NCBI RefSeq assembly: GCF_018986915.1
Contig: NZ_CP076723.1
Span: 1,335,501-1,399,500 of the forward strand
From: Geomonas oryzisoli
GTDB taxonomy: Bacteria; Desulfobacterota; Desulfuromonadia; Geobacterales; Geobacteraceae
Direction: 5' to 3'
Length of the DNA stretch: 64,000 bases
In this document: piece after piece, positions 1 to 64,000 of the stretch
Layout of the letters: the number at the start of each line of letters is the position of its first letter
How positions within the stretch are numbered: position 1 is the stretch's first letter
Translations under genes and position numbers: made by a program
The notes under the pieces: model-generated
Databases searched by the model: none
Seen by the model: the letters and a program-made list of their open reading frames with translations, nothing else
Told to the model about the DNA's origin: nothing

Positions 1-2565
1 AGCCGCACGCCGCTGCACAATCCCGCACTGATCGAGACGCTGCTCGGTATCGCCAGTTCCCGTGCCGCTCAGGAACTGGAGGCGATGAACCATCTCGCCG
101 TGCTGGACCTCAAGAAGTTCGCCATGGACAACATGAAGGACGCAGCGTACTGGATCCGTCCCGACGGCACGATCAGCGACGTCAACGGAGCCGCATGCGC
201 CATGCTGGGGTATAGCGAGGATGAGTTCCGCTCCATGTGGATCGGGCAGTTGCGCCCCGGGTGCGACGAGGAGTGCTGGCGGCAAACCTGGGAGTCGCTC
301 AAGGAACAGGGAAGTCTCCAGTTCGAGGCGACGCACCTCTCCCGCGACGGCCGCCTGGTGCCGGTCGAGATCACGGCAAATTACTTCAGCTATGCCGGGA
401 CCGAGTACGACTATGCCGTCGTGCGCGACATCACCGAGCGCAAGAAGATGGAGGAGACGCTCGAGCACCGGCTGGCCGTGCTCACCGACCCGATGGTGCA
501 CTTGGAAGCGGTCAGGATGGAGGATCTCTTCGACCTGGATGAACTGCAGGGGATCCAGGATGCCTTCGCGCAGGCTTCGGGCGTCGCCTCGATCATCACC
601 GATGCTGCCGGGCGGCCGGTCACCCGTCCGAGCAACTTCAGTTACCTGTGCAGCGAGATCGTCCGCAAGACCGAGCGCGGCCTTGCCAACTGCATGCGCT
701 CCAGCAGTTATCTCGGCAACCTCAGTCAAGGAGGCCTCGGGATGCAGCCCTGCCTGAGTGCCGGGTTGTGGGACGGCTGCGCTACCATCACCGTCGGTGG
801 GCGTCACGTCGGCAACTGGCTCGTGGGTCAGGTGCTGGACGAGGACGCGGACCTGGATCGGATGACCGCTTACGCCGACGAGATCGGGGTCGATCGCACC
901 GCTTACAGGGAGGCGCTCGGCAAGGTGAACCGGATGTCCCGGGAGCAGTTCAGGAAGGTCTGCGAGGCGCTGCACCAGATCGCCGGCCAGCTTTCCCGCA
1001 TGGCCGTGCAGAACGTGCAACAGGCGCAGCACATCTCGGAGAGGAAGCGCACCGAAGAGCGACTGCTGGAGTACCTGAAGGTGATCGAGTGCTCCCGCGA
1101 CCTCGTCTGCGTACTCGACCGCGACTACCGTTACCGCATGGTCAACGGCGCATTCCTGCGCTACCGCAACCTGACCACGGAGCAGGTGGTGGGGCGGACC
1201 GTGGCCGAGGTCGTCGGAGAGGAGCATTTCGCCCAGATAAAGCACCACCTGGACGCCTGCCTGGCCGGGCAGTCGGTACGTTTAGAGATGGAGCAGGCAT
1301 TCCCGGAACGCGGGGTCCGCGCGGTGACGGTGACCTATACCCCGGTCGAGGACCAGGGGGGCAACACCAGGATCGCCTGCGTGATCAGCGACCAGACCGA
1401 CAAGAAGCACCTCGAGGAGCAGCTCAGGCAGTCCCAGAAGATGGAGGCGGTCGGGCACCTCGCCGGTGGGATCGCCCACGACTTCAACAACATCCTCACC
1501 GTCATCGTGGGATACGGCAACTTCCTCGGGATGGACGGTTCGCTCTCCCAGCACCAGCACGAGCAGGTGGACCAGATCATCGCCGCCGCCGAGCGCGGCT
1601 CGCAACTCACCCGCGGGCTGCTCACCTTCAGCCGGAAGCAGGTCATGAACCCGCGCATCCTGGACCTGAACGCGCTGGTGGCGCAGGTGCAGACGTTCCT
1701 GCTGCGCATCATCGGGGAGGACATCGAGCTAAAGTTCAACCCGGCACAGGAGCAGTTGAACGTCTATGCCGACGCAAGCCAACTGGAACAGGTCCTGATG
1801 AACCTTGCCACCAACGCCCGTGACGCCATGCCCGACGGGGGGATGCTCACCATCCAGACCGGCTGGCAGCAGGTGGACGAGGCATACGCCAGGTCCCAGG
1901 GGTACGGCGATCCGGGACGGTACGCCTGCATCATCGTGTCCGATTCGGGCAGCGGTATGGACCGGGCCACGCGCGAGAGGATCTTCGAGCCCTTCTTCTC
2001 CACCAAGGCGGTCGGCAAGGGGACCGGCCTCGGCATGTCCATCGTGTACGGCATCGTCAAGCAGCACAAGGGGTTCATCAACGTCTACAGCGAACCGGGA
2101 GAGGGGACCACGTTCAAGATCTATCTGCCACAGGCCGCTGCCGAGGCGGGGGCGCACGCCCCCGAGGCGGACCGTGCCGCACCTGTGCCCGGAACCGAGA
2201 CGGTTCTCGTGGCGGAGGATGACGTGAACGTCAGGGGGCTGGTCGAGTCGCTGCTGAAGAAGTACGGGTACCAGGTGGTGCTGGCGGTGGACGGCAGCGA
2301 CTGCGTGCAGAAGTATCTGGAACACCGCGGCAAGATTGACCTGATCCTGATGGATGTCATCATGCCGGGGAAAAACGGCAAGGAAGCCTTCGACGAGATC
2401 AGGCGGATCGACCCGTCCGCCAAGGTCCTCTACTCAAGCGGATATACCGCCGACTTCATGAAAACGCGCGGCGTCTTCGACGACAACATCGACCTCATCA
2501 TGAAACCGGTGCAGCCGATGACGCTGCTGCACAAGATCAGGGAGGTGCTGGATAGAAAGGCGTAG
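1..2565 (+). CDS. Hybrid sensor histidine kinase (PAS-PocR-PAS-HisKA-HATPase-REC), 5' end outside the window
   Basis: The reading frame is open to base 1, and the residues before the first in-window ATG (base 85) read like the last helix of a GAF domain, so the gene probably begins upstream and has an N-terminal GAF domain. After that, counting from base 85, come a PAS domain (about residues 10-120), a PocR-type ligand-binding domain (about 145-310, with Cys-rich patches), a second PAS (about 325-440), a HisKA dimerisation helix with the phospho-accepting His in GIAHDFNN, an HATPase domain with N-box ([10 protein letters not shown]), DSGSGMD and GKGTGLGMS motifs, and a C-terminal receiver with LILMDVIMP. 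The protein is therefore a cytoplasmic phosphorelay kinase with an internal receiver. No partner regulator is adjacent in the window. A bidirectional terminator follows. Signal unknown; PocR domains in other proteins bind small organic ligands. Confidence 0.93.
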
Positions 2566-2622
2566 AAAGGCAGTATGAGGCTGAAAGGCAGGTTGAGGTT
2601 GAGGTTGAGAAAGGCACGTAGC

Positions 2623-2660
2623 AAAAAACGGGCACCCCGGAGACGGGTGCCCGTTTTTTT
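2623..2660. terminator. Bidirectional intrinsic terminator
   Basis: A stem of ACGGGCACCC with GGGTGCCCGT is flanked by A6 on the left and T7 on the right, so it can end transcription on either strand. It sits between the convergent kinase and Tim44-like genes. Confidence 0.85.
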
Positions 2661-2728
2661 CGTTTTCGCCGAAGCGTTACGGTGTCAGGTTCAGGTTTTT
2701 TGCTCAACCTCAACCTTGACATCGTTTT

Positions 2729-3694
2729 TCAGCCTCTCTGGTTTATCGCAGCCAGGCGCCAGGCGTTGTTGCCCACCGGCCTGGTGAAGGTCCAGTATTC
2801 CTCGAATTTGACCGGCTCGGTCTTGCTCCCCTCGATGACCGTGCCGCGCTCGTCGGTGGTGTAGTCGAGCAGGTTGGCGTAGATGAGGGCGGTTACGTAG
2901 TCCTGCCCCGCTTCCTGCCATACCTCGGCAAGCTCCACGCTGCGCACCGCGATGTTCTCCAGCCGGTTCACCCGCCCCTCGCGCAGCAGGCGCTCGATGT
3001 CCTCGCGGAACACCCCCTGCATCTCGGAGGTGAGCAGCGGGGAGAGCGCCTGCAGGTCGCGGTTCATCCATCCCCCCTGGATCCTGAAGAAGTTGTCCAT
3101 CACCTGGTCCTTGAAGCGGGCCTCGTCGAAACCGGGGTCCATCTGGCGCAGGTGCGACAGCCCGGTCTGGACGTCGTCCCGGACCGGTTCCTCCACGCGG
3201 TAGGAGGCCGGGACGCTCTGCTGGTAGGTGTCGTACCCCTGCGAGCCGTAGCCGGTCGAGACGCTCTGCAGCGGGGTGGTGCTGCGCCGCCTGCGCACCA
3301 TGCGGTAGATCATGTAGCCGATGCCGGCAAGAAGGATGATTTCGAAGAGCCCGATGCCACCGCCGCCGTAGCCCGCCCCGCCTGCGCCGGCGAGCCCCCT
3401 GAAGAGCATGCCTCCCAGGAGGCCGCCCGCGATGCCGCCGGCCATGCTGCGCAGGAAGCCGCCCCCGGCGGAGGGCTGTTGCATCTGCGGCTGCCCCATG
3501 GGTGAGGGCGCCGGCTGCTGGTAGGGGGTGGACTGGCGGTACGCGGTCCCCGGCGTCGAGTAGCTGCGGGAGCCGCGGCTGCCGATGGAGCGTCCTCCGG
3601 CGGCACGGGCATGGGCGCTGGTTTCCAGCACCGTGGCACTCAGCATCAAGACTGCGGCGAAGAGTGCGAAAGCTTTGGCGAAGTTGCGTTTCAT
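2729..3694 (-). CDS. Tim44-like domain membrane-associated protein
   Basis: A 321-residue protein with an N-terminal signal/anchor (about residues 8-28, ending near the Ala-rich AHARAAG), a Gly/Ser/Pro/Gln-rich low-complexity segment (30-85), a Gly-rich hydrophobic stretch followed by a clear membrane helix (about 112-133, GLFEIILLAGIGYMIYRMV), a basic RRRR stop, and a C-terminal Tim44-like domain (about 170-320) with the conserved FFRIQGGWMNRDL segment. Bacterial members of this family are membrane proteins of unsettled function; the domain is shared with the mitochondrial import motor subunit. It is the second gene behind the manganese riboswitch at 4069-4217, 27 bp after the ribbon-helix-helix gene, so it is probably manganese-responsive. 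This linkage is inference. Confidence 0.82.
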   Translation of the reverse strand: MKRNFAKAFALFAAVLMLSATVLETSAHARAAGGRSIGSRGSRSYSTPGTAYRQSTPYQQPAPSPMGQPQMQQPSAGGGFLRSMAGGIAGGLLGGMLFRGLAGAGGAGYGGGGIGLFEIILLAGIGYMIYRMVRRRRSTTPLQSVSTGYGSQGYDTYQQSVPASYRVEEPVRDDVQTGLSHLRQMDPGFDEARFKDQVMDNFFRIQGGWMNRDLQALSPLLTSEMQGVFREDIERLLREGRVNRLENIAVRSVELAEVWQEAGQDYVTALIYANLLDYTTDERGTVIEGSKTEPVKFEEYWTFTRPVGNNAWRLAAINQRG

Positions 3695-3721
3695 GTGGTT
3701 GTCTCCTGTGTGGTTGTAGGT

Positions 3722-3997
3722 TCAGTTACCGGCCAGTTGCAGCGGCTGCACCGGGATCCTTCCCGTGGTGCTGCGGATGCGTCCCTTGCGGAGCCCCTTG
3801 GCGAGCCAGAAGCCGATCGCCTCGCGCACCAGGTCCGACACGTTGAGCGAGGTCGCCTTGGTCAGGCGCTCCAGCAGTCGCTTCTCCTGGTCGCTCACCC
3901 TGAGCGACACGACGTTCTTCAGTACCGGCTCCCTGGTCTCCTTTTTCTTTCTGGCGGGTTTTTTCTTCACCTGGGTCATGTATTGTTTCTGTTCCAT
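3722..3997 (-). CDS. Ribbon-helix-helix (CopG-like) small DNA-binding protein
   Basis: A 91-residue basic protein. The start at 3997 is chosen because AGGAGAGG stands 7 bp before that ATG; a longer in-frame version would begin inside the leader. A Lys-rich N-terminus (KKKPARKKK) precedes a segment VVSLRVSDQEKRLLERLTKATSLNVSDLVREAIGFWL-type, which has the strand-helix-helix pattern of Arc/CopG regulators. It is the first gene after the riboswitch and is 27 bp from the Tim44-like gene, so the two are probably co-transcribed. It could be an autoregulator of that unit; no obvious operator dyad was identified. Function beyond DNA binding is unknown. Confidence 0.7.
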   Translation of the reverse strand: MEQKQYMTQVKKKPARKKKETREPVLKNVVSLRVSDQEKRLLERLTKATSLNVSDLVREAIGFWLAKGLRKGRIRSTTGRIPVQPLQLAGN

Positions 3998-4068
3998 ATT
4001 TTCCTCTCCTTTCGGGTGGTTACCCGTTCGCAAAGGGCGCCGTCACAGCAGGACGGCGCCTGTGACGG

Positions 4069-4121
4069 TAAAAAAAAAGACCTTTACCCGGGGCGACTGC
4101 TCGCTACAGGTAAAGGTCTTG
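4069..4121 (-). terminator. Riboswitch expression platform (intrinsic terminator)
   Basis: Reading the minus strand, AAGACCTTTACC pairs perfectly with GGTAAAGGTCTT over 12 bp and is followed directly by a run of nine T. The left arm contains the CTTTAC that otherwise closes stem P1 of the aptamer, so terminator and ligand-bound aptamer are mutually exclusive. This is the architecture of an ON switch. Confidence 0.88.
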
Positions 4122-4217
4122 CTGTTAAAAGAATTAACCTCGGGTCCGGGTGTTGCCACCGTCTTGACGAACCAAAGGTCGGCCATTTCTCCGGCCGATA
4201 GCTACTCCCCTTTACAG
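4107..4217 (-). promoter_or_regulatory. yybP-ykoY family (manganese) riboswitch aptamer
   Basis: On the minus strand the leader starts GTAAAGGGGAGTAGC, has an internal CGTCA, and ends AGCAAGACCTTTAC. These are the hallmark conserved segments of the yybP-ykoY aptamer, and the ends pair GTAAAG with CTTTAC as stem P1. Family members in E. coli and B. subtilis sense Mn2+ and usually control exporters such as MntP or TerC-like proteins. Here the first genes downstream are a ribbon-helix-helix protein and a Tim44-like membrane protein. A further 9-bp hairpin (CCGTCACAG/CTGTGACGG, 4040-4068) lies between the terminator and the first gene. Confidence 0.9.
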
Positions 4218-4223
4218 GGCATG

Positions 4224-4252
4224 ATAATAATAACGCCCCGTCCGGCTGTCAA
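4224..4252 (-). promoter_or_regulatory. Sigma-70-type promoter of the riboswitch unit
   Basis: TTGACA (4252-4247) and TATTAT (4229-4224) on the minus strand are separated by exactly 17 bp. The predicted start near 4217 coincides with the first base of the riboswitch aptamer. Confidence 0.85.
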
Positions 4253-4412
4253 CCCATTTTTGAAAAAAATCGTAAACGCCCCGTCATCAAATTAATATGT
4301 GAAACGGTTAATCTATTGCCGGATTGCTATACAATTGACCGGTTGCAAAAACCGATACCGGCCGCGCAGGCCGAAGGCATTTCGGCAACTCCGTTTAGTT
4401 CCGGGGGGCGAC

Positions 4413-4964
4413 ATGATCAGACCCGCCAGCAGCGTGATCCGTTACGCGCGATTCTTCAGGCTCGCCAAGGTGTGCACGGTGCTCGATTACGGCGCCGGAC
4501 TTTTGCGTAACGCGCTTTACCTCACCGAGGAAGGGTTCCAGGTTTACGCGGCCGAACTTCCTGAGCAGGTGAAGGCGCTCGCCTCCCATCCGGAGGCGGG
4601 CAGGCTGGCCGGGATCCTGACGGTCGGGGAACTGCCGCGGGCCGGGTTGTGCGTGGACCTGGTGGTTTGCACCTTCGTCTTCAATATCCTCGCCACGCGC
4701 AACCGGAGAAAACAGTGTCTGGACAACGTGGCGGGCAACCTGCGCGACGGAGGTTATTTCCTCGTTGAAGTTAACAGCAGGCACGACGACAACGTTCCTT
4801 GTGGATCGGTGCTGCAGCACTACTACAGCTGTGACGGCAACGCAAAGAGCTATACCCATATCGATCTCGACAGAGAGTTGGCGCCGTTTGGCTTCGAGCG
4901 CATCTGTCATTATTACAGCAGTCATGCCTTGGCGGCCTTGTACCGGCTGAAAGTGTTAAAATAA
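4413..4964 (+). CDS. Class I SAM-dependent methyltransferase-like protein
   Basis: A 183-residue protein with a Rossmann-type methyltransferase motif I (VLDYGAGLLRNALYL, about residues 25-39), an acidic residue after the second strand (VYAAELPE), a DLVVCTFVFNIL segment matching motif IV, and a GGYFLVEVNS strand. It lacks additional domains and its substrate is unknown. An in-frame GTG at 4299 would add 38 residues, but that stretch has a poor ribosome site and an unconserved-looking basic sequence, so the ATG at 4413 is preferred; that start also has only a weak GGGGCG site. The gene runs divergently from the riboswitch unit. Confidence 0.72.
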   Translation: MIRPASSVIRYARFFRLAKVCTVLDYGAGLLRNALYLTEEGFQVYAAELPEQVKALASHPEAGRLAGILTVGELPRAGLCVDLVVCTFVFNILATRNRRKQCLDNVAGNLRDGGYFLVEVNSRHDDNVPCGSVLQHYYSCDGNAKSYTHIDLDRELAPFGFERICHYYSSHALAALYRLKVLK

Positions 4965-4977
4965 GTGAGACACGATT

Positions 4978-5005
4978 TTGACTTTTAACTTTAAAAAAGT
5001 ATAAG
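4978..5005 (+). promoter_or_regulatory. Putative sigma-70 promoter of the CheY-like gene
   Basis: TTGACT and TATAAG with 16-bp spacing in an AT-rich gap between the methyltransferase stop and the response regulator gene. Confidence 0.55.
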
Positions 5006-5053
5006 AGGATGCTAAATAGAAGTGGCTGTGGAATCAGCGTGTGAGGAGGTTGC

Positions 5054-5431
5054 ATGGCTTTGAAGGACGTAAGGATACTCATCGTCGACGATGAGATTTT
5101 TTTCCGGCAGGTGTTGCGCGCCACGCTGGAGAAGATCGGCTTCACCGTAGTCGGGGAGGCCGGCGATGGTGCCGAGGCCTTGGAGAGATACCGCGTACTA
5201 CGCCCGCACATCGTGATCATGGACATCTACATGCCCGACAAAAACGGCATCGATGCCACCAAGGACCTGCTGGCCCTGGACCCCAACGCCCGGGTCCTGG
5301 TAGCCAGCGCCTCCGATTTCGATAGCGACACCCAGGCCGCCCTCGACGCAGGAGCGAAGGGGAACCTCATGAAGCCCTTCGTTCCCAAGGAGATCTACGA
5401 AAGCATCCGCAGGGTGCTCACCGGCACCTAA
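5054..5431 (+). CDS. Single-domain response regulator (CheY-like receiver)
   Basis: A 125-residue stand-alone receiver domain: acidic pocket ILIVDDE near residues 8-14, phosphorylatable Asp in IVIMDIYMP (about residue 56), Ser instead of Thr at the switch position (VLVASAS), and the conserved Lys in NLMKPF. GAGGAGG precedes the ATG. There is no output domain, so it must act through protein contact or as a phosphorelay shuttle. No kinase is adjacent apart from the hybrid kinase 2.5 kb upstream, which has its own receiver. Flanked by its own promoter and the tRNA promoter, it looks monocistronic. Confidence 0.9.
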   Translation: MALKDVRILIVDDEIFFRQVLRATLEKIGFTVVGEAGDGAEALERYRVLRPHIVIMDIYMPDKNGIDATKDLLALDPNARVLVASASDFDSDTQAALDAGAKGNLMKPFVPKEIYESIRRVLTGT

Positions 5432-5535
5432 CGCGAACCGCGAAGCCGCCAGGAGAGCCTATCCGCGGAACTGTTCGACGCAGCGACCCTTTTTCGGGCC
5501 GGCAAAAAAAAGTGGTTCCGGATGGCAATTTTGGG

Positions 5536-5564
5536 TTGACGGCGCAAACCGGTTTTGCTATAAA
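5536..5564 (+). promoter_or_regulatory. Promoter of tRNA-Gly
   Basis: TTGACG and TATAAA with 17-bp spacing; the predicted start near 5571 is about 9 bp before the mature tRNA. Confidence 0.75.
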
Positions 5565-5579
5565 GCTGATCTCTGCTGA

Positions 5580-5654
<75 letters not shown>

Positions 5655-5663
5655 AAAATTCAG

Positions 5664-5697
5664 ACCCCGGTGGCCACACGGCTGCCGGGGTTTTTCG
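5664..5697 (+). terminator. Terminator after tRNA-Gly
   Basis: CCCCGG...CCGGGG stem extended by an internal GGCC/GGCT pairing, followed by TTTTT. Confidence 0.8.
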
Positions 5698-5735
5698 TTT
5701 CTGCATCTATATTTCACGTCGCACAAGGAGTCTCC

Positions 5736-6074
5736 ATGAGCACCCTCCCCAAATGTCCCTCCTGCAGTTCCGCATACACCTACGAAGACGGCGCGCTCTA
5801 TGTCTGCCCCGAGTGCGGCCACGAGTGGCCCCAGGCGGCGCCGGAGGAAGCGCCGGCCGACAACGTCGTGCGTGACGCGTTCGGCAACCAGCTCCAGGAC
5901 GGCGATTCCGTCACAGTCATCAAGGATCTGAAGATCAAGGGCTCTTCCCTGGTGGTCAAGGTCGGCACCAAGGTCAGGAACATCCGACTGGTCGACGGCG
6001 ACCACGACATCGACTGCAAGATCGACGGCATCGGCGCCATGCAGCTGAAGTCGGAGTACGTCAAGAAGGCGTGA
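5736..6074 (+). CDS. yjdM: YjdM/PhnA-family zinc-ribbon protein
   Basis: 112 residues, the usual family length. The start at 5736 follows AAGGAG by 5 bp. The N-terminus has a zinc ribbon with two CxxC pairs (CPSC and CPEC, about residues 7-28), and the C-terminal half is the conserved PhnA domain ([25 protein letters not shown]... and the ending SEYVKKA). Once linked to phosphonate use by its position in E. coli, the family has no established activity in this pathway and no phosphonate genes are present here. The gene stands alone between two strong terminators. Confidence 0.92.
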
Positions 6075-6116
6075 GCGACGGATAGGATCATCGCCGTCTC
6101 CGGCGCAAAACGAAAC

Positions 6117-6148
6117 GAAACCCCGGTTGCCTGAGCAGCCGGGGTTTC
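6117..6148. terminator. Terminator after yjdM
   Basis: GAAACCCCGG pairs with CCGGGGTTTC around an 12-base loop; a T-rich tail follows. Confidence 0.75.
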
Positions 6149-6170
6149 GCGTTTTCGGGTCACACCCTGC

Positions 6171-6346
6171 ATCCGGGAATTCCGGGGACATCTCTCCGAA
6201 TGGAGTCCCCCCTCCCTTGACGGGAGGGGGACGGGGGGTGGGTGAAGCTGCAAGCTGTGGAAAGGATGGCTAGTTCCCCCACCCCCTAACCCCCTCCCGC
6301 AAGGGGAGGGGGGATCCAAAGCGGTTCTCACCGGAATTACCCGATG
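6171..6346. repeat. MITE-like palindromic element, copy A
   Basis: A ~176 bp element ending in imperfect terminal inverted repeats (ATCCGGGAATTCCGG at the left, CCGGAATTACCCGAT at the right). Its interior is G/C-run rich and largely self-complementary (CCCTCCC...GGGAGGG and GGGGTGGGTG...CCCACCCCC). It is closely similar to copy B at 16548-16723. No coding capacity. Confidence 0.75.
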
Positions 6347-6371
6347 CACCAGTTACAAAGGGGGCAGAAAG

Positions 6372-6400
6372 GGGGACAGGCACCTGCGGAGCCAGTCCCC
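6372..6400 (+). repeat. REP-like hairpin, copy 1
   Basis: GGGGAC-A-GGC-loop-GCC-A-GTCCCC hairpin, one of eight copies in the window. It lies just past the 3' end of modC. Confidence 0.85.
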
Positions 6401-6406
6401 TTAACG

Positions 6407-7513
6407 TCACGATGTGAAGATGTGGATTTCACGCTCGCCAAGGACCGCATCGGTCGGAATTCCGGGAGACAACGACAGCTGTTGCGCGAGACGCAGGGGA
6501 ACCTGCAGGTGCAACGGGTCCTCGATGCCGGGGAGCAGGGCGGTGACCCGGCATTCCTCGCCGAGGGGAAGAACGGTTTTCACGGTGATACTGAGACGGT
6601 TCACTCCGGCCGCAAGATCCCCCCTGGCCCGCGCGCGCAGGCGCACGGCGCTTCCGGGCACCATCCACCGCACCCGGCTCCCGAGGGGCAAGGCTTCCAC
6701 CAGTCTACCGGCGATTTCACCGGCACCGGCTTTCAGCCAGGTGAGCCCCGCCGCCGGGTCGTGACGCAGTACTTCGCCGTCGAAGAGGTTGCGGATGCCG
6801 AGGAGCCGGGCGGCGGTCTCGCTTACCGGGCGCGCCAGCACCTGGCGCGGGTGGCCGCTTTGCAGCGTCTGCCCGCGCGTCAGGAGGGTCATGCGGTCCG
6901 CCAGCAGCAGGGCTTCGTTGAGGTCGTGGGTGACCATGATGATGGGGGGCGCCAGTTCGCGCTTCAGCTCGGCAAGTTCCACGTAGAGGGTTTCACGCGT
7001 GGCGCGGTCCACGGCGGAAAAGGGCTCGTCCAGAAGGACGATGGCGGGCTCGCGGGCCAGCGCCCGCGCCAGGGCGACCCGTTGCTGCTGGCCGCCGGAG
7101 AGCTCCGCCGGCCGGCGCTGCTCCAGGCCGCTCAGATGCACCTTCGACAGCCACCCCGCAGCCTTCTCCCTGCGCAGCTGCGCCGGCAGATGGGTGAGGC
7201 CGGCCATGACGTTGTGCAGCGCGGTCATGTGGGGAAAGAGCCCGTAGTGCTGCGGCACGAAGCCGATGTGACGGCGCTGGGGGGGGAGGTTGATCCCTTT
7301 TTCGTGGTCGAACCAGCACTCGTCGCCGCAGGCGATGCGTCCCTGCGCCGGCCGGTACAGCCCCGCGATGGCGCGCAGCAGCGTCGACTTGCCGCTTCCC
7401 GATGGCCCGACCAGCGCCAGCAACTCGCCCCCCTGGCAGGAAACCTCGGCGTCCAGGGAGATGGGCCCCGCCTGGCGCACGCTGAGGGCGAAGTCAGAAC
7501 CTGCGCAGGTCAT
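6407..7513 (-). CDS. modC: Molybdate ABC transporter ATP-binding protein
   Basis: A 368-residue ATPase energising molybdate import. It has Walker A GPSGSGKST, signature LSGGQQQR, Walker B with DEPFSAVD, and switch His in MVTHDLNE, followed by a C-terminal TOBE/MOP-type domain (about 290-360) expected to bind molybdate. The start at 7513 is chosen because upstream residues overlap modB with no ribosome site of their own; from this start the gene overlaps the end of modB by 20 bp, indicating translational coupling. Last gene of the modE-moeA-modABC operon; a REP-like hairpin follows. Confidence 0.93.
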   Translation of the reverse strand: MTCAGSDFALSVRQAGPISLDAEVSCQGGELLALVGPSGSGKSTLLRAIAGLYRPAQGRIACGDECWFDHEKGINLPPQRRHIGFVPQHYGLFPHMTALHNVMAGLTHLPAQLRREKAAGWLSKVHLSGLEQRRPAELSGGQQQRVALARALAREPAIVLLDEPFSAVDRATRETLYVELAELKRELAPPIIMVTHDLNEALLLADRMTLLTRGQTLQSGHPRQVLARPVSETAARLLGIRNLFDGEVLRHDPAAGLTWLKAGAGEIAGRLVEALPLGSRVRWMVPGSAVRLRARARGDLAAGVNRLSITVKTVLPLGEECRVTALLPGIEDPLHLQVPLRLAQQLSLSPGIPTDAVLGEREIHIFTS

Positions 7514-8177
7514 GCCGCCTCCCGAAGCCGCGGCCCAGGCCGCCGGCAAGCCCCAGCACCAGAACCGAAAGCAGCAGCAGGAACAGCGACATCTGTCCCG
7601 CCGAGGTGAAGTCGAAGGCCTGCACGCTGTCGTAGATGGCGATGGCCATGGTCTTGGTTTCGCCGGGGATGTTGCCGCCGACCATCAGCACCACGCCGAA
7701 CTCCCCGATGGTGTGGGCGAAGCTCAGCACCAGCGCGGTCAGTACGCCGGGCCATGCCAGCGGGAGCTCGACCGTCAGCAGCGCGCGCCAGTAACCGATG
7801 CCGCAGCAGGCCGCCGCGTCCCGCACATCCTGCGGGATCGCTTCGAAGGCCCGCTGCATGGGCTGGACCGCGAAGGGGATGTTGACGACGATGGAGGCGA
7901 GCACGAGGCCCGTGAAGTTGAATACCAGCTGTTGTCCGAACAGCCGCTCCATGGTGCTTCCGATCCAGGAGCGTCCGCCGAGACCGACCAGGAGGTAGTA
8001 TCCCACCACGGTGGGAGGGAGCACGAGTGGCACCGTCAGGAGAGCTTCCAGAAGCGGCTTTCCCCAGAAACGCCGGTAGGCGAGGGAGCGCGCCGCGAAC
8101 AGGGCTGCCGGTATCAGCAGCAGCACGGTCATCCCCCCAAGCTTCATCGACAAAAGCAGCGCGGACCAATCCATCAT
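7494..8177 (-). CDS. modB: Molybdate ABC transporter permease
   Basis: 227 residues with about five membrane helices and the permease EAA-like loop (FEAIPQDVRDAAACCGIGYWRALLTVELPLAWPGVL). Length matches ModB. The first ATG at 8177 overlaps the modA stop codon (ATGA), the typical arrangement of coupled genes. It forms the inner-membrane channel for the ModA-delivered anion. Confidence 0.94.
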   Translation of the reverse strand: MMDWSALLLSMKLGGMTVLLLIPAALFAARSLAYRRFWGKPLLEALLTVPLVLPPTVVGYYLLVGLGGRSWIGSTMERLFGQQLVFNFTGLVLASIVVNIPFAVQPMQRAFEAIPQDVRDAAACCGIGYWRALLTVELPLAWPGVLTALVLSFAHTIGEFGVVLMVGGNIPGETKTMAIAIYDSVQAFDFTSAGQMSLFLLLLSVLVLGLAGGLGRGFGRRHDLRRF

Positions 8178-9025
8178 TTCACCTCGCCGGGAAGCTCGAA
8201 GCCGTAGCGCCGCATCACGGCACGCGCCGCCGGGGTCTGCAGGTAGGAGTAAAAGGAGTGCGCGGTGGGGCCGGCGTTTTTCAACAGGACCATGCGCTGC
8301 CTCAGCGGCGAGTGCCACTGCGTGGGGATGACGGCGTAGGTTGCCGACTTGGCCAACCGTGGCGATTTTGCCAGGGAAAGGGCGACGATGCCCCCCTCGG
8401 CCGAGCCGCAGGTGGCGAACTGGGCAGCCTGCGCGACGTTTTCCCCAAGCACCAGCTTGGAGCGGATCCGCGTCCAGAGCCCCGCCTTGCGCAGCGCCTC
8501 CTCGGCGCACCGGCCGTAGGGAGCGTGTTCAGGGTTGGCTATGGCGAAGCGTTTGATTCCCCCCTTTGCGAGCCGGGCCGCGACCCCTTGCAAGGTGGGA
8601 TCGACCGGGAGACTGGACGAGGACGGGGCGATCAGGACGATGCGCCCGAGGGCGTAGAGGGCGCCGGTATCGCGGGTGAAACCGTCGGCGTGAAGATCGG
8701 TCACGTATTTCTCGTCGGCGGAGAGGTAGAGCTGGAACGGCGCGCCGTTGCGGATCTGGGCCGCGAAGGTGCCGGACGAGCCGAAGATGAGCTTGACGGA
8801 TTTGCCGGTATCCCTCTTGAAGGCGAGGGCGATCTCATCGAGGGCAAACTTCAGATCGGCTGCAGCGGCGACGACGGGCTCGTCGGCATTTGGACGGGAA
8901 GCGGGGGCATTGCCGGAAGATAAGGCGGCGCCCGGTGCGGCGAGGAGAAGCAGTATCGCCGCCCATAGCGCGATGGAGCGGGCGCTTGAAGCGCCTTTGG
9001 AGTTCAGACGATCAAAGAGCGGCAT
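8174..9025 (-). CDS. modA: Molybdate-binding periplasmic protein
   Basis: 283 residues with a signal peptide (membrane-spanning stretch about residues 17-35, ending near ALSSG), then the ModA fold: AAAADLKFALDEIA at the N-lobe, the FGSSGTFAAQI anion-contact loop, and APYGRCAEEAL in the second lobe. It captures molybdate or tungstate in the periplasm for ModBC. The start overlaps the end of moeA by 14 bp; GGAAGAG precedes it. Substrate choice between Mo and W cannot be told from sequence alone. Confidence 0.93.
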   Translation of the reverse strand: MPLFDRLNSKGASSARSIALWAAILLLLAAPGAALSSGNAPASRPNADEPVVAAAADLKFALDEIALAFKRDTGKSVKLIFGSSGTFAAQIRNGAPFQLYLSADEKYVTDLHADGFTRDTGALYALGRIVLIAPSSSSLPVDPTLQGVAARLAKGGIKRFAIANPEHAPYGRCAEEALRKAGLWTRIRSKLVLGENVAQAAQFATCGSAEGGIVALSLAKSPRLAKSATYAVIPTQWHSPLRQRMVLLKNAGPTAHSFYSYLQTPAARAVMRRYGFELPGEVK

Positions 9026-10235
9026 CGTGCATCTCTTCCATCTCGAAGCCGCGGTCCAGGAGGATGACCTCGACCTCGGTCCCGGCTGCGTAGGCCGTTT
9101 CCGGCGCCAGTTTCATCAGGGCGTTGCCCAGGACCAGCGAGGACAGGCGCCCCGAGCTCTGGTTGCCGGTGCTGGTGACCTGGTAGCGCTCTGCGTTTCG
9201 GGAGACGATGCCGCGCACGAGATGCGGGCGTCCCCCCTTGTTGGCGGTATCGTCCAGCAGAGTCGCCTTGACCCGTGGGCGGAAAACCCGGCGGTGCCCC
9301 GTGGCTTTGAGGATGCAGGGGCGCACGAAGAGCTCGAAAGAGACCATGGCGGCGACGGGGTTCCCCGGCAGGGCGAAGATCGGAGTACCGTTCAGCATGG
9401 CGAACGCGAGCGGTTTGCCCGGCTTCATGTCGACCTTCCAGAAGCTGACCTCGCCCCCGAGCCGCTCGATGGCTGCCTTTACGTAATCCCGGTCCCCCAC
9501 CGAAACGCCCCCGCTGATCACCAGCAGGTCGCACTCCAGGCCCTGCTTGATCTTCTCGCAGGTCGCCTCGAGGTTGTCGGCGGCGATCCCCAACAGGAGC
9601 GGGTCACCCCCCGCGTCGAGCACCTGGGCGGCGAGGCTGTAGCTGTTGCTGTTGATGAGCTTGCCCGGCACCGGCGTGGAGCCGGGTTCCAGGAGTTCGT
9701 CGCCGGTGGAGAGTATGGCGACGCGTGCGCTGCGGTGCACCGCCACCGAGGTGTTCCCCATGGCCGAGAGCATGCCGATCTCCTGCGGACGCAGTACGGA
9801 ACCGGCCCCGATCACGACCTGGCCGCGGCTGATGTCCTCGCCGCGCCTGCGCACGTGGCTCCCCGCCTTGACCGGACCGCGCAGCCGGATCAGTTCGCCC
9901 CGGTCCTCCACGTCCTCGATGGGGACGACGGCATCGCACCCGGGGGGGAGGGGGGCGCCGGTCATGATCTTGATCGCCTCACCCGGCGGCACCGGCGTCT
10001 CGTGCACTTCCCCCGCCGGCAGGAATCCGGTCACCTTCAGGGTGTCGTCGACGAGTCCGGCATGGCAGAAGGCAAAGCCGTCCATGGCCGAGTTGTCGGC
10101 GGGAGGAATGTCCCACGGGGCGATATGGTCCTCGGTCGTCACCCGGTTCAGCCCCTGGAAGCAGGAGACCTTTTCCGTCTGCAATGGCTCGATCCGACCA
10201 AGAATGATGCGTTGTGCTTCCTCGATGCTGATCAT
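9012..10235 (-). CDS. moeA: Molybdopterin molybdenumtransferase
   Basis: A 408-residue MoeA that inserts molybdate into adenylylated molybdopterin. Seen: the N-terminal NSAMDGFAF motif, the IMTGAPLPPGCDAVVPIED segment, the MoCF-type core with STGDELLEPG and ISGGVSVGDRDYVK, the MKPGKPLAFA loop, and a C-terminal domain IV. The ATG at 10235 follows AAGGAG and gives the normal family start. It shares an operon with the molybdate importer, coupling metal uptake to cofactor synthesis. Confidence 0.95.
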   Translation of the reverse strand: MISIEEAQRIILGRIEPLQTEKVSCFQGLNRVTTEDHIAPWDIPPADNSAMDGFAFCHAGLVDDTLKVTGFLPAGEVHETPVPPGEAIKIMTGAPLPPGCDAVVPIEDVEDRGELIRLRGPVKAGSHVRRRGEDISRGQVVIGAGSVLRPQEIGMLSAMGNTSVAVHRSARVAILSTGDELLEPGSTPVPGKLINSNSYSLAAQVLDAGGDPLLLGIAADNLEATCEKIKQGLECDLLVISGGVSVGDRDYVKAAIERLGGEVSFWKVDMKPGKPLAFAMLNGTPIFALPGNPVAAMVSFELFVRPCILKATGHRRVFRPRVKATLLDDTANKGGRPHLVRGIVSRNAERYQVTSTGNQSSGRLSSLVLGNALMKLAPETAYAAGTEVEVILLDRGFEMEEMHDAAL

Positions 10236-10252
10236 CTGCCACTCCTTTTTCT

Positions 10253-10636
10253 CTAGAATCCCAGTTCCAGGAACTTCCCGTTCACCTGTTCGTTGAAACC
10301 CGCCTGCAGCAGGTCGAACTTGTGCAGAAGCGCCAAGGCTTCGGGAGTGAGGGAGGACGCGCCTCCGCCCGCTCCACCCTTCAAGCGGGTCACCAGGGCG
10401 AACCCCAGCCTCTTCTCCATGGCGTCGATGTAGGTCCACGCCTTGCGGTAGGGGATTCCCATCTCCTTGGCCGCGGCGTTGATGGAGCCGGTGGCCTTTA
10501 CCAGGCGCAACAGCCTTTCCCGCCCCTGCCCGAACACGGGCTCTCCGTCGATCTCCAGCCAGATCTTGGAGCGAACCTGCAGCCGTGATTCCGGACGGCT
10601 CGTTGGAACTGCCTGTTCTTCGTTCTGCGTCAACAT
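10253..10636 (-). CDS. ModE-like winged-helix regulator (DNA-binding domain only)
   Basis: 127 residues, covering only the LysR-like winged helix of ModE (LVKATGSINAAAKEMGIPYRKAWTYIDAMEKRLGFALVTRLKGGAGGGASSLT). The two MOP domains that bind molybdate in full-length ModE are absent, so direct effector sensing is unlikely without another protein. AGGAGAGG precedes the ATG. First gene of the mod/moe operon, probably its regulator. An inverted motif GTTAC-CGT-AAC sits about 45 bp upstream (10684-10693) and may be a binding half; I do not claim it as an operator. Confidence 0.85.
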   Translation of the reverse strand: MLTQNEEQAVPTSRPESRLQVRSKIWLEIDGEPVFGQGRERLLRLVKATGSINAAAKEMGIPYRKAWTYIDAMEKRLGFALVTRLKGGAGGGASSLTPEALALLHKFDLLQAGFNEQVNGKFLELGF

Positions 10637-10745
10637 TCCTCTCCTGTGCCGGCGACCTTACTCGGGCGCTCAGCTGCGTAAAGTTACCGTAACTAGATCA
10701 GTTTTAATGGTAGGGTTATACCAAAGCCGCATAACGGTCGCAACC

Positions 10746-10790
10746 AAAAAAGGGAAACCCCGGTAGTATCCGCCGCCGGGGTTTCCCTTT
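10746..10790 (-). terminator. Terminator of the DUF1566 surface operon
   Basis: On the minus strand GAAAGGGAAACCCCGG pairs with CCGGGGTTTCCCTTTT and runs into a T tract, 10 bp after the stop of the 867-residue gene. Confidence 0.85.
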
Positions 10791-10799
10791 CTGACTTGC

Positions 10800-13403
10800 C
10801 TACCAGGTCACCGCCCCCACCACCTGCCGCAGCAGGATGATCAGGTCGGCGACGTCGACCACGCCGTCGGGGGCGGGCCTGCCGTCACCTCCCAAGGGGG
10901 CGATGTCGAAGAGGCCCCGGTCGGCGTCGGAAAGCTGCGCCTGCCCGAGCACTGACCTGTAGGCCGCCTGCACCTGGACGATGGTGTAGCTGTTGGTCGC
11001 GAAGCCGGCCGCCACCGTGTGGGCGGCGGTGATGCCGGCAATGGTATAGCTGCTGTTGGCCACCGACGGGAGGCAGTCGCTGCCGTTGTCGGTGAGAAAG
11101 GCGAGGTGAAAGCCCGCCTTGGCTGCCAGGGCGCAACTGGCAGTCCCGCCGTGAACGGCCTCGGCGGTGCAGTTGATCGTGCCCCTGTCGTCGGCGCAGG
11201 TGCCGGTTATCGGATAGAAAATGGCGGCGAAGCCGGCGCTGACCGGGCAGTCCGCTGTGACGGGGGCGGTGGTGTAGGTCGTGCCGTTCAGGACGCCGGC
11301 ACAACCGCTTGCGGAAACGATGCGATAGCCGGTGTCGGGGGTCAGGTTGAAGCTGGCCGCGGAGCCGTAGTTCACGGTTTGCACCGCTGCGGGCGTGATG
11401 ACGCCGTGACTGGCTGCCTGCGGGGTCACCTGGTGGGTGTCGATGCCGAAGCCCGCCGTGAACGCCATGCTGCCGGTGACGCCGTCGACCACCAGCGGGT
11501 TGGCTGCCGAGGTGAAGGTGTTGCTCCCGGTCCAGCCCAGGAAATGGTACCCCGTAGCCGGGACGGCGGTGACCGCCGTGGTGCTGCCGCCATGGGGGAC
11601 GCTCTGCTGAGCCGCTCCGGTAAGGGTGCCGTTGTTCCCGGCGGTGAAGATGACGTCGTAGCTGTTGACCGCGAACACGGCTTGCATGTCATGGTTGGCG
11701 CTCACCGCCGTGAAGGGATACGTGAACGAGGTCGGATCGCTCAGGACCATGTGTGCGCCGTCGACCGAGACAGCGACGATGTGGTAGCCGCTGTCGGCAT
11801 GCGCGGTACAGGAAACGGTCCCGTTGTAGGTGACCGATGCACCGGGCGCGCAGTCGATCCTCCCGCCGCTGCTGCTGGTGGTGACGACGGCATAGGTGAG
11901 CGGTGCGAAAGAGACGGTCACCGTGCAGTCCGCGGTTACGGCACCGGTGGTGTAGGTGGCGCCGTTGAGCGTGCCGCCGCATCCGGTTGCCGTCGCAACC
12001 CGATAGCCGGTGTCGGGGACGAGGGAGAAGGCGGTCACGCCCTGGTACTCGACCGTCTGGGGCAGGGAAGGGGCGATGCTGCCGTTGGCCGCGCTGGCGG
12101 GGGTGACCAGATGGGTATCTATGGCGAAATGGGCCGTCACGGTGAGCGCTGTCGTCACGTTGGCGATGGTGAGCGGATTGGCTGTCGTCGTCATGAAGCC
12201 GCCGTCACCGGTCCAGTTCACGAAATGGTAGCCGGGTGCGGCTACGGCACCGACCGCCGAGGAGGTCCCGTTTTGGCCTACGGCCTGGTTGGTCTTGCCG
12301 GTGAGGCTGCCGTTACCTGCCGTGGTGAAGGTGAGGGTGTAGCTGTTCGCGGCGAATGCCGCAGTCATGGTGTGGTCTGCGGTTATCGGTCCGAAGGAAT
12401 AGGTGAAGCTGTTCCTGCCGGCGGCACCCTGGTCTGCGCCGTCGACGGTCACGGCATCGAGATGGCTGTCCGGTGTCGCGGCAGCGCTGCAGGAGACGTC
12501 CGTGCCGTAACCGACCGCGGAGGAAGGGACGCAGGTGATGGCGCCGCTGCCGGTAGCCGAGGTGGCGATGAGGTAGGTCAGTGGGGAGAAGAAGAAATTG
12601 ACCGAGCAATCGGCGGTGGCGACCCCGAGGTCGTAGACGTTGCCCACAAACGAGCCGGGCTGGCAGGTACCGGCGGCGCTGGTATCCAGTCGGTAACCTG
12701 GGGCGGCCACGGCGGTGAACGTCGCTGCCGCGCCGTATGCCACGGTCAGCGGGTTGGGGGAGGTGACGTCGCCGCTGCCGCCTGCGGTGGTGGCGGTCAG
12801 GGTGACCTGTGCCGGGTTTCGCACCGGCATCACCAGCCGTCCGCCGATGGGGAGGTTCCAGCTTTCCGGGTATGCTGCGCCCACGGGATGGACCATCCAC
12901 CTTTCCCCGACGTATTTCAGGTCGGTGTCCGAGGTCCAGTAGTAGGTATGCAGCCCGTTCACGAACCCCTGGCTGTTCAGCCACGCTCCGCCGTCGGAGA
13001 CGTTCTGGCTGCTGATGCTCAGCAGTTCCTTGCGGTTGGGCAGCCGCCACTGTCCGGCAGCCGAGCCGTCGGTAAGGCCGCACGAGCCGCTGGCAAGGGC
13101 GTTGGCCGCGTCGAGGGCCTGTTGCCAGGCGAGCGTTCCGAAACAGTTGGCATTCTTGAGCCACACCAGGCCGGTCATGGTGTCGGTCAGGGTGCCGTTG
13201 CCGTTGTCCGAGAATCGTGGCGACGGCCAGTCCCTGCCCAACTGGGTCTCCCCGTCGTGCCCTGTGCCGGCGCAGTCTATGATGGTGCCGGCGATGTCCC
13301 AGCACCGGGTCTGTCCGGTCTTCGGGAGCTGGATGGTTCCGGCCTGTGCCGCGTGAGTCGGCAGTGCCAAAACCACCGCTAAAAGTACTGTCGTGAGCCT
13401 CAT
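10800..13403 (-). CDS. Exported DUF1566 protein with InlB-like repeats and a dockerin-like C-terminus
   Basis: 867 residues. A signal peptide (cleavage near THAAQAG) precedes a DUF1566 domain (about 22-195; typical motifs DNGNGTLTDTMTGLVWLKNANC and WRLPNRKEL). Next come at least six ~80-residue modules alternating two types: VTFA-like stretches with CGGTLNGATYTTGAVTADCTVTVSF, and YHFLGWTG-containing segments like the divergent InlB B-repeat. The last ~40 residues (DRGLFDIAPLGGDGRPAPDGVVDVADLIILLRQVVG) resemble a dockerin-type Ca-binding repeat. Cysteines in the repeats occur in pairs. Third gene of an operon with a second DUF1566 protein and a cohesin-like lipoprotein. It is probably outer-surface or secreted; no enzyme domain is present. 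Confidence 0.83.
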   Translation of the reverse strand: MRLTTVLLAVVLALPTHAAQAGTIQLPKTGQTRCWDIAGTIIDCAGTGHDGETQLGRDWPSPRFSDNGNGTLTDTMTGLVWLKNANCFGTLAWQQALDAANALASGSCGLTDGSAAGQWRLPNRKELLSISSQNVSDGGAWLNSQGFVNGLHTYYWTSDTDLKYVGERWMVHPVGAAYPESWNLPIGGRLVMPVRNPAQVTLTATTAGGSGDVTSPNPLTVAYGAAATFTAVAAPGYRLDTSAAGTCQPGSFVGNVYDLGVATADCSVNFFFSPLTYLIATSATGSGAITCVPSSAVGYGTDVSCSAAATPDSHLDAVTVDGADQGAAGRNSFTYSFGPITADHTMTAAFAANSYTLTFTTAGNGSLTGKTNQAVGQNGTSSAVGAVAAPGYHFVNWTGDGGFMTTTANPLTIANVTTALTVTAHFAIDTHLVTPASAANGSIAPSLPQTVEYQGVTAFSLVPDTGYRVATATGCGGTLNGATYTTGAVTADCTVTVSFAPLTYAVVTTSSSGGRIDCAPGASVTYNGTVSCTAHADSGYHIVAVSVDGAHMVLSDPTSFTYPFTAVSANHDMQAVFAVNSYDVIFTAGNNGTLTGAAQQSVPHGGSTTAVTAVPATGYHFLGWTGSNTFTSAANPLVVDGVTGSMAFTAGFGIDTHQVTPQAASHGVITPAAVQTVNYGSAASFNLTPDTGYRIVSASGCAGVLNGTTYTTAPVTADCPVSAGFAAIFYPITGTCADDRGTINCTAEAVHGGTASCALAAKAGFHLAFLTDNGSDCLPSVANSSYTIAGITAAHTVAAGFATNSYTIVQVQAAYRSVLGQAQLSDADRGLFDIAPLGGDGRPAPDGVVDVADLIILLRQVVGAVTW

Positions 13404-13440
13404 GACGACCTCCTGGGGCAGTCGGGAAACCCGGCGTCTG

Positions 13441-14049
13441 CTACTCGATGGTTGCGCTGCAGGTGGGCGAGAGGCCGGTGATGGTCGCCCCCCGCAGGTC
13501 GACGGCCCGGAAGTCCCCGGCTGTGAACTCAGCGGCTTTGGGGAAACTGCCGTTGTTGATGCCGCAATAGATCCTGGCGAACTCGCCGGTGCTGAAGCCA
13601 GCCGGCGTGCTGCTCGCCAGGACCACCCGCAGCGAGCCGGGCGAGCTGGACGTGGCCGGGGTAAGGCTGGTCAGTGTGACGGCCGTGGCGCCGGAGGTCT
13701 GCCCCGAGCCGGTGACGACCCCGGCGGCCACCGCGCCGTTTGCGTCGGTTGCGACGGTGACCCCTGCGGGAATGACGATGGTGACGGTCACCCCTGCGAT
13801 GGCCGTTCCCTGCGGCAGGGCGCCCTGTGTCGCGAGCGTCACCACCGCACTGGTCGGTTGCACCGGTCCCGTAACGGGTGGAGGGGTTACCGTGCCGCCG
13901 GTGTCGCCCCCCGTTCCGCCCCCGGTGCTTCCACCATCCGTTCCACCCCCCCCCGTTCCACCGCCTGTGCCGGTCCCGGCACTCCCGCCTCCGCCCCCGC
14001 AGCCGAAGGCCAGCAACAACAGGCATACAAGCAAAACGTGTCTGACCAT
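13441..14049 (-). CDS. Putative lipoprotein with a cohesin-like beta-sandwich
   Basis: 202 residues. The N-terminus MVRHVLLVCLLLLAFGC is a lipoprotein signal with Cys17. A Gly/Thr/Pro linker (18-65) follows and then a ~135-residue all-beta region whose pattern resembles cohesin-type domains seen in Geobacter lipoproteins: VTVTIVIPAGV..., a LRVVLASSTPAGFSTGEFARIYCGI strand block, and a terminal THFSATIE-like end. It lies between two DUF1566 genes, one with a dockerin-like tail, suggesting a surface-anchored complex. The cohesin assignment is from pattern only and is the uncertain part. Confidence 0.65.
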   Translation of the reverse strand: MVRHVLLVCLLLLAFGCGGGGGSAGTGTGGGTGGGGTDGGSTGGGTGGDTGGTVTPPPVTGPVQPTSAVVTLATQGALPQGTAIAGVTVTIVIPAGVTVATDANGAVAAGVVTGSGQTSGATAVTLTSLTPATSSSPGSLRVVLASSTPAGFSTGEFARIYCGINNGSFPKAAEFTAGDFRAVDLRGATITGLSPTCSATIE

Positions 14050-14109
14050 GTGGCACCTCCTCAGTTTGGCGGGCGGCGTCGCGCCCGGTCGGTTACCGTG
14101 TCATCCGGC

Positions 14110-14742
14110 TCAGCGTCCTCCCCGGACCGGCCACACGAAATGGGTGGCGGTGGCCTTGTCGGCGCCGTTCACTGCACCGTCCGGCATGTAGACGTAACGC
14201 GCCCGCACGGGGTGGAATGCGTTGGTGGTGGAAGACCAGTAACCGCTGGTCTGGACGTTGCGGAAGGGGTGCCCCGTCGGGAGCGCGGGGTTGATGTTGG
14301 ATATGTCCACCAGGCTCTCCAGCTCCAGGATGTTGGGCAGACGCCAGTCGCCGGGAGCGGAGTTGTCGGACAGGTCGCATGTTCCCGAGGCGAGGTTTCG
14401 GGCCAGAGTGAGCGCGTCGGTCCAGAGCTTGGCCGAATAGCAGTTGGCGTGCCTGAGCCAGATGAGGCCGGTGAGGTTGTCGGTGACGGTGCCGTCGTTG
14501 TTGTCGGTAAAGCGGGGGGAGGGGGGGAGAAGCCCCATCTGGAGTTCGCCGTCCTGCCTGGTCCCGGTGCAGGGGATCTGCGTGCCGGCCTGGTCGTAGC
14601 AGTTTTTCTGCCCTGTCTGCGGCAGTTGAACGACTCCGGCGTAGGTGTCGCGCAGCAGCGGGAATGCCAGGAGCAGCAAAGACGCCCCCAAAGCCAACAA
14701 CCTCTTGCTCAAACCATCTTTAACCACGGGTTCGGGTAGCAT
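14110..14742 (-). CDS. Exported DUF1566 domain protein
   Basis: 210 residues from the ATG at 14742, which has AAGGAGG 6 bp upstream. A signal peptide with a hydrophobic core (LLALGASLLLLAFPLL) is followed by one DUF1566 domain: DNNDGTVTDNLTGLIWLRHANC, WRLPNILELESLVD, and a GYWSSTT segment. It resembles the N-terminal 200 residues of the 867-residue protein in the same operon (same VQLPQTGQ...CYDQAG start), so the two probably share an ancestor. First gene of the three-gene surface operon. Biochemical function unknown. Confidence 0.82.
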   Translation of the reverse strand: MLPEPVVKDGLSKRLLALGASLLLLAFPLLRDTYAGVVQLPQTGQKNCYDQAGTQIPCTGTRQDGELQMGLLPPSPRFTDNNDGTVTDNLTGLIWLRHANCYSAKLWTDALTLARNLASGTCDLSDNSAPGDWRLPNILELESLVDISNINPALPTGHPFRNVQTSGYWSSTTNAFHPVRARYVYMPDGAVNGADKATATHFVWPVRGGR

Positions 14743-14778
14743 GGGCTGCCTCCTTATGTCGCGCAGCAGTGATGCCAA

Positions 14779-15068
14779 CTATGAGGGGGGATCTGTATTT
14801 AACGGATTTTAATGGTACTGGAGAAAGCGGACGCGACAATGGTCACAGGTCACAATTCAGGTAAGTAATTTCCGTAGGTAAATGCGGGGGGGAGACGGTC
14901 GTGTACGGAACTGTAGCTTGCTGGTTTTGATGCGAAATTTCAGCTATCTGGGAAGCTTTTGTGGCTTTTAATCCATAGATATCAATCTGCGAATGGGATA
15001 TAGTGTGCACCACCATTATCACAGTCATCCCCTATTTACCGGCAGTAGTGCTACCTCCTGAGGTGGTC
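14779..15068. other. Divergent intergenic region
   Basis: About 290 bp between the minus-strand surface operon and the sigma-54 response regulator gene. It is AT-richer than its neighbours and must hold both promoters, but I see no convincing -35/-10 pair or dyad. Confidence 0.4.
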
Positions 15069-16451
15069 GTGGCAAATGAAACTGTACTTGTCATAGATGA
15101 CGATCCTACAGCGCGCTCGCTCCTCAGTGTGCTTCTGCAAGCGTGGGGCTTTTGCTCGGTCTTTGCCCAAAGCGCCAGTGAAGGATTGCGGCTTCTGAGT
15201 GAGTGCAACATAGATCTTGTCATACTGGACCTTGTCATGCCTGAAATGGACGGCATCCAGTTTCTTTCCCAAACCAGGGAGCTTTTCAGCCACATCCCTT
15301 TTATCGTCCTGTCTGCCCACGGTTCGGTCGATGCCATCGTCGCATCGATCAAACAGGGGGCGACCGATTTCATTGCCAAACCCTTTAACAGCTCCGATCT
15401 TTCCGCCAGCATCACCAAGTCCCTGAACGCGGGGAACACAGCCGGCCCGGCCACCGGCCTGTCCTCCGGCACATATTCCTTCCAGCAGATCGTGAGCCGC
15501 TCGCCGAAGATGTGCAGCGTTCTTCAGATGGCTGAGCAGGTCGTGTCTTATCCGCAGACCACCGTTGCCCTGTACGGCGAGAGCGGGGTCGGCAAGGAAG
15601 TCCTTGCGCGCGCCATTCATGCCGGCAGCGGCAAAGCCGATCACCGCTTTGTCGCCGTCAACTGTGCCGGGATACCTGCGACTTTGTTGGAGAGCGAACT
15701 CTTCGGTCATGTGCGCGGTGCCTTCACCGGGGCTGACAAAGATCGGGAGGGGATGTTCGGCCTGGCAAGGCAGGGGACCATCCTGCTCGACGAGATCGGG
15801 GACATGCCCCTCGAGCTCCAGGTGAAGTTGCTGCGGGTCATCGAGGACCGCAGCTATCTGCCGGTTGGTTCGAACCGTTCGGTGAAGGCGAACTTCCGCA
15901 TCATCGTCGCCACCCACCATGACCTGAGGCACCTGGTTCAGCAGGGACGTTTCCGCTCCGACCTGTTCCACCGGGTCAACGCCTTTCCCATCACCATTCC
16001 ACCCCTGCGCGAGCGCAAGGAAGAGATACCGCTTCTGGTTAACAAGTTCCTGGGATATTTGCGCAAGGAGATGGGGAAGCCGCTGCCGGGGATCTCCAAA
16101 CGCGGCATGGACGTCATGCTTGGCTACGATTGGCCGGGCAACATCAGGGAGTTGAAGAACTCGCTGGAACGTGCGGCTATCATGGTGGACAACGAACTGA
16201 TCGGCCCGTCCCATCTGGCCTTTCTGAACGCGGGACACCCGGTGGGGAGGGGGGAGCGCCGGAAACTCAGACTGAGCGGCGGCAACGACCAGCCTTTCGA
16301 GTTGCACATCACCCTGGAGCCCGACGAGTTCTCACTGCAGGCCATCATCAACAAGGCGCTTCACATCACCCTTACCCGCTGTAACAACAACAAATCCCTC
16401 GCCGCACAGCTTCTCAAGACCGACCGCAGGGTCTTTTACCGTACCAAATAG
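15069..16451 (+). CDS. Sigma-54-dependent response regulator (NtrC family)
   Basis: 460 residues from the GTG at 15069, which has TGAGGTGG just upstream; an in-frame GTG at 15003 would add 22 unlikely residues. Order: receiver (IDDDPTARSLL; Asp in LVILDLVMP; Lys in FIAKPF), AAA+ domain with Walker A GESGVGKE, the sigma-54 contact loop GAFTGAD, Walker B ILLDEIGDM and the GNIREL sensor motif, and a C-terminal Fis-type helix-turn-helix (NNNKSLAAQLLKTDRRVFYRTK). No partner kinase is adjacent, so it is an orphan. It precedes the RCC1-repeat secretion/exosortase cluster, a plausible but unproven target. Confidence 0.92.
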   Translation: MANETVLVIDDDPTARSLLSVLLQAWGFCSVFAQSASEGLRLLSECNIDLVILDLVMPEMDGIQFLSQTRELFSHIPFIVLSAHGSVDAIVASIKQGATDFIAKPFNSSDLSASITKSLNAGNTAGPATGLSSGTYSFQQIVSRSPKMCSVLQMAEQVVSYPQTTVALYGESGVGKEVLARAIHAGSGKADHRFVAVNCAGIPATLLESELFGHVRGAFTGADKDREGMFGLARQGTILLDEIGDMPLELQVKLLRVIEDRSYLPVGSNRSVKANFRIIVATHHDLRHLVQQGRFRSDLFHRVNAFPITIPPLRERKEEIPLLVNKFLGYLRKEMGKPLPGISKRGMDVMLGYDWPGNIRELKNSLERAAIMVDNELIGPSHLAFLNAGHPVGRGERRKLRLSGGNDQPFELHITLEPDEFSLQAIINKALHITLTRCNNNKSLAAQLLKTDRRVFYRTK

Positions 16452-16971
16452 CCTTTCCCTCGATTAGCCTCACAGTAATCGCCCCTGCATCTATCTCCCA
16501 TCTATCTGCCTCCCCGTGCCCAAACGTCACCCCTTGTTGAAAGGTTAATCCGGGAATTCCGGTGCAACCTCTCCGAATGGCCTCCCCCTCCCTTGACGGG
16601 AGGGGGGCGGGGGGTGGGTGAGACTGCAAGTTGTGGAAAACATGGCTAGCTCCCCCACCCCCTAACCCCCTCCCGCAAGGGGAGGGGGGGATCCGGACGT
16701 CGTTCTCCCGGAATTTCCGGATGAACCTTTGTTAAAGGCGGACAGGAGGGGATTCTCCCATCATGGATGGTTCTACGCCAAAAACAGCGTTGTGCCGATT
16801 TCGTACACTCTGTTCCGAATATGTACAAATTCATATTATTAATGAGAAGGAAAGCCCTTGGAATGACATGAATTTGAGGATGGCCCACGAATTGCCATAG
16901 TGGTGCCTAATCGAACCTTGCACGGGGATGCGATTCCCTATGTTGTGTCTTCATTGAATGAGGAGGAGCGA
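16452..16971. other. Intergenic region carrying MITE-like copy B
   Basis: About 520 bp without a gene. The middle is the MITE-like element (16548-16723); the rest up to the RCC1-repeat gene is AT-rich around 16800-16870 and probably holds its promoter, which I could not define. Confidence 0.5.
16548..16723. repeat. MITE-like palindromic element, copy B
   Basis: Same length and order as copy A at 6171-6346: left end ATCCGGGAATTCCGG, right end CCCGGAATTTCCGGA, an interior CCCTCCCTTGACGGGAGGG block, GGTGGGTGAGACTGCAAG, and CACCCCCTAACCCCCTCCCG. The two copies differ at scattered positions, mostly in the spacer. Confidence 0.75.
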
Positions 16972-19900
16972 ATGGTCAGAATACGCACTTTGAGTACTTG
17001 GAGGTGGTTGTTCCCGCTGCTGGGCATGATGTTGGTCCTGAGTGGGCAGACGGCCTGGGCTGCACCTACGGTTACGGCGAAGAGCCCGGCGGACGGCGCG
17101 AGCAATGTGTCTGCCAACACGGCCGTCACGGCGACGTTCAGCGAGGCGATGGATCCACAGACCATCACCAGCGGCAGTTTCACCTTGGCGAAAAAGGTCG
17201 GGATAAAGGCTGTTGCCGCTGGTGGATATCACACTGTGGCATTGAAAAACGATGGGACGGTGGCGGTGTGGGGGGATAACTCGTACGGCCAATTGGGCGT
17301 ACCGGCAGGTCTCAGCGGTGTTACCGCCGTCGCCGCGGGTAGTTATCATACGGTTGCGTTGAAAAGCAACGGGACGGTTGTCTGCTGGGGGAATAACGGA
17401 AACGGGCAAACGAGCATCCCTGAAGGTCTGAGCGGTGTTACCGCTATAGCTGCTGGGTATTCCCATTCAGTGGCACTTAAAAGCGATGGGACGGTTGTCG
17501 CCTGGGGGAATGGCGGAGACGGCCAAACGAGAGTACCGGCAGGTCTCAGCGGCGTTTCGGCCATTGCCGCTGGTGGTTACCACACAGTTGCACTGAAAAA
17601 CGATGGGACGGTTGTGGCGTGGGGGTATAACGGAAGCGGCCAAACGAACGTACCTGCAGGTCTTAGCGGTGTTGCCGCCATCACCGCAGGTGATTCCAGT
17701 ACTGTTGCGCTGAAAGCAGACGGGACGGTTATCGCGTGGGGGGATAACGAATACGGCGAAACGAGTGTCCCGGAGGGCCTTAGTGGTGTAGCCGCCATCG
17801 CCGCTGGCGCTTTCCATACCATCGCGCTTAAAAACAATGGAACGCTTGTGGCCTGGGGAAATAACATGGTTGGCCAGGCGAGCGTACCCGCAGGTCTCAG
17901 CGGGGTCGCCGCCATCGCCGCTGGCTACTATTACAATGTTGCCCTGAAAAACGACGGTACAGTAGTCGCTTGGGCAGACAATGGGTATGGTCAAGCCAGT
18001 GTTCCTGCTGCCCTCAATGGTGTTGCCTCCATCGCAACAAATTTGTTTCATTCCGCTGCGGTGAAAAATGACGGGACCATTGCCTCCTGGGGGTACAACA
18101 GTAACGGACAAACGAATGTCCCCCTAGGGCTCAGCGGTGTTACCTCTACCGCCGCTGGTTGTTATCATACTGTGGCACTAAAAAATGATGGGACGGTGGT
18201 CGCGTGGGGGGGGGACGGTTTTGGACAAGCGAGCGTGCCTGTCGGTCTCAGCAGTGTTGCCTCCATTGCAGCCGGCTGTTACCACACTGTTGCGTTGAAA
18301 AAGGACGGAACCGTTGTCGCATGGGGGGGGGGCGAACCAGCGAGTGTTCCCACTGGTCTCAGCGGTGTTGTCTCCATCGCCGCTGGTGGTAGGCATACGG
18401 TTGCACTGAAAAGCGACGGGACAGTCGTAGCCTGGGGGGACAATGGCTACGGACAAACGAACGTCCCTGCGGGTTTAAGCGGTGTTGCCGCTATCGCCGC
18501 TGGTGACCTTTACACTGTTGCACTGAAGAACGACGGGACTGTTGTTGCCTGGGGTGACAACGAATTTGGCCAAGCGAGCGTACCAACTGGTCTCAGCGGT
18601 GTTGCCGCCATAGCGGCTGGTTCCAGTCACACCGCTGCGCTGAAAAACGATGGAACGGTTGTCGCCTGGGGGAGCAACTCAGTTGGCCAAACAAATGTTC
18701 CAGCGGGGCTCGGCGGTGTGGCCGCCATTGCCTTAGGGGGGGAGCACACTCTTGCCCTGCTCAAGGACGGTACTGTGGTCGTGTGGGGGGATTTAAATGA
18801 TGTCCCCACCTCGCCCTATGAAACCGCCGTGTCCGGTGCGGTCTCCTATGACTCGGTCACCAAAACAGCCACATTCACCCCATCTTCTCCTCTCTCCCAG
18901 AACGTTACCTTGAACGCCGTGGTCAATACCGGCACCCGCAGCGCTGCCGGGGCACATCCGGCTGCCGATACCTCCTGGAGCTTCAGCGTACCCATCTACG
19001 GCCCGACCTATCCTCCCCCCGGCGGCGTGACGCGCACCGACACCGGTGCGGAAGGGGCCATCGGCCGCTCGGGCGGCATGACCTGGACCTTCGACAACGT
19101 GGCCCTTGCCGCCACCAACCCGACCTGGTGGGGACCGGCGGCGAACGAGATCAAGATCTCCTTCGACGGCAGCACCTATACGGGCAACGAAATCCACACG
19201 TACCAGGCGGCTCAGTCCAACCTCCCCAACGGTATCGCGGTCTGGACCGGCCAGACATCGGTCCAGGGGATCCCGATCTACACCCGCTTCACGCTGACGC
19301 TGAAGAAGACCGACAATACCCCCCTGGCCCTGACCACGGCAACGAACTACGGGCTTGCGGCCAGTGTGGGCGCCATCGTCCCGGTCACCTACGGCCAGGC
19401 CTTCAAGGCCAACTTCATCTTCGAGGCCGCAACCAGTCCGGCCGGACCGTTCCAACCGGCATACAACCTGTTCGACACCTACCATTCGGCGTACAGCCTG
19501 AACTACAGCGTCTACAGCTCTTTCACCGCAGGCTTCTACTACAAAAACGACGCTCCCAGCGTAGCCGGGTCAGCCGACCTCGTAATCCAGAAAGGTGGAA
19601 GCGGAACCTATCTCTTCACGTTAGCCGACAGCGACAACGGCACCGGCAGTCTTGCCATCTCGGCAACCTCTTCCAACCAGACCCTTATCCCCAACGCCAA
19701 CCTCGTCCTTGGCGGCAGTGGGGCGGATCGTAGCCTGACGGTGACGGCCGCAGCCGGCCTGACCGGGAGCGCCCAGGTCACCATCAGCATCTCCGACGGC
19801 ATCTCGACCACCACGAAGGTCGTGAACGTGCTGGTCAATTCGCCTCCGCAGCTTACCGCCAACAACCAGCTTCTAGCGGACCGTGGGGCTTCCGCCGCCG

Positions 19901-22900
19901 TGACCAGTGCCGTGCTGCAGTCCACCGACGCCGAAAGCACCACGGCGCAGATCGTCTACACCCTCGCCGCCGGCGGCGGCAACGGCGGACCTCCCCACGA
20001 GGGAACACTGAAGCTCGCCGGCGCCGATCTTGCGCCGAGCGCGACTTTCACGCAGAAGGACATCGACGACGGGCGGCTGCAGTACGTTCACAACGGCAAC
20101 TGCAGTCTGAACGACGATTTCCAGTTCAGCGTGAAGGACAGTCAAGGCGCGTCCATCCCCACCGGGACCTACACAAGCTACTCGTTCCGGATCGCCATCA
20201 ACCATCCCAACCGTCTGCCCGTCGCTGTCAATGGCAGCGCCGGCGCCTCCATGGGAAGGCCCCTCACCGGAACGCTTGCGGCAACAAACGACGACTGCAC
20301 GCCCCAGTCGCTCACCTTCCGGATTCTCGCGAACCCTTCCAAGGGAACCGTGGAAATAACCAATGCCAGCACCGGCGCGTTCACGTACACTCCTAACGCC
20401 GGGGCCAACGGGTCCGACAGCTTCCTCTTCCAGGTCAATGACGGTCTGGCCGACGCCGCCGCGCCCGGTACCTTCTTCATCAACATCGCCAACCAGGCTC
20501 CGGTGCCGGTGGCCGTCACTTCGACTACGGCTGAAAACACGACTCTGGCCGGCATCCTCACGGCTACGGATTACGATCTTCCGGCGCAGCAGCTGACCTA
20601 TGCCGTTGCAACTAACGGCAGCAAAGGGGTCGCGACGATCGTCGATCCCGCCGCCGGGACCTTCACCTACACTCCCAACGACGGTGCGTTCGGTACCGAT
20701 ACCTTCACCTTTACGGCCAGCGACGGGCTGCTCACTTCCGCGCCTGCCACCTGCACCGTCAACATTCACCCGCAACTGAAGAGCGGCCGCATTCTGGTGA
20801 CCAACGGCCAGACCCAAACCTCCGGCGGCAGCATCGCCATTTACGATCCGACGACGCACCAGCAGGGAACTTTTGCTTCTGGCGGTCAGCTCAGCAATCC
20901 GCGCGGCATCGCATTGGAAGCGAACGGCAACCTGGTGGTGGTGGACGAGAACAACGGTGTCCTCCGTGTCGACCGCTTTACCGGCGACCAGTCCAGCGTG
21001 GTCGCCCCCGGTGTCTTCTCCATGCCGATCGGGATCGCGGTGGAGCGTTCCGGCGAGCTCCTGGTCGGGACCACCGCAGGGCTGTACCGGGTGAATCCCG
21101 GGACCGGAGCTGCCGACACCATCTTCTCCGGCAACCAGATCGACTTCCCGGCCGGCGTGAGGGTGTCTGCCAATGGCGACATTCTGGTCACAGACGTCGG
21201 GGCGTTCGCCGGTAAACCGAGCCAGGTACTGCGGATCGATCCGGAGACCGGCGCCCAGACCGTCATCTCGGACGGCGGCAACCTCGCCGTCCCCGCTGAC
21301 CTTGCCCTTCTCGATGACGGCCGCATCGTGGTCGCCGACGGCCCCATGGGCACCAACAACGTCATCGCCATCAACCCGACCAGCGGTGCTCAGCAGATCC
21401 TCACCGCTGGCGGCAGCATAGCGGCTCCCAGCGGCATCACCTATGCCGGCGGCAAGGTTCTTGTGGCAAGTGCCGGTAATGCATCGGTAGTCTCGGTGGA
21501 CCCGACCACAGGTGCACAGGCCGTCCTCACCTCTGGGGGGGCAATCACCAACCCGTTCGGTATCGCCGTAGTGGCACTGGATGAGACGGCACCGGTGACG
21601 AGCCCGGTACCGGGTGAAGGTACCTACAGCTCGGCCCAGAGTGTGGCCCTCAGCTGCAACGACGGCACCGGGAGCGGCTGCGTCACGACCATGTATTGCC
21701 TCGGCACCGGTTGCACCCCGGGTACGGCCTACAAGGACCCGATCGTAATGTCCGCATCGGGCGTGATCCGCTTCTTCTCCAGCGACAAGGCCGGCAATGC
21801 CGAGGGCATTCGGTCGGCGACGTACACCATCATTTACCCGCCGACCATATCCGGCACCCCCGCAACCGGGGTGACCGCCGGGAACCTGTTCAGCTTTACT
21901 CCGACGGCCACCAATGCCGTCAGCTTTACCATCACCGGTAAGCCGTCCTGGGCAACCTTCGACAGCGCGACCGGGACGCTCAGCGGGATTCCCACCAACA
22001 GTAACGCCGGGACCTACCCGGGCATCGTCATCAGCGCCAGCAACAGTTCGGGTTCGGCCTCACTGTCAGCCTTCACCATTACAGTTTCCACTGCCGCCGT
22101 GAACGGTTCCTGCGGTTCGGCCCATGGCAGCGTAGTCAGTTCCGTGCCCGCGGCAAACCTGTGCACCGACGGGACCCCCTCTGCGGTCAGCGGCAGCGGC
22201 CCGTGGAGTTGGAGATGCAGTGGGCTCTACGGTGGCGCCACAGGTTATTGCTCGGCCACCAAGCTCGCCAGCACGATTCCTGCCGTCGTAACCGGGCTCC
22301 CCACCGGCGATTACACCGGGGGCAAAGAGGGAACTGCCTTCACCGTGAAACGCACGGATGGCACCGGCACCGCGGTGACAGCGTACACCGGCACCGCAAC
22401 CAGGTTCACCGAAACCACGGCACTGAAACCCAACACGATCTACAAATACAGCGTCTCCTCTGACAACGATCCGTCCCAGACGGTGTTTATGACAGTGAGA
22501 ACGCCTCTGTACAACGGTTGGAACATCATCGCTGTTCCCTACGACACGACCGGGGTTGCGCCGGCAACGCTCTTTGGTAATTCGGTCAGTTCCGTGTACC
22601 AATGGGTTCCGACTGGTGCCACTGCGGAAAGCAGCAACACGGTTCTTGGTTCGTACAGCATCGCGGCATCGCTCCAGCCCGGCAATGGCTACTTCGTCAA
22701 GACCAGCAGTGGTGCCACCACGTTGGCCTATAACGGAACCAGCGCCCCCCAGAGCGTGAACGTCACTCTCAAACCCGGCTGGACCATGGTCGCGAATCCG
22801 AACAGTACAGTCAAAAGCGACATAGCGATCAATTGGCTGATCGATGGAGCGGCTTTGGGCAACGCGGTAATCAGTAACAAAATAGGCGGCGGCATCTACT

Positions 22901-23022
22901 GGTGGAACGGAACCACCTATGACTCGTGGTCCATTGTGAGCGGGAACCCGCAGGTCGAGCCGTGGAAAGGATACTGGATCTTGAACCTCGATACCGTCAA
23001 CCACGTCCTTACCATCAAGTAG
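16972..23022 (+). CDS. Giant secreted protein with 14 RCC1-type repeats, cadherin-like and NHL-like modules
   Basis: 2016 residues from the ATG at 16972 (AGGAGGAG upstream). Signal peptide 1-30 (cleavage at AWA-APT). A Big_5-type Ig-like domain starts at 31 but is interrupted after about residue 75 by 14 RCC1-type ~39-residue repeats (76-610), then resumes (AVSGAVSYDSVTKTATFTPSSPLS). Next come Cadherin_3-like (TQKDIDDGRLQYVHNG) and two cadherin-like/VCBS-like domains, an NHL-like propeller (about 1265-1530), a chitobiase-C-terminal-like domain (PGEGTYSSAQSVALSC), a putative Ig domain (He_PIG-like), a Cys-containing module, and a C-terminal beta module. No catalytic site is recognisable. It is followed in order by two small exported proteins and an exosortase-like enzyme, but its own C-terminus lacks a sorting tail. 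Confidence 0.9.
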   Translation: MVRIRTLSTWRWLFPLLGMMLVLSGQTAWAAPTVTAKSPADGASNVSANTAVTATFSEAMDPQTITSGSFTLAKKVGIKAVAAGGYHTVALKNDGTVAVWGDNSYGQLGVPAGLSGVTAVAAGSYHTVALKSNGTVVCWGNNGNGQTSIPEGLSGVTAIAAGYSHSVALKSDGTVVAWGNGGDGQTRVPAGLSGVSAIAAGGYHTVALKNDGTVVAWGYNGSGQTNVPAGLSGVAAITAGDSSTVALKADGTVIAWGDNEYGETSVPEGLSGVAAIAAGAFHTIALKNNGTLVAWGNNMVGQASVPAGLSGVAAIAAGYYYNVALKNDGTVVAWADNGYGQASVPAALNGVASIATNLFHSAAVKNDGTIASWGYNSNGQTNVPLGLSGVTSTAAGCYHTVALKNDGTVVAWGGDGFGQASVPVGLSSVASIAAGCYHTVALKKDGTVVAWGGGEPASVPTGLSGVVSIAAGGRHTVALKSDGTVVAWGDNGYGQTNVPAGLSGVAAIAAGDLYTVALKNDGTVVAWGDNEFGQASVPTGLSGVAAIAAGSSHTAALKNDGTVVAWGSNSVGQTNVPAGLGGVAAIALGGEHTLALLKDGTVVVWGDLNDVPTSPYETAVSGAVSYDSVTKTATFTPSSPLSQNVTLNAVVNTGTRSAAGAHPAADTSWSFSVPIYGPTYPPPGGVTRTDTGAEGAIGRSGGMTWTFDNVALAATNPTWWGPAANEIKISFDGSTYTGNEIHTYQAAQSNLPNGIAVWTGQTSVQGIPIYTRFTLTLKKTDNTPLALTTATNYGLAASVGAIVPVTYGQAFKANFIFEAATSPAGPFQPAYNLFDTYHSAYSLNYSVYSSFTAGFYYKNDAPSVAGSADLVIQKGGSGTYLFTLADSDNGTGSLAISATSSNQTLIPNANLVLGGSGADRSLTVTAAAGLTGSAQVTISISDGISTTTKVVNVLVNSPPQLTANNQLLADRGASAAVTSAVLQSTDAESTTAQIVYTLAAGGGNGGPPHEGTLKLAGADLAPSATFTQKDIDDGRLQYVHNGNCSLNDDFQFSVKDSQGASIPTGTYTSYSFRIAINHPNRLPVAVNGSAGASMGRPLTGTLAATNDDCTPQSLTFRILANPSKGTVEITNASTGAFTYTPNAGANGSDSFLFQVNDGLADAAAPGTFFINIANQAPVPVAVTSTTAENTTLAGILTATDYDLPAQQLTYAVATNGSKGVATIVDPAAGTFTYTPNDGAFGTDTFTFTASDGLLTSAPATCTVNIHPQLKSGRILVTNGQTQTSGGSIAIYDPTTHQQGTFASGGQLSNPRGIALEANGNLVVVDENNGVLRVDRFTGDQSSVVAPGVFSMPIGIAVERSGELLVGTTAGLYRVNPGTGAADTIFSGNQIDFPAGVRVSANGDILVTDVGAFAGKPSQVLRIDPETGAQTVISDGGNLAVPADLALLDDGRIVVADGPMGTNNVIAINPTSGAQQILTAGGSIAAPSGITYAGGKVLVASAGNASVVSVDPTTGAQAVLTSGGAITNPFGIAVVALDETAPVTSPVPGEGTYSSAQSVALSCNDGTGSGCVTTMYCLGTGCTPGTAYKDPIVMSASGVIRFFSSDKAGNAEGIRSATYTIIYPPTISGTPATGVTAGNLFSFTPTATNAVSFTITGKPSWATFDSATGTLSGIPTNSNAGTYPGIVISASNSSGSASLSAFTITVSTAAVNGSCGSAHGSVVSSVPAANLCTDGTPSAVSGSGPWSWRCSGLYGGATGYCSATKLASTIPAVVTGLPTGDYTGGKEGTAFTVKRTDGTGTAVTAYTGTATRFTETTALKPNTIYKYSVSSDNDPSQTVFMTVRTPLYNGWNIIAVPYDTTGVAPATLFGNSVSSVYQWVPTGATAESSNTVLGSYSIAASLQPGNGYFVKTSSGATTLAYNGTSAPQSVNVTLKPGWTMVANPNSTVKSDIAINWLIDGAALGNAVISNKIGGGIYWWNGTTYDSWSIVSGNPQVEPWKGYWILNLDTVNHVLTIK
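17197..18807 (+). repeat. 14 tandem 117-bp repeats encoding RCC1-type blades
   Basis: The 39-residue unit reads GV(A/T)AIAAG.YHTVALKNDGTVVAWG...GQ..VPAGLS. Thirteen units keep nearly exact length (one is 37 residues) and the fourteenth is truncated into the returning Ig-like domain. Divergence between units is low, pointing to recent internal duplication. Confidence 0.9.
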
Positions 23023-23031
23023 GAGCATCAG

Positions 23032-23538
23032 GTGACCCGTGCTTTTGCCATAACTGCCGTGCTGCTTGCCCTGACCACCGTGGCGGCCATGGGCTTCGAG
23101 CCCATGACCGCCACGGTCCGGGTGTCGAGCGGGCAGCTGTACGACTACGTGGTCCTGGCAGAACATCAAAAGGCCACCGACGGCTTCGACAATGCCTATG
23201 ACATCATCTCCCCCGGCAACCTGAACGCCGACATGGGGGAGCCTTTCATCAGCGCCGTGGTCAGTCACCCCGAGTGGCGCCCGGCCAGGGAGCTGCGAGG
23301 AGACACCCGGCCGCCTGCCAAACAAAAGCAGTGGGACGTAAGCATCACCACGAGTCTGCCCAAGGGGACGCCCCTTGTGGTCGGCATCGTGCCTGAGCAG
23401 AGTCAGCTTCCGAAGCAGGTAAGGGTTTCCGCAAAAGAGGGGAACAGGCAGGTCGAACTTACCAAGAACGAGTACATACTTTCTGCTCCTGGACCGGGTT
23501 CGGTCGCCAGACTCCAGATAGTCGCGGAGCAGCCGTAA
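23032..23538 (+). CDS. Exported protein of unknown function in the exosortase cluster
   Basis: 168 residues with a signal peptide (MTRAFAITAVLLALTTVAAMG; GTG start). I do not recognise a family. The mature part is predicted mostly beta with a central polar Pro/Arg-rich loop (RELRGDTRPPAKQKQ) and no cysteines, no C-terminal sorting tail and no lipobox. It starts 10 bp after the giant RCC1-repeat gene and 15 bp before the 64-residue gene, so it is co-transcribed with both. A role in stabilising or presenting the giant protein is possible but only inferred from position. Confidence 0.7.
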   Translation: MTRAFAITAVLLALTTVAAMGFEPMTATVRVSSGQLYDYVVLAEHQKATDGFDNAYDIISPGNLNADMGEPFISAVVSHPEWRPARELRGDTRPPAKQKQWDVSITTSLPKGTPLVVGIVPEQSQLPKQVRVSAKEGNRQVELTKNEYILSAPGPGSVARLQIVAEQP

Positions 23539-23552
23539 AAGGGGATACGACA

Positions 23553-23747
23553 ATGAAACTGACAGTACAAAAAATCGTGGAAAGCGCGGCTTTGATCCTT
23601 GTCGCAGGACTCAACCTCTGCTCCTCGTGCTGGGCCGGCCCTCCGGCTCCTCCGGTCATTCCTGCCACGCCGGTGGGCAGTGCGGAGATGAGCGCTGTGA
23701 CCGTAGCAGCGGTAGCCGCCTACGGATTCTGGAAGAGCCGCAAGTAA
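23553..23747 (+). CDS. 64-residue exported peptide with a C-terminal sorting-signal-like tail
   Basis: The protein has a signal peptide (about residues 1-28, ending CWA), a short Pro-rich mature stretch (GPPAPPVIPATPVGSAEM), then a hydrophobic stretch (about 46-60) and a basic end KSRK. That last part has the tripartite form of exosortase substrates (motif, membrane helix, basic tail), though it does not match the named PEP-CTERM or IPTLxxWG signals. Only about 20 residues would remain after both processing events. It lies 6 bp upstream of the exosortase-like gene, as expected for a dedicated substrate. It could instead be a simple two-helix membrane peptide. Confidence 0.65.
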   Translation: MKLTVQKIVESAALILVAGLNLCSSCWAGPPAPPVIPATPVGSAEMSAVTVAAVAAYGFWKSRK

Positions 23748-23753
23748 GAACCG

Positions 23754-24767
23754 ATGACAGATGCCGCACAGACGCAGAGTGCAAAGGGGCACCCTGGCAC
23801 CTTTTTCGCCATCGCCTTCATCTGGTGCACCATCACCGCGGTGACCCTTCTGGGCAACCTCCCCGAAGGTTACTGGACGGCCTGGCGCAACCTGACCATG
23901 GCGGTTACCACGGCTCTTGGAACCGTGCTCGGGATAGCCACGTCCGGGACGGGAGACGTTCTGACCGTGAACGGGTTTGCCATGCGCATCATCAGGCAGT
24001 GCACGGCTGCCGACTACATTGTCATAGTGGCTTCAGCCATGCTGCTGTACGTGCGTCACCGCATCGGCTACCGCCTCCTTGGCGTCGTCGTTGCCGTGCC
24101 GGTGATTGTGCTTGCCAATGCCTGCCGCCTGATGGTCACCGGCGTGATCGGCTCTGTCTCTGTCGCTGCCTTCAACCTTTTTCACGACTACCTCTGGGTC
24201 ATAGCCTTCGCTCTCCTGGTCTTTTCCATATGGAAGTTCTGGGTGGACGGGGGCTTCTCTGTCTCCAAAGACACCGCACGGCGGGTGGGACAGGTCATCG
24301 CTGTCTCACTCGCCGCCTACGCCCTGCTCCTGCTCCTTCGCGAACCTTACGGCAAGGTTTTGGCCGCAACCAGCAGTACTTTTTACAGGCTGCTCAGTCA
24401 CGAGACTCTCTCCGCCATCATACTTGACGGAGAGGTCATGGTGTACCGGGGGGCGGAAGTCGTCATTCCGTTGGACAACATGATGGAACAGGTGAACCAG
24501 GCGATTTATCTGGGACTGATGTTCCCGCTCCAGAAAAAGGGGGACTGGCAGATGGCAGGCATGACCCTGTTTGGAGCGGGATTCATCTTCGTTTTGAGCG
24601 CGTTCTTCATCACCATGGGGTGTCTTCAGGCTGTCGCCTCTGGAGAACTCGGACTCTTCTCTTTTCTGGCGATCGGCAGCGTCGTCCATCTGGCCTTGCC
24701 GATGTCGATCTACTGGATCATTGCCAGCCTTCGTTCACCTGGTCCTGAAGCCGAAGTCAGTCTCTGA
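23754..24767 (+). CDS. Exosortase/archaeosortase-family enzyme
   Basis: 337 residues with about eight membrane helices. The catalytic triad pattern of the family is visible: Cys83 in IIRQCTAADY, Arg125 in NACRLMVTG and His144 in FHDYLWV. Exosortases are membrane transpeptidases that cut a C-terminal sorting tail and attach the protein to an acceptor. The last ~150 residues form an additional soluble loop (LDGEVMVYRGAEVVIPLDNMMEQ) and three more helices not present in minimal exosortases. It follows a 64-residue candidate substrate by 6 bp and ends a four-gene unit headed by the giant RCC1-repeat protein. Subfamily not assignable by eye. Confidence 0.8.
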   Translation: MTDAAQTQSAKGHPGTFFAIAFIWCTITAVTLLGNLPEGYWTAWRNLTMAVTTALGTVLGIATSGTGDVLTVNGFAMRIIRQCTAADYIVIVASAMLLYVRHRIGYRLLGVVVAVPVIVLANACRLMVTGVIGSVSVAAFNLFHDYLWVIAFALLVFSIWKFWVDGGFSVSKDTARRVGQVIAVSLAAYALLLLLREPYGKVLAATSSTFYRLLSHETLSAIILDGEVMVYRGAEVVIPLDNMMEQVNQAIYLGLMFPLQKKGDWQMAGMTLFGAGFIFVLSAFFITMGCLQAVASGELGLFSFLAIGSVVHLALPMSIYWIIASLRSPGPEAEVSL

Positions 24768-24886
24768 GCACCGGTTGTCCCCAGTTGCACAACCTCCGCG
24801 CGACACCCCTTTTCCTTCACCCCCTCAGCACAAGGTTCCTGCTAGGGATGTAGAAGAGTTGAGAAAACGGTAACAGCGAGGCCCGG

Positions 24887-26449
24887 TTACTTTCCGGGCA
24901 TGCCCTTTTCACGCTTCCGGCGACGGTAGCTGATGCCCAGCTTGTCCAGACGCCAGCGCAGGGTGTTCGGGTTCATCCCGAGCAACTCGGCGGCGCCGCC
25001 GGGACCGTGGATCTTTCCGTTGGCGGCTTTCATGGCTTCGATGATGTGGGCAGACATCGCCTGGTCCAGTGTCGAAGGAGGAGGCGGCGCTGCGTTGCCG
25101 GCGGCAACGGTCTTTGCCTCTGCTGTATGGTTGGAGCCGATCAGGTCAAAGGCCAACGGCCCTCCGCGATGCCGGATCAGCTCACGCTCGACCAAGTTTT
25201 CCAACTCCCGTACATTACCGGGCCAATCGTATTCCATAAGCCGCAGCAGCGCCCCGGGGGCCACCGTGGGGGGAAGTGCCATGCCGAATTCCCTGCTTTT
25301 GACCGCGAGGAAATGGCGGGTCAAGGCGGGAATATCTTCTTTGCGCTGCCGCACCGGCGGTACGATGATGGGGAAGCCGCTCAACCGATACCACAGGTCC
25401 TCGCGGAAGCTCCCTTCCGTCATCATGCTCTGCAGGTTGCGGTGCGTGGCCGCGATCACTCTGATGTTGACGGGGATGGCTCTCTTGCCTCCCATCCTCT
25501 CCACCTCGTGATTTTGCAGCACCCGCAACAGCCGCACTTGGGCCGACAGCGGCAGCTCGCCGATCTCATCCAGGAAAATGGTTCCCCCGTCGGCACGCTC
25601 GAATCTCCCCCTGCTCTCGGCAAGGGCTCCGGTGAACGCTCCCCGCTCGTGACCGAACAGCTCGCTGTCGATGAGGCTGTCGGGGAGCGCGCCGCAATTC
25701 ACTTTTATGAACGGACCCTGCTTGCGCGGCGACGAAAAGTGGATGGCATTGGCTATCAGTTCCTTGCCGGTCCCAGTTTCGCCGAGGAGCAGTACCGTGT
25801 TGTTGAGCGGCGCCACCTGGCGCACCATCTCCATCACGTTGCGCAGCCCGGTGTTGGCTCCGATGATGTCTTCCGCGGCGCCGCCGTACAGCTCACGGTT
25901 CAGGAAGCGCTTGTCGTCCAGCAGCACCGCCTGGTAGCGCAGCACTTCCTCGTGGGCGAGGGCGTTGGCCAGCGCTATTGCAAACGGCTTAGCAATCCCA
26001 CCAATCAGCTCGACCTGCTCCGCCGTGTATCTCCCTTCCCCCCCCGCTCGCAGGACCAACCCGCCCAGTAGTTCTCCCCTGATCCTCAAGGGGACCATGA
26101 GGTCGGTAATACCTTTGTAATTCATTACCGGCGCTAAGGCTCGGAAGATCTCGTCATGTTCGGGGTCCACGATAAACGGTGCCGAGAAATTGCGAGCAGC
26201 GACCTTTTCCAGCAGTCCTTCAGGAAGCGGCAGGATCTCTTCCGGTACGGTGACATGGCCACTGTTCTCGAAGGCGTTGGCTATGCGCCTTACCGCTCCC
26301 AGTCGCTCGTCGAGGATGAAGAGGGTGAGCAGGTCTACCGGGATCTGAGTTCTCAGGTAGTCAAAGGCGCTGCTCACAGACTCATTGATATCGAGGCTGC
26401 TGCAGATTCTTAGGGTTATCTCTTTGATGAACTCATCGCTGTTGGTCAT
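24887..26449 (-). CDS. Sigma-54-dependent activator with GAF sensor domain
   Basis: 520 residues from the ATG at 26449 (GGAAGG upstream). Domains: GAF (about 15-175), AAA+ with [15 protein letters not shown] and [15 protein letters not shown] sensor, and a C-terminal Fis-type HTH ([22 protein letters not shown]). This is the FhlA/NorR-like architecture, in which the GAF domain binds a small effector. The gene is divergent from the azoreductase-efflux operon, whose sigma-54 promoter (26625-26640) and upstream dyad (26534-26573) lie in the shared 229-bp gap, so it almost certainly regulates that operon. Effector unknown; a quinone, nitro- or azo-compound would fit. Confidence 0.93.
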
Positions 26450-26533
26450 TGTTGCCTTCCCTTCCTTGCTTCTTCGCCGCATCCCGTCGCTTGCATAGAT
26501 GCCCAATCACCAAATGCTGTAATCCTGCCTTGT

Positions 26534-26573
26534 TTCACAAAATACCACAACAGTTATTACGGCATATTGTGAA
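26534..26573. promoter_or_regulatory. Candidate activator-binding dyad (UAS) of the azoreductase-efflux operon
   Basis: TTCACAAAAT (26534-26543) and ATATTGTGAA (26564-26573) are inverted copies matching at 9 of 10 positions. The centre is about 98 bp upstream of the predicted sigma-54 start, a usual distance for an enhancer-type activator. Confidence 0.65.
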
Positions 26574-26624
26574 CATGACTTGAGCTTTCTTTGTAACACT
26601 TTGAAATCACGCCAAAACTATGGC

Positions 26625-26640
26625 TGGCATGGTCGTCGCT
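26625..26640 (+). promoter_or_regulatory. Sigma-54 promoter of the azoreductase-efflux operon
   Basis: TGGCATG-GTCG-TCGCT has GG and GC exactly 12 bp apart and deviates from TGGCACG-N4-TTGCW at two informative positions. Predicted start near 26651, 28 bp before the ATG. Confidence 0.7.
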
Positions 26641-26678
26641 ATGTGAGAGGCAAGAAATGCAACGGAAAGGATTACTTC

Positions 26679-27308
26679 ATGGCCACCATTCTCTATGTCA
26701 CCGGTAACGTAAAAGCCGAGGCGCAGTCCCGCAGCCTGCTGCTCGGTTCCGAGTTCCTGGAGGAGTACCTGCGCCTGAACCCGCGGGACGAAGTCCAGGT
26801 GCTCGATGTGTACCGCGACAGCATCCAGCGCGTCGATCAGGACGTCCTCAACGCCTGGGCGCGTGTCGAGCGCGGTGAGGACCACGCCCTGCTCTCGGAC
26901 GAAGAGCGGCACAAGATCAACCGCATCTGGCGCATGGCAGATCAGTTTCTCAGGTGCGACAAGTATGTCTTCGTCACCCACAGCCTGAACCTGTGGCTGC
27001 CGGCGGAGTTCAAGATGTACGTCGATGCCACCTGCGTTCTCGACCGTACCTACCGGCTGACACCTTACGGCAGCGAAGGGATGCTGCGCGGCCTCCCCAG
27101 GAAATCCCTGCACCTGCACGCCACCGCGGCGTACAGCTTGGGCGGTGAGCGCGACCAGAGTGTCGTCTACCTGCGTTCTGTGCTCAACGTGCTCGGTGTG
27201 GCACATCAGGAAACGGTTCTGCTCAAGGGAGACGACCCGGAAACCGGTTCCTGGGAGGAATACGAAGCCGTCCGCAGCAAACTGCTGGGACTTGCCCGCC
27301 GTTTCTAA
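26679..27308 (+). CDS. Flavodoxin-fold NAD(P)H:quinone/azo oxidoreductase (AzoR family)
   Basis: 209 residues of the FMN-dependent AzoR type: ILYVTGNVKAEAQSRSLLLGSEFLEEYL at the N-terminus (FMN phosphate loop region), LNLWLPAEFKMYVDATCVLDRTY (the conserved P.xLKxWiD block), and a C-terminal dinucleotide-facing region. GGAAAGG precedes the ATG. Family members reduce quinones and azo dyes by two-electron transfer. First gene of the operon with a micro-membrane protein and an RND pump, regulated by the divergent GAF sigma-54 activator; detoxification of an aromatic or redox-active compound is the likely theme. Confidence 0.85.
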   Translation: MATILYVTGNVKAEAQSRSLLLGSEFLEEYLRLNPRDEVQVLDVYRDSIQRVDQDVLNAWARVERGEDHALLSDEERHKINRIWRMADQFLRCDKYVFVTHSLNLWLPAEFKMYVDATCVLDRTYRLTPYGSEGMLRGLPRKSLHLHATAAYSLGGERDQSVVYLRSVLNVLGVAHQETVLLKGDDPETGSWEEYEAVRSKLLGLARRF

Positions 27309-27322
27309 AGAGGAGACCGACC

Positions 27323-27454
27323 ATGCAACTCGTGCTGGCAGCGACATTTGTTCTGTGGGTCCTGGTGATCATCGTCGCTTTCAGCTCGCGTCCCGTGCGA
27401 CCCGTCGACGATGAAGAAAATAACAAGGAAAAGGAGCATCACAATGAAAGGTAG
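27323..27454 (+). CDS. 43-residue single-helix membrane protein
   Basis: MQLVLAATFVLWVLVIIVAF gives one strong membrane helix, followed by a basic Arg-Pro segment and an acidic/Lys/His-rich tail ending NER. AGAGGAG precedes the ATG. It lies 14 bp after the azoreductase and overlaps the start of the membrane-fusion protein by 11 bp in another frame, so translation of the two is probably coupled. It resembles in size and topology the small accessory proteins of other efflux pumps, such as AcrZ, but I see no sequence kinship. Real expression not proven. Confidence 0.6.
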   Translation: MQLVLAATFVLWVLVIIVAFSSRPVRPVDDEENNKEKEHHNER

Positions 27455-28670
27455 ATTCGAGACGGCAGTGAAGGCCGTTTGCCTGTCGGCAGTGGGAATT
27501 GCGCTGGCGGCATGTAGTGGCGAGCAACACAACAAGGAAGCTAAAGGGGATGCGGTGCCGGTGGTGGTGGGGCGGGTCCAGAAGGTCCAGGAGCGCGAGA
27601 TTATTTCGGTGAGCGGGACCGTCGCCACACCCAATGCACCGGCGACCCTCTCCTTCCTGGTGTCCGGAAAGGTGGTGTTCGTGGGGCCGCGGGAGGGTGA
27701 GTTCGTCAAGAAGGGACAGGTCCTAGCGAGGATCGATCCCACCGATTTCAACCTCTCCGTCAAAGGGGCCGCCGCCCAACTGGCCAGCAGCCAAGCCGCG
27801 CTGGAAAAGGCGACGAATTCGGCGCGCCCCGAGCACCTGGAGCAGGCGCGCATCGCCTTTGAGCGGGCCGAGGACGAGTACCGGCGCATGAAGATGCTCT
27901 ACGACTCGAAGAGCCTGGCGCCCAACGATTTCCAGAAGTACAAGGCCGCCTGCGAACACGCCAAACAGGAGTATGACCAGGCCAAGGCCGGCGGGCAGAA
28001 GGAGGACAAGGCGCTGGCGAAGGCAGGATACCACGAGGCGGCGGCCCATCTCGACGTGGCCAAAAAGGCGCTCGGCGATGCGACGCTGTACGCACCCATG
28101 GACGGGTACATCGCCAAACGTGCCGTGGAGCCGGGCGATACCGCCGCGGCCGGGCGTCCCGTTTTCGAGATGGTGCGCATGGACCCGATCGAGGTGAGCG
28201 TGGGCGTGCCGGAAACCGACGTGCACCTGGTGAGCGTTGGCCAGAAGGCTGACATCACTGTACCGGCCCTGCCCGGTAAGTCCTTCCAAGGGACGGTGCG
28301 TGTCATCAACGTTTCCGCCGACACCAATACCCGCACCTACATGACCAGGATCAGCGTCCCCAATCCGGAACATGCCCTCAGGGTGGGGATGGTGTCGGAG
28401 GCGACCATTCGCGGCGACCGGACGGTGTCCATGGTGACGCTCCCGGGAGACGCGGTGGTGCGCGACCCGCAGGGCGCGACTCAGGTGTACGTCTACTATC
28501 CGGACCAGAAGCGCGTCTACACCAAGCGGGTGGAGATCGGCGCGGCGGTCAACAAGGATATCGAGATCAAGGGCGGGCTGGACGGCAACGAGCTCGTCGT
28601 CCTGGCCGGACAGACGAAGCTGAGAAACGGCGCGATTGTGTCGGCAACGGAACAGGCAAGCCGGAAGTAG
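27444..28670 (+). CDS. RND efflux membrane-fusion lipoprotein
   Basis: 408 residues from the ATG at 27444 (AAGGAG upstream). Lipoprotein signal with Cys at about residue 24 (GIALAACSG). Then the barrel-sandwich hybrid (VSGKVVFVGPREGEFVKKGQVLARID), an alpha-helical hairpin (about 110-200), the return lipoyl half (DATLYAPMDGYIAKRAVEPGDTAAAG), beta-barrel and membrane-proximal domains. It bridges the inner-membrane pump to the outer-membrane channel. In this operon pump and channel are fused in the next gene, 24 bp downstream. Confidence 0.93.
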   Translation: MKGRFETAVKAVCLSAVGIALAACSGEQHNKEAKGDAVPVVVGRVQKVQEREIISVSGTVATPNAPATLSFLVSGKVVFVGPREGEFVKKGQVLARIDPTDFNLSVKGAAAQLASSQAALEKATNSARPEHLEQARIAFERAEDEYRRMKMLYDSKSLAPNDFQKYKAACEHAKQEYDQAKAGGQKEDKALAKAGYHEAAAHLDVAKKALGDATLYAPMDGYIAKRAVEPGDTAAAGRPVFEMVRMDPIEVSVGVPETDVHLVSVGQKADITVPALPGKSFQGTVRVINVSADTNTRTYMTRISVPNPEHALRVGMVSEATIRGDRTVSMVTLPGDAVVRDPQGATQVYVYYPDQKRVYTKRVEIGAAVNKDIEIKGGLDGNELVVLAGQTKLRNGAIVSATEQASRK

Positions 28671-28694
28671 GCCGGCTGGAAAGGAAAGAACAGT

Positions 28695-31600
28695 ATGACA
28701 CCGATAAAGTTTTCCCTTCGCTATCCCCCGGTCACCCTCATCCTGACGGCCATGGTCGTGTTCATAGGCATCCATGCCTTCCTGAAGATGCAGCGCACCG
28801 AGGACCCGACCATCACCATCAGAACCGGGCTCGTGGCCGCGATGTATCCCGGTGCGACCTCCGAGCAGGTGGAAAAACAGGTGACCAAGACCCTGGAAAA
28901 ACACATCTTCAAGTTCCCCGAGGTACGCAAGGAGAAGACCTATTCCACGAGCCGGCCCGGCGTCGCCATCATCAACGTGGAACTCGAAGACAGCGTGAAA
29001 AATTCGGACCAGTTCTGGGCCAAGCTGCGCCACGAGATGAACCTGGTACGCACGACCGAGCTCCCGGCCGGGGTGATGGGACCGGTGGTCGATTCCGACT
29101 TTGGCGACACGGTGGCCATGCTGGTCGCGATCCACGGCAAGAGGTACGGCTATCGCGAGCTCAGGGACTACGCCGACAAGATCCACGACGAGATGCGCAC
29201 GGTCCGGGAAGTGGGCAAGCTGGTAACCTACGGCAACCAGTCCGAAGAGGTCCTGATCACCGGGAGCCTGGAGCGGGTGGCCCAGTACTTCGCCGATCCG
29301 CGCCAGATCGTGAACGCGCTCAGGGAGCGCAACGTCATCCAAAGCGGGGGGCACTTCGAGGCCGAGCGCTCCAAGTCCCCCATGAGGACCACCGGGATCT
29401 TCAACACCGAGGAAGACATCCGTAACGTGCTGGTCGACGTTTCCAAAGACGGTCATCCCCTCTACATCAAGGATTTCGCCAAGGTGGAGCGGCGCTACCA
29501 GGACCCGACCTTCATGGTGCGCTACGACGGCGACCCCTGTCTCTTGCTCTCGGTTGAGATGCAGAAAGGGAAGAACATCGTGGAATTGGGCGAGCGGTTG
29601 GACACGGTATTCCAGCGCCTCAAGGTGCTCCTCCCTCCCGACGTGAAGCTGGACCTGGTCGCCAACCAGCCCGAGGTGGTCAAGGACCGCACCGAGAAGC
29701 TGAGCCACGAATTCCTGCTCGCCATCGTTTCCGTGGTCCTGGTGACCATCGTGCTGCTCCCCCTCAGGGTCGCCCTCATCGCCGCCCTGGCCATACCGGT
29801 CACCCTGTGCGGCACCCTCGGCGTCATGAACGCCTTCGGCATCGCGCTGCACCAGGTCTCCATCGCCGGCCTCATCATGGTGCTCGGCATCGTGGTGGAC
29901 GACGCCATCGTCATCGCGGACAACTTCGTCGAGCTCTTGGACCACAAGGTACCCAAAGCCGAGGCGGCGTGGCGCTGCGCCAGCGACGTCCTGGTGCCGG
30001 TTCTTACCGCCACCGTCACCATCATCGCCTCGTTTCTCCCTCTGCTGATCCTGACCGGGTCGGTGGGCGAGTTCATCATGGCGCTGCCGCTCACCGTGGC
30101 CATCGCCCTGGCGGTCTCCTTCATCGTGGCGGTATTCCTGACCCCGCTTTTGTGCCGGTTCTTCATCAAGAAGGGGCTGCACGACCACGATGCGGCGCAT
30201 GACCACACAAAGGAGAAGAAGAGCCTGCTCGACCTGCTTCAGGACAAGTACGGCATCTGGATCGGCACCTTCATGAACCGGAAATGGCTCGCCTTCGCAC
30301 TGGGCGGCTGTGCCTTCGTCTTCGGCGTGGCGCTCTTCGCGGTGGTGCCGCAGCAGTTCTTCCCTTCGGCGGAGCGCAACCAGTTCGTGGTCGACGTCTG
30401 GATGCCACAGGGGACGCGCATCGAGGCGACCGACGGGGTGATGGGACGGATCGAGAAGACCCTCGCTTCGAGCAAAGGGATCGCCCACTACGCCACCTTC
30501 GTGGGGCAGAGCGCGCCGAGGTTTTACTACAACGTCAACCCGCAGCAGCCTGACGGCGCCTACGGCCAGTTCATCGTCAACACCGAATCGGTGCAGGATA
30601 CTACCCGCCTGGTGCAGGAACTCCGTCCGGCCCTGGCCAAGGTGGCACCGGAGGCGATGGTGATCGTGAAGGAACTGCAGCAGGGCGCACAGATGGAAGC
30701 ACCGATCGAGGTACGCATCGCCGGGGACGACATCTCCGAGTTGAAGCGGCTCGGCGAGCAGGTGCAGGCGATCCTGGAGGGGATACCGGGCACCCAGTAC
30801 GTTTTCAGGGACTACTTCAACGATTCCTACCTGGTGGACGTCAAGGTGAACGACGAGCTGGCCAACCGACTGGGTATCACCGACGCAGGCGTGTCGCAGA
30901 CCCTGGCCGGCGCGTTCGACGGCGCCGCCGTCAGCACCTTCTGGGAAGGGGACCGCGCCGTCGATATCAAGCTGAGACTCGACCCGGCCTCCCGTTCCTC
31001 CTTCTCGGACATCGGCAACACCTATCTCAATTCCTACCTGACCCGGGCCCGGGTGCCGCTGCGCGCGGTCGCCACGCTGGCGCCCGAGTGGCAAACCGGC
31101 AGGATCGTGCGCAGAAACGGCGTGCACACGCTGACCATCCGTGCCTTCCCTAAGCCGAGAGTGTACGCCTCCGACATCCTGGAAAAGGCGATGCCCCGCA
31201 TCAAGGCCCTGGAACTGCCGACCGGATACCGGATCTACTACGGCGGCGAGAAGGACAACCAGGATGAGACCTTCCCACAGATGCTGGCGGCGCTCGGCAT
31301 CAGCCTGGTGGCGATCTTCCTGGTTCTCCTGGTGCAGTTCAGGAACGTCTCGGATCCGCTGGTGGTGATGGCCTCCATTCCGCTCACCCTGTTCGGAGCC
31401 ATCCTCGGGCTGGTGATCACCCACAATCCCTTCGGCTTCACCGCTTTCATGGGGCTCATCAGCCTGTGCGGCATCGTGGTCAGAAACGGGATCATTCTGG
31501 TGGATTACTGCAACGAAAAGGTCGCCGAAGGGGAGAGCCTGGAGCAAGCGGCACGGGAGGCGGGGGCGAGGCGTCTGCGTCCCATCTTCCTCACCACGAT

Positions 31601-33119
31601 GGCGGCGGCCGTGGGGGTTACCCCAATGATCCTGTCCCGGTCGAGCCTGTGGAGCCCGCTGGCAAGCGTCATTGCCTTCGGTCTCATCTTCTCCATGTTC
31701 TTCACGCTGCTGGTGGTGCCGGTGATCTACGTGGCGGTGAAGTCGCGGGTCGCCCGGCGCGCCTCGGTGCAAGAGGTCGCCGTAGCGGTCGCGCTGGCGG
31801 CGATGGTGCTGGTGGCAGGGGGGAAGGAAGCAAGCGCTGAGCCGCTGCGGCAGTCCCTGACGCTGTCCCAGGCCGTCGAGCTCGCCCTCAAGCAGAACTC
31901 GGTCCTCAAGATCGGCCGGGACAAGGTCGCCGAAACCGACCACAAGATCGCGTCGGTACGGTCCCAGTACTTCCCGCAGCTTACCAACAACACGAAGTTC
32001 ATGAGCCTGTCCGACAAGCAGCAGATCTCCATCCCGGCGGGGAGTCTGGGCAACGCGGGCGGCGAGCAGTTCCCCAACAGGGAGGTGAAGCTCAGCCAGA
32101 GCAAGTCCACCGTGCTGTACAGCGAGACCACCCTCGCGCAGCCGACCACGCAGCTCTTCAAAATCGGGGCCGCCAACGACATCGCCAAGGCGGAGCGGGG
32201 CATCGCCAAGGCGGAACTGTCCAGGTCGGAGAACGAAATTGTCCTTGCCGTGCACGAGCTGTACTATGCGCTGCTCGTGGCCGACAAGGAGCGCTCCGCC
32301 GCCCGCGCCTCGCTCGATGCGGCCCAGGAAAACCTGCGCGAGGCCGAGGACGGGGTGAAGGCGGGCAATGTGCTCGAGGTGGCGCTGACCGCGGCCCGGG
32401 CGGACCTGCTGCAGGACAGGCAGGCGCTCCTGGTCGCCGAGAACCGTACCTTCGACGTCACTGCGGAGCTTTGCGACCTCTTGGGGCTGCCAAGCGACAC
32501 TATCCTGGAGGCCACCGAGGCCGGACTCCCTGACCTGGTAAAACCGGCGAAGGAACAGGCCTATGACGAGGCGCGCTCCGGGAACGGCGAACTCCTCGCC
32601 GCGCGTGCAACCCTGGAGAAATCGCGCCACGCAATGCGCGCTGCCCGCTACGAATACATCCCCGACCTGACCATCTACGCCAGGCACGGCTATCAGGACG
32701 GCGCACCGTTCCTGGAAAAGAACGTGGGGATCGTCGGCGCGGAGCTGACCTGGAACATCTTCGACTGGGGCAGACGCAAGGCGGATATCGAGCAGCGTGC
32801 GGCCCAGCAGTCCCAGGCTGAAGAGAACCTGGCGCGGATCGACAAGCGGATCGGCATTGACATCGACAAGGCATTGCGCAAGCTGGAGCGTGCGCATCAG
32901 ATGGTGGAGGTGGCCCGCGAGGCGCTCTCCCTGCGCCGGGAAAATGCGCGCCTGAGCGAGAACCGCCAGAAGGCCGGCACAGTGACCGCGGCCAAACATG
33001 CCGAAGCCGTCGCCGCTCTGAAAAGGGCGGAGATGGACGAGTTGCAGGCCTCCCTGGCCTACCGCTTGGCACAGGCCGAGTTGGACCGGATCAGGGGCGT
33101 CCTCGCCACCAGTCGATAA
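28695..33119 (+). CDS. RND efflux permease fused to a TolC-like outer-membrane factor
   Basis: 1474 residues. Residues 1-~1025 are a full RND permease: 12 membrane helices, conserved GIVVDDAIVIADN in helix 4 with the proton-relay Asp residues, and a second half with FMGLISLCGIVVRNGIILVDY. Residues ~1060-1474 are a complete TolC-like domain (LTLSQAVELALKQN; IPDLTIYARHGYQDG; ELTWNIFDWGRRKADIEQ; long coiled helices to the end). The joint (1028-1048) is a hydrophobic helix ending ASA-E, i.e. an internal signal peptide with a signal-peptidase-I-like site at 1048/1049. One continuous frame, no stop or frameshift. Substrate unknown; the operon suggests a redox-active or aromatic toxicant. Confidence 0.92.
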   Translation: MTPIKFSLRYPPVTLILTAMVVFIGIHAFLKMQRTEDPTITIRTGLVAAMYPGATSEQVEKQVTKTLEKHIFKFPEVRKEKTYSTSRPGVAIINVELEDSVKNSDQFWAKLRHEMNLVRTTELPAGVMGPVVDSDFGDTVAMLVAIHGKRYGYRELRDYADKIHDEMRTVREVGKLVTYGNQSEEVLITGSLERVAQYFADPRQIVNALRERNVIQSGGHFEAERSKSPMRTTGIFNTEEDIRNVLVDVSKDGHPLYIKDFAKVERRYQDPTFMVRYDGDPCLLLSVEMQKGKNIVELGERLDTVFQRLKVLLPPDVKLDLVANQPEVVKDRTEKLSHEFLLAIVSVVLVTIVLLPLRVALIAALAIPVTLCGTLGVMNAFGIALHQVSIAGLIMVLGIVVDDAIVIADNFVELLDHKVPKAEAAWRCASDVLVPVLTATVTIIASFLPLLILTGSVGEFIMALPLTVAIALAVSFIVAVFLTPLLCRFFIKKGLHDHDAAHDHTKEKKSLLDLLQDKYGIWIGTFMNRKWLAFALGGCAFVFGVALFAVVPQQFFPSAERNQFVVDVWMPQGTRIEATDGVMGRIEKTLASSKGIAHYATFVGQSAPRFYYNVNPQQPDGAYGQFIVNTESVQDTTRLVQELRPALAKVAPEAMVIVKELQQGAQMEAPIEVRIAGDDISELKRLGEQVQAILEGIPGTQYVFRDYFNDSYLVDVKVNDELANRLGITDAGVSQTLAGAFDGAAVSTFWEGDRAVDIKLRLDPASRSSFSDIGNTYLNSYLTRARVPLRAVATLAPEWQTGRIVRRNGVHTLTIRAFPKPRVYASDILEKAMPRIKALELPTGYRIYYGGEKDNQDETFPQMLAALGISLVAIFLVLLVQFRNVSDPLVVMASIPLTLFGAILGLVITHNPFGFTAFMGLISLCGIVVRNGIILVDYCNEKVAEGESLEQAAREAGARRLRPIFLTTMAAAVGVTPMILSRSSLWSPLASVIAFGLIFSMFFTLLVVPVIYVAVKSRVARRASVQEVAVAVALAAMVLVAGGKEASAEPLRQSLTLSQAVELALKQNSVLKIGRDKVAETDHKIASVRSQYFPQLTNNTKFMSLSDKQQISIPAGSLGNAGGEQFPNREVKLSQSKSTVLYSETTLAQPTTQLFKIGAANDIAKAERGIAKAELSRSENEIVLAVHELYYALLVADKERSAARASLDAAQENLREAEDGVKAGNVLEVALTAARADLLQDRQALLVAENRTFDVTAELCDLLGLPSDTILEATEAGLPDLVKPAKEQAYDEARSGNGELLAARATLEKSRHAMRAARYEYIPDLTIYARHGYQDGAPFLEKNVGIVGAELTWNIFDWGRRKADIEQRAAQQSQAEENLARIDKRIGIDIDKALRKLERAHQMVEVAREALSLRRENARLSENRQKAGTVTAAKHAEAVAALKRAEMDELQASLAYRLAQAELDRIRGVLATSR

Positions 33120-33333
33120 CCCCGGCGGGGCCGCCAACTTGCAGAGACGGGGCTTGCGCCGTTGAAGTCGCTTGAAATGTTCGTCGTGATCGAGGGGGAT
33201 GATGGCCAGCACAGCTCACCGTGATGCGGTCAAACTTACAGTCTTGCAAAAAACTTCAGAATCCTATAACTTTGCGGCGCGACAATTCTCCCGGGCGGCG
33301 TTGTGGAACGGGCGCGCCAAAAGGATCACGATC

Positions 33334-34554
33334 ATGGGCATATTCGGCAAGCTGTTCGGCAAAGACTCTGCGCAGACAAGGGCCATCTCACCGGCCACGG
33401 CGACAACCTTACTGAGCGCGCTGTCGATGCACCTGCGCGGCGAGCTGGAGTCGGCGTTGGCGTCCTATGCCCGCATGGTGGCAGAGGACCCGAATGATTC
33501 CCTCGCGCCGTTCTTTGCCGCGGCCGTAAAGGCGCAAAACGGGGAGATGGAGGAGGCCGCGCAGGGACTGCGTGAACTGAGCAGCAGGATTTCCGAGACC
33601 GGCGAGAACATCTCCCGTGTCATCGTGGTCGAACTGACCAACCTGATGGCGGACGATCCCGTGACGGTGAGACGCCCCGCACTCAACGAGTTGCTGGTCT
33701 CCTTCGGCGATCTGCTCAAGAAGGAGGGGCAGACCCGCGAGAGCGCCGTCTGCTTCGAGATAGCGGCGGGATTCGCCCCGGACAACCCTCACGTGCTGCA
33801 CAAGCTGGGGGACACGCTGCACGACCTGCGCATATACGACTACGCGGAGTCCGTGCTGCAGGAGGCGCTCAAATACGCCCCTTATCACTTCGGTGCGCAC
33901 TACACCTACGCGGTGCTCCTGCAGGACCTCGGGCGCATCGACGAGGCCATCTCCCACTACGAAACCGCCGTCAAACTGGTTCCGACCCATGCAGCATGCC
34001 AGAACAACTTCGGTGCCGCGCTGCTGCGGGCCAACCGGCTGGACGAGGCGCTGGAGCATTGCAGCACGGCGCTGGAGCTGGAGCCCAACGCCCCGCTGGT
34101 AAAGATCAACCTTGGTTACATTTACCTGCTCAAGCAGGACTTCGCCGCCGCCCGCAAGAGCTTCAGCGGCGCCATCGAACTCAACGACCGGCTCGCCCCG
34201 GCCTACTTCGGACTCGCCTCCGCGGAAAAGGCTCTGGAGAGCGATCCGCAGACCGTCCGTGAACTGTACGAGAAGGCGATCGAGGTGAATCCCGCGATCC
34301 CCGAGGCTCACCATGCGCTGGCCAACCTCCTGGCGAGCCAGGACGACCCGCAGGCGCTCACCTACTACGCAAGCGCCCTGCAACTGAACAGCTCGCTGCC
34401 CAACCTGCGCCGCGACTACGGCTACGCCTTCCTGCATCTGGGGCGGCGGGACGAGGCACTGGAACAGTTGAAACTTGCGGTAATGCTGAACCCTGAAGAT
34501 TCCATCGCTCGCGATCTCCTCGCCCAGGCGCAGGGGGCACCAAGCGAAGCCTAG
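33334..34554 (+). CDS. Cytoplasmic TPR-repeat protein
   Basis: 406 residues from the ATG at 33334. No signal peptide. An N-terminal helix bundle (about 25-145) is followed by about seven TPR units (155-405, e.g. HYTYAVLLQDLGRIDEAISHYETAVKLVP). TPRs mediate protein contacts; no partner is suggested by the neighbours. The gene is separated from the efflux operon by ~215 bp and ends in a small terminator. Similar proteins with an N-terminal MGIFGKLFG motif are often peripheral membrane-associated, but this is inference. Confidence 0.8.
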   Translation: MGIFGKLFGKDSAQTRAISPATATTLLSALSMHLRGELESALASYARMVAEDPNDSLAPFFAAAVKAQNGEMEEAAQGLRELSSRISETGENISRVIVVELTNLMADDPVTVRRPALNELLVSFGDLLKKEGQTRESAVCFEIAAGFAPDNPHVLHKLGDTLHDLRIYDYAESVLQEALKYAPYHFGAHYTYAVLLQDLGRIDEAISHYETAVKLVPTHAACQNNFGAALLRANRLDEALEHCSTALELEPNAPLVKINLGYIYLLKQDFAAARKSFSGAIELNDRLAPAYFGLASAEKALESDPQTVRELYEKAIEVNPAIPEAHHALANLLASQDDPQALTYYASALQLNSSLPNLRRDYGYAFLHLGRRDEALEQLKLAVMLNPEDSIARDLLAQAQGAPSEA

Positions 34555-34557
34555 CTT

Positions 34558-34578
34558 CCGGGTCGATGACCCGGCTTT
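34558..34578 (+). terminator. Short terminator after the TPR gene
   Basis: CCGGGTC-GAT-GACCCGG perfect 7-bp stem followed by CTTTTA. Confidence 0.6.
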
Positions 34579-34607
34579 TATGTAATGACATTTGAAGGAG
34601 GTGTGTG

Positions 34608-35378
34608 ATGTATCGCTCGCTGTTTGTCCTTCTGCCACTTCTCGCTGCTTTCATGGCTGTTCCTGCTCTTGCCGAAGAATCTGAGGTAACAAAACCCGAC
34701 GTTCCGCTGTGGCAGCAGACGACGAAGGACGCCGCTCCACCCCCAGAGGTCAAGCCACAGGTGAAGCCACAGATCAATCCAGAGGCTAAGCCGGAAGTGC
34801 CGCAGGACGTCAAACAGGAAGCCAAGCAGGAACCCAAGCAGGAACCCAAGCAGGAACCCAAGCAGGAACCCAAGCCAGAAGTGGCGCAGGAAGCCAAGCC
34901 AGAAGTGGCGCAGGAAGCCAAGCAGGGTGCCGGGCAGGAAGCCAAGCAGGAACCCGTCCCCGGTCAGGAAGCGGGCAAGGGGGGCGGCAACGAGATAGAC
35001 TTCGGTACCATTGAGCAATACCGCCTCTGCATGGATTCCGAAGATCACATCAAGGACCTGCGCAAGATGCTGGAAGAGCACATCGCCCAGAACAACCTGG
35101 CGATGGGGGATATAAAAAAGCAGGCGGCTGCCCTGCTTGAAATGCAGCGCAAGCTGGTGATGTCGGACGACGCCCAGGTGGAAGACTTCAACAGGCGCAC
35201 CCAGGAGCACAACAAGGTGGTGAAAGCTGCCAACGAAGCATCCGACAAACTGAGGCTCGAACTCGATTCCTTCAACACCACCTCTATGCAGCACAATCAG
35301 AACTGCGCGGCACTGATCGTCAAGATGTCCGACCGCGACGCGGTGATCAAAGAGCGCACACCAACCCCGAACCAGTAA
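34608..35378 (+). CDS. Exported protein with Lys/Gln/Glu/Pro repeats and coiled coil
   Basis: 256 residues from the ATG at 34608, 7 bp after GAAGGAGG. Signal peptide ends near ALAEE. A low-complexity part (about 45-120) carries KQEP and KPEVAQEA repeats, then a coiled-coil-forming helix region (about 145-225) with two cysteines (CMD and NQNCAAL) that could pair. I do not recognise a family. A periplasmic tether or spacer is a reasonable guess. Stands alone between two terminators. Confidence 0.7.
   Translation: MYRSLFVLLPLLAAFMAVPALAEESEVTKPDVPLWQQTTKDAAPPPEVKPQVKPQINPEAKPEVPQDVKQEAKQEPKQEPKQEPKQEPKPEVAQEAKPEVAQEAKQGAGQEAKQEPVPGQEAGKGGGNEIDFGTIEQYRLCMDSEDHIKDLRKMLEEHIAQNNLAMGDIKKQAAALLEMQRKLVMSDDAQVEDFNRRTQEHNKVVKAANEASDKLRLELDSFNTTSMQHNQNCAALIVKMSDRDAVIKERTPTPNQ
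34824..34919 (+). repeat. Tandem repeats inside the Lys/Glu/Pro-rich gene
   Basis: Four identical copies of the 12-mer AAGCAGGAACCC (34824-34871) are followed by two identical copies of a 24-bp unit (34872-34895 and 34896-34919). Exact identity indicates recent slippage and likely length variation between strains. Confidence 0.9.
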
Positions 35379-35389
35379 TATTCCCAACA

Positions 35390-35416
35390 GGGGGACTTTC
35401 CCGGTCCCCCTTGCTT
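35390..35416 (+). terminator. Terminator after the repeat-protein gene
   Basis: GGGGGAC-TTTCCCG-GTCCCCC followed by TTGCTTT. Confidence 0.75.
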
Positions 35417-35518
35417 TACTCTCCCTGCTCCGCCCCCGACATTTAAAAAACTCCCGCCGGTATTCGAACTTTTTGATCTCAGTCAAGGCGCTCCTTCCGC
35501 AAACGCCTAACATCCGAT

Positions 35519-35534
35519 GTTACCAATCGGTAAC
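35519..35534. promoter_or_regulatory. GTTACC-N4-GGTAAC operator (regulator gene)
   Basis: A perfect 6-bp inverted repeat 10 bp before the start of the PAS-type sigma-54 activator gene. The same element recurs in front of nrfA (36905-36920), so it is probably this activator's own site, here for autoregulation. Confidence 0.7.
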
Positions 35535-35544
35535 AGGGGGTGTG

Positions 35545-36904
<1,360 letters not shown>

Positions 36905-36915
<11 letters not shown>

Positions 36916-36931
36916 GTAACGCCGCGTTACC
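36905..36931. promoter_or_regulatory. GTTACC dyad plus half-site upstream of nrfA (UAS)
   Basis: GTTACC-GGTA-GGTAAC (36905-36920) overlaps the regulator's stop codon, and a further GTTACC half-site is at 36926-36931. The dyad centre is about 120 bp upstream of the predicted nrfA start. Confidence 0.7.
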
Positions 36932-37006
36932 CTGCCGCCACGTTTCCCCTTTTTGCATCATCATCAAAAGAACGCACTTTCAACTGGTTGACGCTGTCCG
37001 CCGTCG

Positions 37007-37022
37007 TGGCACGCTCCCTGCT
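37007..37022 (+). promoter_or_regulatory. Sigma-54 promoter of nrfA
   Basis: TGGCACG-CTCC-CTGCT matches the -24/-12 consensus at all but one informative position, with GG to GC spacing of 12 bp. Predicted start near 37033. Further GTTACC-type half-sites at 37026-37031 and 37040-37045 lie just downstream of this start. Confidence 0.85.
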
Positions 37023-37096
37023 CAAGGTAACCCCAGAAAGTTACCCGGGCCGGCGGCTGCTGCGCACGGCGGGAAATCAGACTGGAGGAGAATGTG

Positions 37097-38548
37097 ATGA
37101 AGATGCTGCGAGGATGTGTCGCCATGGCGGTGGCGGGAGTGGCGCTGGCGGGAGCCGGTTGCTCCCCGAAGAAGATCGAGCTGTCCGAGGTGCGCCCGGC
37201 CATTGCCGACGGGACTGTGGACCCGGCGGAATGGGGCAAGCTCTACCCCAAGCAGTACCAGCTCTGGAAGCAGACCTCGGAGCCGACTCCGGCGGGGAAG
37301 AGCAGGTACAAGAAAGGGTGGGACGTCGGTGAGGAAAACCCGGACAAGATCGACGAGTATCCCTTCCTCGCGCTCCTGTACAACGGCTGGGCTTTCGGCA
37401 CGGAATACAAGGAACCGCGCGGTCACTTCTACATGGTGCAGGACCAGCTCGAGGTCGATCCCGGGCGCTACAAGGCCGGCGGCTCCTGCCTCACCTGCAA
37501 GACCCCCTACGCACCGACGCTGCAGAAACAGCTCGGCAGGGATTACTTCGCCAAGCCCTACCAGGAAATCCGCGGCAAAATCCCCAAAGCGGACCAGACC
37601 CTCGGGGTCGCCTGCATCGACTGTCACGACAACCGCGACATGTCCCTCAAGATCTCGCGCGGCTTCACCCTGGGCAAGGGACTGGAAAAACTGGGCGTCG
37701 ACCAGTCCAAGCTGACCCGGCAGGATCTAAGGACCCTTGCCTGCGCCCAGTGTCACGTCACCTACAGCATCCCCAAGGATGCCGACATGAAATCCACCGA
37801 TGTCTTCTTCCCCTGGGACGGGAGCAAGTGGGGCGGCATCACCATCGAGAACATCATCAAGAAGCTCAGGAGCAACAAGCCGAGCGGTGAGTGGACCCAG
37901 AGCGTCACCGGCTTCAAGCTCGCCTTCATCAGGCACCCGGAATTCGAGCTCTTCTCCAACAACAGCGTGCACTGGCAGGCCGGCGTGACCTGTGCCGATT
38001 GCCACATGCCGTCCACCGAGGTCGGCGGGCAGAAGGTTTCGGACCACCGCATCATGAGCCCGCTCAAGAACGACCTGAAGGCGTGCAAGCAGTGTCATGA
38101 GGAGTCCCCCGAGCAGATGCGCACCAAGATCTTCGCCATCCAGGACCGCGTCATGTCGCAGTTCATCCGCTCCGGCTACGCCACCGCCACGGATGCCAAG
38201 CTCTTCGAGATGGCTCACAAGGCCCGGGCCTTCGGCAAAGAACTCGACCAGGGGCTCTACGCCCAGGCGAAGGATCACTACGAGGAGGCGTTCTACCGCG
38301 TGGTCTTCATCGGAGCCGAGAACTCGATCGGCTTCCACAACCCGGACGAGGCGCAGCGGGTTCTCACCGATGCCCTGTCCCACGCGGCGGCGGCCGAGCG
38401 GCTGTTGCGGGAACTGCTGACCAAAGCCGGGGTGGACGTGCCCGCCAAGGTGGACCTGGAGCTGGCGAAATACCTGAACAACCGCGGCGTGAAGAAGCTG
38501 ATGTTCAAGCCGGAACAGGAAATAAAGGATCCCTTCGCGGGTAAATAG
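37097..38548 (+). CDS. nrfA: Ammonia-forming cytochrome c nitrite reductase, lipoprotein form
   Basis: 483 residues with five haem-binding motifs in order: CLTCK (the Lys-ligated active-site haem typical of NrfA), CIDCH, CAQCH, CADCH and CKQCH. It reduces nitrite to ammonium with six electrons in the periplasm. The N-terminus has a signal with GAGC, a plausible but atypical lipobox, suggesting a lipid anchor. ATG at 37097 follows GGAGGAG; a GTG one codon earlier is possible. No NrfH quinol dehydrogenase or other nrf gene is next to it, so its electron donor is elsewhere. A strong terminator follows. Confidence 0.95.
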   Translation: MKMLRGCVAMAVAGVALAGAGCSPKKIELSEVRPAIADGTVDPAEWGKLYPKQYQLWKQTSEPTPAGKSRYKKGWDVGEENPDKIDEYPFLALLYNGWAFGTEYKEPRGHFYMVQDQLEVDPGRYKAGGSCLTCKTPYAPTLQKQLGRDYFAKPYQEIRGKIPKADQTLGVACIDCHDNRDMSLKISRGFTLGKGLEKLGVDQSKLTRQDLRTLACAQCHVTYSIPKDADMKSTDVFFPWDGSKWGGITIENIIKKLRSNKPSGEWTQSVTGFKLAFIRHPEFELFSNNSVHWQAGVTCADCHMPSTEVGGQKVSDHRIMSPLKNDLKACKQCHEESPEQMRTKIFAIQDRVMSQFIRSGYATATDAKLFEMAHKARAFGKELDQGLYAQAKDHYEEAFYRVVFIGAENSIGFHNPDEAQRVLTDALSHAAAAERLLRELLTKAGVDVPAKVDLELAKYLNNRGVKKLMFKPEQEIKDPFAGK

Positions 38549-38561
38549 CTGTGCATATAAG

Positions 38562-38597
38562 GGGGCGGCGCCTGGGTGCGCCGCCCCTTTTTTTTTC
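38562..38597 (+). terminator. Terminator after nrfA
   Basis: GGGGCGGCGC-CTGGGT-GCGCCGCCCC followed by nine T. Confidence 0.92.
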
Positions 38598-38643
38598 TAC
38601 GGTGGTGGCACCGCCCGAGGTTCTAGAGCCTTTCACCGAAGAA

Positions 38644-38673
38644 GGGGACTGGCTCCGCCAGGTGCCTGTCCCC
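38644..38673 (-). repeat. REP-like hairpin, copy 2
   Basis: Reverse-orientation copy of the GGGGAC...GTCCCC hairpin. With copy 3, 47 bp on and in the opposite orientation, it makes a 105-bp BIME-like composite. Confidence 0.85.
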
Positions 38674-38720
38674 TTAGCTTGCGCAAGGTGGGGCCAAGCG
38701 GAAGGGAGCGTTCCGCTAGA

Positions 38721-38748
38721 GGGACAGGCACCTGACGGAGCCGGTCCC
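38721..38748 (+). repeat. REP-like hairpin, copy 3
   Basis: Forward-orientation copy with GGGAC/GTCCC ends. The flank GGAGCGTTCCGCTAGA on its left also flanks copy 7, inverted. Confidence 0.85.
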
Positions 38749-38801
38749 TTCTGCTAGGGGACGGCGCTGCCACCTTTTACTTTAATGACAGGAGGAACAT
38801 T

Positions 38802-39368
38802 TTGAAACGACGCCTTTCCGTGGTGATGCGGAGGAAGGTCGCCATCCGCAAGAGGCTGGCGCGGGTGCCGCGCCGCTGGCGGGTGCCCATACGCGGCACG
38901 CGCGCTCACATGACGCTGCGGTACGCGGCCTGGAGCTTTGTCAGCGCCATGGCCGGCCTCCTCGCCATCAGCGAGGTGACCATCCTGCTGGGCCATCCCC
39001 TGTTGATCGGTTCCCTGGGGGCTTCGGCGGTGCTGCTGTTCGGGGCGACCGAATCTCCGCTGGCGCAGCCGCGCAACCTGGTCGGCGGCCATGTCGTCTC
39101 CGCCTCGGTAGCCGTGGTCGTGGTCGCACTGTTCGGATCGACACCGCTCTGCATGGCGCTTGCCGTCTGCACCTCGATCTTCCTCATGAACCTGACCCAC
39201 ACCACCCATCCCCCCGGCGGCGCGACCGCCCTCATCGGGGTCCAGGGTGCGGTGGGACCGGCGTTCGTGCTGCTGCCGGTTCTCATCGGCGCACTGATCC
39301 TGCTCGCGGTCGCCTGTTTCACCAACAACGTTGTCTATCACCGTTCCTACCCGCGCCACTGGCTGTGA
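38802..39368 (+). CDS. HPP-family membrane protein (candidate nitrite carrier)
   Basis: 188 residues. TTG start at 38802, 6 bp after GGAGG. A very basic N-terminus (about 30 residues, 15 Arg/Lys) precedes four membrane helices with the signature HTTHPPGGATALIG (about residues 128-141). HPP proteins of cyanobacteria and chloroplasts have been linked to nitrite transport. The neighbour upstream is nrfA, so nitrite uptake or export is an attractive role, although a terminator and a repeat separate the two. Confidence 0.82.
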   Translation: MKRRLSVVMRRKVAIRKRLARVPRRWRVPIRGTRAHMTLRYAAWSFVSAMAGLLAISEVTILLGHPLLIGSLGASAVLLFGATESPLAQPRNLVGGHVVSASVAVVVVALFGSTPLCMALAVCTSIFLMNLTHTTHPPGGATALIGVQGAVGPAFVLLPVLIGALILLAVACFTNNVVYHRSYPRHWL

Positions 39369-39473
39369 CCGAAACGAAACTGCTTCTAATTGTTGGTTAA
39401 TTATGATAGTAGGAAAGTGCTTTTTGATTTAACTGGAAGGCCTGCACTGTTAATCAACTAAAGGAGAGGGTGC

Positions 39474-39860
39474 GTGATAGCTAAGATAGTGGTTCGTTAT
39501 GCCGACGGTAAGGTCGTAAAAGGTACCACCGAGGACCTCGCTGCAAACAAGGCGCTCTTCCATCTGACTGAAGCTGAAACGGGAACGCGCTATGAGGTAA
39601 ATGTCGAGCAGTTGAAGGCCATCTTCTTTGTCAAAGACTTCAAGGGCAACCCCGAATACCAGGAACGGCTGGACGTTGAGCGGGTCGGGCTGGGGAAGAA
39701 GATCAAGGTATCCTTCAAGGACGGCGAGACGCTGATCGGTTACACCCAGGGCTTCTCACCGGCTCGTGCCACCTTCATCGTCTTTCCCTGTGATGCCGAC
39801 AGCAACAACGAGAAGGTTTTCGTGGTGACGGCGGCAGCGGCCAAGGTGGAATTCATATAG
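39474..39860 (+). CDS. Conserved small cytoplasmic protein of unknown function
   Basis: 128 residues, GTG start with AAAGGAGAGGG upstream. The N-terminal half (KIVVRYADGKVVKGTTEDLAANKALFHLTE) and the middle (KKIKVSFKDGETLIGYTQGFSPARATFIVFPCD) are beta-rich and similar to each other in the pattern V.F.DG..L.G.T...., suggesting two related small barrels. No signal peptide or helix. Found next to a HIT protein 5 bp downstream, so the two are co-transcribed. Function unknown. Confidence 0.75.
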   Translation: MIAKIVVRYADGKVVKGTTEDLAANKALFHLTEAETGTRYEVNVEQLKAIFFVKDFKGNPEYQERLDVERVGLGKKIKVSFKDGETLIGYTQGFSPARATFIVFPCDADSNNEKVFVVTAAAAKVEFI

Positions 39861-39865
39861 AACCG

Positions 39866-40264
39866 ATGCTCACCGAAACCGCCTGTCCTTTCTGCAGCAT
39901 CGATCCGGTCAAGATCCTTTTGGAAAACGAGCTGGCCTACGCCTTTTACGACGGCTTTCCCGTCACCTTGGGGCATACCCTCGTGGTCCCCAAGCGCCAC
40001 GTCGCTTCCTTCTTCGAGATCACCGCGGAGGAGCAGGCCGCCCTCTTCGACCTGGTGGGGAAGGCACGCGAGCTGCTTCTCCGTCAGCATGGCCCCGATG
40101 CCTTCAATGTCGGCATCAACGACGGCGTGGCTGCCGGGCAGACCGTCCTGCATCTGCATATCCACTTGATTCCCCGCTATGCCGGCGACACCGACGACCC
40201 TCGCGGCGGGGTGCGCTGGATCATGCCCGTGAAGGCGCCTTACTGGAAAAGGGATGAGCGCTAG
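39866..40264 (+). CDS. HIT-family nucleotide hydrolase
   Basis: 132 residues with the histidine-triad motif HLHIHLIPR near residue 95 and an N-terminal CPFCSI pair that may bind zinc with later residues. Family members split dinucleoside polyphosphates or AMP-N bonds; the precise substrate cannot be told. Its stop TAG shares the palindrome CTAG with the stop of the convergent DUF255 gene, so the two genes overlap by 4 bp. Confidence 0.9.
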
Positions 40265-42489
40265 CCCGTTCCGGTAAGCTGCCGGTAGAACTCTTCCGGG
40301 TCGCTGGTCGGGCGGCGGCAGCTCCTGTTTTCGCACAGGTATGCCACCGCCCGGTCGCCCTCCGCCTGCTTCCCCTGCAAAAGCGGGATCAACCTCGCCG
40401 CCTGCCGTAGTTCCTCCCCCTCGCACAGCACGACCAGTACCCGGTTGGGAAGGAACACCCTCCGCAACCCCGCCAGGAACGGCTCGGCCGCCTCCGGCCT
40501 GCCCGCCGGCGCCACGATCACCACCTCACTGGCGGTCTGCTGCTGGTAATCGACGGCAAGAAGCATCTCGGAGAGGGCGGCCGGGGACTTGGTGAGCTGT
40601 GCCGCGAAGGCGCTCAGGGCACCTCCGGCATGCTCCAGCAGGCGCTCGTCGCCGGTCAGCGTGTTCAGGCGCAGCAGGTTCATCACCATGACCGAGTTCC
40701 CGGAAGGGATCACGCCGTCATAGGCCGGCTTTTCGCGCGAGATCAACTGCTCGTGGTACGGTCCGGTCATGAAGAAACCACCCAGTTCTTGATCCTCAAA
40801 CTGCTCCAGCGCGGAGGTGCAGAGCTCCAGCGACCGCTCCAGCCAGCGCACCTTGCCGCTCGCCTCGAAGAGGTCGATGAGCCCTGCGATCAGGAAGGCA
40901 TAGTCGTCCAGGAAACCCTCCCCCTTGGCCATCCCCTCCTGGTAGCTGTGGCGCAGCCTCCCGTTTTGCATCATGTTCTGCAGCATGAACTCCGCCGCAC
41001 TGGCCGCGACACCGACCAGATCCGGACTGCCCAGCACGAGCCCCCCGCGGGCGAAGGCCGAGACGGCAAGCCCGTTCCAGGATGCGAGGAGCTTCTCGTC
41101 CCGCAACGGGAGCGGCCTCCTGGCGCGTGCCCGGTACAGGAGCTCACGGCAGTCCGCCAGCGTGAGCGCAAGCTCCGACTCGGAGCGCTGCAGCTCGGCC
41201 GCCAGTTCCGCCACACTCCGGTCGCGGTGCAGGATGCTGCGCCCCTCGAAGTTCCCCCCTCGCGTCACGCCGTAACAAAAGGCAACCAGCTTTCCCCGTT
41301 CCTCGCCCAGCGCCTCGGTGAGCTCATCCGGCGTCCAGGTGAAAAAGACCCCTTCCTCGCGGTGACCTTCCGGGTTCAGGCTGTCCGCGTCGGTAGCACT
41401 GTAGAATGCCCCTTCAGGCGCCTGCATGTCGCGTTGCAGGTACTGCAGGATCTCGCGCGCCACCTGGGCGAATTCCCTCCGCCCTGTAGCCTGGAATCCC
41501 TCCAGGTAGGTCACCGCGAGCAGGGCGTTGTCGTAGAGCATCTTCTCGAAGTGAGGCACCAGCCATGCCGTGTCGGTGGCGTAACGGTGGAAGCCGCCCC
41601 CGGCCTGGTCGTAGATTCCCCCGGCGGCCATGCGGTTCATGGTGAGTTCGGCCATGGTCCGCAGATGGCTGTCGCCGCCACGCAGGTACTGGCGCAACAC
41701 CAGGCGCAGCGGCAGTGAGCTGGGGAACTTCGGCGCACCGACCAGCCCGCCGTTTCGGTCGTCGAAACGATCCCGGTACAGCCTCACCGCCTGGTCCAGG
41801 GAGACCTCCTGCCAGGTGTCCTCTCCCTCGGTCGGCGCGAGCATGGCGCGGATCGCATCGGTGAGCTGCGCCCCGGCGCGGCTGACCCGGTCCGGCGCCG
41901 CCACGAAGCTCTCCCTGATCCGCTGCAAAAGGGACAGGAAACCGAGCCCTCCGGGGTAGTCGCTGGGAGGGAAATAGGTGCCGCCGTAGAAGGGTTTTCG
42001 ATCGGGGGCGACGAAGACGTTGAGCGGCCACCCTCCCTGCAACCCCATGGCGTGCACCGCGGTCATGTAGACCGTGTCCACGTCCGGACGCTCTTCGCGG
42101 TCGACCTTGATGGCGATGAAATAGCGGTTCAGGAACTCGGCGATGGTCTCGTCCTCGAAGGATTGCTCTTCCATCACGTGGCACCAGTGGCAGGTCGCGT
42201 AGCCGATACTGACCAGGACCGGCCGATCCAGCTGCCGCGCCAGCTCGAAGGCCTCGTCCCCCCAGGGGAACCAGTTCACCGGGTTGTGGGCATGCTGCAG
42301 CAGGTACGGGCTCGTTTCCAGGAAGAGCCGGTTGGTGTACCTCGCCCATCCCTCGGGGAGCAGGTGTCGGGTGCGCGGCCGGTACGAGTAGCCGCGGCGC
42401 TGGCGGAGTCTTTCGAATTCTTCCAAGGGTGGGGTGGGCACGCCCTCCGTTCCCGGGAGCTGCTGGTAATGATCAGCGAGGCTGGACAT
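40261..42489 (-). CDS. Thioredoxin-fold DUF255 protein (YyaL/SSP411 family)
   Basis: 742 residues. The N-terminal thioredoxin-like domain (about 45-210) has the family motif [11 protein letters not shown] and the [10 protein letters not shown] segment. The rest is an (alpha/alpha)6 barrel like N-acyl-glucosamine epimerases, with [26 protein letters not shown] and [10 protein letters not shown]. Function in bacteria is unknown; the Cys-X-X-Cys suggests redox or metal binding. Cytoplasmic, no signal peptide. It is full length for the family. Confidence 0.93.
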
Positions 42490-42717
42490 GGTCTCATCTC
42501 CGTCGTTTGTGGTCGGCTAGCAGCGGCAGCGAACTGGCAAAAACCCGGCCGCGGCGCGGTTCGCCGGCGCGAAAGGTTTAACTTTACCATCTTTCTTCAT
42601 GGCGGCGATGCTCTGCCACGGCGCCAGGGCGAAGAAGCCGTTGACGGCACACTTGCCGCGATGATATCTACGCCTCACGGTGACGCTGGAGTACTTCACC
42701 GGGGAGGGGCAGAACCG

Positions 42718-43017
42718 ATGGCAAATCCGCGCAAACTGCATTACGCCTGGCTCATCGTGGCCGTGACCTTTCTGACCCTGCTCACCACCGCCGAGGCGTT
42801 CGGCCGCCAGAACGTCGGCGTGATGTTCGGCTGGATCTTCGCGAGCCACCAGGTGGGAGCCGCGCTGGCCGCGACCTTCGCGGGCACCGTGCGCACCTAC
42901 CTCGGGGACTACATGATCGCCTTCCTGCTGTCGGGAATGATCTGCCTGCTGGCGGCGGGGCTGGTACTGAGGATCAACAAGAACAGGCTGCCTGAGCTTG
43001 CGCCCGAGGCAGCCTGA
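42718..43017 (+). pseudogene. Remnant of an MFS transporter (internal deletion)
   Basis: 99 codons. The first ~25 (HYAWLIVAVTFLTLLTTA) match the start of helix 1 of oxalate/formate-type MFS carriers. The next residues (EAFGRQNVGVMFGWIFASHQVGAALAATFAGTVRTYLGDYMIAFLLSGMICLLAAGLVL) match helices 10-12 of the same family. Everything between, about 300 residues, is missing, and the frame is kept. The product would have three helices and is unlikely to transport. ATG at 42718 lies close to a GGGGAGG. Confidence 0.8.
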
Positions 43018-43029
43018 GAGGGACTGTCA

Positions 43030-43058
43030 GGGGACTGGCTCCGTAGGTGCCTGTCCCC
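43030..43058 (-). repeat. REP-like hairpin, copy 4
   Basis: Reverse-orientation copy right after the MFS remnant's stop. It sits 28 bp before the 3' end of the ferritin-like gene. Confidence 0.85.
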
Positions 43059-43086
43059 CTTCGCGGGGTTAGCCTGGAGGCAACGA

Positions 43087-43647
43087 TCACCCGATGCGTG
43101 ACTGCCTGCCGCAGTCCTGCATGGCGAAGAAAAGTTGTGAATGGCGGTTGGGGGTGCGGTGGGGGAGCTCGCCCCGCTGGTGGCTGCGTCGCGGCGGACC
43201 GGGGGAGGCTGGAACGTCCCGGCGCGCGCCTTCCTTCAGGTATTCGTAAGTGATCAGTTTGAACTGCCTGCGGGCGACTGACAGTGCCGTCTCGAAGAAC
43301 CTGCACAATGAGGGCTCTTTGAAGCACCGGCACAGGGTCGCGTACAGGTCGATGCTGAAACGCTTGTCCAGTAGCGCCTGGTGCAGGTGGTTGCCGGGCG
43401 CCGTCGTCCTTTCCGCAGCGGGAGCTGCGTGGACCAAAAGCGCTCCCTGGTCTACCTCTGCGGCTTCTGTCCGTGACAACTGCTGCAACAGCGCTTCGAT
43501 GTGACGGCCTTCTTCCTGGGCCAGCCGTTCCAGAAATCTTCTGTGCACCACTTCCGGTGCCGCGAGCGCGCCTCTTCGATACAGCATCTCGCTGTTTCTC
43601 TCCATGCTCACCGCGTACCTGATCGCCTCTGCCAGTAGCTCTCTCAT
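43087..43647 (-). CDS. Ferritin-like/rubrerythrin-like four-helix protein with incomplete metal site
   Basis: 186 residues from the ATG at 43647, preceded by AGGAGAAC. Helix 1 has E in MERNSEMLYRR and helix 2 the ExxH in LAQEEGRHIEALL, half of a ferritin-like di-iron site. In the second pair the helices read FSIDLYATLCRCFKEP and FFETALSVARRQFKLITYEYL, where the expected Glu and ExxH are not in place. The 35 C-terminal residues are Arg/Pro/Ser/His-rich and disordered in appearance. A rubredoxin domain is absent. Possibly a sensory or degenerate rubrerythrin relative. Confidence 0.7.
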   Translation of the reverse strand: MRELLAEAIRYAVSMERNSEMLYRRGALAAPEVVHRRFLERLAQEEGRHIEALLQQLSRTEAAEVDQGALLVHAAPAAERTTAPGNHLHQALLDKRFSIDLYATLCRCFKEPSLCRFFETALSVARRQFKLITYEYLKEGARRDVPASPGPPRRSHQRGELPHRTPNRHSQLFFAMQDCGRQSRIG

Positions 43648-43831
43648 CGCTCGTTCTCCTGCCGCGGCCCTTTGCGCCGCCGGTAAACCTGCTCCTTTCC
43701 AAGGATGTGTAATTTTTAACATTTGCAATGCTAGCCGCGCTGGCAACCGGAGTCAATCGGGTTAATATTAATACTTGAGGCTCGCGATACACATGAGAGG
43801 GCAGGGCTGCGGAACCGGTGTGGCAATTTGA

Positions 43832-43855
43832 GCGACACCTGTGCTATGGTGTCGC
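43832..43855. promoter_or_regulatory. Perfect 8-bp hairpin/dyad upstream of the GTPase gene
   Basis: GCGACACC-N8-GGTGTCGC in the divergent gap, 39 bp before the GTPase ATG, followed 12 bp later by TTTTTT. Could be an operator or a weak attenuator. Confidence 0.5.
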
Positions 43856-43893
43856 CTTGTGTCGTAATTTTTTGGATTGCCAAGGAAATGTAG

Positions 43894-44808
43894 ATGACGA
43901 TTAGATGGTACCCCGGCCACATGAGCAAAGCGCTCGAGCAGATCTCGGAGCTGGTCCGCAAGATCGACCTGATCATCGAGGTGCTCGATGCCCGCCTTCC
44001 GTATTCCAGCTCCAACCACCTGCTGGAGCAGGTGCGCCGGAACAAGCCCTGCATCAAGGTGCTGAACAAAAATGATATAGCCGACCCGGCCGCGACCAGG
44101 GCCTGGGTGCAGCACTTCCAGAAGAACTCGGGCGTGCGCGCGCTGCCGCTGGTGGCGAAGAACATCCCGGAGGTGAAGAGCCTGGTGAAGCTGTGCAAGC
44201 AGCTGGTGCCGCACCGCGGCAATCCCGGCTACCCGATCCGCACTATGGTGGTCGGCATCCCCAACGTGGGCAAATCGACGCTGATCAACACCCTGGCCGG
44301 AAAGAGCATCGCCAAGGTGGGGGACCGCCCGGCGGTGACCATGCGCCCGCAGCAGATCCCGCTCAACAACGGCATTCTCATCTTCGACACCCCGGGCCTG
44401 CTCTGGCCCGCGATGGACGACCAGGGGGGCGCCTACCGTCTCGCGGCCAGCGGAGCTATCGGCGCCAACGCCCTCGACTACACCAACGTAGGCGTTTTCG
44501 CGGCCGCCTACATGATGCGCCGTTACCCCGAGCTGCTGAAGGAGCGCTACAAGCTGGCCGAGCTCCCGGAGACGCCGTATGAGGTGGTCGAGGCGGTGGG
44601 GCGCTGCCTGGGCTGCATCATGAGCGGCGGCGTGGTCGACGTGCACCGCGCGGCCGAGACCTTCCTGCGCGAGCTGAGAGCAGGCAAGGCGGGGCGGATC
44701 AGTTTCGAGGAGCCCGGGACCCCGGAGGATGTGGAGGCTGAGCTGCTTCGTTTCGCCGGCATCGAGGTAGGGGCGCAGCACCAACAGGCACCGACTGTGC
44801 CGGATTAA
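43894..44808 (+). CDS. rbgA: Circularly permuted ribosome-biogenesis GTPase
   Basis: 304 residues of the YlqF/RbgA family, needed for late 50S assembly. Motifs occur in permuted order: G4 NKND (about 56-59), then G1 GIPNVGKST (about 124-132), G2 Thr in VTMRPQ, and G3 DTPG. The C-terminal helical domain follows. The typical start is W-Y-P-G-H-M at residues 5-10. It ends 4 bp before the sensor kinase ATG, so that kinase may be co-transcribed with it. Confidence 0.95.
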   Translation: MTIRWYPGHMSKALEQISELVRKIDLIIEVLDARLPYSSSNHLLEQVRRNKPCIKVLNKNDIADPAATRAWVQHFQKNSGVRALPLVAKNIPEVKSLVKLCKQLVPHRGNPGYPIRTMVVGIPNVGKSTLINTLAGKSIAKVGDRPAVTMRPQQIPLNNGILIFDTPGLLWPAMDDQGGAYRLAASGAIGANALDYTNVGVFAAAYMMRRYPELLKERYKLAELPETPYEVVEAVGRCLGCIMSGGVVDVHRAAETFLRELRAGKAGRISFEEPGTPEDVEAELLRFAGIEVGAQHQQAPTVPD

Positions 44809-44812
44809 GACC

Positions 44813-46621
44813 ATGAACGACCGTCCGCTTCGGACCAGCCGCATGCACACCGGACCAGCGCGACTCCTCCTCGCTCCATGGCAGGGGAGGGGAAGCCTGC
44901 TCCTCGCCCTCGTCGTCCTCTGTTTTCTCGCCGCTCCCTCCACGCTCCTGGCTGCCGCTGATGTTGCAGCCGCACAGACCCGCACCGTCGTGGTCGGTGG
45001 CGACCGGGACTATCCCCCCTATGAGTTCATCGACCGCTCCGGCCAGCCCGCGGGGTACAACGTCGACCTGACCCGGGCCATTGCCGAGGTCATGGGGATG
45101 AAGGTGGAGTTCCGTCTGGGGAGCTGGGCCGAGATGCGGGACGCCCTCCAGTCCGGGCGCGTCGACGTGCTGCAGGGGATGTCCTACTCAACGGAGCGCT
45201 CCGACGAGGTCGACTTCTCTGTGCCGCACGCCGTGGTGAACCACGCCATCTTCGGCCGTAAGGACAACCCGTCGGTCAACTCCCTGGAGGAACTAAAGGG
45301 CAAGAGTGTCGCCGTCCATCGGGGCGGCATCATGCACGACTACCTGATCAGGCAGGGACTGGGGGGGAAACTCACCTTAACCGACACCCCCGCCGACGCC
45401 CTGCGCCTGGTCGCCTCGGGCAAGATCGAGTACGCCGTGGTGGCCATCGTCCCCGGCATGTACATGATCCGGGAACTGAAACTCACCAACCTGGTGCCGG
45501 TGGTGCGCAACGTGGCCAGCCACCGCTACTGCTACGCCGTCGACAAGGGGAACGCGGTGCTCCTGTCGCGCTTCAACGAGGGGCTCGCCATCCTCAAGAA
45601 GACCGGGCAGTACGACGCGATCCACAACAAGTGGCTGGGAGTGGTTGATACCACGCCGATCGACTGGTGGACCATCGTGAAGTACGCCGCGGTGGTGGTC
45701 GTGCCGCTGTTCCTTCTTTTGAGTGGCTTCGCCCTCTGGTCGCGGACGCTGCATCGGCAGGTGGCCCTTAGAACGGCGGACCTGACCCGGGAGATCGCGG
45801 AACGGCGCCAGGTCGAGGAGGAACTGCGGCTGAACCAGCAGCAGCTGGTACAGGCTGACAAGATGGCTGCCCTCGGGGTGCTCGTTTCCGGCGTGGCGCA
45901 CGAAATCAACAACCCCACCGGCATCATCCTCCTTGAGGCCCCGATCCTGAAGCGCTTCCACAGCGACGCCACCAAGATCCTGGAGCGCTACTACGAGGAA
46001 AACGGCGACTTCACCTGCGGCGGACTCCCTTACTCGCGCATGCGCCAGGAAGTGCCCAAATCACTGGCGAAGATCCAGGACGCCGGCAAGCGCATCAAGA
46101 GGATCGTGGACGACCTGAAGGATTTCGCCCGTCAGGACACCACCGGGGGCAATGAGGTCATCGACCTCAACACCGCGGCCCAGGCGGCGGTCAGGCTGGT
46201 GGAGCCGACCATCCGCAAAGCGACCCGCAACTTCAGCGTCGGTTACCGCAAGGGGCTACCCCGCGTGCGCGGCAACCGGCAGCGGCTCGAACAGGTGCTG
46301 GTCAACCTGATCCTGAACGCCTGCCAGGCGCTTCCCGACCCGGAGCGGGGCATCGAGCTGGTCACCTGGCATGACGCCTTCCGCGACACCGTGGTGGTCA
46401 GGCTTCGCGACGAGGGAACCGGTATCGCTGCAGAGCACCTGTCGCGCCTGACTGATCCATTTTTCACCACCAAGCAGGACCAGGGAGGGACCGGGCTCGG
46501 GCTCTCCGTCTCAGCCGGCATCGTCAAGGAGCACGGCGGCACCCTGGAGTTTCAATCCGACGGCAGTGGCACCACGGTCACCCTGACCCTGCCCGCCTAT
46601 CACAAGGAGGTTGACGCGTGA
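44813..46621 (+). CDS. Sensor histidine kinase with periplasmic solute-binding (SBP3) domain
   Basis: 602 residues. An N-terminal signal anchor (about 25-45), a type-3 solute-binding domain (about 60-290, YPPYEFIDRSGQPAGYNVDLTRAIAEVMG), a membrane helix (about 295-315), then HisKA with GVAHEINNPTG and an HATPase domain (NLILNACQALP, DEGTGI, GGTGLGLS). It senses an extracellular small molecule, perhaps a C4-dicarboxylate or amino acid. Its GTGA overlap with the next gene shows co-translation with the response regulator. The dcu gene downstream is the likely target. Confidence 0.94.
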   Translation: MNDRPLRTSRMHTGPARLLLAPWQGRGSLLLALVVLCFLAAPSTLLAAADVAAAQTRTVVVGGDRDYPPYEFIDRSGQPAGYNVDLTRAIAEVMGMKVEFRLGSWAEMRDALQSGRVDVLQGMSYSTERSDEVDFSVPHAVVNHAIFGRKDNPSVNSLEELKGKSVAVHRGGIMHDYLIRQGLGGKLTLTDTPADALRLVASGKIEYAVVAIVPGMYMIRELKLTNLVPVVRNVASHRYCYAVDKGNAVLLSRFNEGLAILKKTGQYDAIHNKWLGVVDTTPIDWWTIVKYAAVVVVPLFLLLSGFALWSRTLHRQVALRTADLTREIAERRQVEEELRLNQQQLVQADKMAALGVLVSGVAHEINNPTGIILLEAPILKRFHSDATKILERYYEENGDFTCGGLPYSRMRQEVPKSLAKIQDAGKRIKRIVDDLKDFARQDTTGGNEVIDLNTAAQAAVRLVEPTIRKATRNFSVGYRKGLPRVRGNRQRLEQVLVNLILNACQALPDPERGIELVTWHDAFRDTVVVRLRDEGTGIAAEHLSRLTDPFFTTKQDQGGTGLGLSVSAGIVKEHGGTLEFQSDGSGTTVTLTLPAYHKEVDA

Positions 46622-48033
46622 CCGAGACCCTCTACCCCGATTTCGGCGTCCTGTTGGTCGATGACGAACCCGACTGGCTCGGTTCCCTGACCCTCACCCT
46701 GGAAACAGCCGGGGGGATCAACAACATCACCACCTGCAGCGACAGCCGCCAGGTGCTCTCGATACTGGAGGAAAAGCGGATCGGTCTGGTCATGCTCGAT
46801 CTCACCATGCCGCATCTCTCCGGCGAGGAGGTGCTGGCGCAGATCGCGGAGCGTTACCCGGACACCGCCGTGATCATCCTGAGCGGCCTGAACCAGCTGG
46901 AGACGGCGGTGCGCTGCATGCGCCTGGGCGCCTTCGACTATTGCGTCAAGACCGACGAGGAGGAGCGCATCGTCGGGAGCGTGTTGCGGGCGATCCGGAT
47001 GGTGGAGATGAGAAGCGAGTTCCAAGAGGTGTCGAGCCGCCTGATTTCGCGCGAGCTGTCGCACCCGGAGGCGTTCTCCGCCATCGTCACCGGGGACCGC
47101 TCCATGCTCGACGTCTTCGCCTACATCGAGGCGGTGGCCAAGAGTCCGCAGCCGCTCCTTATCACCGGCGAGAGCGGGGTAGGGAAAGAGCTGATCGCCC
47201 AGGCCGTGCACCGGCTGAGCGGTTGCCGCGGCAAGCTGGTCACGGTGAACGTGGCGGGATTGGACGATACCGTCTTCGCCGACACCCTGTTCGGCCACGT
47301 GCGCGGCGCCTATACCGGCGCCGACCAGGCCCGGCGCGGCATGGTGGAGGAAGCGAGCGACGGGACCCTCTTTCTGGACGAGATCGGCGACCTCAGCATC
47401 CCGTCCCAGGTGAAACTGCTGCGGCTACTGCAGGAACGCGAGTACTATCCGCTCGGGTGCGATCTGCCCAAGCGTCTCAAGGCGCGCATCATCGTGGCGA
47501 CGCATCAGAACCTTTCGGCGAAGGAAGGGGAAGGAAAATTCAGACGCGACCTGTACTACCGGCTGCGCACGCACCGGGTGCAGATCCCGGCGCTCAGGGA
47601 ACGGCGCGGCGACATACCACTTCTCTTGGATCACTTCCTGGCGGAGGCCGCCGAGGCGCTCGGGAAGAAGAAGCCGACGCCCCCCAAGGGGCTGGCACAG
47701 TTTCTCTCCACCTACAGCTTTCCGGGCAACGTGAGGGAGCTGAAGGCGATGGTGTTCGACGCGGTCAGCGTGCACCGCGACCGGATGCTCTCCATGGACA
47801 GCTTCGTGAAAGCGGTCGAGTCCGCGCAAGCCGAGGCGGGGCCCTCCTCTGCGGCTCCCCCGAAAGAGAATCCCTTCAGCGGTTTCGACGAGCTCCCTAC
47901 CTTCAGCGATGCCGCCGCTTTCCTGGTCCAGGAGGCGCTGGCCCGCGCCAACGGCAACCAGACCCTGGCCGCGAGGCTCCTGGGGATCTCCCAGCCGGCC
48001 CTCAGCAAGCGGCTCAAGATGATGCACTCCTGA
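46618..48033 (+). CDS. Sigma-54-dependent response regulator (putative dcu regulator)
   Basis: 471 residues, GTG start overlapping the kinase stop. Receiver with LLVDDEP, Asp in LVMLDLTMP and an unusual KTDEEE at the Lys switch; AAA+ domain with GESGVGKE, the sigma-54 loop GAYTGAD (Phe replaced by Tyr) and FLDEIGDL; and a C-terminal Fis-type HTH ([24 protein letters not shown]). Tandem ATAAC-N5-GTTAT sites and a -24/-12 promoter lie between it and the dcu gene. The pair probably activates dicarboxylate transport when the periplasmic ligand is present. Confidence 0.94.
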
Positions 48034-48095
48034 AGGCTTCCCCCCTCCGCCTCGCCCCTCCTGGGGGAGGTGGTTTATGCGTCTCATGAAGAGGC

Positions 48096-48129
48096 ATAAC
48101 CTTCGGTTATAATGATAACCACGCGTTAT
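48096..48129. promoter_or_regulatory. Two tandem ATAAC-N5-GTTAT sites (UAS of the dcu gene)
   Basis: Site 1 at 48096-48110 (ATAAC-CTTCG-GTTAT) and site 2 at 48115-48129 (ATAAC-CACGC-GTTAT) are 19 bp apart. A third site with one mismatch is at 48186-48200. All three share the 5-bp spacer. They lie about 110-210 bp upstream of the predicted sigma-54 start. Confidence 0.72.
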
Positions 48130-48180
48130 ACTCTTCGGTAAGTGGTTGATTTTGTATATTTTTTCTGCTCTTCATGTGCA

Positions 48181-48210
48181 ATGCCATAGCCTCAGGTTAT
48201 GGCATTTTTT
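48181..48210 (+). terminator. Hairpin with T tail, containing the third ATAAC-type site
   Basis: ATGCCATAGCC-TCA-GGTTATGGCAT is an 11-bp stem with one G-T pair followed by TTTTTT, a standard terminator for the two-component operon. It also holds ATAGC-CTCAG-GTTAT, so it may double as a binding site. Confidence 0.65.
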
Positions 48211-48277
48211 ATTGCCCGTTGCCGGGATGGAGGAAATATATGCAGTAGTTTCAGGTGTTTACGATAGAAGTGGATCT

Positions 48278-48293
48278 TGGCATCAAGCCTGCT
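48278..48293 (+). promoter_or_regulatory. Sigma-54 promoter of the dcu gene
   Basis: TGGCATC-AAGC-CTGCT, GG to GC spacing 12 bp, differs from consensus at three weaker positions. Predicted start near 48304; the ATG is 66 bp further. Confidence 0.7.
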
Positions 48294-48369
48294 CTACCAC
48301 GGTTAAATAACGAACGCGAGGCCATGACGGCCTCGCTCAAGCTAACCAAGAGCAACATAGGAGGTTGTC

Positions 48370-49701
48370 ATGGCAGCGATGTTCTGGATCCAATTCATAC
48401 TCGTACTCGGCGCGGTGCTGATAGGTATCCGCAAAGGCGGCGTGGCGCTCGGGCTTATCGGTGGCCTCGGCGTTTCGGTGCTGGTGCTCGGTTTCCGCAG
48501 TGTCCCTTCGGAGCCGCCCATCGCCGTCATGCTGATCATCCTCGCGGTGGTCACGGCTTCGGCAACCCTCCAGGTGGCGGGTGGCCTCGACTACCTGGTG
48601 CAGTTGACCGAAAAACTGCTGCGGGCACATCCTAAATACGTGACCATACTGGCCCCGCTCTGTACCTTCTTCCTGACCGTCTGCTGCGGAACCGGCCACG
48701 CGGTCTACGCGCTGCTGCCGGTCATCTCCGACGTCGCCATCAAGACCAAGATCCGTCCGGAGCGCCCCATGGCCATTTCCAGTGTCGCGTCCCAGATGGG
48801 GATCACCGCAAGCCCGGTGGCAGCCGCGGTCACCTTCTTCCTTGGCTTCGCCGCGAAGGCCGGCCATCCGGTGACCCTGATCGACATCATCTCCGTCACC
48901 ATGCCTGCCGGGATCATCGGCGTGCTCGCCGCCGCGGCCTGGAGCTTCAACCGCGGTCTCGACCTCGACAAGGACGCCGAATTCCAGGCCCGCCTGCAGG
49001 ATCCCGAATTCCGCAAGGGGCTCGATGCCGATGTGACCACCCTCGACAAGAAGATCTCCACCGTCGCCAAGGTTTCCGTTGCGCTTTTCTTCGCCGGCGT
49101 CGGCACCATCATCCTCATGGCAAGCTGCCCGTGGCTGCTCCCGCTGGCCGCTGACAAGAAGCCGATCCCGATGACTACCGTGGTGCAGTTCATCATGCTC
49201 GCCTACGGCGCCTTCATCCTCTTCGCCGCCAAGGTCAAGGCCAAAGACATCGCCCACTCGAGCGTCTTCATCGCCGGCATGATCGCCGTCGTCTCCATCT
49301 TCGGCATCGCCTGGATGAGCGATACCTTCATCAGCGCCAATAAGAAGTACCTGGTCGACAACATCGGCATCATGGTCAAGATGGCCCCCTGGACCTTCGC
49401 CATCGCCACCTTCTGCATCTCCGCCTTCGTGAAGAGCCAGGCTGCGACCCTTGCCATTACCCTGCCGCTGGGGCTGGCCCTGGGGCTGCCCATCCCGCTG
49501 CTTCTGGGCCTCATGCCGGCAAGCTACGCCTACTTCTTCTTCGCCTTCTACCCGAGCGACCTGGCCGCCATCAACATGGACCGCACCGGCACCACCAGGA
49601 TCGGCAAGTACCTCCTGAACCACAGCTTCATGATTCCGGGCTTGATCGGTGTCGGCGTCTCCACCGTTGTCGCCTACACCATCTCGCAATTCATTTTCTG
49701 A
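48370..49701 (+). CDS. Anaerobic C4-dicarboxylate transporter (Dcu family)
   Basis: 443 residues with 10-12 membrane helices and the DcuA/DcuB signature regions (FFLTVCCGTGHAVYALLPVI; IRPERPMAISSVASQMGITASPVAAAV; SYAYFFFAFYPSDLAAINMDRTGTTRIGKYLLNHSFM). It exchanges fumarate, malate or aspartate with succinate across the inner membrane during fumarate respiration. GGAGGTTGTC precedes the ATG. DcuA versus DcuB cannot be decided by eye. Single-gene unit ending in a strong terminator and probably controlled by the adjacent two-component system. Confidence 0.94.
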   Translation: MAAMFWIQFILVLGAVLIGIRKGGVALGLIGGLGVSVLVLGFRSVPSEPPIAVMLIILAVVTASATLQVAGGLDYLVQLTEKLLRAHPKYVTILAPLCTFFLTVCCGTGHAVYALLPVISDVAIKTKIRPERPMAISSVASQMGITASPVAAAVTFFLGFAAKAGHPVTLIDIISVTMPAGIIGVLAAAAWSFNRGLDLDKDAEFQARLQDPEFRKGLDADVTTLDKKISTVAKVSVALFFAGVGTIILMASCPWLLPLAADKKPIPMTTVVQFIMLAYGAFILFAAKVKAKDIAHSSVFIAGMIAVVSIFGIAWMSDTFISANKKYLVDNIGIMVKMAPWTFAIATFCISAFVKSQAATLAITLPLGLALGLPIPLLLGLMPASYAYFFFAFYPSDLAAINMDRTGTTRIGKYLLNHSFMIPGLIGVGVSTVVAYTISQFIF

Positions 49702-49758
49702 GGCGATTAACAGGGATAAAAGGGATGACGGCAGGATAAAAAACACGTGCTGTTACAG

Positions 49759-49794
49759 AAAAAGGGTCCCGGCGGAAATGCCGGGACCCTTTTT
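49759..49794 (+). terminator. Terminator after the dcu gene
   Basis: AAAAAGGGTCCCGGC-GGAAAT-GCCGGGACCCTTTTT, a perfect stem usable in both directions. Confidence 0.92.
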
Positions 49795-49800
49795 GTTGGG

Positions 49801-49895
49801 CCTAAATCCCCCTTTGCGAAGGGGGATTTAGGGGGATTTGCTTTAGGTTAGGGAGAGGCAAATCCCCCCTGTCCCCCCTTCGCAAAGGGGGGAAC
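49801..49895. repeat. Palindromic intergenic repeat (CCTAAATCCCCC type)
   Basis: AAATCCCCCTTTGCGAAGGG... makes a near-perfect hairpin (49804-49829), and GGGGGATTTGC (49831-49841) is inverted as GCAAATCCCCC (49858-49868). A second CCCCCCTTCGCAAAGGGGGG palindrome ends it. The type, translating as FAKGGQGG on one strand, is widespread in bacterial genomes. Confidence 0.8.
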
Positions 49896-50026
49896 TCCAG
49901 TTCGACTGTCTTGCCTGCCGCTCGACACCGCAGATTCTACGAAATTCCCAGATGGATGTTCGCGAAAGGGGGAGCGGCAGGTAGAAGTTGAACATTGAAC
50001 GTTGAACGTTGAACGGGTTCTGCCTC

Positions 50027-50899
50027 TTATGCGAGTTCGAAGTTGTTCTGGTAGGCGGCGAGCGTGTTGATCATGAGCGCGGCCACGGTCATGCGCCCTA
50101 CGCCGCCGGGAACGGGGGTGATCCACTCGCACTTGGGAGCGACCGCGTCGAAAGCGACATCACCGACCAGCTTGCCGTTCTCCAGTCGGTTGATGCCCAC
50201 GTCAATCAGGGTCACGCCCTCTTTCACCATGTCGGGTGTGACAAAGCCCGGAATGCCGACGGCCACGATGACGATGTCGGCGCGGCGGGTCTCGTCGAGC
50301 AGCAGTTCGCGCGGAGTCTCGATGTGGGTGAGGGTGACCGTTGCGTTGCCGATGTCGAAGTCGTTGGAGAGCATGATGGAGATCGGTTTGCCCACGATGT
50401 TGGAGCGCCCGATGACGACGCAGTGCTTGCCGGCAACCGGCACCTGGTAGAACTGCAGCAGCTTGCAGATGCCGTAGGCGGTCGCGGGGCGGAACGCCTT
50501 CTGCCCCAGGGCCATGCGCCCGAAGTTGGTGGGGTGGAAGCCGTCGATGTCTTTCTCAGGGGAGATAGCGTTGATGACGCGCTGGGCGTTGATCTGCTTG
50601 GGGAGCGGGAGCTGGACGATAACGCCGTCGGTGGAGTTGTCCTCGTTGATCTCGGCGATCAGGGCCAGGAGCTCCTTTTCGGAAACGGTTTCGGGGAGGC
50701 GGATCAGGTTGCTGTCGAAGCCCGAGAGCGCGCAGGTGGTGATCTTCGATTTGACGTAGGACTCGCTGGGGGCGTGGTTGCCGACCAGGATCACGGTCAT
50801 GTGCGGTTTTCTGAGCCCCGCGTCGACGTGGCGCGCGACCTGCTTGGCGATGCCGGCGATCAGGCTGTCAGCGCACTTCTTGCCATCTAAAAGGTTCAT
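50027..50899 (-). CDS. folD: Bifunctional methylenetetrahydrofolate dehydrogenase/cyclohydrolase
   Basis: 290 residues catalysing 5,10-methylene-THF to 10-formyl-THF in two steps. Motifs: catalytic Lys in [10 protein letters not shown] (about residue 50), [10 protein letters not shown], the NADP-binding [12 protein letters not shown], and [11 protein letters not shown]. The start at 50899 follows AAGGAAAC. A longer in-frame version would run through two REP-like hairpins and encode [10 protein letters not shown] repeats, so it is rejected. The gene stands alone upstream of the REP pair and convergent to the dcu gene. Confidence 0.95.
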
Positions 50900-50926
50900 G
50901 CTGTTTCCTTTTGTCTGCAGTGTAAA

Positions 50927-50955
50927 GGGGACAGGCACCTGCGGAGCCAGTCCCC
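50927..50955 (+). repeat. REP-like hairpin, copy 5
   Basis: Forward-orientation copy just upstream of folD. Copy 6 follows in the same orientation 19 bp later, so this pair is tandem, not inverted. Confidence 0.85.
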
Positions 50956-50974
50956 TGGTGCTTGAGTGTGAAAG

Positions 50975-51003
50975 GGGGACAGGCACCTGTGGAGCCAGTC
51001 CCC
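50975..51003 (+). repeat. REP-like hairpin, copy 6
   Basis: Forward-orientation copy, GGGGACAGGCACCTGTGGAG... with matching GTCCCC end. Confidence 0.85.
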
Positions 51004-51234
51004 TAGTGAGTAGTAACACAAAAAAAGTCACGGCTCAACAGCTAGTTAGCGTGAACCGGTATACGTTGACGGTGTTTCAGCAGCCGGCGCCGGCTGCGGT
51101 GTGAACCTTCTGGTGAACCTCCCGGCGGCGTCATCCGTATACGGCATATCGGGATGCACTGTCGTGTAAACCGGTGCCAGATTAGCCACTTGCCAAAACC
51201 GCCAAGATTAATGAAAGTTAAATGTTAAACAGGA

Positions 51235-51251
51235 AGTATACCATTACTAAA
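51235..51251 (+). promoter_or_regulatory. Operator-like 17-mer upstream of the polyamine promoter
   Basis: GTATACCATTACTAAAC, nearly the same as the element at 51303-51319 (13 of 17 identical). It ends 7 bp before the -35 box. Confidence 0.6.
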
Positions 51252-51258
51252 CTTTTTG

Positions 51259-51287
51259 TTGACAAAAATCCGGCAACGCAATACATT
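51259..51287 (+). promoter_or_regulatory. Sigma-70 promoter of the polyamine operon
   Basis: TTGACA, 17-bp spacer, TACATT. Predicted start near 51294, just ahead of the second operator. Confidence 0.72.
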
Positions 51288-51301
51288 GCCAAAATACAAA
51301 A

Positions 51302-51320
51302 GGTTTACTGTTACTAAACC
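51302..51320 (+). promoter_or_regulatory. Operator GGTTTA-N7-TAAACC downstream of the polyamine promoter
   Basis: GGTTTACTGTTACTAAACC is a 6-bp perfect inverted repeat within the initial transcribed region, 11 bp before the XRE-cupin gene. With the upstream copy it brackets the promoter, as expected for an autoregulating repressor. Confidence 0.68.
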
Positions 51321-51331
51321 GGGGAGGACAC

Positions 51332-51877
51332 TTGAAAATCGGTGAGAGGTTGAAGAGGCTCAGGATGGCCAATTCGCTGACTCAAGAGGAGCTGGCCAGC
51401 CGCGCCGATCTGACCAAGGGCTTCATTTCGCAGCTGGAGAACGACGCCACGTCGCCGTCGATCGCGACGTTGAAGGATATCGTGGACGTGTTCGGCATCA
51501 GCATGCAGGAGTTCTTCAGCGAGGAGGTCGACCAGGACATCGTGTTCGGAAAAGATGCCCGGGTACAGGCGACGGACGACGGCGACAGCGTCAAGGTGGA
51601 GCTCCTGGTGCCGGGGGCACAGAACCGGGAGATGGATCCCGTGCTGGTGACGCTCGATCCCGGCGGGGAGATGGACGAACAGCCCATCCACGAGGGCGAG
51701 GAGTTCGGCTTCGTCATCTCCGGCAAGGTGCAGTTACGGCTGGACGACAAACTCTATACGGTCGACAAGGGGGAGTGCTTCTATTTCTCTTCGGACCGCA
51801 AACATGCAGTCAAAAATGTAGGAAAGAGCGCTGCAAAGCTGCTCTGGGTCGTGACACCCCCAACGTTTTACTATTGA
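51332..51877 (+). CDS. XRE-type regulator with C-terminal cupin domain (PuuR-like)
   Basis: 181 residues, TTG start after GGGGAGG. HTH (about 2-60: RLKRLRMANSLTQEELASRADLTKGFISQLENDATSPSIATL) and a cupin sensor domain (about 100-178, ending LLWVVTPPTFYY, the usual end of this subfamily). In E. coli the similar PuuR responds to putrescine, and here the gene heads a polyamine-synthesis operon. It is 19 bp from the next gene and has operator-like repeats around its promoter. Polyamine sensing is therefore a well-supported inference. Confidence 0.93.
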   Translation: MKIGERLKRLRMANSLTQEELASRADLTKGFISQLENDATSPSIATLKDIVDVFGISMQEFFSEEVDQDIVFGKDARVQATDDGDSVKVELLVPGAQNREMDPVLVTLDPGGEMDEQPIHEGEEFGFVISGKVQLRLDDKLYTVDKGECFYFSSDRKHAVKNVGKSAAKLLWVVTPPTFYY

Positions 51878-51896
51878 AAAGAGGAGAGCAAGTCAA

Positions 51897-53093
51897 ATGA
51901 GCAAAGTATTGATTATCGGTGCAGGCGGCGTAGGTGGGGTTGTTACCCATAAGTGTGCTCAGGCAACCGGCGTGATCACCGGCATTACCCTCGCTTCCCG
52001 TACCGAATCCAAGTGCCGCGCCATTGCGGACCAGATAGAGTTTCCCGTCGCCACTGCTCAAGTGGACGCCGACAACGTGCCGGAACTGATCGAGCTGATC
52101 AAGCGCGAGCAGCCCAAGCTCGTCATCAACGTGGCGCTGCCGTACCAGGACCTGACCATCATGGATGCCTGCCTGGCCACCGGTGTGGACTACCTGGATA
52201 CCGCCAACTACGAGCCCCTCGACACCGCGAAATTTGAATACAGCTGGCAGTGGGCCTACCAGGACCGCTTCAAGGAGAAGGGGCTCATGGCTCTCCTCGG
52301 CTCCGGCTTCGATCCGGGCGTCACCAACGTCTACACCGCCCTCGCCGCCAAGAAGTATCTGGACGAGGTGCACGAGATCGATATCATCGACGCCAACGCG
52401 GGCAACCACGGCCAGCCCTTCGCCACCAACTTCAACCCGGAGATCAATATCCGCGAGGTGACCGCTGCCTGCCGTCACTGGGAGAACGGCGACTGGGTCG
52501 AGACCGATCCCCTTACCACCAAGCGCGTCTTCGACTTCCCGGACGGCATCGGCCCGATGAACATCTACCGCATGTACCATGAGGAGATGGAGTCGCTGGT
52601 GAAGCATATCCCGACCATCAAGAAGGCGCAGTTCTGGATGACCTTCTCGGACAACTACCTGAAGCACCTCGAGGTGCTGCAGAACGTCGGCATGACCCGC
52701 ATCGACGAGGTGGAGTTCAACGGCCAGAAGATCGTGCCGCTGCAGTTCCTGAAAGCTGTGCTGCCGGATCCGGGGAGCCTCGGCCCGCTCACCAAGGGGC
52801 GCACCTGCATCGGCGTCATCGCCCGCGGCATCAAGGACGGCAAGCGCAAGCAGGTCTACATCTACAACATCTGCGATCACGAGGCGTGCTACCGCGAAGT
52901 GAAGAGCCAGGCGATCAGCTACACCACCGGCGTGCCGGCGGTCGTGGGCGCCATCATGATGCTGACCGGCAAGTGGCGCGGCGAAGGCGTGTTCAACATG
53001 GAACAGTTCGATCCGGAAGCATTCATCGAAACTCTGGGGCCGATGGGCCTTCCCACCGTTGTAGTCGACGGCGGCGACTGGGCGGAACTGTAA
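51897..53093 (+). CDS. Carboxynorspermidine dehydrogenase (saccharopine dehydrogenase family)
   Basis: 398 residues with an N-terminal Rossmann fold (VLIIGAGGVGGVVTHKCAQ) and the family core GSGFDPGVTNVYTALAAKKY and the SYTTGVPAVVGAIMML C-terminal end. It reductively joins aspartate semialdehyde to a diamine (1,3-diaminopropane or putrescine) to form carboxynorspermidine or carboxyspermidine. GAGGAGAGC precedes the ATG. The decarboxylase gene starts on the next base after its stop, so the pair forms the alternative spermidine route. Confidence 0.93.
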   Translation: MSKVLIIGAGGVGGVVTHKCAQATGVITGITLASRTESKCRAIADQIEFPVATAQVDADNVPELIELIKREQPKLVINVALPYQDLTIMDACLATGVDYLDTANYEPLDTAKFEYSWQWAYQDRFKEKGLMALLGSGFDPGVTNVYTALAAKKYLDEVHEIDIIDANAGNHGQPFATNFNPEINIREVTAACRHWENGDWVETDPLTTKRVFDFPDGIGPMNIYRMYHEEMESLVKHIPTIKKAQFWMTFSDNYLKHLEVLQNVGMTRIDEVEFNGQKIVPLQFLKAVLPDPGSLGPLTKGRTCIGVIARGIKDGKRKQVYIYNICDHEACYREVKSQAISYTTGVPAVVGAIMMLTGKWRGEGVFNMEQFDPEAFIETLGPMGLPTVVVDGGDWAEL

Positions 53094-54248
53094 GTGACCA
53101 AACTGCATGTAGAAGAAATGATGCAGCTTGCTCCCTCGCCGGCCTTCGTGGTCGACCTGGGGCGGCTGCGCCACAATCTGGCCATACTTGACGAGGTGCA
53201 AAAGCGCAGCGGCGCCAAGATCCTTTTGGCGCTGAAGGCGTTTTCCATGTGGAGCGTGTTCCCGATCATCGCGCAGACGCTGCACGGGATCTGCGCCAGT
53301 TCGCCGTGGGAGGCGCGCCTTGGTCGCGAGGAGTTTGGCAAAGAGGTGCACAGCTTCTCTGCCGCCTTCAAGGAAAGCGACGTCGCGGAGCTCCTTACCA
53401 CCTCCAATCACCTGGTGTTCAACTCGTTCAACCAGTTGGAGCGCTTCCGTCCCATGTGGGAGCGGTACGCCGGCCGTGTCTCCATCGGTCTGCGCGTGAA
53501 CCCCGGGCACTCCGAGGGGCACACGCCGATCTATGATCCGGCCGCGCCCAAGTCGCGCCTGGGCATCCTGCGCTCCGAGTTCGACGGCAAGTCCCTTGCC
53601 GGCGTGGAAGGGCTCCACTTCCACACCCTGTGCGAGCAGCTCTTCGAGCCCCTGGAGCGGACCTCCAAGGTATTCGAGGAGAAGTTCGGACAGTATCTGC
53701 CGCAGATGAAGTGGCTCAACCTGGGGGGCGGGCACCACATCACCCGTGAGGGGTACGATGTCGATGCCCTGGTGGAGTTGGTGCGTTACTACCGCGAAAA
53801 GTACGACCTCGAGGTCTACCTGGAGCCGGGCGAGGCCATCGCCATCGGTACCGGCATCCTGGTTTCCGAGGTGCTCGACGTGGTGCACAACGAGGCGGAT
53901 ATCGCCATCCTGGATGTCTCGGCCACCTGCCACATGCCCGACATCCTGGAGATGCCCTACCGTCCCGAAATCCAGAACGGCTACCTGCCGGGGGAGAAGG
54001 GGCACGACTACCGCCTGGGTGGGCCGTCGTGTCTTGCCGGCGACGTCATCGGCGACTGGTCCTTCGACCACGCACTTGTACCGGGCGAAAAACTGGCGTT
54101 TCTGGATATGTCGCACTACACCATGGTCAAGACGACCACGTTCAACGGCATTCAACTGCCGCATATCTGTACCTACGAGCCGCAGACCGGGGAATTGCGC
54201 GTGGTGCGCAGCTTCGGCTATGAAGATTTCAAGAACCGTCTGTCGTGA
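53094..54248 (+). CDS. nspC: Carboxynorspermidine decarboxylase
   Basis: 384 residues of the PLP fold-III alanine-racemase-like decarboxylases. Seen: PLP Lys region ILLALKAFSMW, the HFHTLCEQ segment, LNLGGGHHITREGYD, and the C-terminal active-site block LDVSATCHMPD...GPSCLAGD. GTG start immediately following the stop of the dehydrogenase. It removes the carboxyl group to yield spermidine or norspermidine. The diamine substrate decides which polyamine is made; with arginine decarboxylase in the operon, putrescine-derived spermidine is likely. Confidence 0.94.
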   Translation: MTKLHVEEMMQLAPSPAFVVDLGRLRHNLAILDEVQKRSGAKILLALKAFSMWSVFPIIAQTLHGICASSPWEARLGREEFGKEVHSFSAAFKESDVAELLTTSNHLVFNSFNQLERFRPMWERYAGRVSIGLRVNPGHSEGHTPIYDPAAPKSRLGILRSEFDGKSLAGVEGLHFHTLCEQLFEPLERTSKVFEEKFGQYLPQMKWLNLGGGHHITREGYDVDALVELVRYYREKYDLEVYLEPGEAIAIGTGILVSEVLDVVHNEADIAILDVSATCHMPDILEMPYRPEIQNGYLPGEKGHDYRLGGPSCLAGDVIGDWSFDHALVPGEKLAFLDMSHYTMVKTTTFNGIQLPHICTYEPQTGELRVVRSFGYEDFKNRLS

Positions 54249-54290
54249 TGACTGTCAACATCCCACTTTGCTGAACATGGTGAACTGAAC

Positions 54291-56198
54291 ATGGCTAAAT
54301 GGACCATCAACGATTCCTCGAAGATCTACAACATCGATAACTGGGGCGCCGAACTCTTCTCGGTCAACAAGAAGGGTAACGTCTGCGTGCACCCGACCCC
54401 CAATTCCAAATACTCCATCGATCTCAAGGTGCTGGTAGACGACCTGATCAAGAGGAAGATCAAGCCGCCGATCCTCCTGCGCTTCATGAACATCCTGGAG
54501 GGGCGTATCGCCTCGATCAGCCGCGTGTTCAAGAACGCCATTCACGACAACAACTATCCGGCCAAGTACCAGACCTTCTACCCGATCAAGGTGAACCAGC
54601 AGCGTCAGGTGGTCGAGGCTATCGCGAACTTCGGCAAGAAGTACAACATCGGCCTCGAGGTCGGCTCCAAGCCGGAACTGGTGGCGGCCATCTCCATGGT
54701 CACCGGGAGCAACCTCCCCATCATCTGCAACGGCTACAAGGACACCGAGTTCATCGAGACCGTTCTCTTCGCCACCCGCGTCGGCTACGACATCACCATC
54801 GTGGTGGAGAAGCTGTTCGAACTGGAGAAGATCGTCGAGGTGGCCAAGCGCACCGGCATCACCCCTAAACTGGGTATCCGCGTCAAGCTCTCCTCGAAGG
54901 GAATCGGCAAGTGGTCCACCTCCGGCGGCGAGGACGCCAAGTTCGGTCTGCGCATCTCCGAGATCATCGCGGCCATCGACATGCTGCGTGAGAACGGCAT
55001 GCTGAACACGGTGAAGCTGCTCCACTTCCACGTAGGGAGCCAGATCACCAAGATCGACAAGATCAAGAACGCTCTGATCGAGGGGACCCGTATCTACGCG
55101 GAGATGAGAAAGCTCGGCGTGGACCTCGAGTTCCTGGACATCGGCGGCGGCCTCGGCGTCGACTACGACGGCTCCAAGTCGAGCTACTTCTCCAGCGTCA
55201 ACTATTCGCTGGAAGAGTACGCCAACGACGTCATCTACCAGGTGAAGAACATCTGTGACGACGCCGGCGTCCCGTGCCCGAACATCATCTCGGAATCGGG
55301 CCGCGCCACCGTCGCGCACTACTCGGTGCTGATCACCGACGTCCTGAACAACAACACCCAGACGCTCATGCCGGACTTCGAGTTCATCCTGACCGAGACG
55401 GAGAAGCTTTCCCCGACGGTCAAGAAGCTGGTCGACATCTACAAGAGCATCGACAAGCACTCCCTGCGCGAGGACTATCACGACACCATCCAGCTGATCC
55501 AGGAGTCGGTGAGCCTCTTCAACCTGGGCTACCTGAACATGGCCGAGCGCGCCAACGCGGAGTGGATCTACTCGAAGATCATCAGGAAGATCAACTCCAT
55601 CGTCGAGAAGATGAAGCCGATCCCGGACGAGCTTCAGAACTTCCAGCTGAGCCTGAGGCAGACCTACTTCGCGAACTTCTCGCTGTTCCAGTCCATCCCG
55701 GACTCCTGGGCCATCGATCAGCTTTTCCCGATCGTCCCGATCCAGCGCCTGGACGAGAAACCGGACGTGCTCGCCTCCATCGCCGACATCACCTGCGACT
55801 CCGACGGTGAGATCACCAGCTTCGTGGGCGAAAACGGCAGGACCAAAGCGCTGCCGCTGCACAAGATCAAGGGGGACGAGCAGTACTACATCGGCTTCTT
55901 CCTGATCGGCGCCTATCAGGAGATCCTGGGGGACATGCACAACCTGTTCGGCGATACCAACGCGGTGCATATCACCTTCAACAAGAAGACCAACTACAAG
56001 ATCGATACGGTCATCACTGGCGACGCCACCTGGGAGAGCCTGAAGTACGTGCAGTATGACGCCCAGGAGATTCTGAAGCGGGTGCGCAACAACCTGGAGA
56101 AGGATGTCTCGCTGCAGAAGGTATCCATCGAGGAGAGCAGCCACTTCCTGGAACTGCTGGACAAGACGCTGCAGTCCTATACCTACCTGGGAGAGTAG
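54291..56198 (+). CDS. speA: Biosynthetic arginine decarboxylase
   Basis: 635 residues, normal SpeA length. PLP Lys in FYPIKVNQQRQVVEA (about residue 100), HFHVGSQIT, LDIGGGLGVDYDGS, SESGRATVAHYSVLI and the substrate-side DITCDSDG near the C-terminus. It makes agmatine from arginine. The enzymes turning agmatine to putrescine are not in the window. Last gene of the polyamine operon; the intergenic gap of 42 bp has a weak site GAACTGAAC. Confidence 0.95.
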   Translation: MAKWTINDSSKIYNIDNWGAELFSVNKKGNVCVHPTPNSKYSIDLKVLVDDLIKRKIKPPILLRFMNILEGRIASISRVFKNAIHDNNYPAKYQTFYPIKVNQQRQVVEAIANFGKKYNIGLEVGSKPELVAAISMVTGSNLPIICNGYKDTEFIETVLFATRVGYDITIVVEKLFELEKIVEVAKRTGITPKLGIRVKLSSKGIGKWSTSGGEDAKFGLRISEIIAAIDMLRENGMLNTVKLLHFHVGSQITKIDKIKNALIEGTRIYAEMRKLGVDLEFLDIGGGLGVDYDGSKSSYFSSVNYSLEEYANDVIYQVKNICDDAGVPCPNIISESGRATVAHYSVLITDVLNNNTQTLMPDFEFILTETEKLSPTVKKLVDIYKSIDKHSLREDYHDTIQLIQESVSLFNLGYLNMAERANAEWIYSKIIRKINSIVEKMKPIPDELQNFQLSLRQTYFANFSLFQSIPDSWAIDQLFPIVPIQRLDEKPDVLASIADITCDSDGEITSFVGENGRTKALPLHKIKGDEQYYIGFFLIGAYQEILGDMHNLFGDTNAVHITFNKKTNYKIDTVITGDATWESLKYVQYDAQEILKRVRNNLEKDVSLQKVSIEESSHFLELLDKTLQSYTYLGE

Positions 56199-56242
56199 TC
56201 CCAGCTTTTTCTTAAAGTTCGTTTTATCGCTGTCGATACGGT

Positions 56243-56272
56243 ACAGGGGAAAGCCAAATGGTTTTCCCCTGT
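56243..56272 (+). terminator. Possible terminator after speA
   Basis: ACAGGGGAAAG...CTTTTCCCCTGT-like 10-bp stem (ACAGGGGAAA with TTTTCCCCTGT). The tail TACTGTTTC is only partly T-rich. Confidence 0.5.
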
Positions 56273-56436
56273 TACTGTTTCAGGCCCCTGGATGCCGGAG
56301 GCAGTTAATGGTTGTTAATGTCTTAAGATTTGGACTTTTTTAGTAACTTGTGCTAAAGTTTTGAGCCGGTAGCAACAGGTAGCGCGTCGTTGCAAAAAAT
56401 AGATTGCGGCATGCATCTCGAGCTATGGAGGACATA

Positions 56437-56631
56437 ATGCTTATTCAAGTGAGCTATGACGACAACAAATACGACTACGTCAAAGACTTCATGCTGGAGA
56501 AACTGATCCAGTCCGGCACGATTTCCAGTTTCAGGCGCAGGTCGGGATGGGTCCGCATCGGCGTCGATCCTGTTCGCACCCAGCGTCGCGAAGGGTACCA
56601 TGGCGTCGAGAGAAGGGGCGCCAACGCCTGA
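56437..56631 (+). CDS. Small conserved protein (64 residues)
   Basis: MLIQVSYDDNKYDYVKDFMLEKLIQSG... with a basic C-terminal half (RRRSGWVRIGVDPVRTQRR). ATG at 56437 follows TGGAGGACATA. It resembles short proteins common in Geobacter genomes; no function is known to me. It stands alone between speA and the yceI-like gene with an AT-rich leader likely to contain its promoter. Confidence 0.7.
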   Translation: MLIQVSYDDNKYDYVKDFMLEKLIQSGTISSFRRRSGWVRIGVDPVRTQRREGYHGVERRGANA

Positions 56632-56879
56632 TTCGACCCGATGCCTCCATTTCCGGTACGAGGTCGCCCGCTGCCTGACCAAGCGTTCTTCGCCGGTTTC
56701 CGCTCAGTTCCCTTCAACCTTCTGAAATCCCTCTATTCCAGGCACGGCCGCAGCCGTGTTCCCATCACCCGTGACGCTATTCTTCTTGTCGACAAACCGG
56801 ATCTTAATGGTATGATTGTGGTGCTACGCGATATCATATCGTCGTTTGGTTTGACCAAGTGACACACAGGAGGATAACG
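56632..56879. other. Intergenic region
   Basis: About 250 bp. A short open frame at 56641-56862 has no ribosome site, and I do not call it a gene. GACAAACCGGATCTTAATGG... near 56790 may hold the yceI promoter, but no clear boxes. Confidence 0.4.
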
Positions 56880-57488
56880 ATGATCAGATTGACAGCGGCC
56901 AGGGTAGCCGGTTTGTTCACGGCAGCGTTTCTTTTTGCAGCGCCTGTGCTTGCCTCAGCTGCCACATGGAACATAGACCCCGATCACAGCAGCATAGGTT
57001 TCAAGGTTCGGCACTTGATGGTATCCAACGTCAAGGGGGTGTTCGGCAAGGTCTCCGGTGTGGTCAACATCAATGACAGCGACCTCGCCAAGTCCTCGGT
57101 CACCGCGACCATCGACACGGCATCCATCGATACCGGCGTCGCCAAGCGTGATGCGCATCTAAAAAGTCCGGACTTCCTTGACGTGGTCAAATTTCCAACC
57201 ATGACCTTCGTTTCCACCGGGGTAACCAAGGGGAGCGGAGGCAACTTCAAACTGTTGGGCAATCTCACACTGCACGGGGTTACCAGACCGGTGGTCCTCG
57301 ACGTAGAGGGACTCTCGCCTGAGGTGAAGGACCCGATGGGGACCTTCAGGCGCGGCGCCACGGCCGGCACCACCATCAACAGGAAGGACTTCGGTCTGAC
57401 CTGGAACAAGATGCTGGAGGCGGGAGGTGTCGCGGTCGGTGACGAGGTTCACATCAACATCGAGGTAGAGATGACCAAGGCCAAGTAG
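56880..57488 (+). CDS. YceI-family periplasmic lipid-binding protein
   Basis: 202 residues from the ATG at 56880 (CAGGAGGATAACG). Signal peptide ending near VLASAA, then a YceI lipocalin-like barrel: ATWNIDPDHSSIGFKVRHLMVSNVKGVFG, the DTGVAKRDAHLKSPDFLDVVKFPTMTF block, LTLHGVTRPVVLDVEG and the KDFGLTWNKMLEAGGVAVGDEVHI end. YceI proteins bind isoprenoid lipids. No partner gene is adjacent. Followed by the BIME-like repeat. Confidence 0.92.
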   Translation: MIRLTAARVAGLFTAAFLFAAPVLASAATWNIDPDHSSIGFKVRHLMVSNVKGVFGKVSGVVNINDSDLAKSSVTATIDTASIDTGVAKRDAHLKSPDFLDVVKFPTMTFVSTGVTKGSGGNFKLLGNLTLHGVTRPVVLDVEGLSPEVKDPMGTFRRGATAGTTINRKDFGLTWNKMLEAGGVAVGDEVHINIEVEMTKAK

Positions 57489-57500
57489 GCCGCAGCAGCA

Positions 57501-57528
57501 GGGACAGGCTCCGTCAGGTGCCTGTCCC
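57501..57528 (-). repeat. REP-like hairpin, copy 7
   Basis: Reverse-orientation copy with GGGAC/GTCCC ends. The flank CTAGCGGAACGCTCC is the inverse of that beside copy 3. Confidence 0.85.
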
Positions 57529-57576
57529 TCTAGCGGAACGCTCCTTTCTGCTTCAGCCGTCTTCCATAAGCACCAA

Positions 57577-57606
57577 GGGGACAGGCACCTGGCGGAGCCA
57601 GTCCCC
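57577..57606 (+). repeat. REP-like hairpin, copy 8
   Basis: Forward-orientation copy making a 106-bp inverted pair with copy 7. Composite is similar to the 38.6-kb one in opposite orientation. Confidence 0.85.
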
Positions 57607-57631
57607 AGTTGAACAGCGGCCGCATGTGGCG

Positions 57632-57729
57632 GTTATACACCCCTGCGATGGGAGGTAGTCGTCGTATTTTCAGTACGTTGGCCTCAGAGGGCAGGTGCGG
57701 CGGCCTGCAAGTGGGGGGCTGGGTGTATG
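57632..57729. other. Unassigned structured intergenic element
   Basis: A perfect 8-bp closing stem ATACACCC/GGGTGTAT encloses ~80 nt that can form two inner hairpins: CGTA-loop-TACG and GCAGG-loop-CCTGC. No known RNA family recognised. It lies between the REP pair and the 75-residue small protein gene, on the + strand about 170 bp upstream of its ATG. Confidence 0.4.
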
Positions 57730-57901
57730 AAAAAAACATACTATCGGCACCGTCTCCTGATTGCGCCATGGTGGAGGATGATTGGTAAAACTGTGTGATA
57801 TCAGGGTCTTGTGCTGGTCTCCGCGCAGGTTCCATCTCTGGCATGGATGATGCTCTTCATGAAGCCAGCAGGCTAACAACCGATCCTAAAAGGAGGATGT
57901 C

Positions 57902-58129
57902 ATGAGAGCGAAAGCACCTATCACCTCGATCATCGCAACAGTCGCATCGGCAACGTCGGCTTTTGCCGCTAACGGTGCGCAGGCGGATGAGCCTGGCATC
58001 CTTGTCTGGGCTTTCATGGGCTTTGCCGCTGTCATCGTCGCGGGCCAGATGGTTCCCGCAGCCATGCTGGTCATCGGCGCGGTGAAGGCGCTGTTTGGCA
58101 AACCGGAGGCTGCCAAATTGAAGGCGTAA
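57902..58129 (+). CDS. 75-residue small membrane protein
   Basis: N-terminal signal-like segment (ITSIIATVASATSAFAANG), then a longer hydrophobic stretch (about 32-65) containing two helices or one long helix with a Pro, and a short Lys/Ala tail. GGAGGATGTC precedes the ATG. Looks like an exported hydrophobic protein of unknown function. It is monocistronic, ended by a strong terminator. Confidence 0.7.
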   Translation: MRAKAPITSIIATVASATSAFAANGAQADEPGILVWAFMGFAAVIVAGQMVPAAMLVIGAVKALFGKPEAAKLKA

Positions 58130-58160
58130 CAAGGATGTGGTAGTAGTCCGCTGTAACGAG

Positions 58161-58190
58161 AAAAGCCGCTCTTTCGAGCGGCTTTTCCTT
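58161..58190. terminator. Terminator between the small protein and lutAB
   Basis: AAAAGCCGCTC-TTTC-GAGCGGCTTTT followed by CCTTTTCC; A/T ends on both sides suit both strands. Confidence 0.88.
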
Positions 58191-58214
58191 TTCCGGTTCT
58201 GTAGTTCTGTTACC

Positions 58215-60350
58215 TCAATCTTTCAGTCGTTCCGCCAGCAGTTCGGCCGTGTGCTTCACCCGCACGGGCGCCTCGTCCTGATCGAACCCGCCGCTGATCT
58301 GCAGCACGCATCCCGGGCAGTCCATAGCCACCAGCGGCGCCCCCGTGTCCTTGATGTTCTTCAGCTTCCTCTTCAGGATCGGCGCGGAAATCTCCGGCAG
58401 CTTCATGGAGTAGGAGCCCCCCATGCCGCAGCACATGTCGCACTCGAACATCTCCTCGACCTGGTAGCCCGCCTGCTGCAAAAGCTCGCGCGGCTGCTCC
58501 GACACCTTGAGCGTCCGCTTGAGGTGACAGGAATCGTGGTAGGTGATCTTGCCGAGGTCCGCCCCTTCCTGGAAGCTCAGGCGCCCTTCGTCCACCAGGC
58601 GCTTCACCAGCGTGGCGAGATCGACGGTCTTCTCGGCGAGCTTGCGCGCCTTGTCCAGCCACTCGGTCCGTCCGACCGCCTCGAGCGTCTTGGCGAAGTC
58701 GTGGGCGAGCGCCACGGTACAGGTGGGGCATGCGGAAACCACGTACTGGGCGTCCTGCTCCAGGAGCGCCTCGATGTTGTCGGCGGCGTTCTGGGCCGCG
58801 ACCTCGTAGGCGCCGCTGTAGAGAGCGGGCGCGCCGCAGCAGGTCTGCTCTTCAGGGAAGATCACCTCGATCCCTGCCTTGTTGAGCAGTTTCACCAGTG
58901 CGACCCCCGTTTCCGGATAGGCGAAATCGATCAGGCACCCGGCGTAAAAGACCGCCTTCTCCTTCCCCTTGGGCTGCTCGATACCGGCGTAGAGGTCGCG
59001 GAACGGTTTTTCGGCGATGGCCGGGAGGCTGCGACCGTCGGTCAGTTCGGAAAGAAACAGCGGCAGGTGACGGATGAACTTTCCGGAGGTGAAGGGCTTG
59101 CCGGCGACCGAGGCTGCGCGCAGCATGCCGTGGAAGAACTTCCGGTTGTTGACCACGCTGAAGATCGCCTTCTGCACCAGGGGCTGTCCCTTTTCCAGTA
59201 CGAGCCTGCGGCGGATCTCCATGATCATCTCGGGGATGTCCAGCTTGCCCGGGCAGACCTGGGTGCAGTTGCCGCACTGGATGCAAAGCCCCTGGATCTC
59301 CTCGGACTTCTTCAGTTCATCGAACCAGGCGGTGAGGATGGTGCCGATGCCGCCGGTGTAGACCTTGCCGAAGACGTGTCCGCCTACCAGGCGGAAGATG
59401 GGACAGACGTTGAGGCAGGAGCCGCAGCGGATGCACTGCAGGGCCTGCTTGAACTTGGGATCCTTGGCCATCTCGGTGCGCTGGTTATCCATCAGGATGA
59501 TGTGCAGCTCTTTCTCGGAGCCGTCATCGTTCTGGGTGGGGCCCGTGATGATGGAGACGTAGCTGGTGAGCAGCTGCGCCGTGGCGCTCCGGGGGAGCGC
59601 GTCGAGGATCGGTACCACCGTTTCGAACTTTTCGACCAGTTTCTCGACGCCGACCAGAGCCACGTGAATGCGGGGCAGGGTGGTCACCAGGCGCGCGTTC
59701 CCCTCGTTGGTCACCAGGACGATGCTCCCGGTTTCGGCGACGGCGATGTTGCCGCCGGAGATGCCCAGGTCGGCTTCCAGGAACTTCGGGCGCAGTTCGT
59801 TTCTGGCCACCTTGACCAGGCGCGGGATGTCGGTGTCCAGCCGCTCGTTCACCTCCTTGCTGAAGATGTCGGCGACCTCCTCCTTGGTCATGTGGATGGC
59901 GGGCATCACCATGTGGGACGGGGTCTGGCCGGCGAGTTGGATGATCCATTCTCCGAGGTCGGTTTCCGCCACCGCGATCCCTTCTTTCAACAGGGCCTGG
60001 TTCAGGTGGATCTCCTCGGTGGCCATCGACTTCGATTTGACCACGTTCTTCACGCCGTTTTCGCGTGCCACCTTGAGGATGTACTGTTTCACTTCCTCGG
60101 GATCGCGGGTGCGGAACACTTTGGCGCCCAGTGCCTCGGCGTTTTTGCGGAAGGTTTCCGCAACCTCGTCCAGGTGGCAGGCCGCCGCCGACTTCGCTTC
60201 GGCGATGCGGCCGCGCAGTTCCTCGAAATCGATACCCTCGTAGGCCTTGGTGCGGTTCACCTTGTACGCTTCCGAGAACTTGCCCAGCGCGCCGGTGAGG
60301 TTGGCGTCGTTCAAAGCCCTGTTGATGCTTGCCTTGAATTCATGTTTCAT
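58215..60350 (-). CDS. LutB-LutA fusion: iron-sulfur lactate dehydrogenase subunit
   Basis: 711 residues joining two normally separate subunits. The N-terminal LutB-type part (about 1-400) has a LUD domain and two ferredoxin motifs, CIRCGSCLNVCP and CIQCGNCTQVCPG. The C-terminal LutA-type part (about 460-711) has two CCG domains (EEQTCCGAPAL; FECDMCCGMGG) with the preceding CxxC/SCH elements. The product oxidises lactate to pyruvate with LutC. ATGA overlap with lutC shows coupled translation. The lactate permease is divergent. This fused form is known in several deltaproteobacteria. Confidence 0.92.
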   Translation of the reverse strand: MKHEFKASINRALNDANLTGALGKFSEAYKVNRTKAYEGIDFEELRGRIAEAKSAAACHLDEVAETFRKNAEALGAKVFRTRDPEEVKQYILKVARENGVKNVVKSKSMATEEIHLNQALLKEGIAVAETDLGEWIIQLAGQTPSHMVMPAIHMTKEEVADIFSKEVNERLDTDIPRLVKVARNELRPKFLEADLGISGGNIAVAETGSIVLVTNEGNARLVTTLPRIHVALVGVEKLVEKFETVVPILDALPRSATAQLLTSYVSIITGPTQNDDGSEKELHIILMDNQRTEMAKDPKFKQALQCIRCGSCLNVCPIFRLVGGHVFGKVYTGGIGTILTAWFDELKKSEEIQGLCIQCGNCTQVCPGKLDIPEMIMEIRRRLVLEKGQPLVQKAIFSVVNNRKFFHGMLRAASVAGKPFTSGKFIRHLPLFLSELTDGRSLPAIAEKPFRDLYAGIEQPKGKEKAVFYAGCLIDFAYPETGVALVKLLNKAGIEVIFPEEQTCCGAPALYSGAYEVAAQNAADNIEALLEQDAQYVVSACPTCTVALAHDFAKTLEAVGRTEWLDKARKLAEKTVDLATLVKRLVDEGRLSFQEGADLGKITYHDSCHLKRTLKVSEQPRELLQQAGYQVEEMFECDMCCGMGGSYSMKLPEISAPILKRKLKNIKDTGAPLVAMDCPGCVLQISGGFDQDEAPVRVKHTAELLAERLKD

Positions 60351-60898
60351 CTCTGCTCCCCTCCCAACTCGTCAACGAACAGTACGATCAGCCGCTCGGG
60401 CCCGTGCACGCCGATGGTGAGCACGCGCTCGATATCGGCGGTGCGGCTGGGGCCGGTGATGAAGGCTATGTAGCGGCTGGTTTTCGGATTGATCCGGGCG
60501 AAGAGGGCGGTCTTGTCGGCGACGATGTTGCCTGAAGGTACGAGGGCGATGTGGATGCCGGTCAGTGCCGATGCCAGACGTTGGTCCGGTGCTGCCTGGT
60601 CCTGCACCAGTGACCCCGTATCGGCCACCGCGAAGGACATGTCGCTGATGCCGACCTTGGCCTGCGCCGCGCGCTCCCTGGTCACCTCGAAGCCGAGCCC
60701 GGGAACCCCGGCCAGCGCCTCCTGGCCTACCGCCTCCAGGAAGGGTCCCTTGGCCCAGACCGCGTAGCTGCCGGGAGCTTCGGCAATCCCCTCTTGTTTT
60801 AAAAATGAGAGGACGAATTCGACCGCGTCATTACAGGTGCCGACCCGGTGCACTTCCGCCCCGACCCCGACTGCCCTGGCCTTAAATTGCTCGTACAT
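60347..60898 (-). CDS. lutC: LUD-domain protein LutC
   Basis: 183 residues from the ATG at 60898 (GGAGGAAGAAC). LUD domain only: TGSLVQDQAAPDQRLASALTGIHIALVP and ITGPSRTADIERVLTIGVHGPERLIVLFVD. It is the third subunit of the LutABC lactate utilisation complex. First gene of the minus-strand lut operon. Confidence 0.92.
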   Translation of the reverse strand: MYEQFKARAVGVGAEVHRVGTCNDAVEFVLSFLKQEGIAEAPGSYAVWAKGPFLEAVGQEALAGVPGLGFEVTRERAAQAKVGISDMSFAVADTGSLVQDQAAPDQRLASALTGIHIALVPSGNIVADKTALFARINPKTSRYIAFITGPSRTADIERVLTIGVHGPERLIVLFVDELGGEQR

Positions 60899-61337
60899 AG
60901 CTGTTCTTCCTCCATCACTTTTGGCATTACCCTCTGCACCGTCGGGCAACTTCATGAGAGTCGCCGTTTGATCAGGGTAAAGCTGTTTTAAATCCCTTGG
61001 AACCTGTTCGATTTTTCTGTCATACGTTCGTTCGGTAAAGTGGATCCCAGGTATATGATAAAAAAGATATTACCATAAGGCCAAAATATCCTAGTTCAAA
61101 AAAAGACCTGAGTAAAGCCATTTATATAGCGTATGCAAAATAACTTGACACTGTTCTGAAAAGGTGGTTAATTGGCCTTACCAAAATGTATAACTTGGTT
61201 TGATTGCCCTGTTCTCCGCATTTCATGCCGTGGGCGTCAGCTAGCAGGGGCCGTTGCCGAACCGATTCCACTTCAATTGAGATAGCCAATTTTTTGCCGC
61301 CCATACCAGCATCACGAACCAAAGGAGAACTACAGTC
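60899..61337. other. Divergent lut / lactate permease control region
   Basis: About 440 bp without a gene. Rightward elements are listed below. Upstream of lutC only a moderate TTGATC-type stretch is seen (60970), so its promoter is not assigned. Confidence 0.5.
61145..61184 (+). promoter_or_regulatory. Promoter of the lactate permease with LldR-like operator
   Basis: TTGACA (61145-61150), 17-bp spacer, TTAATT (61168-61173). The dyad TTGG-CCTTA-CCAA (61172-61184) overlaps the -10 box and matches the TTGGT-N3-ACCAA form of GntR/LldR operators at all but one position. No such regulator is encoded in the window. Confidence 0.6.
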
Positions 61338-63287
61338 ATGCCATGGATTCAGAGCTACACCCCCGTAGCAGGAAGCCTCGCGATGTCGGCGCTGGTTGCC
61401 GCCATCCCCCTCGTCGTCATCTTCGTCTGTCTGGCCGTGTTCAAGATGAAGGCCCACAAGGCAGGCCCCCTGGCGGTCGCCTCCGCCCTCGCCATCGCCA
61501 TCTTCGTATGGCAGATGCCGGCCAAGCTCGCCGGGCTCGCCACACTGCATGGCGCCGCCTTCGGCCTCTTCCCGGTGTTCTACATCGTGGTGACAACCAT
61601 CCTCCTGTACAACATCACGGTCAAGGGAGGGCAGTTCGAGATCATCCGCGCCTCGCTGGCCGGTCTCACCGGTGACCGCCGTCTGCAGGCCCTGCTGATC
61701 GCCTTCTGTTTCGGCGCCTTCATCGAAGGGGCTGCGGGCTTTGGCACGCCGGTCGCCATTGCCGGTGCCACGCTGGTCGGCCTTGGCTTCCGTCCCTTCT
61801 ACGCGGCGGGTGTCTGTCTCATCGCCAACACCGCTCCGGTCGCCTTCGGCGCCATCGGGATCCCGGTGGTGGCGCTCGCCGGGGTCATGGGGTACGACGA
61901 CGCCGGGCTCATGAAGCTCTCCACCATGGTAGGACGCCAGCTCCCCTTCGTCTCCATCTTCATCCCGTTCTACGTCATCATGATCATGGCCGGCTGGAAG
62001 AAGACCATCGAGGTGCTGCCTGCCATCATCGTCTGCGGCGTTACCTTCGCCTTCGCACAGTGGGGTACCGCGAGTTACCTCGGTCCCTACCTCCCCGACG
62101 TGACCGCGTCGCTGTTGACCCTGGCCGCCCTGGTCATCCTGCTCAAGTTCTGGCAGCCGGCAACCGTTTGGACCTTCGACCACGAGCCCGAGTTCACCGG
62201 CAAGGAAAGCCACGACTACACCGGCGCCGAGATGTTCCGCGCCTGGGCGCCCTACCTCGTCCTCACCATCATGGTTCTGGTCTGGGGTATCCCTTCGGTC
62301 AAGACCGCCCTGGACAAGAGCAAGGTGGTGATCCCCGTATCCGGCCTGGACAACGCCATCGTGAAGAAGGTCTCCAAGCCGGAAGACGGCATCAAGAAGG
62401 TCGCGGTCGTGAAAGCCGAAGCTGCCAAGCAGGCGGCGTCGCTCTCCCCGGCCGATGCCAAGCAGGCAGCCCTCACCGTCGGCCTGACCGAACTGCAGGC
62501 GCTCGAGGACAAGGTCCTGGCAGTCGAGCAGAGCCTGCCGGCCGGCAAGCCGGTGGTCACCGCAGAGCGTCTGGCCGCATACGACGCGGTCGACAAAAAA
62601 CAGAAGGACATCCAGAAGATCCAGAAAGAACTGGTCGAGGCGAAGGCGGTCGACAAGGCGCAGTTCAAGGCTCTGGATAAAGCCCTCACCGACCAGCTCC
62701 CGGCCAAGGTTCCCGCCAAGTTCACCTTCAACTTCATGTCTGCGGCCGGTACCGCCATCCTGATCGCGGCCATCATCTCGGCTCTCATTTGCGGCGTAGG
62801 TATCGTCGACTTCTTCCAGGTGCTCGGCAAGACCCTGTACGACATGCGCTGGCCCGCGGTCACCGTCGCCTCCGTGGTCGGTCTCGCCTTCGTCATGAAC
62901 GCCTCGGGCATGACCACCAGCATGGGCATCTCCTTCACCAAGGCGGGCGCCATGTTCCCGTTCCTCTCCCCGTTCCTGGGCATGCTGGGCGTGTTCCTGA
63001 CCGGCTCCGACACCTCCAGCAACGTCCTCTTCGGCGGTCTGCAGAAGGTCACCGCGGAGCAGCTCGGCATGAACCCGCTCCTGACCGGCGCCGCCAACAC
63101 CAGCGGCGGTGTCATGGGCAAGATGATCTCCCCGCAGTCCATCGCCGTCGCCTGCGCCGCCACCGGCCTCGTCGGCGAGGAAGGCAACCTGTTCCGCTTC
63201 ACCCTGAAGCACGCCCTGTTCCTGACCACGGTCATGGGCGTGATCGTGGCGCTGCAGGCCTACGTCTTCCCCTGGATGATTCCCTGA
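61338..63287 (+). CDS. lctP: Lactate permease (LctP/LldP family)
   Basis: 649 residues, longer than the usual ~550. About 12-14 membrane helices and the family segments LVGLGFRPFYAAGVCLIANTAPVAFGAIGIPV and MLGVFLTGSDTSSNVLFGGLQ. The excess is a hydrophilic, Lys/Ala-rich insert (about 325-455; KKVAVVKAEAAKQAASLSPADAKQ... and KKQKDIQKIQKELVEAKAVDKAQ) that probably forms a coiled coil in a cytoplasmic loop. AAGGAGAAC precedes the ATG. It feeds the divergent LutABC enzymes. Confidence 0.94.
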   Translation: MPWIQSYTPVAGSLAMSALVAAIPLVVIFVCLAVFKMKAHKAGPLAVASALAIAIFVWQMPAKLAGLATLHGAAFGLFPVFYIVVTTILLYNITVKGGQFEIIRASLAGLTGDRRLQALLIAFCFGAFIEGAAGFGTPVAIAGATLVGLGFRPFYAAGVCLIANTAPVAFGAIGIPVVALAGVMGYDDAGLMKLSTMVGRQLPFVSIFIPFYVIMIMAGWKKTIEVLPAIIVCGVTFAFAQWGTASYLGPYLPDVTASLLTLAALVILLKFWQPATVWTFDHEPEFTGKESHDYTGAEMFRAWAPYLVLTIMVLVWGIPSVKTALDKSKVVIPVSGLDNAIVKKVSKPEDGIKKVAVVKAEAAKQAASLSPADAKQAALTVGLTELQALEDKVLAVEQSLPAGKPVVTAERLAAYDAVDKKQKDIQKIQKELVEAKAVDKAQFKALDKALTDQLPAKVPAKFTFNFMSAAGTAILIAAIISALICGVGIVDFFQVLGKTLYDMRWPAVTVASVVGLAFVMNASGMTTSMGISFTKAGAMFPFLSPFLGMLGVFLTGSDTSSNVLFGGLQKVTAEQLGMNPLLTGAANTSGGVMGKMISPQSIAVACAATGLVGEEGNLFRFTLKHALFLTTVMGVIVALQAYVFPWMIP

Positions 63288-63301
63288 TAGACGGCAGCAC
63301 T

Positions 63302-63327
63302 CCCCGGGAGGCAGCACCTCCCGGGGG
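63302..63327 (+). terminator. Strong GC hairpin after the lactate permease
   Basis: CCCCGGGAGG-CAGCA-CCTCCCGGGG, no T tail. May be a processing site or partial attenuator before the cidA-like gene. Confidence 0.45.
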
Positions 63328-63438
63328 ATCTCCCGCACCCCGACGGCGGCGGGAACCCTACGGTCCTTACCCGCGCAACTCCCCACTTCCGATCACCGCG
63401 GCGCCAGGATCGCCTGAAAACCGCGAAGGGCCCATGGT

Positions 63439-63804
63439 ATGGCGAAGAACCTCTTCAAGATAATCTGGCAGACCGTACTCCTTTGGCTGGTGTTCCGCCT
63501 GGGGGTGTTCCTGGTCGGCGCCCTGCATCTCTCCCTCCCCGGAAACGTGGCGGGGATGCTGCTCATGTTCGCCCTGCTCTCGAGCGGCCTGGTCAAACCC
63601 GCCTGCATCGAGGCGGCGAGCGGGTTTCTCCTGAAGCACTTTGCCTTTTTCTTCATCCCGATTTCGGTCGGGCTCATGTCCTTCGGTTCCCTGATGCGCC
63701 AAAGCGGGGTGGCGCTGCTGGCCATCCTGCTGTTGAGCGCCATGGCCGGCGCGGCGGTGACCGGAGTCACCGTGCAGCTTCTGCAGCGCAGGAGGGAGCC
63801 GTGA
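63439..63804 (+). CDS. CidA/LrgA-family membrane protein
   Basis: 121 residues with four membrane helices and the family motif LHLSLPGNVAGMLLMFALL and KHFAFFFIPISVGLM. Named for holin-like control of murein hydrolase in staphylococci, but LrgAB-type pairs also move pyruvate in Bacillus. Placed between a lactate permease and a LrgB gene and co-oriented with both, pyruvate overflow or uptake is the most plausible local role. The start at 63439 is not preceded by a good ribosome site. Confidence 0.85.
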   Translation: MAKNLFKIIWQTVLLWLVFRLGVFLVGALHLSLPGNVAGMLLMFALLSSGLVKPACIEAASGFLLKHFAFFFIPISVGLMSFGSLMRQSGVALLAILLLSAMAGAAVTGVTVQLLQRRREP

Positions 63805-64000
63805 ACCAGCTCCTCTTCGCCCTATTCGTGCTGGTCACCCTGGGGGCCTACCTGGCCACCCGCTGGCTCTTTCTCACCTACCGCAATCCCCTTTTGAATC
63901 CGGTTTTTCTGAGCACGGTTGCCCTCATCGCCCTGCTGCAGGCGACCGGTCTCACGCTGGAGGATTACCGCCCTGCGAAGGACTTCATGACCTTTCTGCT
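63801..64000 (+). CDS. LrgB/CidB-family membrane protein, 3' end outside the window
   Basis: GTG start overlapping the cidA-like stop (GTGA), with AGGAGGGAGCC upstream. The 66 visible codons contain two membrane helices and the segment FLTYRNPLLNPVFLSTVALIALLQATG, typical of LrgB proteins. Partner of the CidA/LrgA-like protein just before it. The gene continues past base 64000. Confidence 0.82.
   Translation, partial: MNQLLFALFVLVTLGAYLATRWLFLTYRNPLLNPVFLSTVALIALLQATGLTLEDYRPAKDFMTFL

Follow-up and report, generated by a model that had tools for sequence, protein, structure and literature searches.

The window analysed here, a stretch of 64,000 nucleotides from the Geomonas oryzisoli genome (4,846,465 bases), carries on its minus strand a leader followed by genes for a ribbon-helix-helix (RHH) protein and a protein with a Tim44-like domain (Table 1). 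The leader is preceded by a promoter-like sequence, TTGACA-N17-TATTAT at 4252-4224 (-), which agrees with the consensus at 11 of 12 positions. It is the only promoter-like site listed for the region 2500-4400, for which shuffled sequences gave a mean of 0.4. Transcription would start just upstream of the aptamer. The two genes are separated by 27 nt, and both products were recognised by Pfam models, the RHH protein by PF01402 (28.6 bits, cut-off 20.5) and the Tim44-like protein by PF04280 (147.7 bits, E 3.4e-43, cut-off 29.6). When the RHH protein was compared to solved structures with phmmer, one weak match only was obtained (E 0.87). A preliminary description of the sequence had proposed a consensus-like promoter and, behind a switch, a unit of two genes specifying a CopG-like (RHH) and a Tim44-like protein; both were recovered, and the unit is followed by a terminator, the symmetry of which should make it usable for transcripts of both strands.

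The terminator region is shared with a convergent gene at 85-2565 (+) for a sensor kinase of the PocR-domain/PAS type with a receiver domain. On the other side, the switch operon is adjoined by a gene at 4380-4964 (+) that is transcribed divergently and belongs to the methyltransferase/TehB family (PF03848).

Table 1. Features of the riboswitch operon, with positions in the window
Feature	Position	Strand	Remarks
-35 element TTGACA	4247..4252	-	promoter-like pair, sequence checked
-10 element TATTAT	4224..4229	-	5 nt ahead of modelled aptamer start
yybP-ykoY (Mn2+) riboswitch aptamer, 110 nt	4109..4218	-	predicted from covariance model, covariation, core letters
P1.1 5' strand GUAAAGG	4209..4215	-	folding, sequence check
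P1.1 3' strand CCUUUAC	4110..4116	-	also inside terminator 5' arm
Intrinsic terminator, 14-bp stem 4120-4107 / 4090-4077 and U-tract	4069..4120	-	predicted to exclude P1.1
RHH CDS, 91 aa	3722..3997	-	PF01402; Shine-Dalgarno AGGAGA at 4010-4005
Tim44-like CDS, 321 aa	2729..3694	-	PF04280; AF2 model; Foldseek
Operon-closing terminator	2623..2659	listed on +	symmetrical: A-run, hairpin, T-run

Class of the aptamer

Along the RNA, the aptamer is arranged as P1.1, the loop GGGGAGUAG, P1.2, P2, P3.1, the loop CGUCA (L3), P3.2, a variable P4 and CAAGACC, the helices being named after what we take to be their counterparts in the yybP-ykoY class. A covariance model, R1, was built from 26 diverse aptamers of relatives, which were collected with a loose pattern and a 93% identity filter; E. 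coli alx was left out, and no E. coli sequence is contained. These 26 rows were aligned with plain MAFFT, not fitted to a structure, and RNAalifold then predicted 28 pairs, with compensatory changes on both sides in 16 of them. In P1.2, C-G and U-A replace each other in 12 of the 26 rows. The window aptamer reached 109.8 bits against R1, of which it is itself one row. When 101 copies were aligned by fitting to the model, 98.8% of the cells were paired compared to 19.9-53.1% with slid partners, and the covariation score of this fitted alignment was not reached by any of 500 shuffles. Within the four-way junction, P1, P2 and P3 are supported by covariation, and P4 (GUUAA/UUAAC in the window) was assigned by inspection.

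The core letters of the window aptamer are GGGGAGUAG, CGUCA, CGG and CAAGACC. For E. coli alx they are GGGGAGUAA, CGUCA and GAGACC, and for E. coli mntP GGGGAGUAG, UGUCA and GAGACC. Their invariance in the 26 rows is partly built in, since the selecting pattern demands part of them. With filters switched off, R1 matched 501-base stretches of both E. coli switches in their leaders, mntP with 31.2 bits and alx with 25.7 bits, the 3' end of the latter being imperfectly aligned; with default filters, alx was detected among 83 sources (E 0.0029) and mntP was not found. By covariation, core letters and these matches, the yybP-ykoY aptamer proposed earlier is borne out, and at the level of sequence the membership of the window RNA in this manganese class is confirmed. 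With the known members (RF00080; alx and mntP of E. coli, and those of Lactococcus lactis and Xanthomonas oryzae) it has in common the junction architecture, the GGGGAGUA internal loop, the GUCA loop and the GAGACC/AAGACC 3' side, and copies in relatives also precede TerC and GDT1 genes. It differs in its downstream genes, RHH and Tim44-like, and in being unreported by RF00080.

A failure of this Rfam model had been named in the preliminary description as evidence against the assignment, and indeed no match was obtained in the window at E ≤ 10. Since in a comparable cmscan the E. coli mntP leader scored 41.6 bits at a cut-off of 45 and alx was not listed, weak results for control switches as well, the miss at the window says little, and RF00080 was set aside as an identity criterion because of its insensitivity. 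In a whole-genome search, RF00080 detected a further copy of the switch at C1:2532164-2532335 with 26 bits (E 6.1e-5), below the cut-off; the same copy, when submitted within locus L114, was not listed. Scores over the cut-off were found in two of 14 control genomes. These results suggest that a large branch of manganese riboswitches escapes the released RF00080 model. Other Rfam families listed at the window, SSRC10 (E 0.14), Pseudomonadales-1 (1.5) and L10_leader (2.8), were far under their cut-offs and were read as chance hits or as common terminator or core letters.

Terminator and predicted switching

A terminator competing with P1 had been proposed from the sequence, and the competition was detected again: CCUUUAC is common to both structures, the stem comprising 14 bp instead of the 12 bp given before. 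A pattern scan passed over this terminator because its 16-nt loop exceeds the loop limit of 8 in the scan. For the full leader, -64.3 kcal/mol (z -4.74) was calculated, and none of 200 shuffled sequences was equally stable. Among the transcript lengths folded, those of 113 nt (-37.4 kcal/mol), 116 nt and 130 nt had P1.1 in their minimum-energy structure, while other folds won over P1.1 at 120 and 125 nt. From 135-145 nt on, the terminator replaces P1.1, and it is the winning fold at 140-153 nt (-64.0 kcal/mol at 145).

Mn2+ as the ligand and the ON direction are suggested by membership in the class. At low cellular Mn2+, the RNA 3' of P4 would pair into the terminator, and RNA polymerase would stop at about 4069. 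At high Mn2+, the ion would dock the two legs of the four-way junction and P1.1 would be held. The 3' strand of P1.1 would then be unavailable to the terminator, so that a single mRNA would cover the RHH and Tim44-like genes. As Mn2+ holding P1.1 means that the terminator cannot form, the leader should be an ON switch. Docking of the junction by Mn2+ has been described (PMC6754395). The expression platform in the window is a terminator, whereas mntP has been described as a translational switch (PMC11647493).

Genes behind the switch

In DNA searches with the leader, 35 of 39 genomes yielded relatives, with between one and five matches per genome, not all of them complete; the leader was not found in the plasmids searched. 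R1 matched 117 of 141 genomes of the order of the host and 29 of 297 genomes drawn from the phylum. Twenty more distant copies are located before genes for HtpX (five), large TerC (three), GDT1 (two), a zinc-ribbon protein (two) or none of the query families (eight).

From more than 150 matches, a set of 118 copies was surveyed, consisting of the window and 16 Tim44 loci (17 in total, alx being omitted) and 101 others. Six were duplicates, leaving 112 distinct copies, all of which match R1 by construction. A promoter-like pair is present upstream of 109 of the 118 copies and a GGTC plus T-run terminator pattern behind 113, both counted with patterns of our own, the former a loose one, and without a shuffled control. 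Downstream genes were called by translated searches with named queries, as calling the longest ORF let antisense ORFs win at GC-rich loci, and the Pfam names of the families were taken from one example each. In the same-strand runs behind the 112 copies, genes for HtpX (62), Tim44-type proteins (55), RHH proteins (52, some of which may be wrong, as the threshold was E ≤ 1e-3 and low-complexity filtering was switched off), small TerC (49), UPF0182 (30) and large TerC (27) predominate; TFIIB-type zinc ribbon (15), GDT1 (9), FmdE (7) and AI-2E (3) are rarer. HtpX is specified by the first gene in 62 copies, small TerC in 21, RHH in 20, a Tim44-type protein in four, UPF0182 in three and a zinc ribbon in one, one copy having none. 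A recurrent gene order is HtpX-RHH-TerC-Tim44N-UPF0182. In 76 of the 112 copies, TerC or GDT1 is encoded on the same strand at a distance of up to about 4 kb; neither is present in the window operon.

Two other copies are present in the window genome, C1:2532223-2532331 and C1:936045-936161, each located before htpX-terC (PF01435, PF03741). Because of these two further switches, joint induction across three operons may be expected: Mn2+ would induce TerC-type manganese exporters, the membrane protease HtpX and the Tim44-like protein together. In the second genome copy, a very long, near-perfect C/G-rich hairpin is situated between htpX and terC (L114:1600-1775 (-)). The intergenic stretch has a minimum free energy of -92.9 kcal/mol (z -4.58), and co-transcription of the two genes at this copy is uncertain because of this very stable hairpin.

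Among the late genes of these operons, one for UPF0182 (PF03699) is frequent (30 of 112 copies, for example L205, L229 and L239); its product is an uncharacterised membrane protein about 890 aa long. The 55 Tim44-type genes fall into 31 with the Tim44 domain and 24 with the N-terminal part only. The latter are short, as at L122:2207-2677 (-), and specify a hydrophobic N-terminus, a Gly-rich part and a second hydrophobic helix. In each case the sequence extends for 1 kb or more beyond the gene, and no Tim44 domain is encoded there; the one short example scanned matched no Pfam family.

The survey of relatives for Tim44-like genes behind the switch that had been suggested in the preliminary description was performed with 48 genomes of the family. 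Of 50 Tim44 genes (51 rows, two fragments of G057:C46 being merged), 22 follow one of 97 switches on the same strand at a distance of at most 5 kb; by our own estimate, with about two switches per 4.6-Mb genome, about 0.05 would be linked by chance. Linked genes amount to 17 of 24 within the genus and five of 26 outside. As 28 of the 50 have no switch within 5 kb, a tie to manganese does not extend to the whole Tim44 family. Among the best 80 of 147 Tim44 loci, 16 harbor a switch within the flanking DNA, and in every one of these RHH, HtpX, TerC or GDT1 is encoded on the same strand as well, RHH in 13 of them. For the remaining 64, none of these four was found in 62, and at the same RHH setting RHH was detected in only two, L064 and L094; flanks extended to 3 kb at most, eight of the 64 had less than 1.8 kb upstream, and some switches may lie out of view. 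In a quick tree of 95 Tim44 proteins, with SH-aLRT support only and 42 of 92 inner branches weak, 31 switch-linked rows require eight changes compared to 26.4 for shuffled labels. At least three of the eight are forced by well-supported branches. From the contrast in neighbours and the clustering on the tree, we conclude that one subset of Tim44-like genes belongs with the switch and another does not.

Judged by gene neighbourhood, the window Tim44-like gene is thus a recurrent member of a predicted manganese-riboswitch regulon. The manganese or membrane role proposed earlier for its product gains from this recurrence, since a common switch and operons shared with TerC, GDT1 and HtpX in other genera are stronger evidence than a single window; the manganese response itself we infer. 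The gene could instead be a passenger without a role in manganese homeostasis, which captured a convenient promoter while the switch serves other genes, an explanation that would fit the 28 unlinked genes and the window-type operon in Geomonas, which lacks an exporter, but is rather unlikely given that the Tim44-switch link recurs in families f1, f3 and f4 in several operon orders, that TerC or GDT1 is encoded in the same run for 32 of the 55 Tim44-type genes, and that the switch label is clustered on the tree. We consider it very probable that the leader is a transcriptional Mn2+-ON antitermination switch of the yybP-ykoY class and that the Tim44-like protein aids the translocation or membrane machinery under excess manganese together with TerC and HtpX. 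Promoter, aptamer fold, competing terminator, gene order and a conserved regulon, all read directly from DNA, make this the best explanation.

Geobacterales are metal reducers that meet much Fe(II). An aptamer belonging to the class by descent might therefore sense another metal in these hosts, Fe2+ for example, or Mn2+ and Fe2+ alike, and PMC9481103 cites a study on the response of another metal riboswitch to Fe(II). The core letters common to the window and the E. coli manganese switches, as well as the genes for TerC and GDT1, two families of manganese exporters, that follow this RNA, argue for Mn2+ and leave such a change of ligand a low probability. A protein- or translation-dependent attenuator merely resembling a riboswitch, in which control is really exerted by the RHH protein, would account for the RHH gene behind 52 of the 112 copies, but is highly improbable, as the run examined lacks an RHH gene in 60 copies, R1 also matches alx and mntP, and no shared palindrome beyond the promoter was seen by eye in an alignment of upstream DNA from ten related loci. 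The second control layer that the preliminary description had ascribed to the RHH protein gained no support from this inspection or from the other results.

The Tim44-like protein and its partners

The Tim44-like protein consists of a hydrophobic N-terminus with an AxA site, a Gly-rich part, a further hydrophobic helix and the C-terminal Tim44 domain. Its closest named relative among the matches listed, from Geomonas anaerohicana, is 94% identical. In the AF2 model (pTM 0.47, 121 of 321 residues with pLDDT <50), residues from about 180 to 319 mostly show pLDDT values of 93-97, and helices are predicted at 2-30, ending in the AxA motif, and at 116-138, ending in RRRR. Because of RRRR after the second helix, the Tim44 domain is probably cytoplasmic according to the positive-inside rule. 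Comparison to solved structures with phmmer gave no match at E ≤ 0.01. Foldseek detected the C-domain of human Tim44 (2cw9, E 1.2e-07, rmsd 2.9 over 153 columns), ranked mitoribosomal chain d, which we take to be mL45, above it with slightly lower E-values, and found plastid division domains of ARC6/PARC6 at E<1e-3. Both Tim44 and mL45 act as tethers close to a protein-conducting channel of a membrane. The C-terminal fold is the same in mitochondrial Tim44, also a PF04280 member, and in chain d, but identity is about 20% or less, and the bacterial protein differs by its Gly-rich part and a hydrophobic helix of its own. This likeness in fold points to a possible role in translocation. As TerC, HtpX and the Tim44-like protein share operons, its likely function would be to sustain protein translocation as well as membrane quality control when manganese is high.

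To our knowledge, no Tim44-like or UPF0182 protein has been characterised in this kind of bacterium. The ligand-specific switch before their genes offers a testable condition, manganese, and partners, TerC and HtpX; by switch and neighbours, the Tim44-like family would be connected with manganese and with the upkeep of the membrane. In B. subtilis, SecY, SecDF, HtpX and FtsH co-purify with MeeF, a TerC protein. FtsH becomes essential once MeeF and the other TerC protein, MeeY, are both missing, and meeY is riboswitch-controlled (PMC10550928). TerC and HtpX, operon partners here, are thus associated there by pull-down, not by operon, and the main text of that study is without Tim44. The two proteins, otherwise connected by this pull-down in Bacillus (PMC10550928), are joined here by order-wide genome evidence. 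In Vibrio parahaemolyticus, mneA and terC are located behind a manganese riboswitch and are induced by manganese (PMC13274385), so that there, too, TerC and another exporter follow the switch; the abstract contains no Tim44-like, HtpX, RHH or UPF0182 gene.

In the literature searched, subscription papers and supplements excluded, nothing was found joining Tim44, riboswitch and manganese, or UPF0182 and riboswitch. For HtpX with yybP-ykoY, the paper listed was the TerC study (PMC10550928), which for HtpX with manganese and riboswitch was joined by a Vibrio riboflavin paper. A 2013 survey of RNA-motif regulons states that the delta-proteobacterial lineage lay outside its analysis, and htpX, terC and Tim44 are absent from its main text (PMC3766115). 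The switch class is known, and its target genes appear to be new. Tentatively, and with considerable doubt, TerC, HtpX, Tim44-like, UPF0182 and RHH proteins could be regarded as one Sec-translocon module, a manganese-responsive regulon for membrane-protein quality control in the Desulfuromonadia. The RNA would read manganese, export would be combined with protection and metalation of crossing proteins, and the Tim44-like protein would be a bacterial, manganese-induced tether of the translocon or the ribosome.

According to a review (PMC9481103), tandem manganese switches are lacking. At one locus (G063:C82, L164), two complete promoter-switch-terminator units were found at 3846-3954 and 4827-4935 (-). 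A touching tandem switch, considered for this genome, was dropped, since a distance of about 980 nt, occupied by an ORF, separates the units. This ORF of about 130 aa, preceded by the upstream unit, resembles a small membrane protein.
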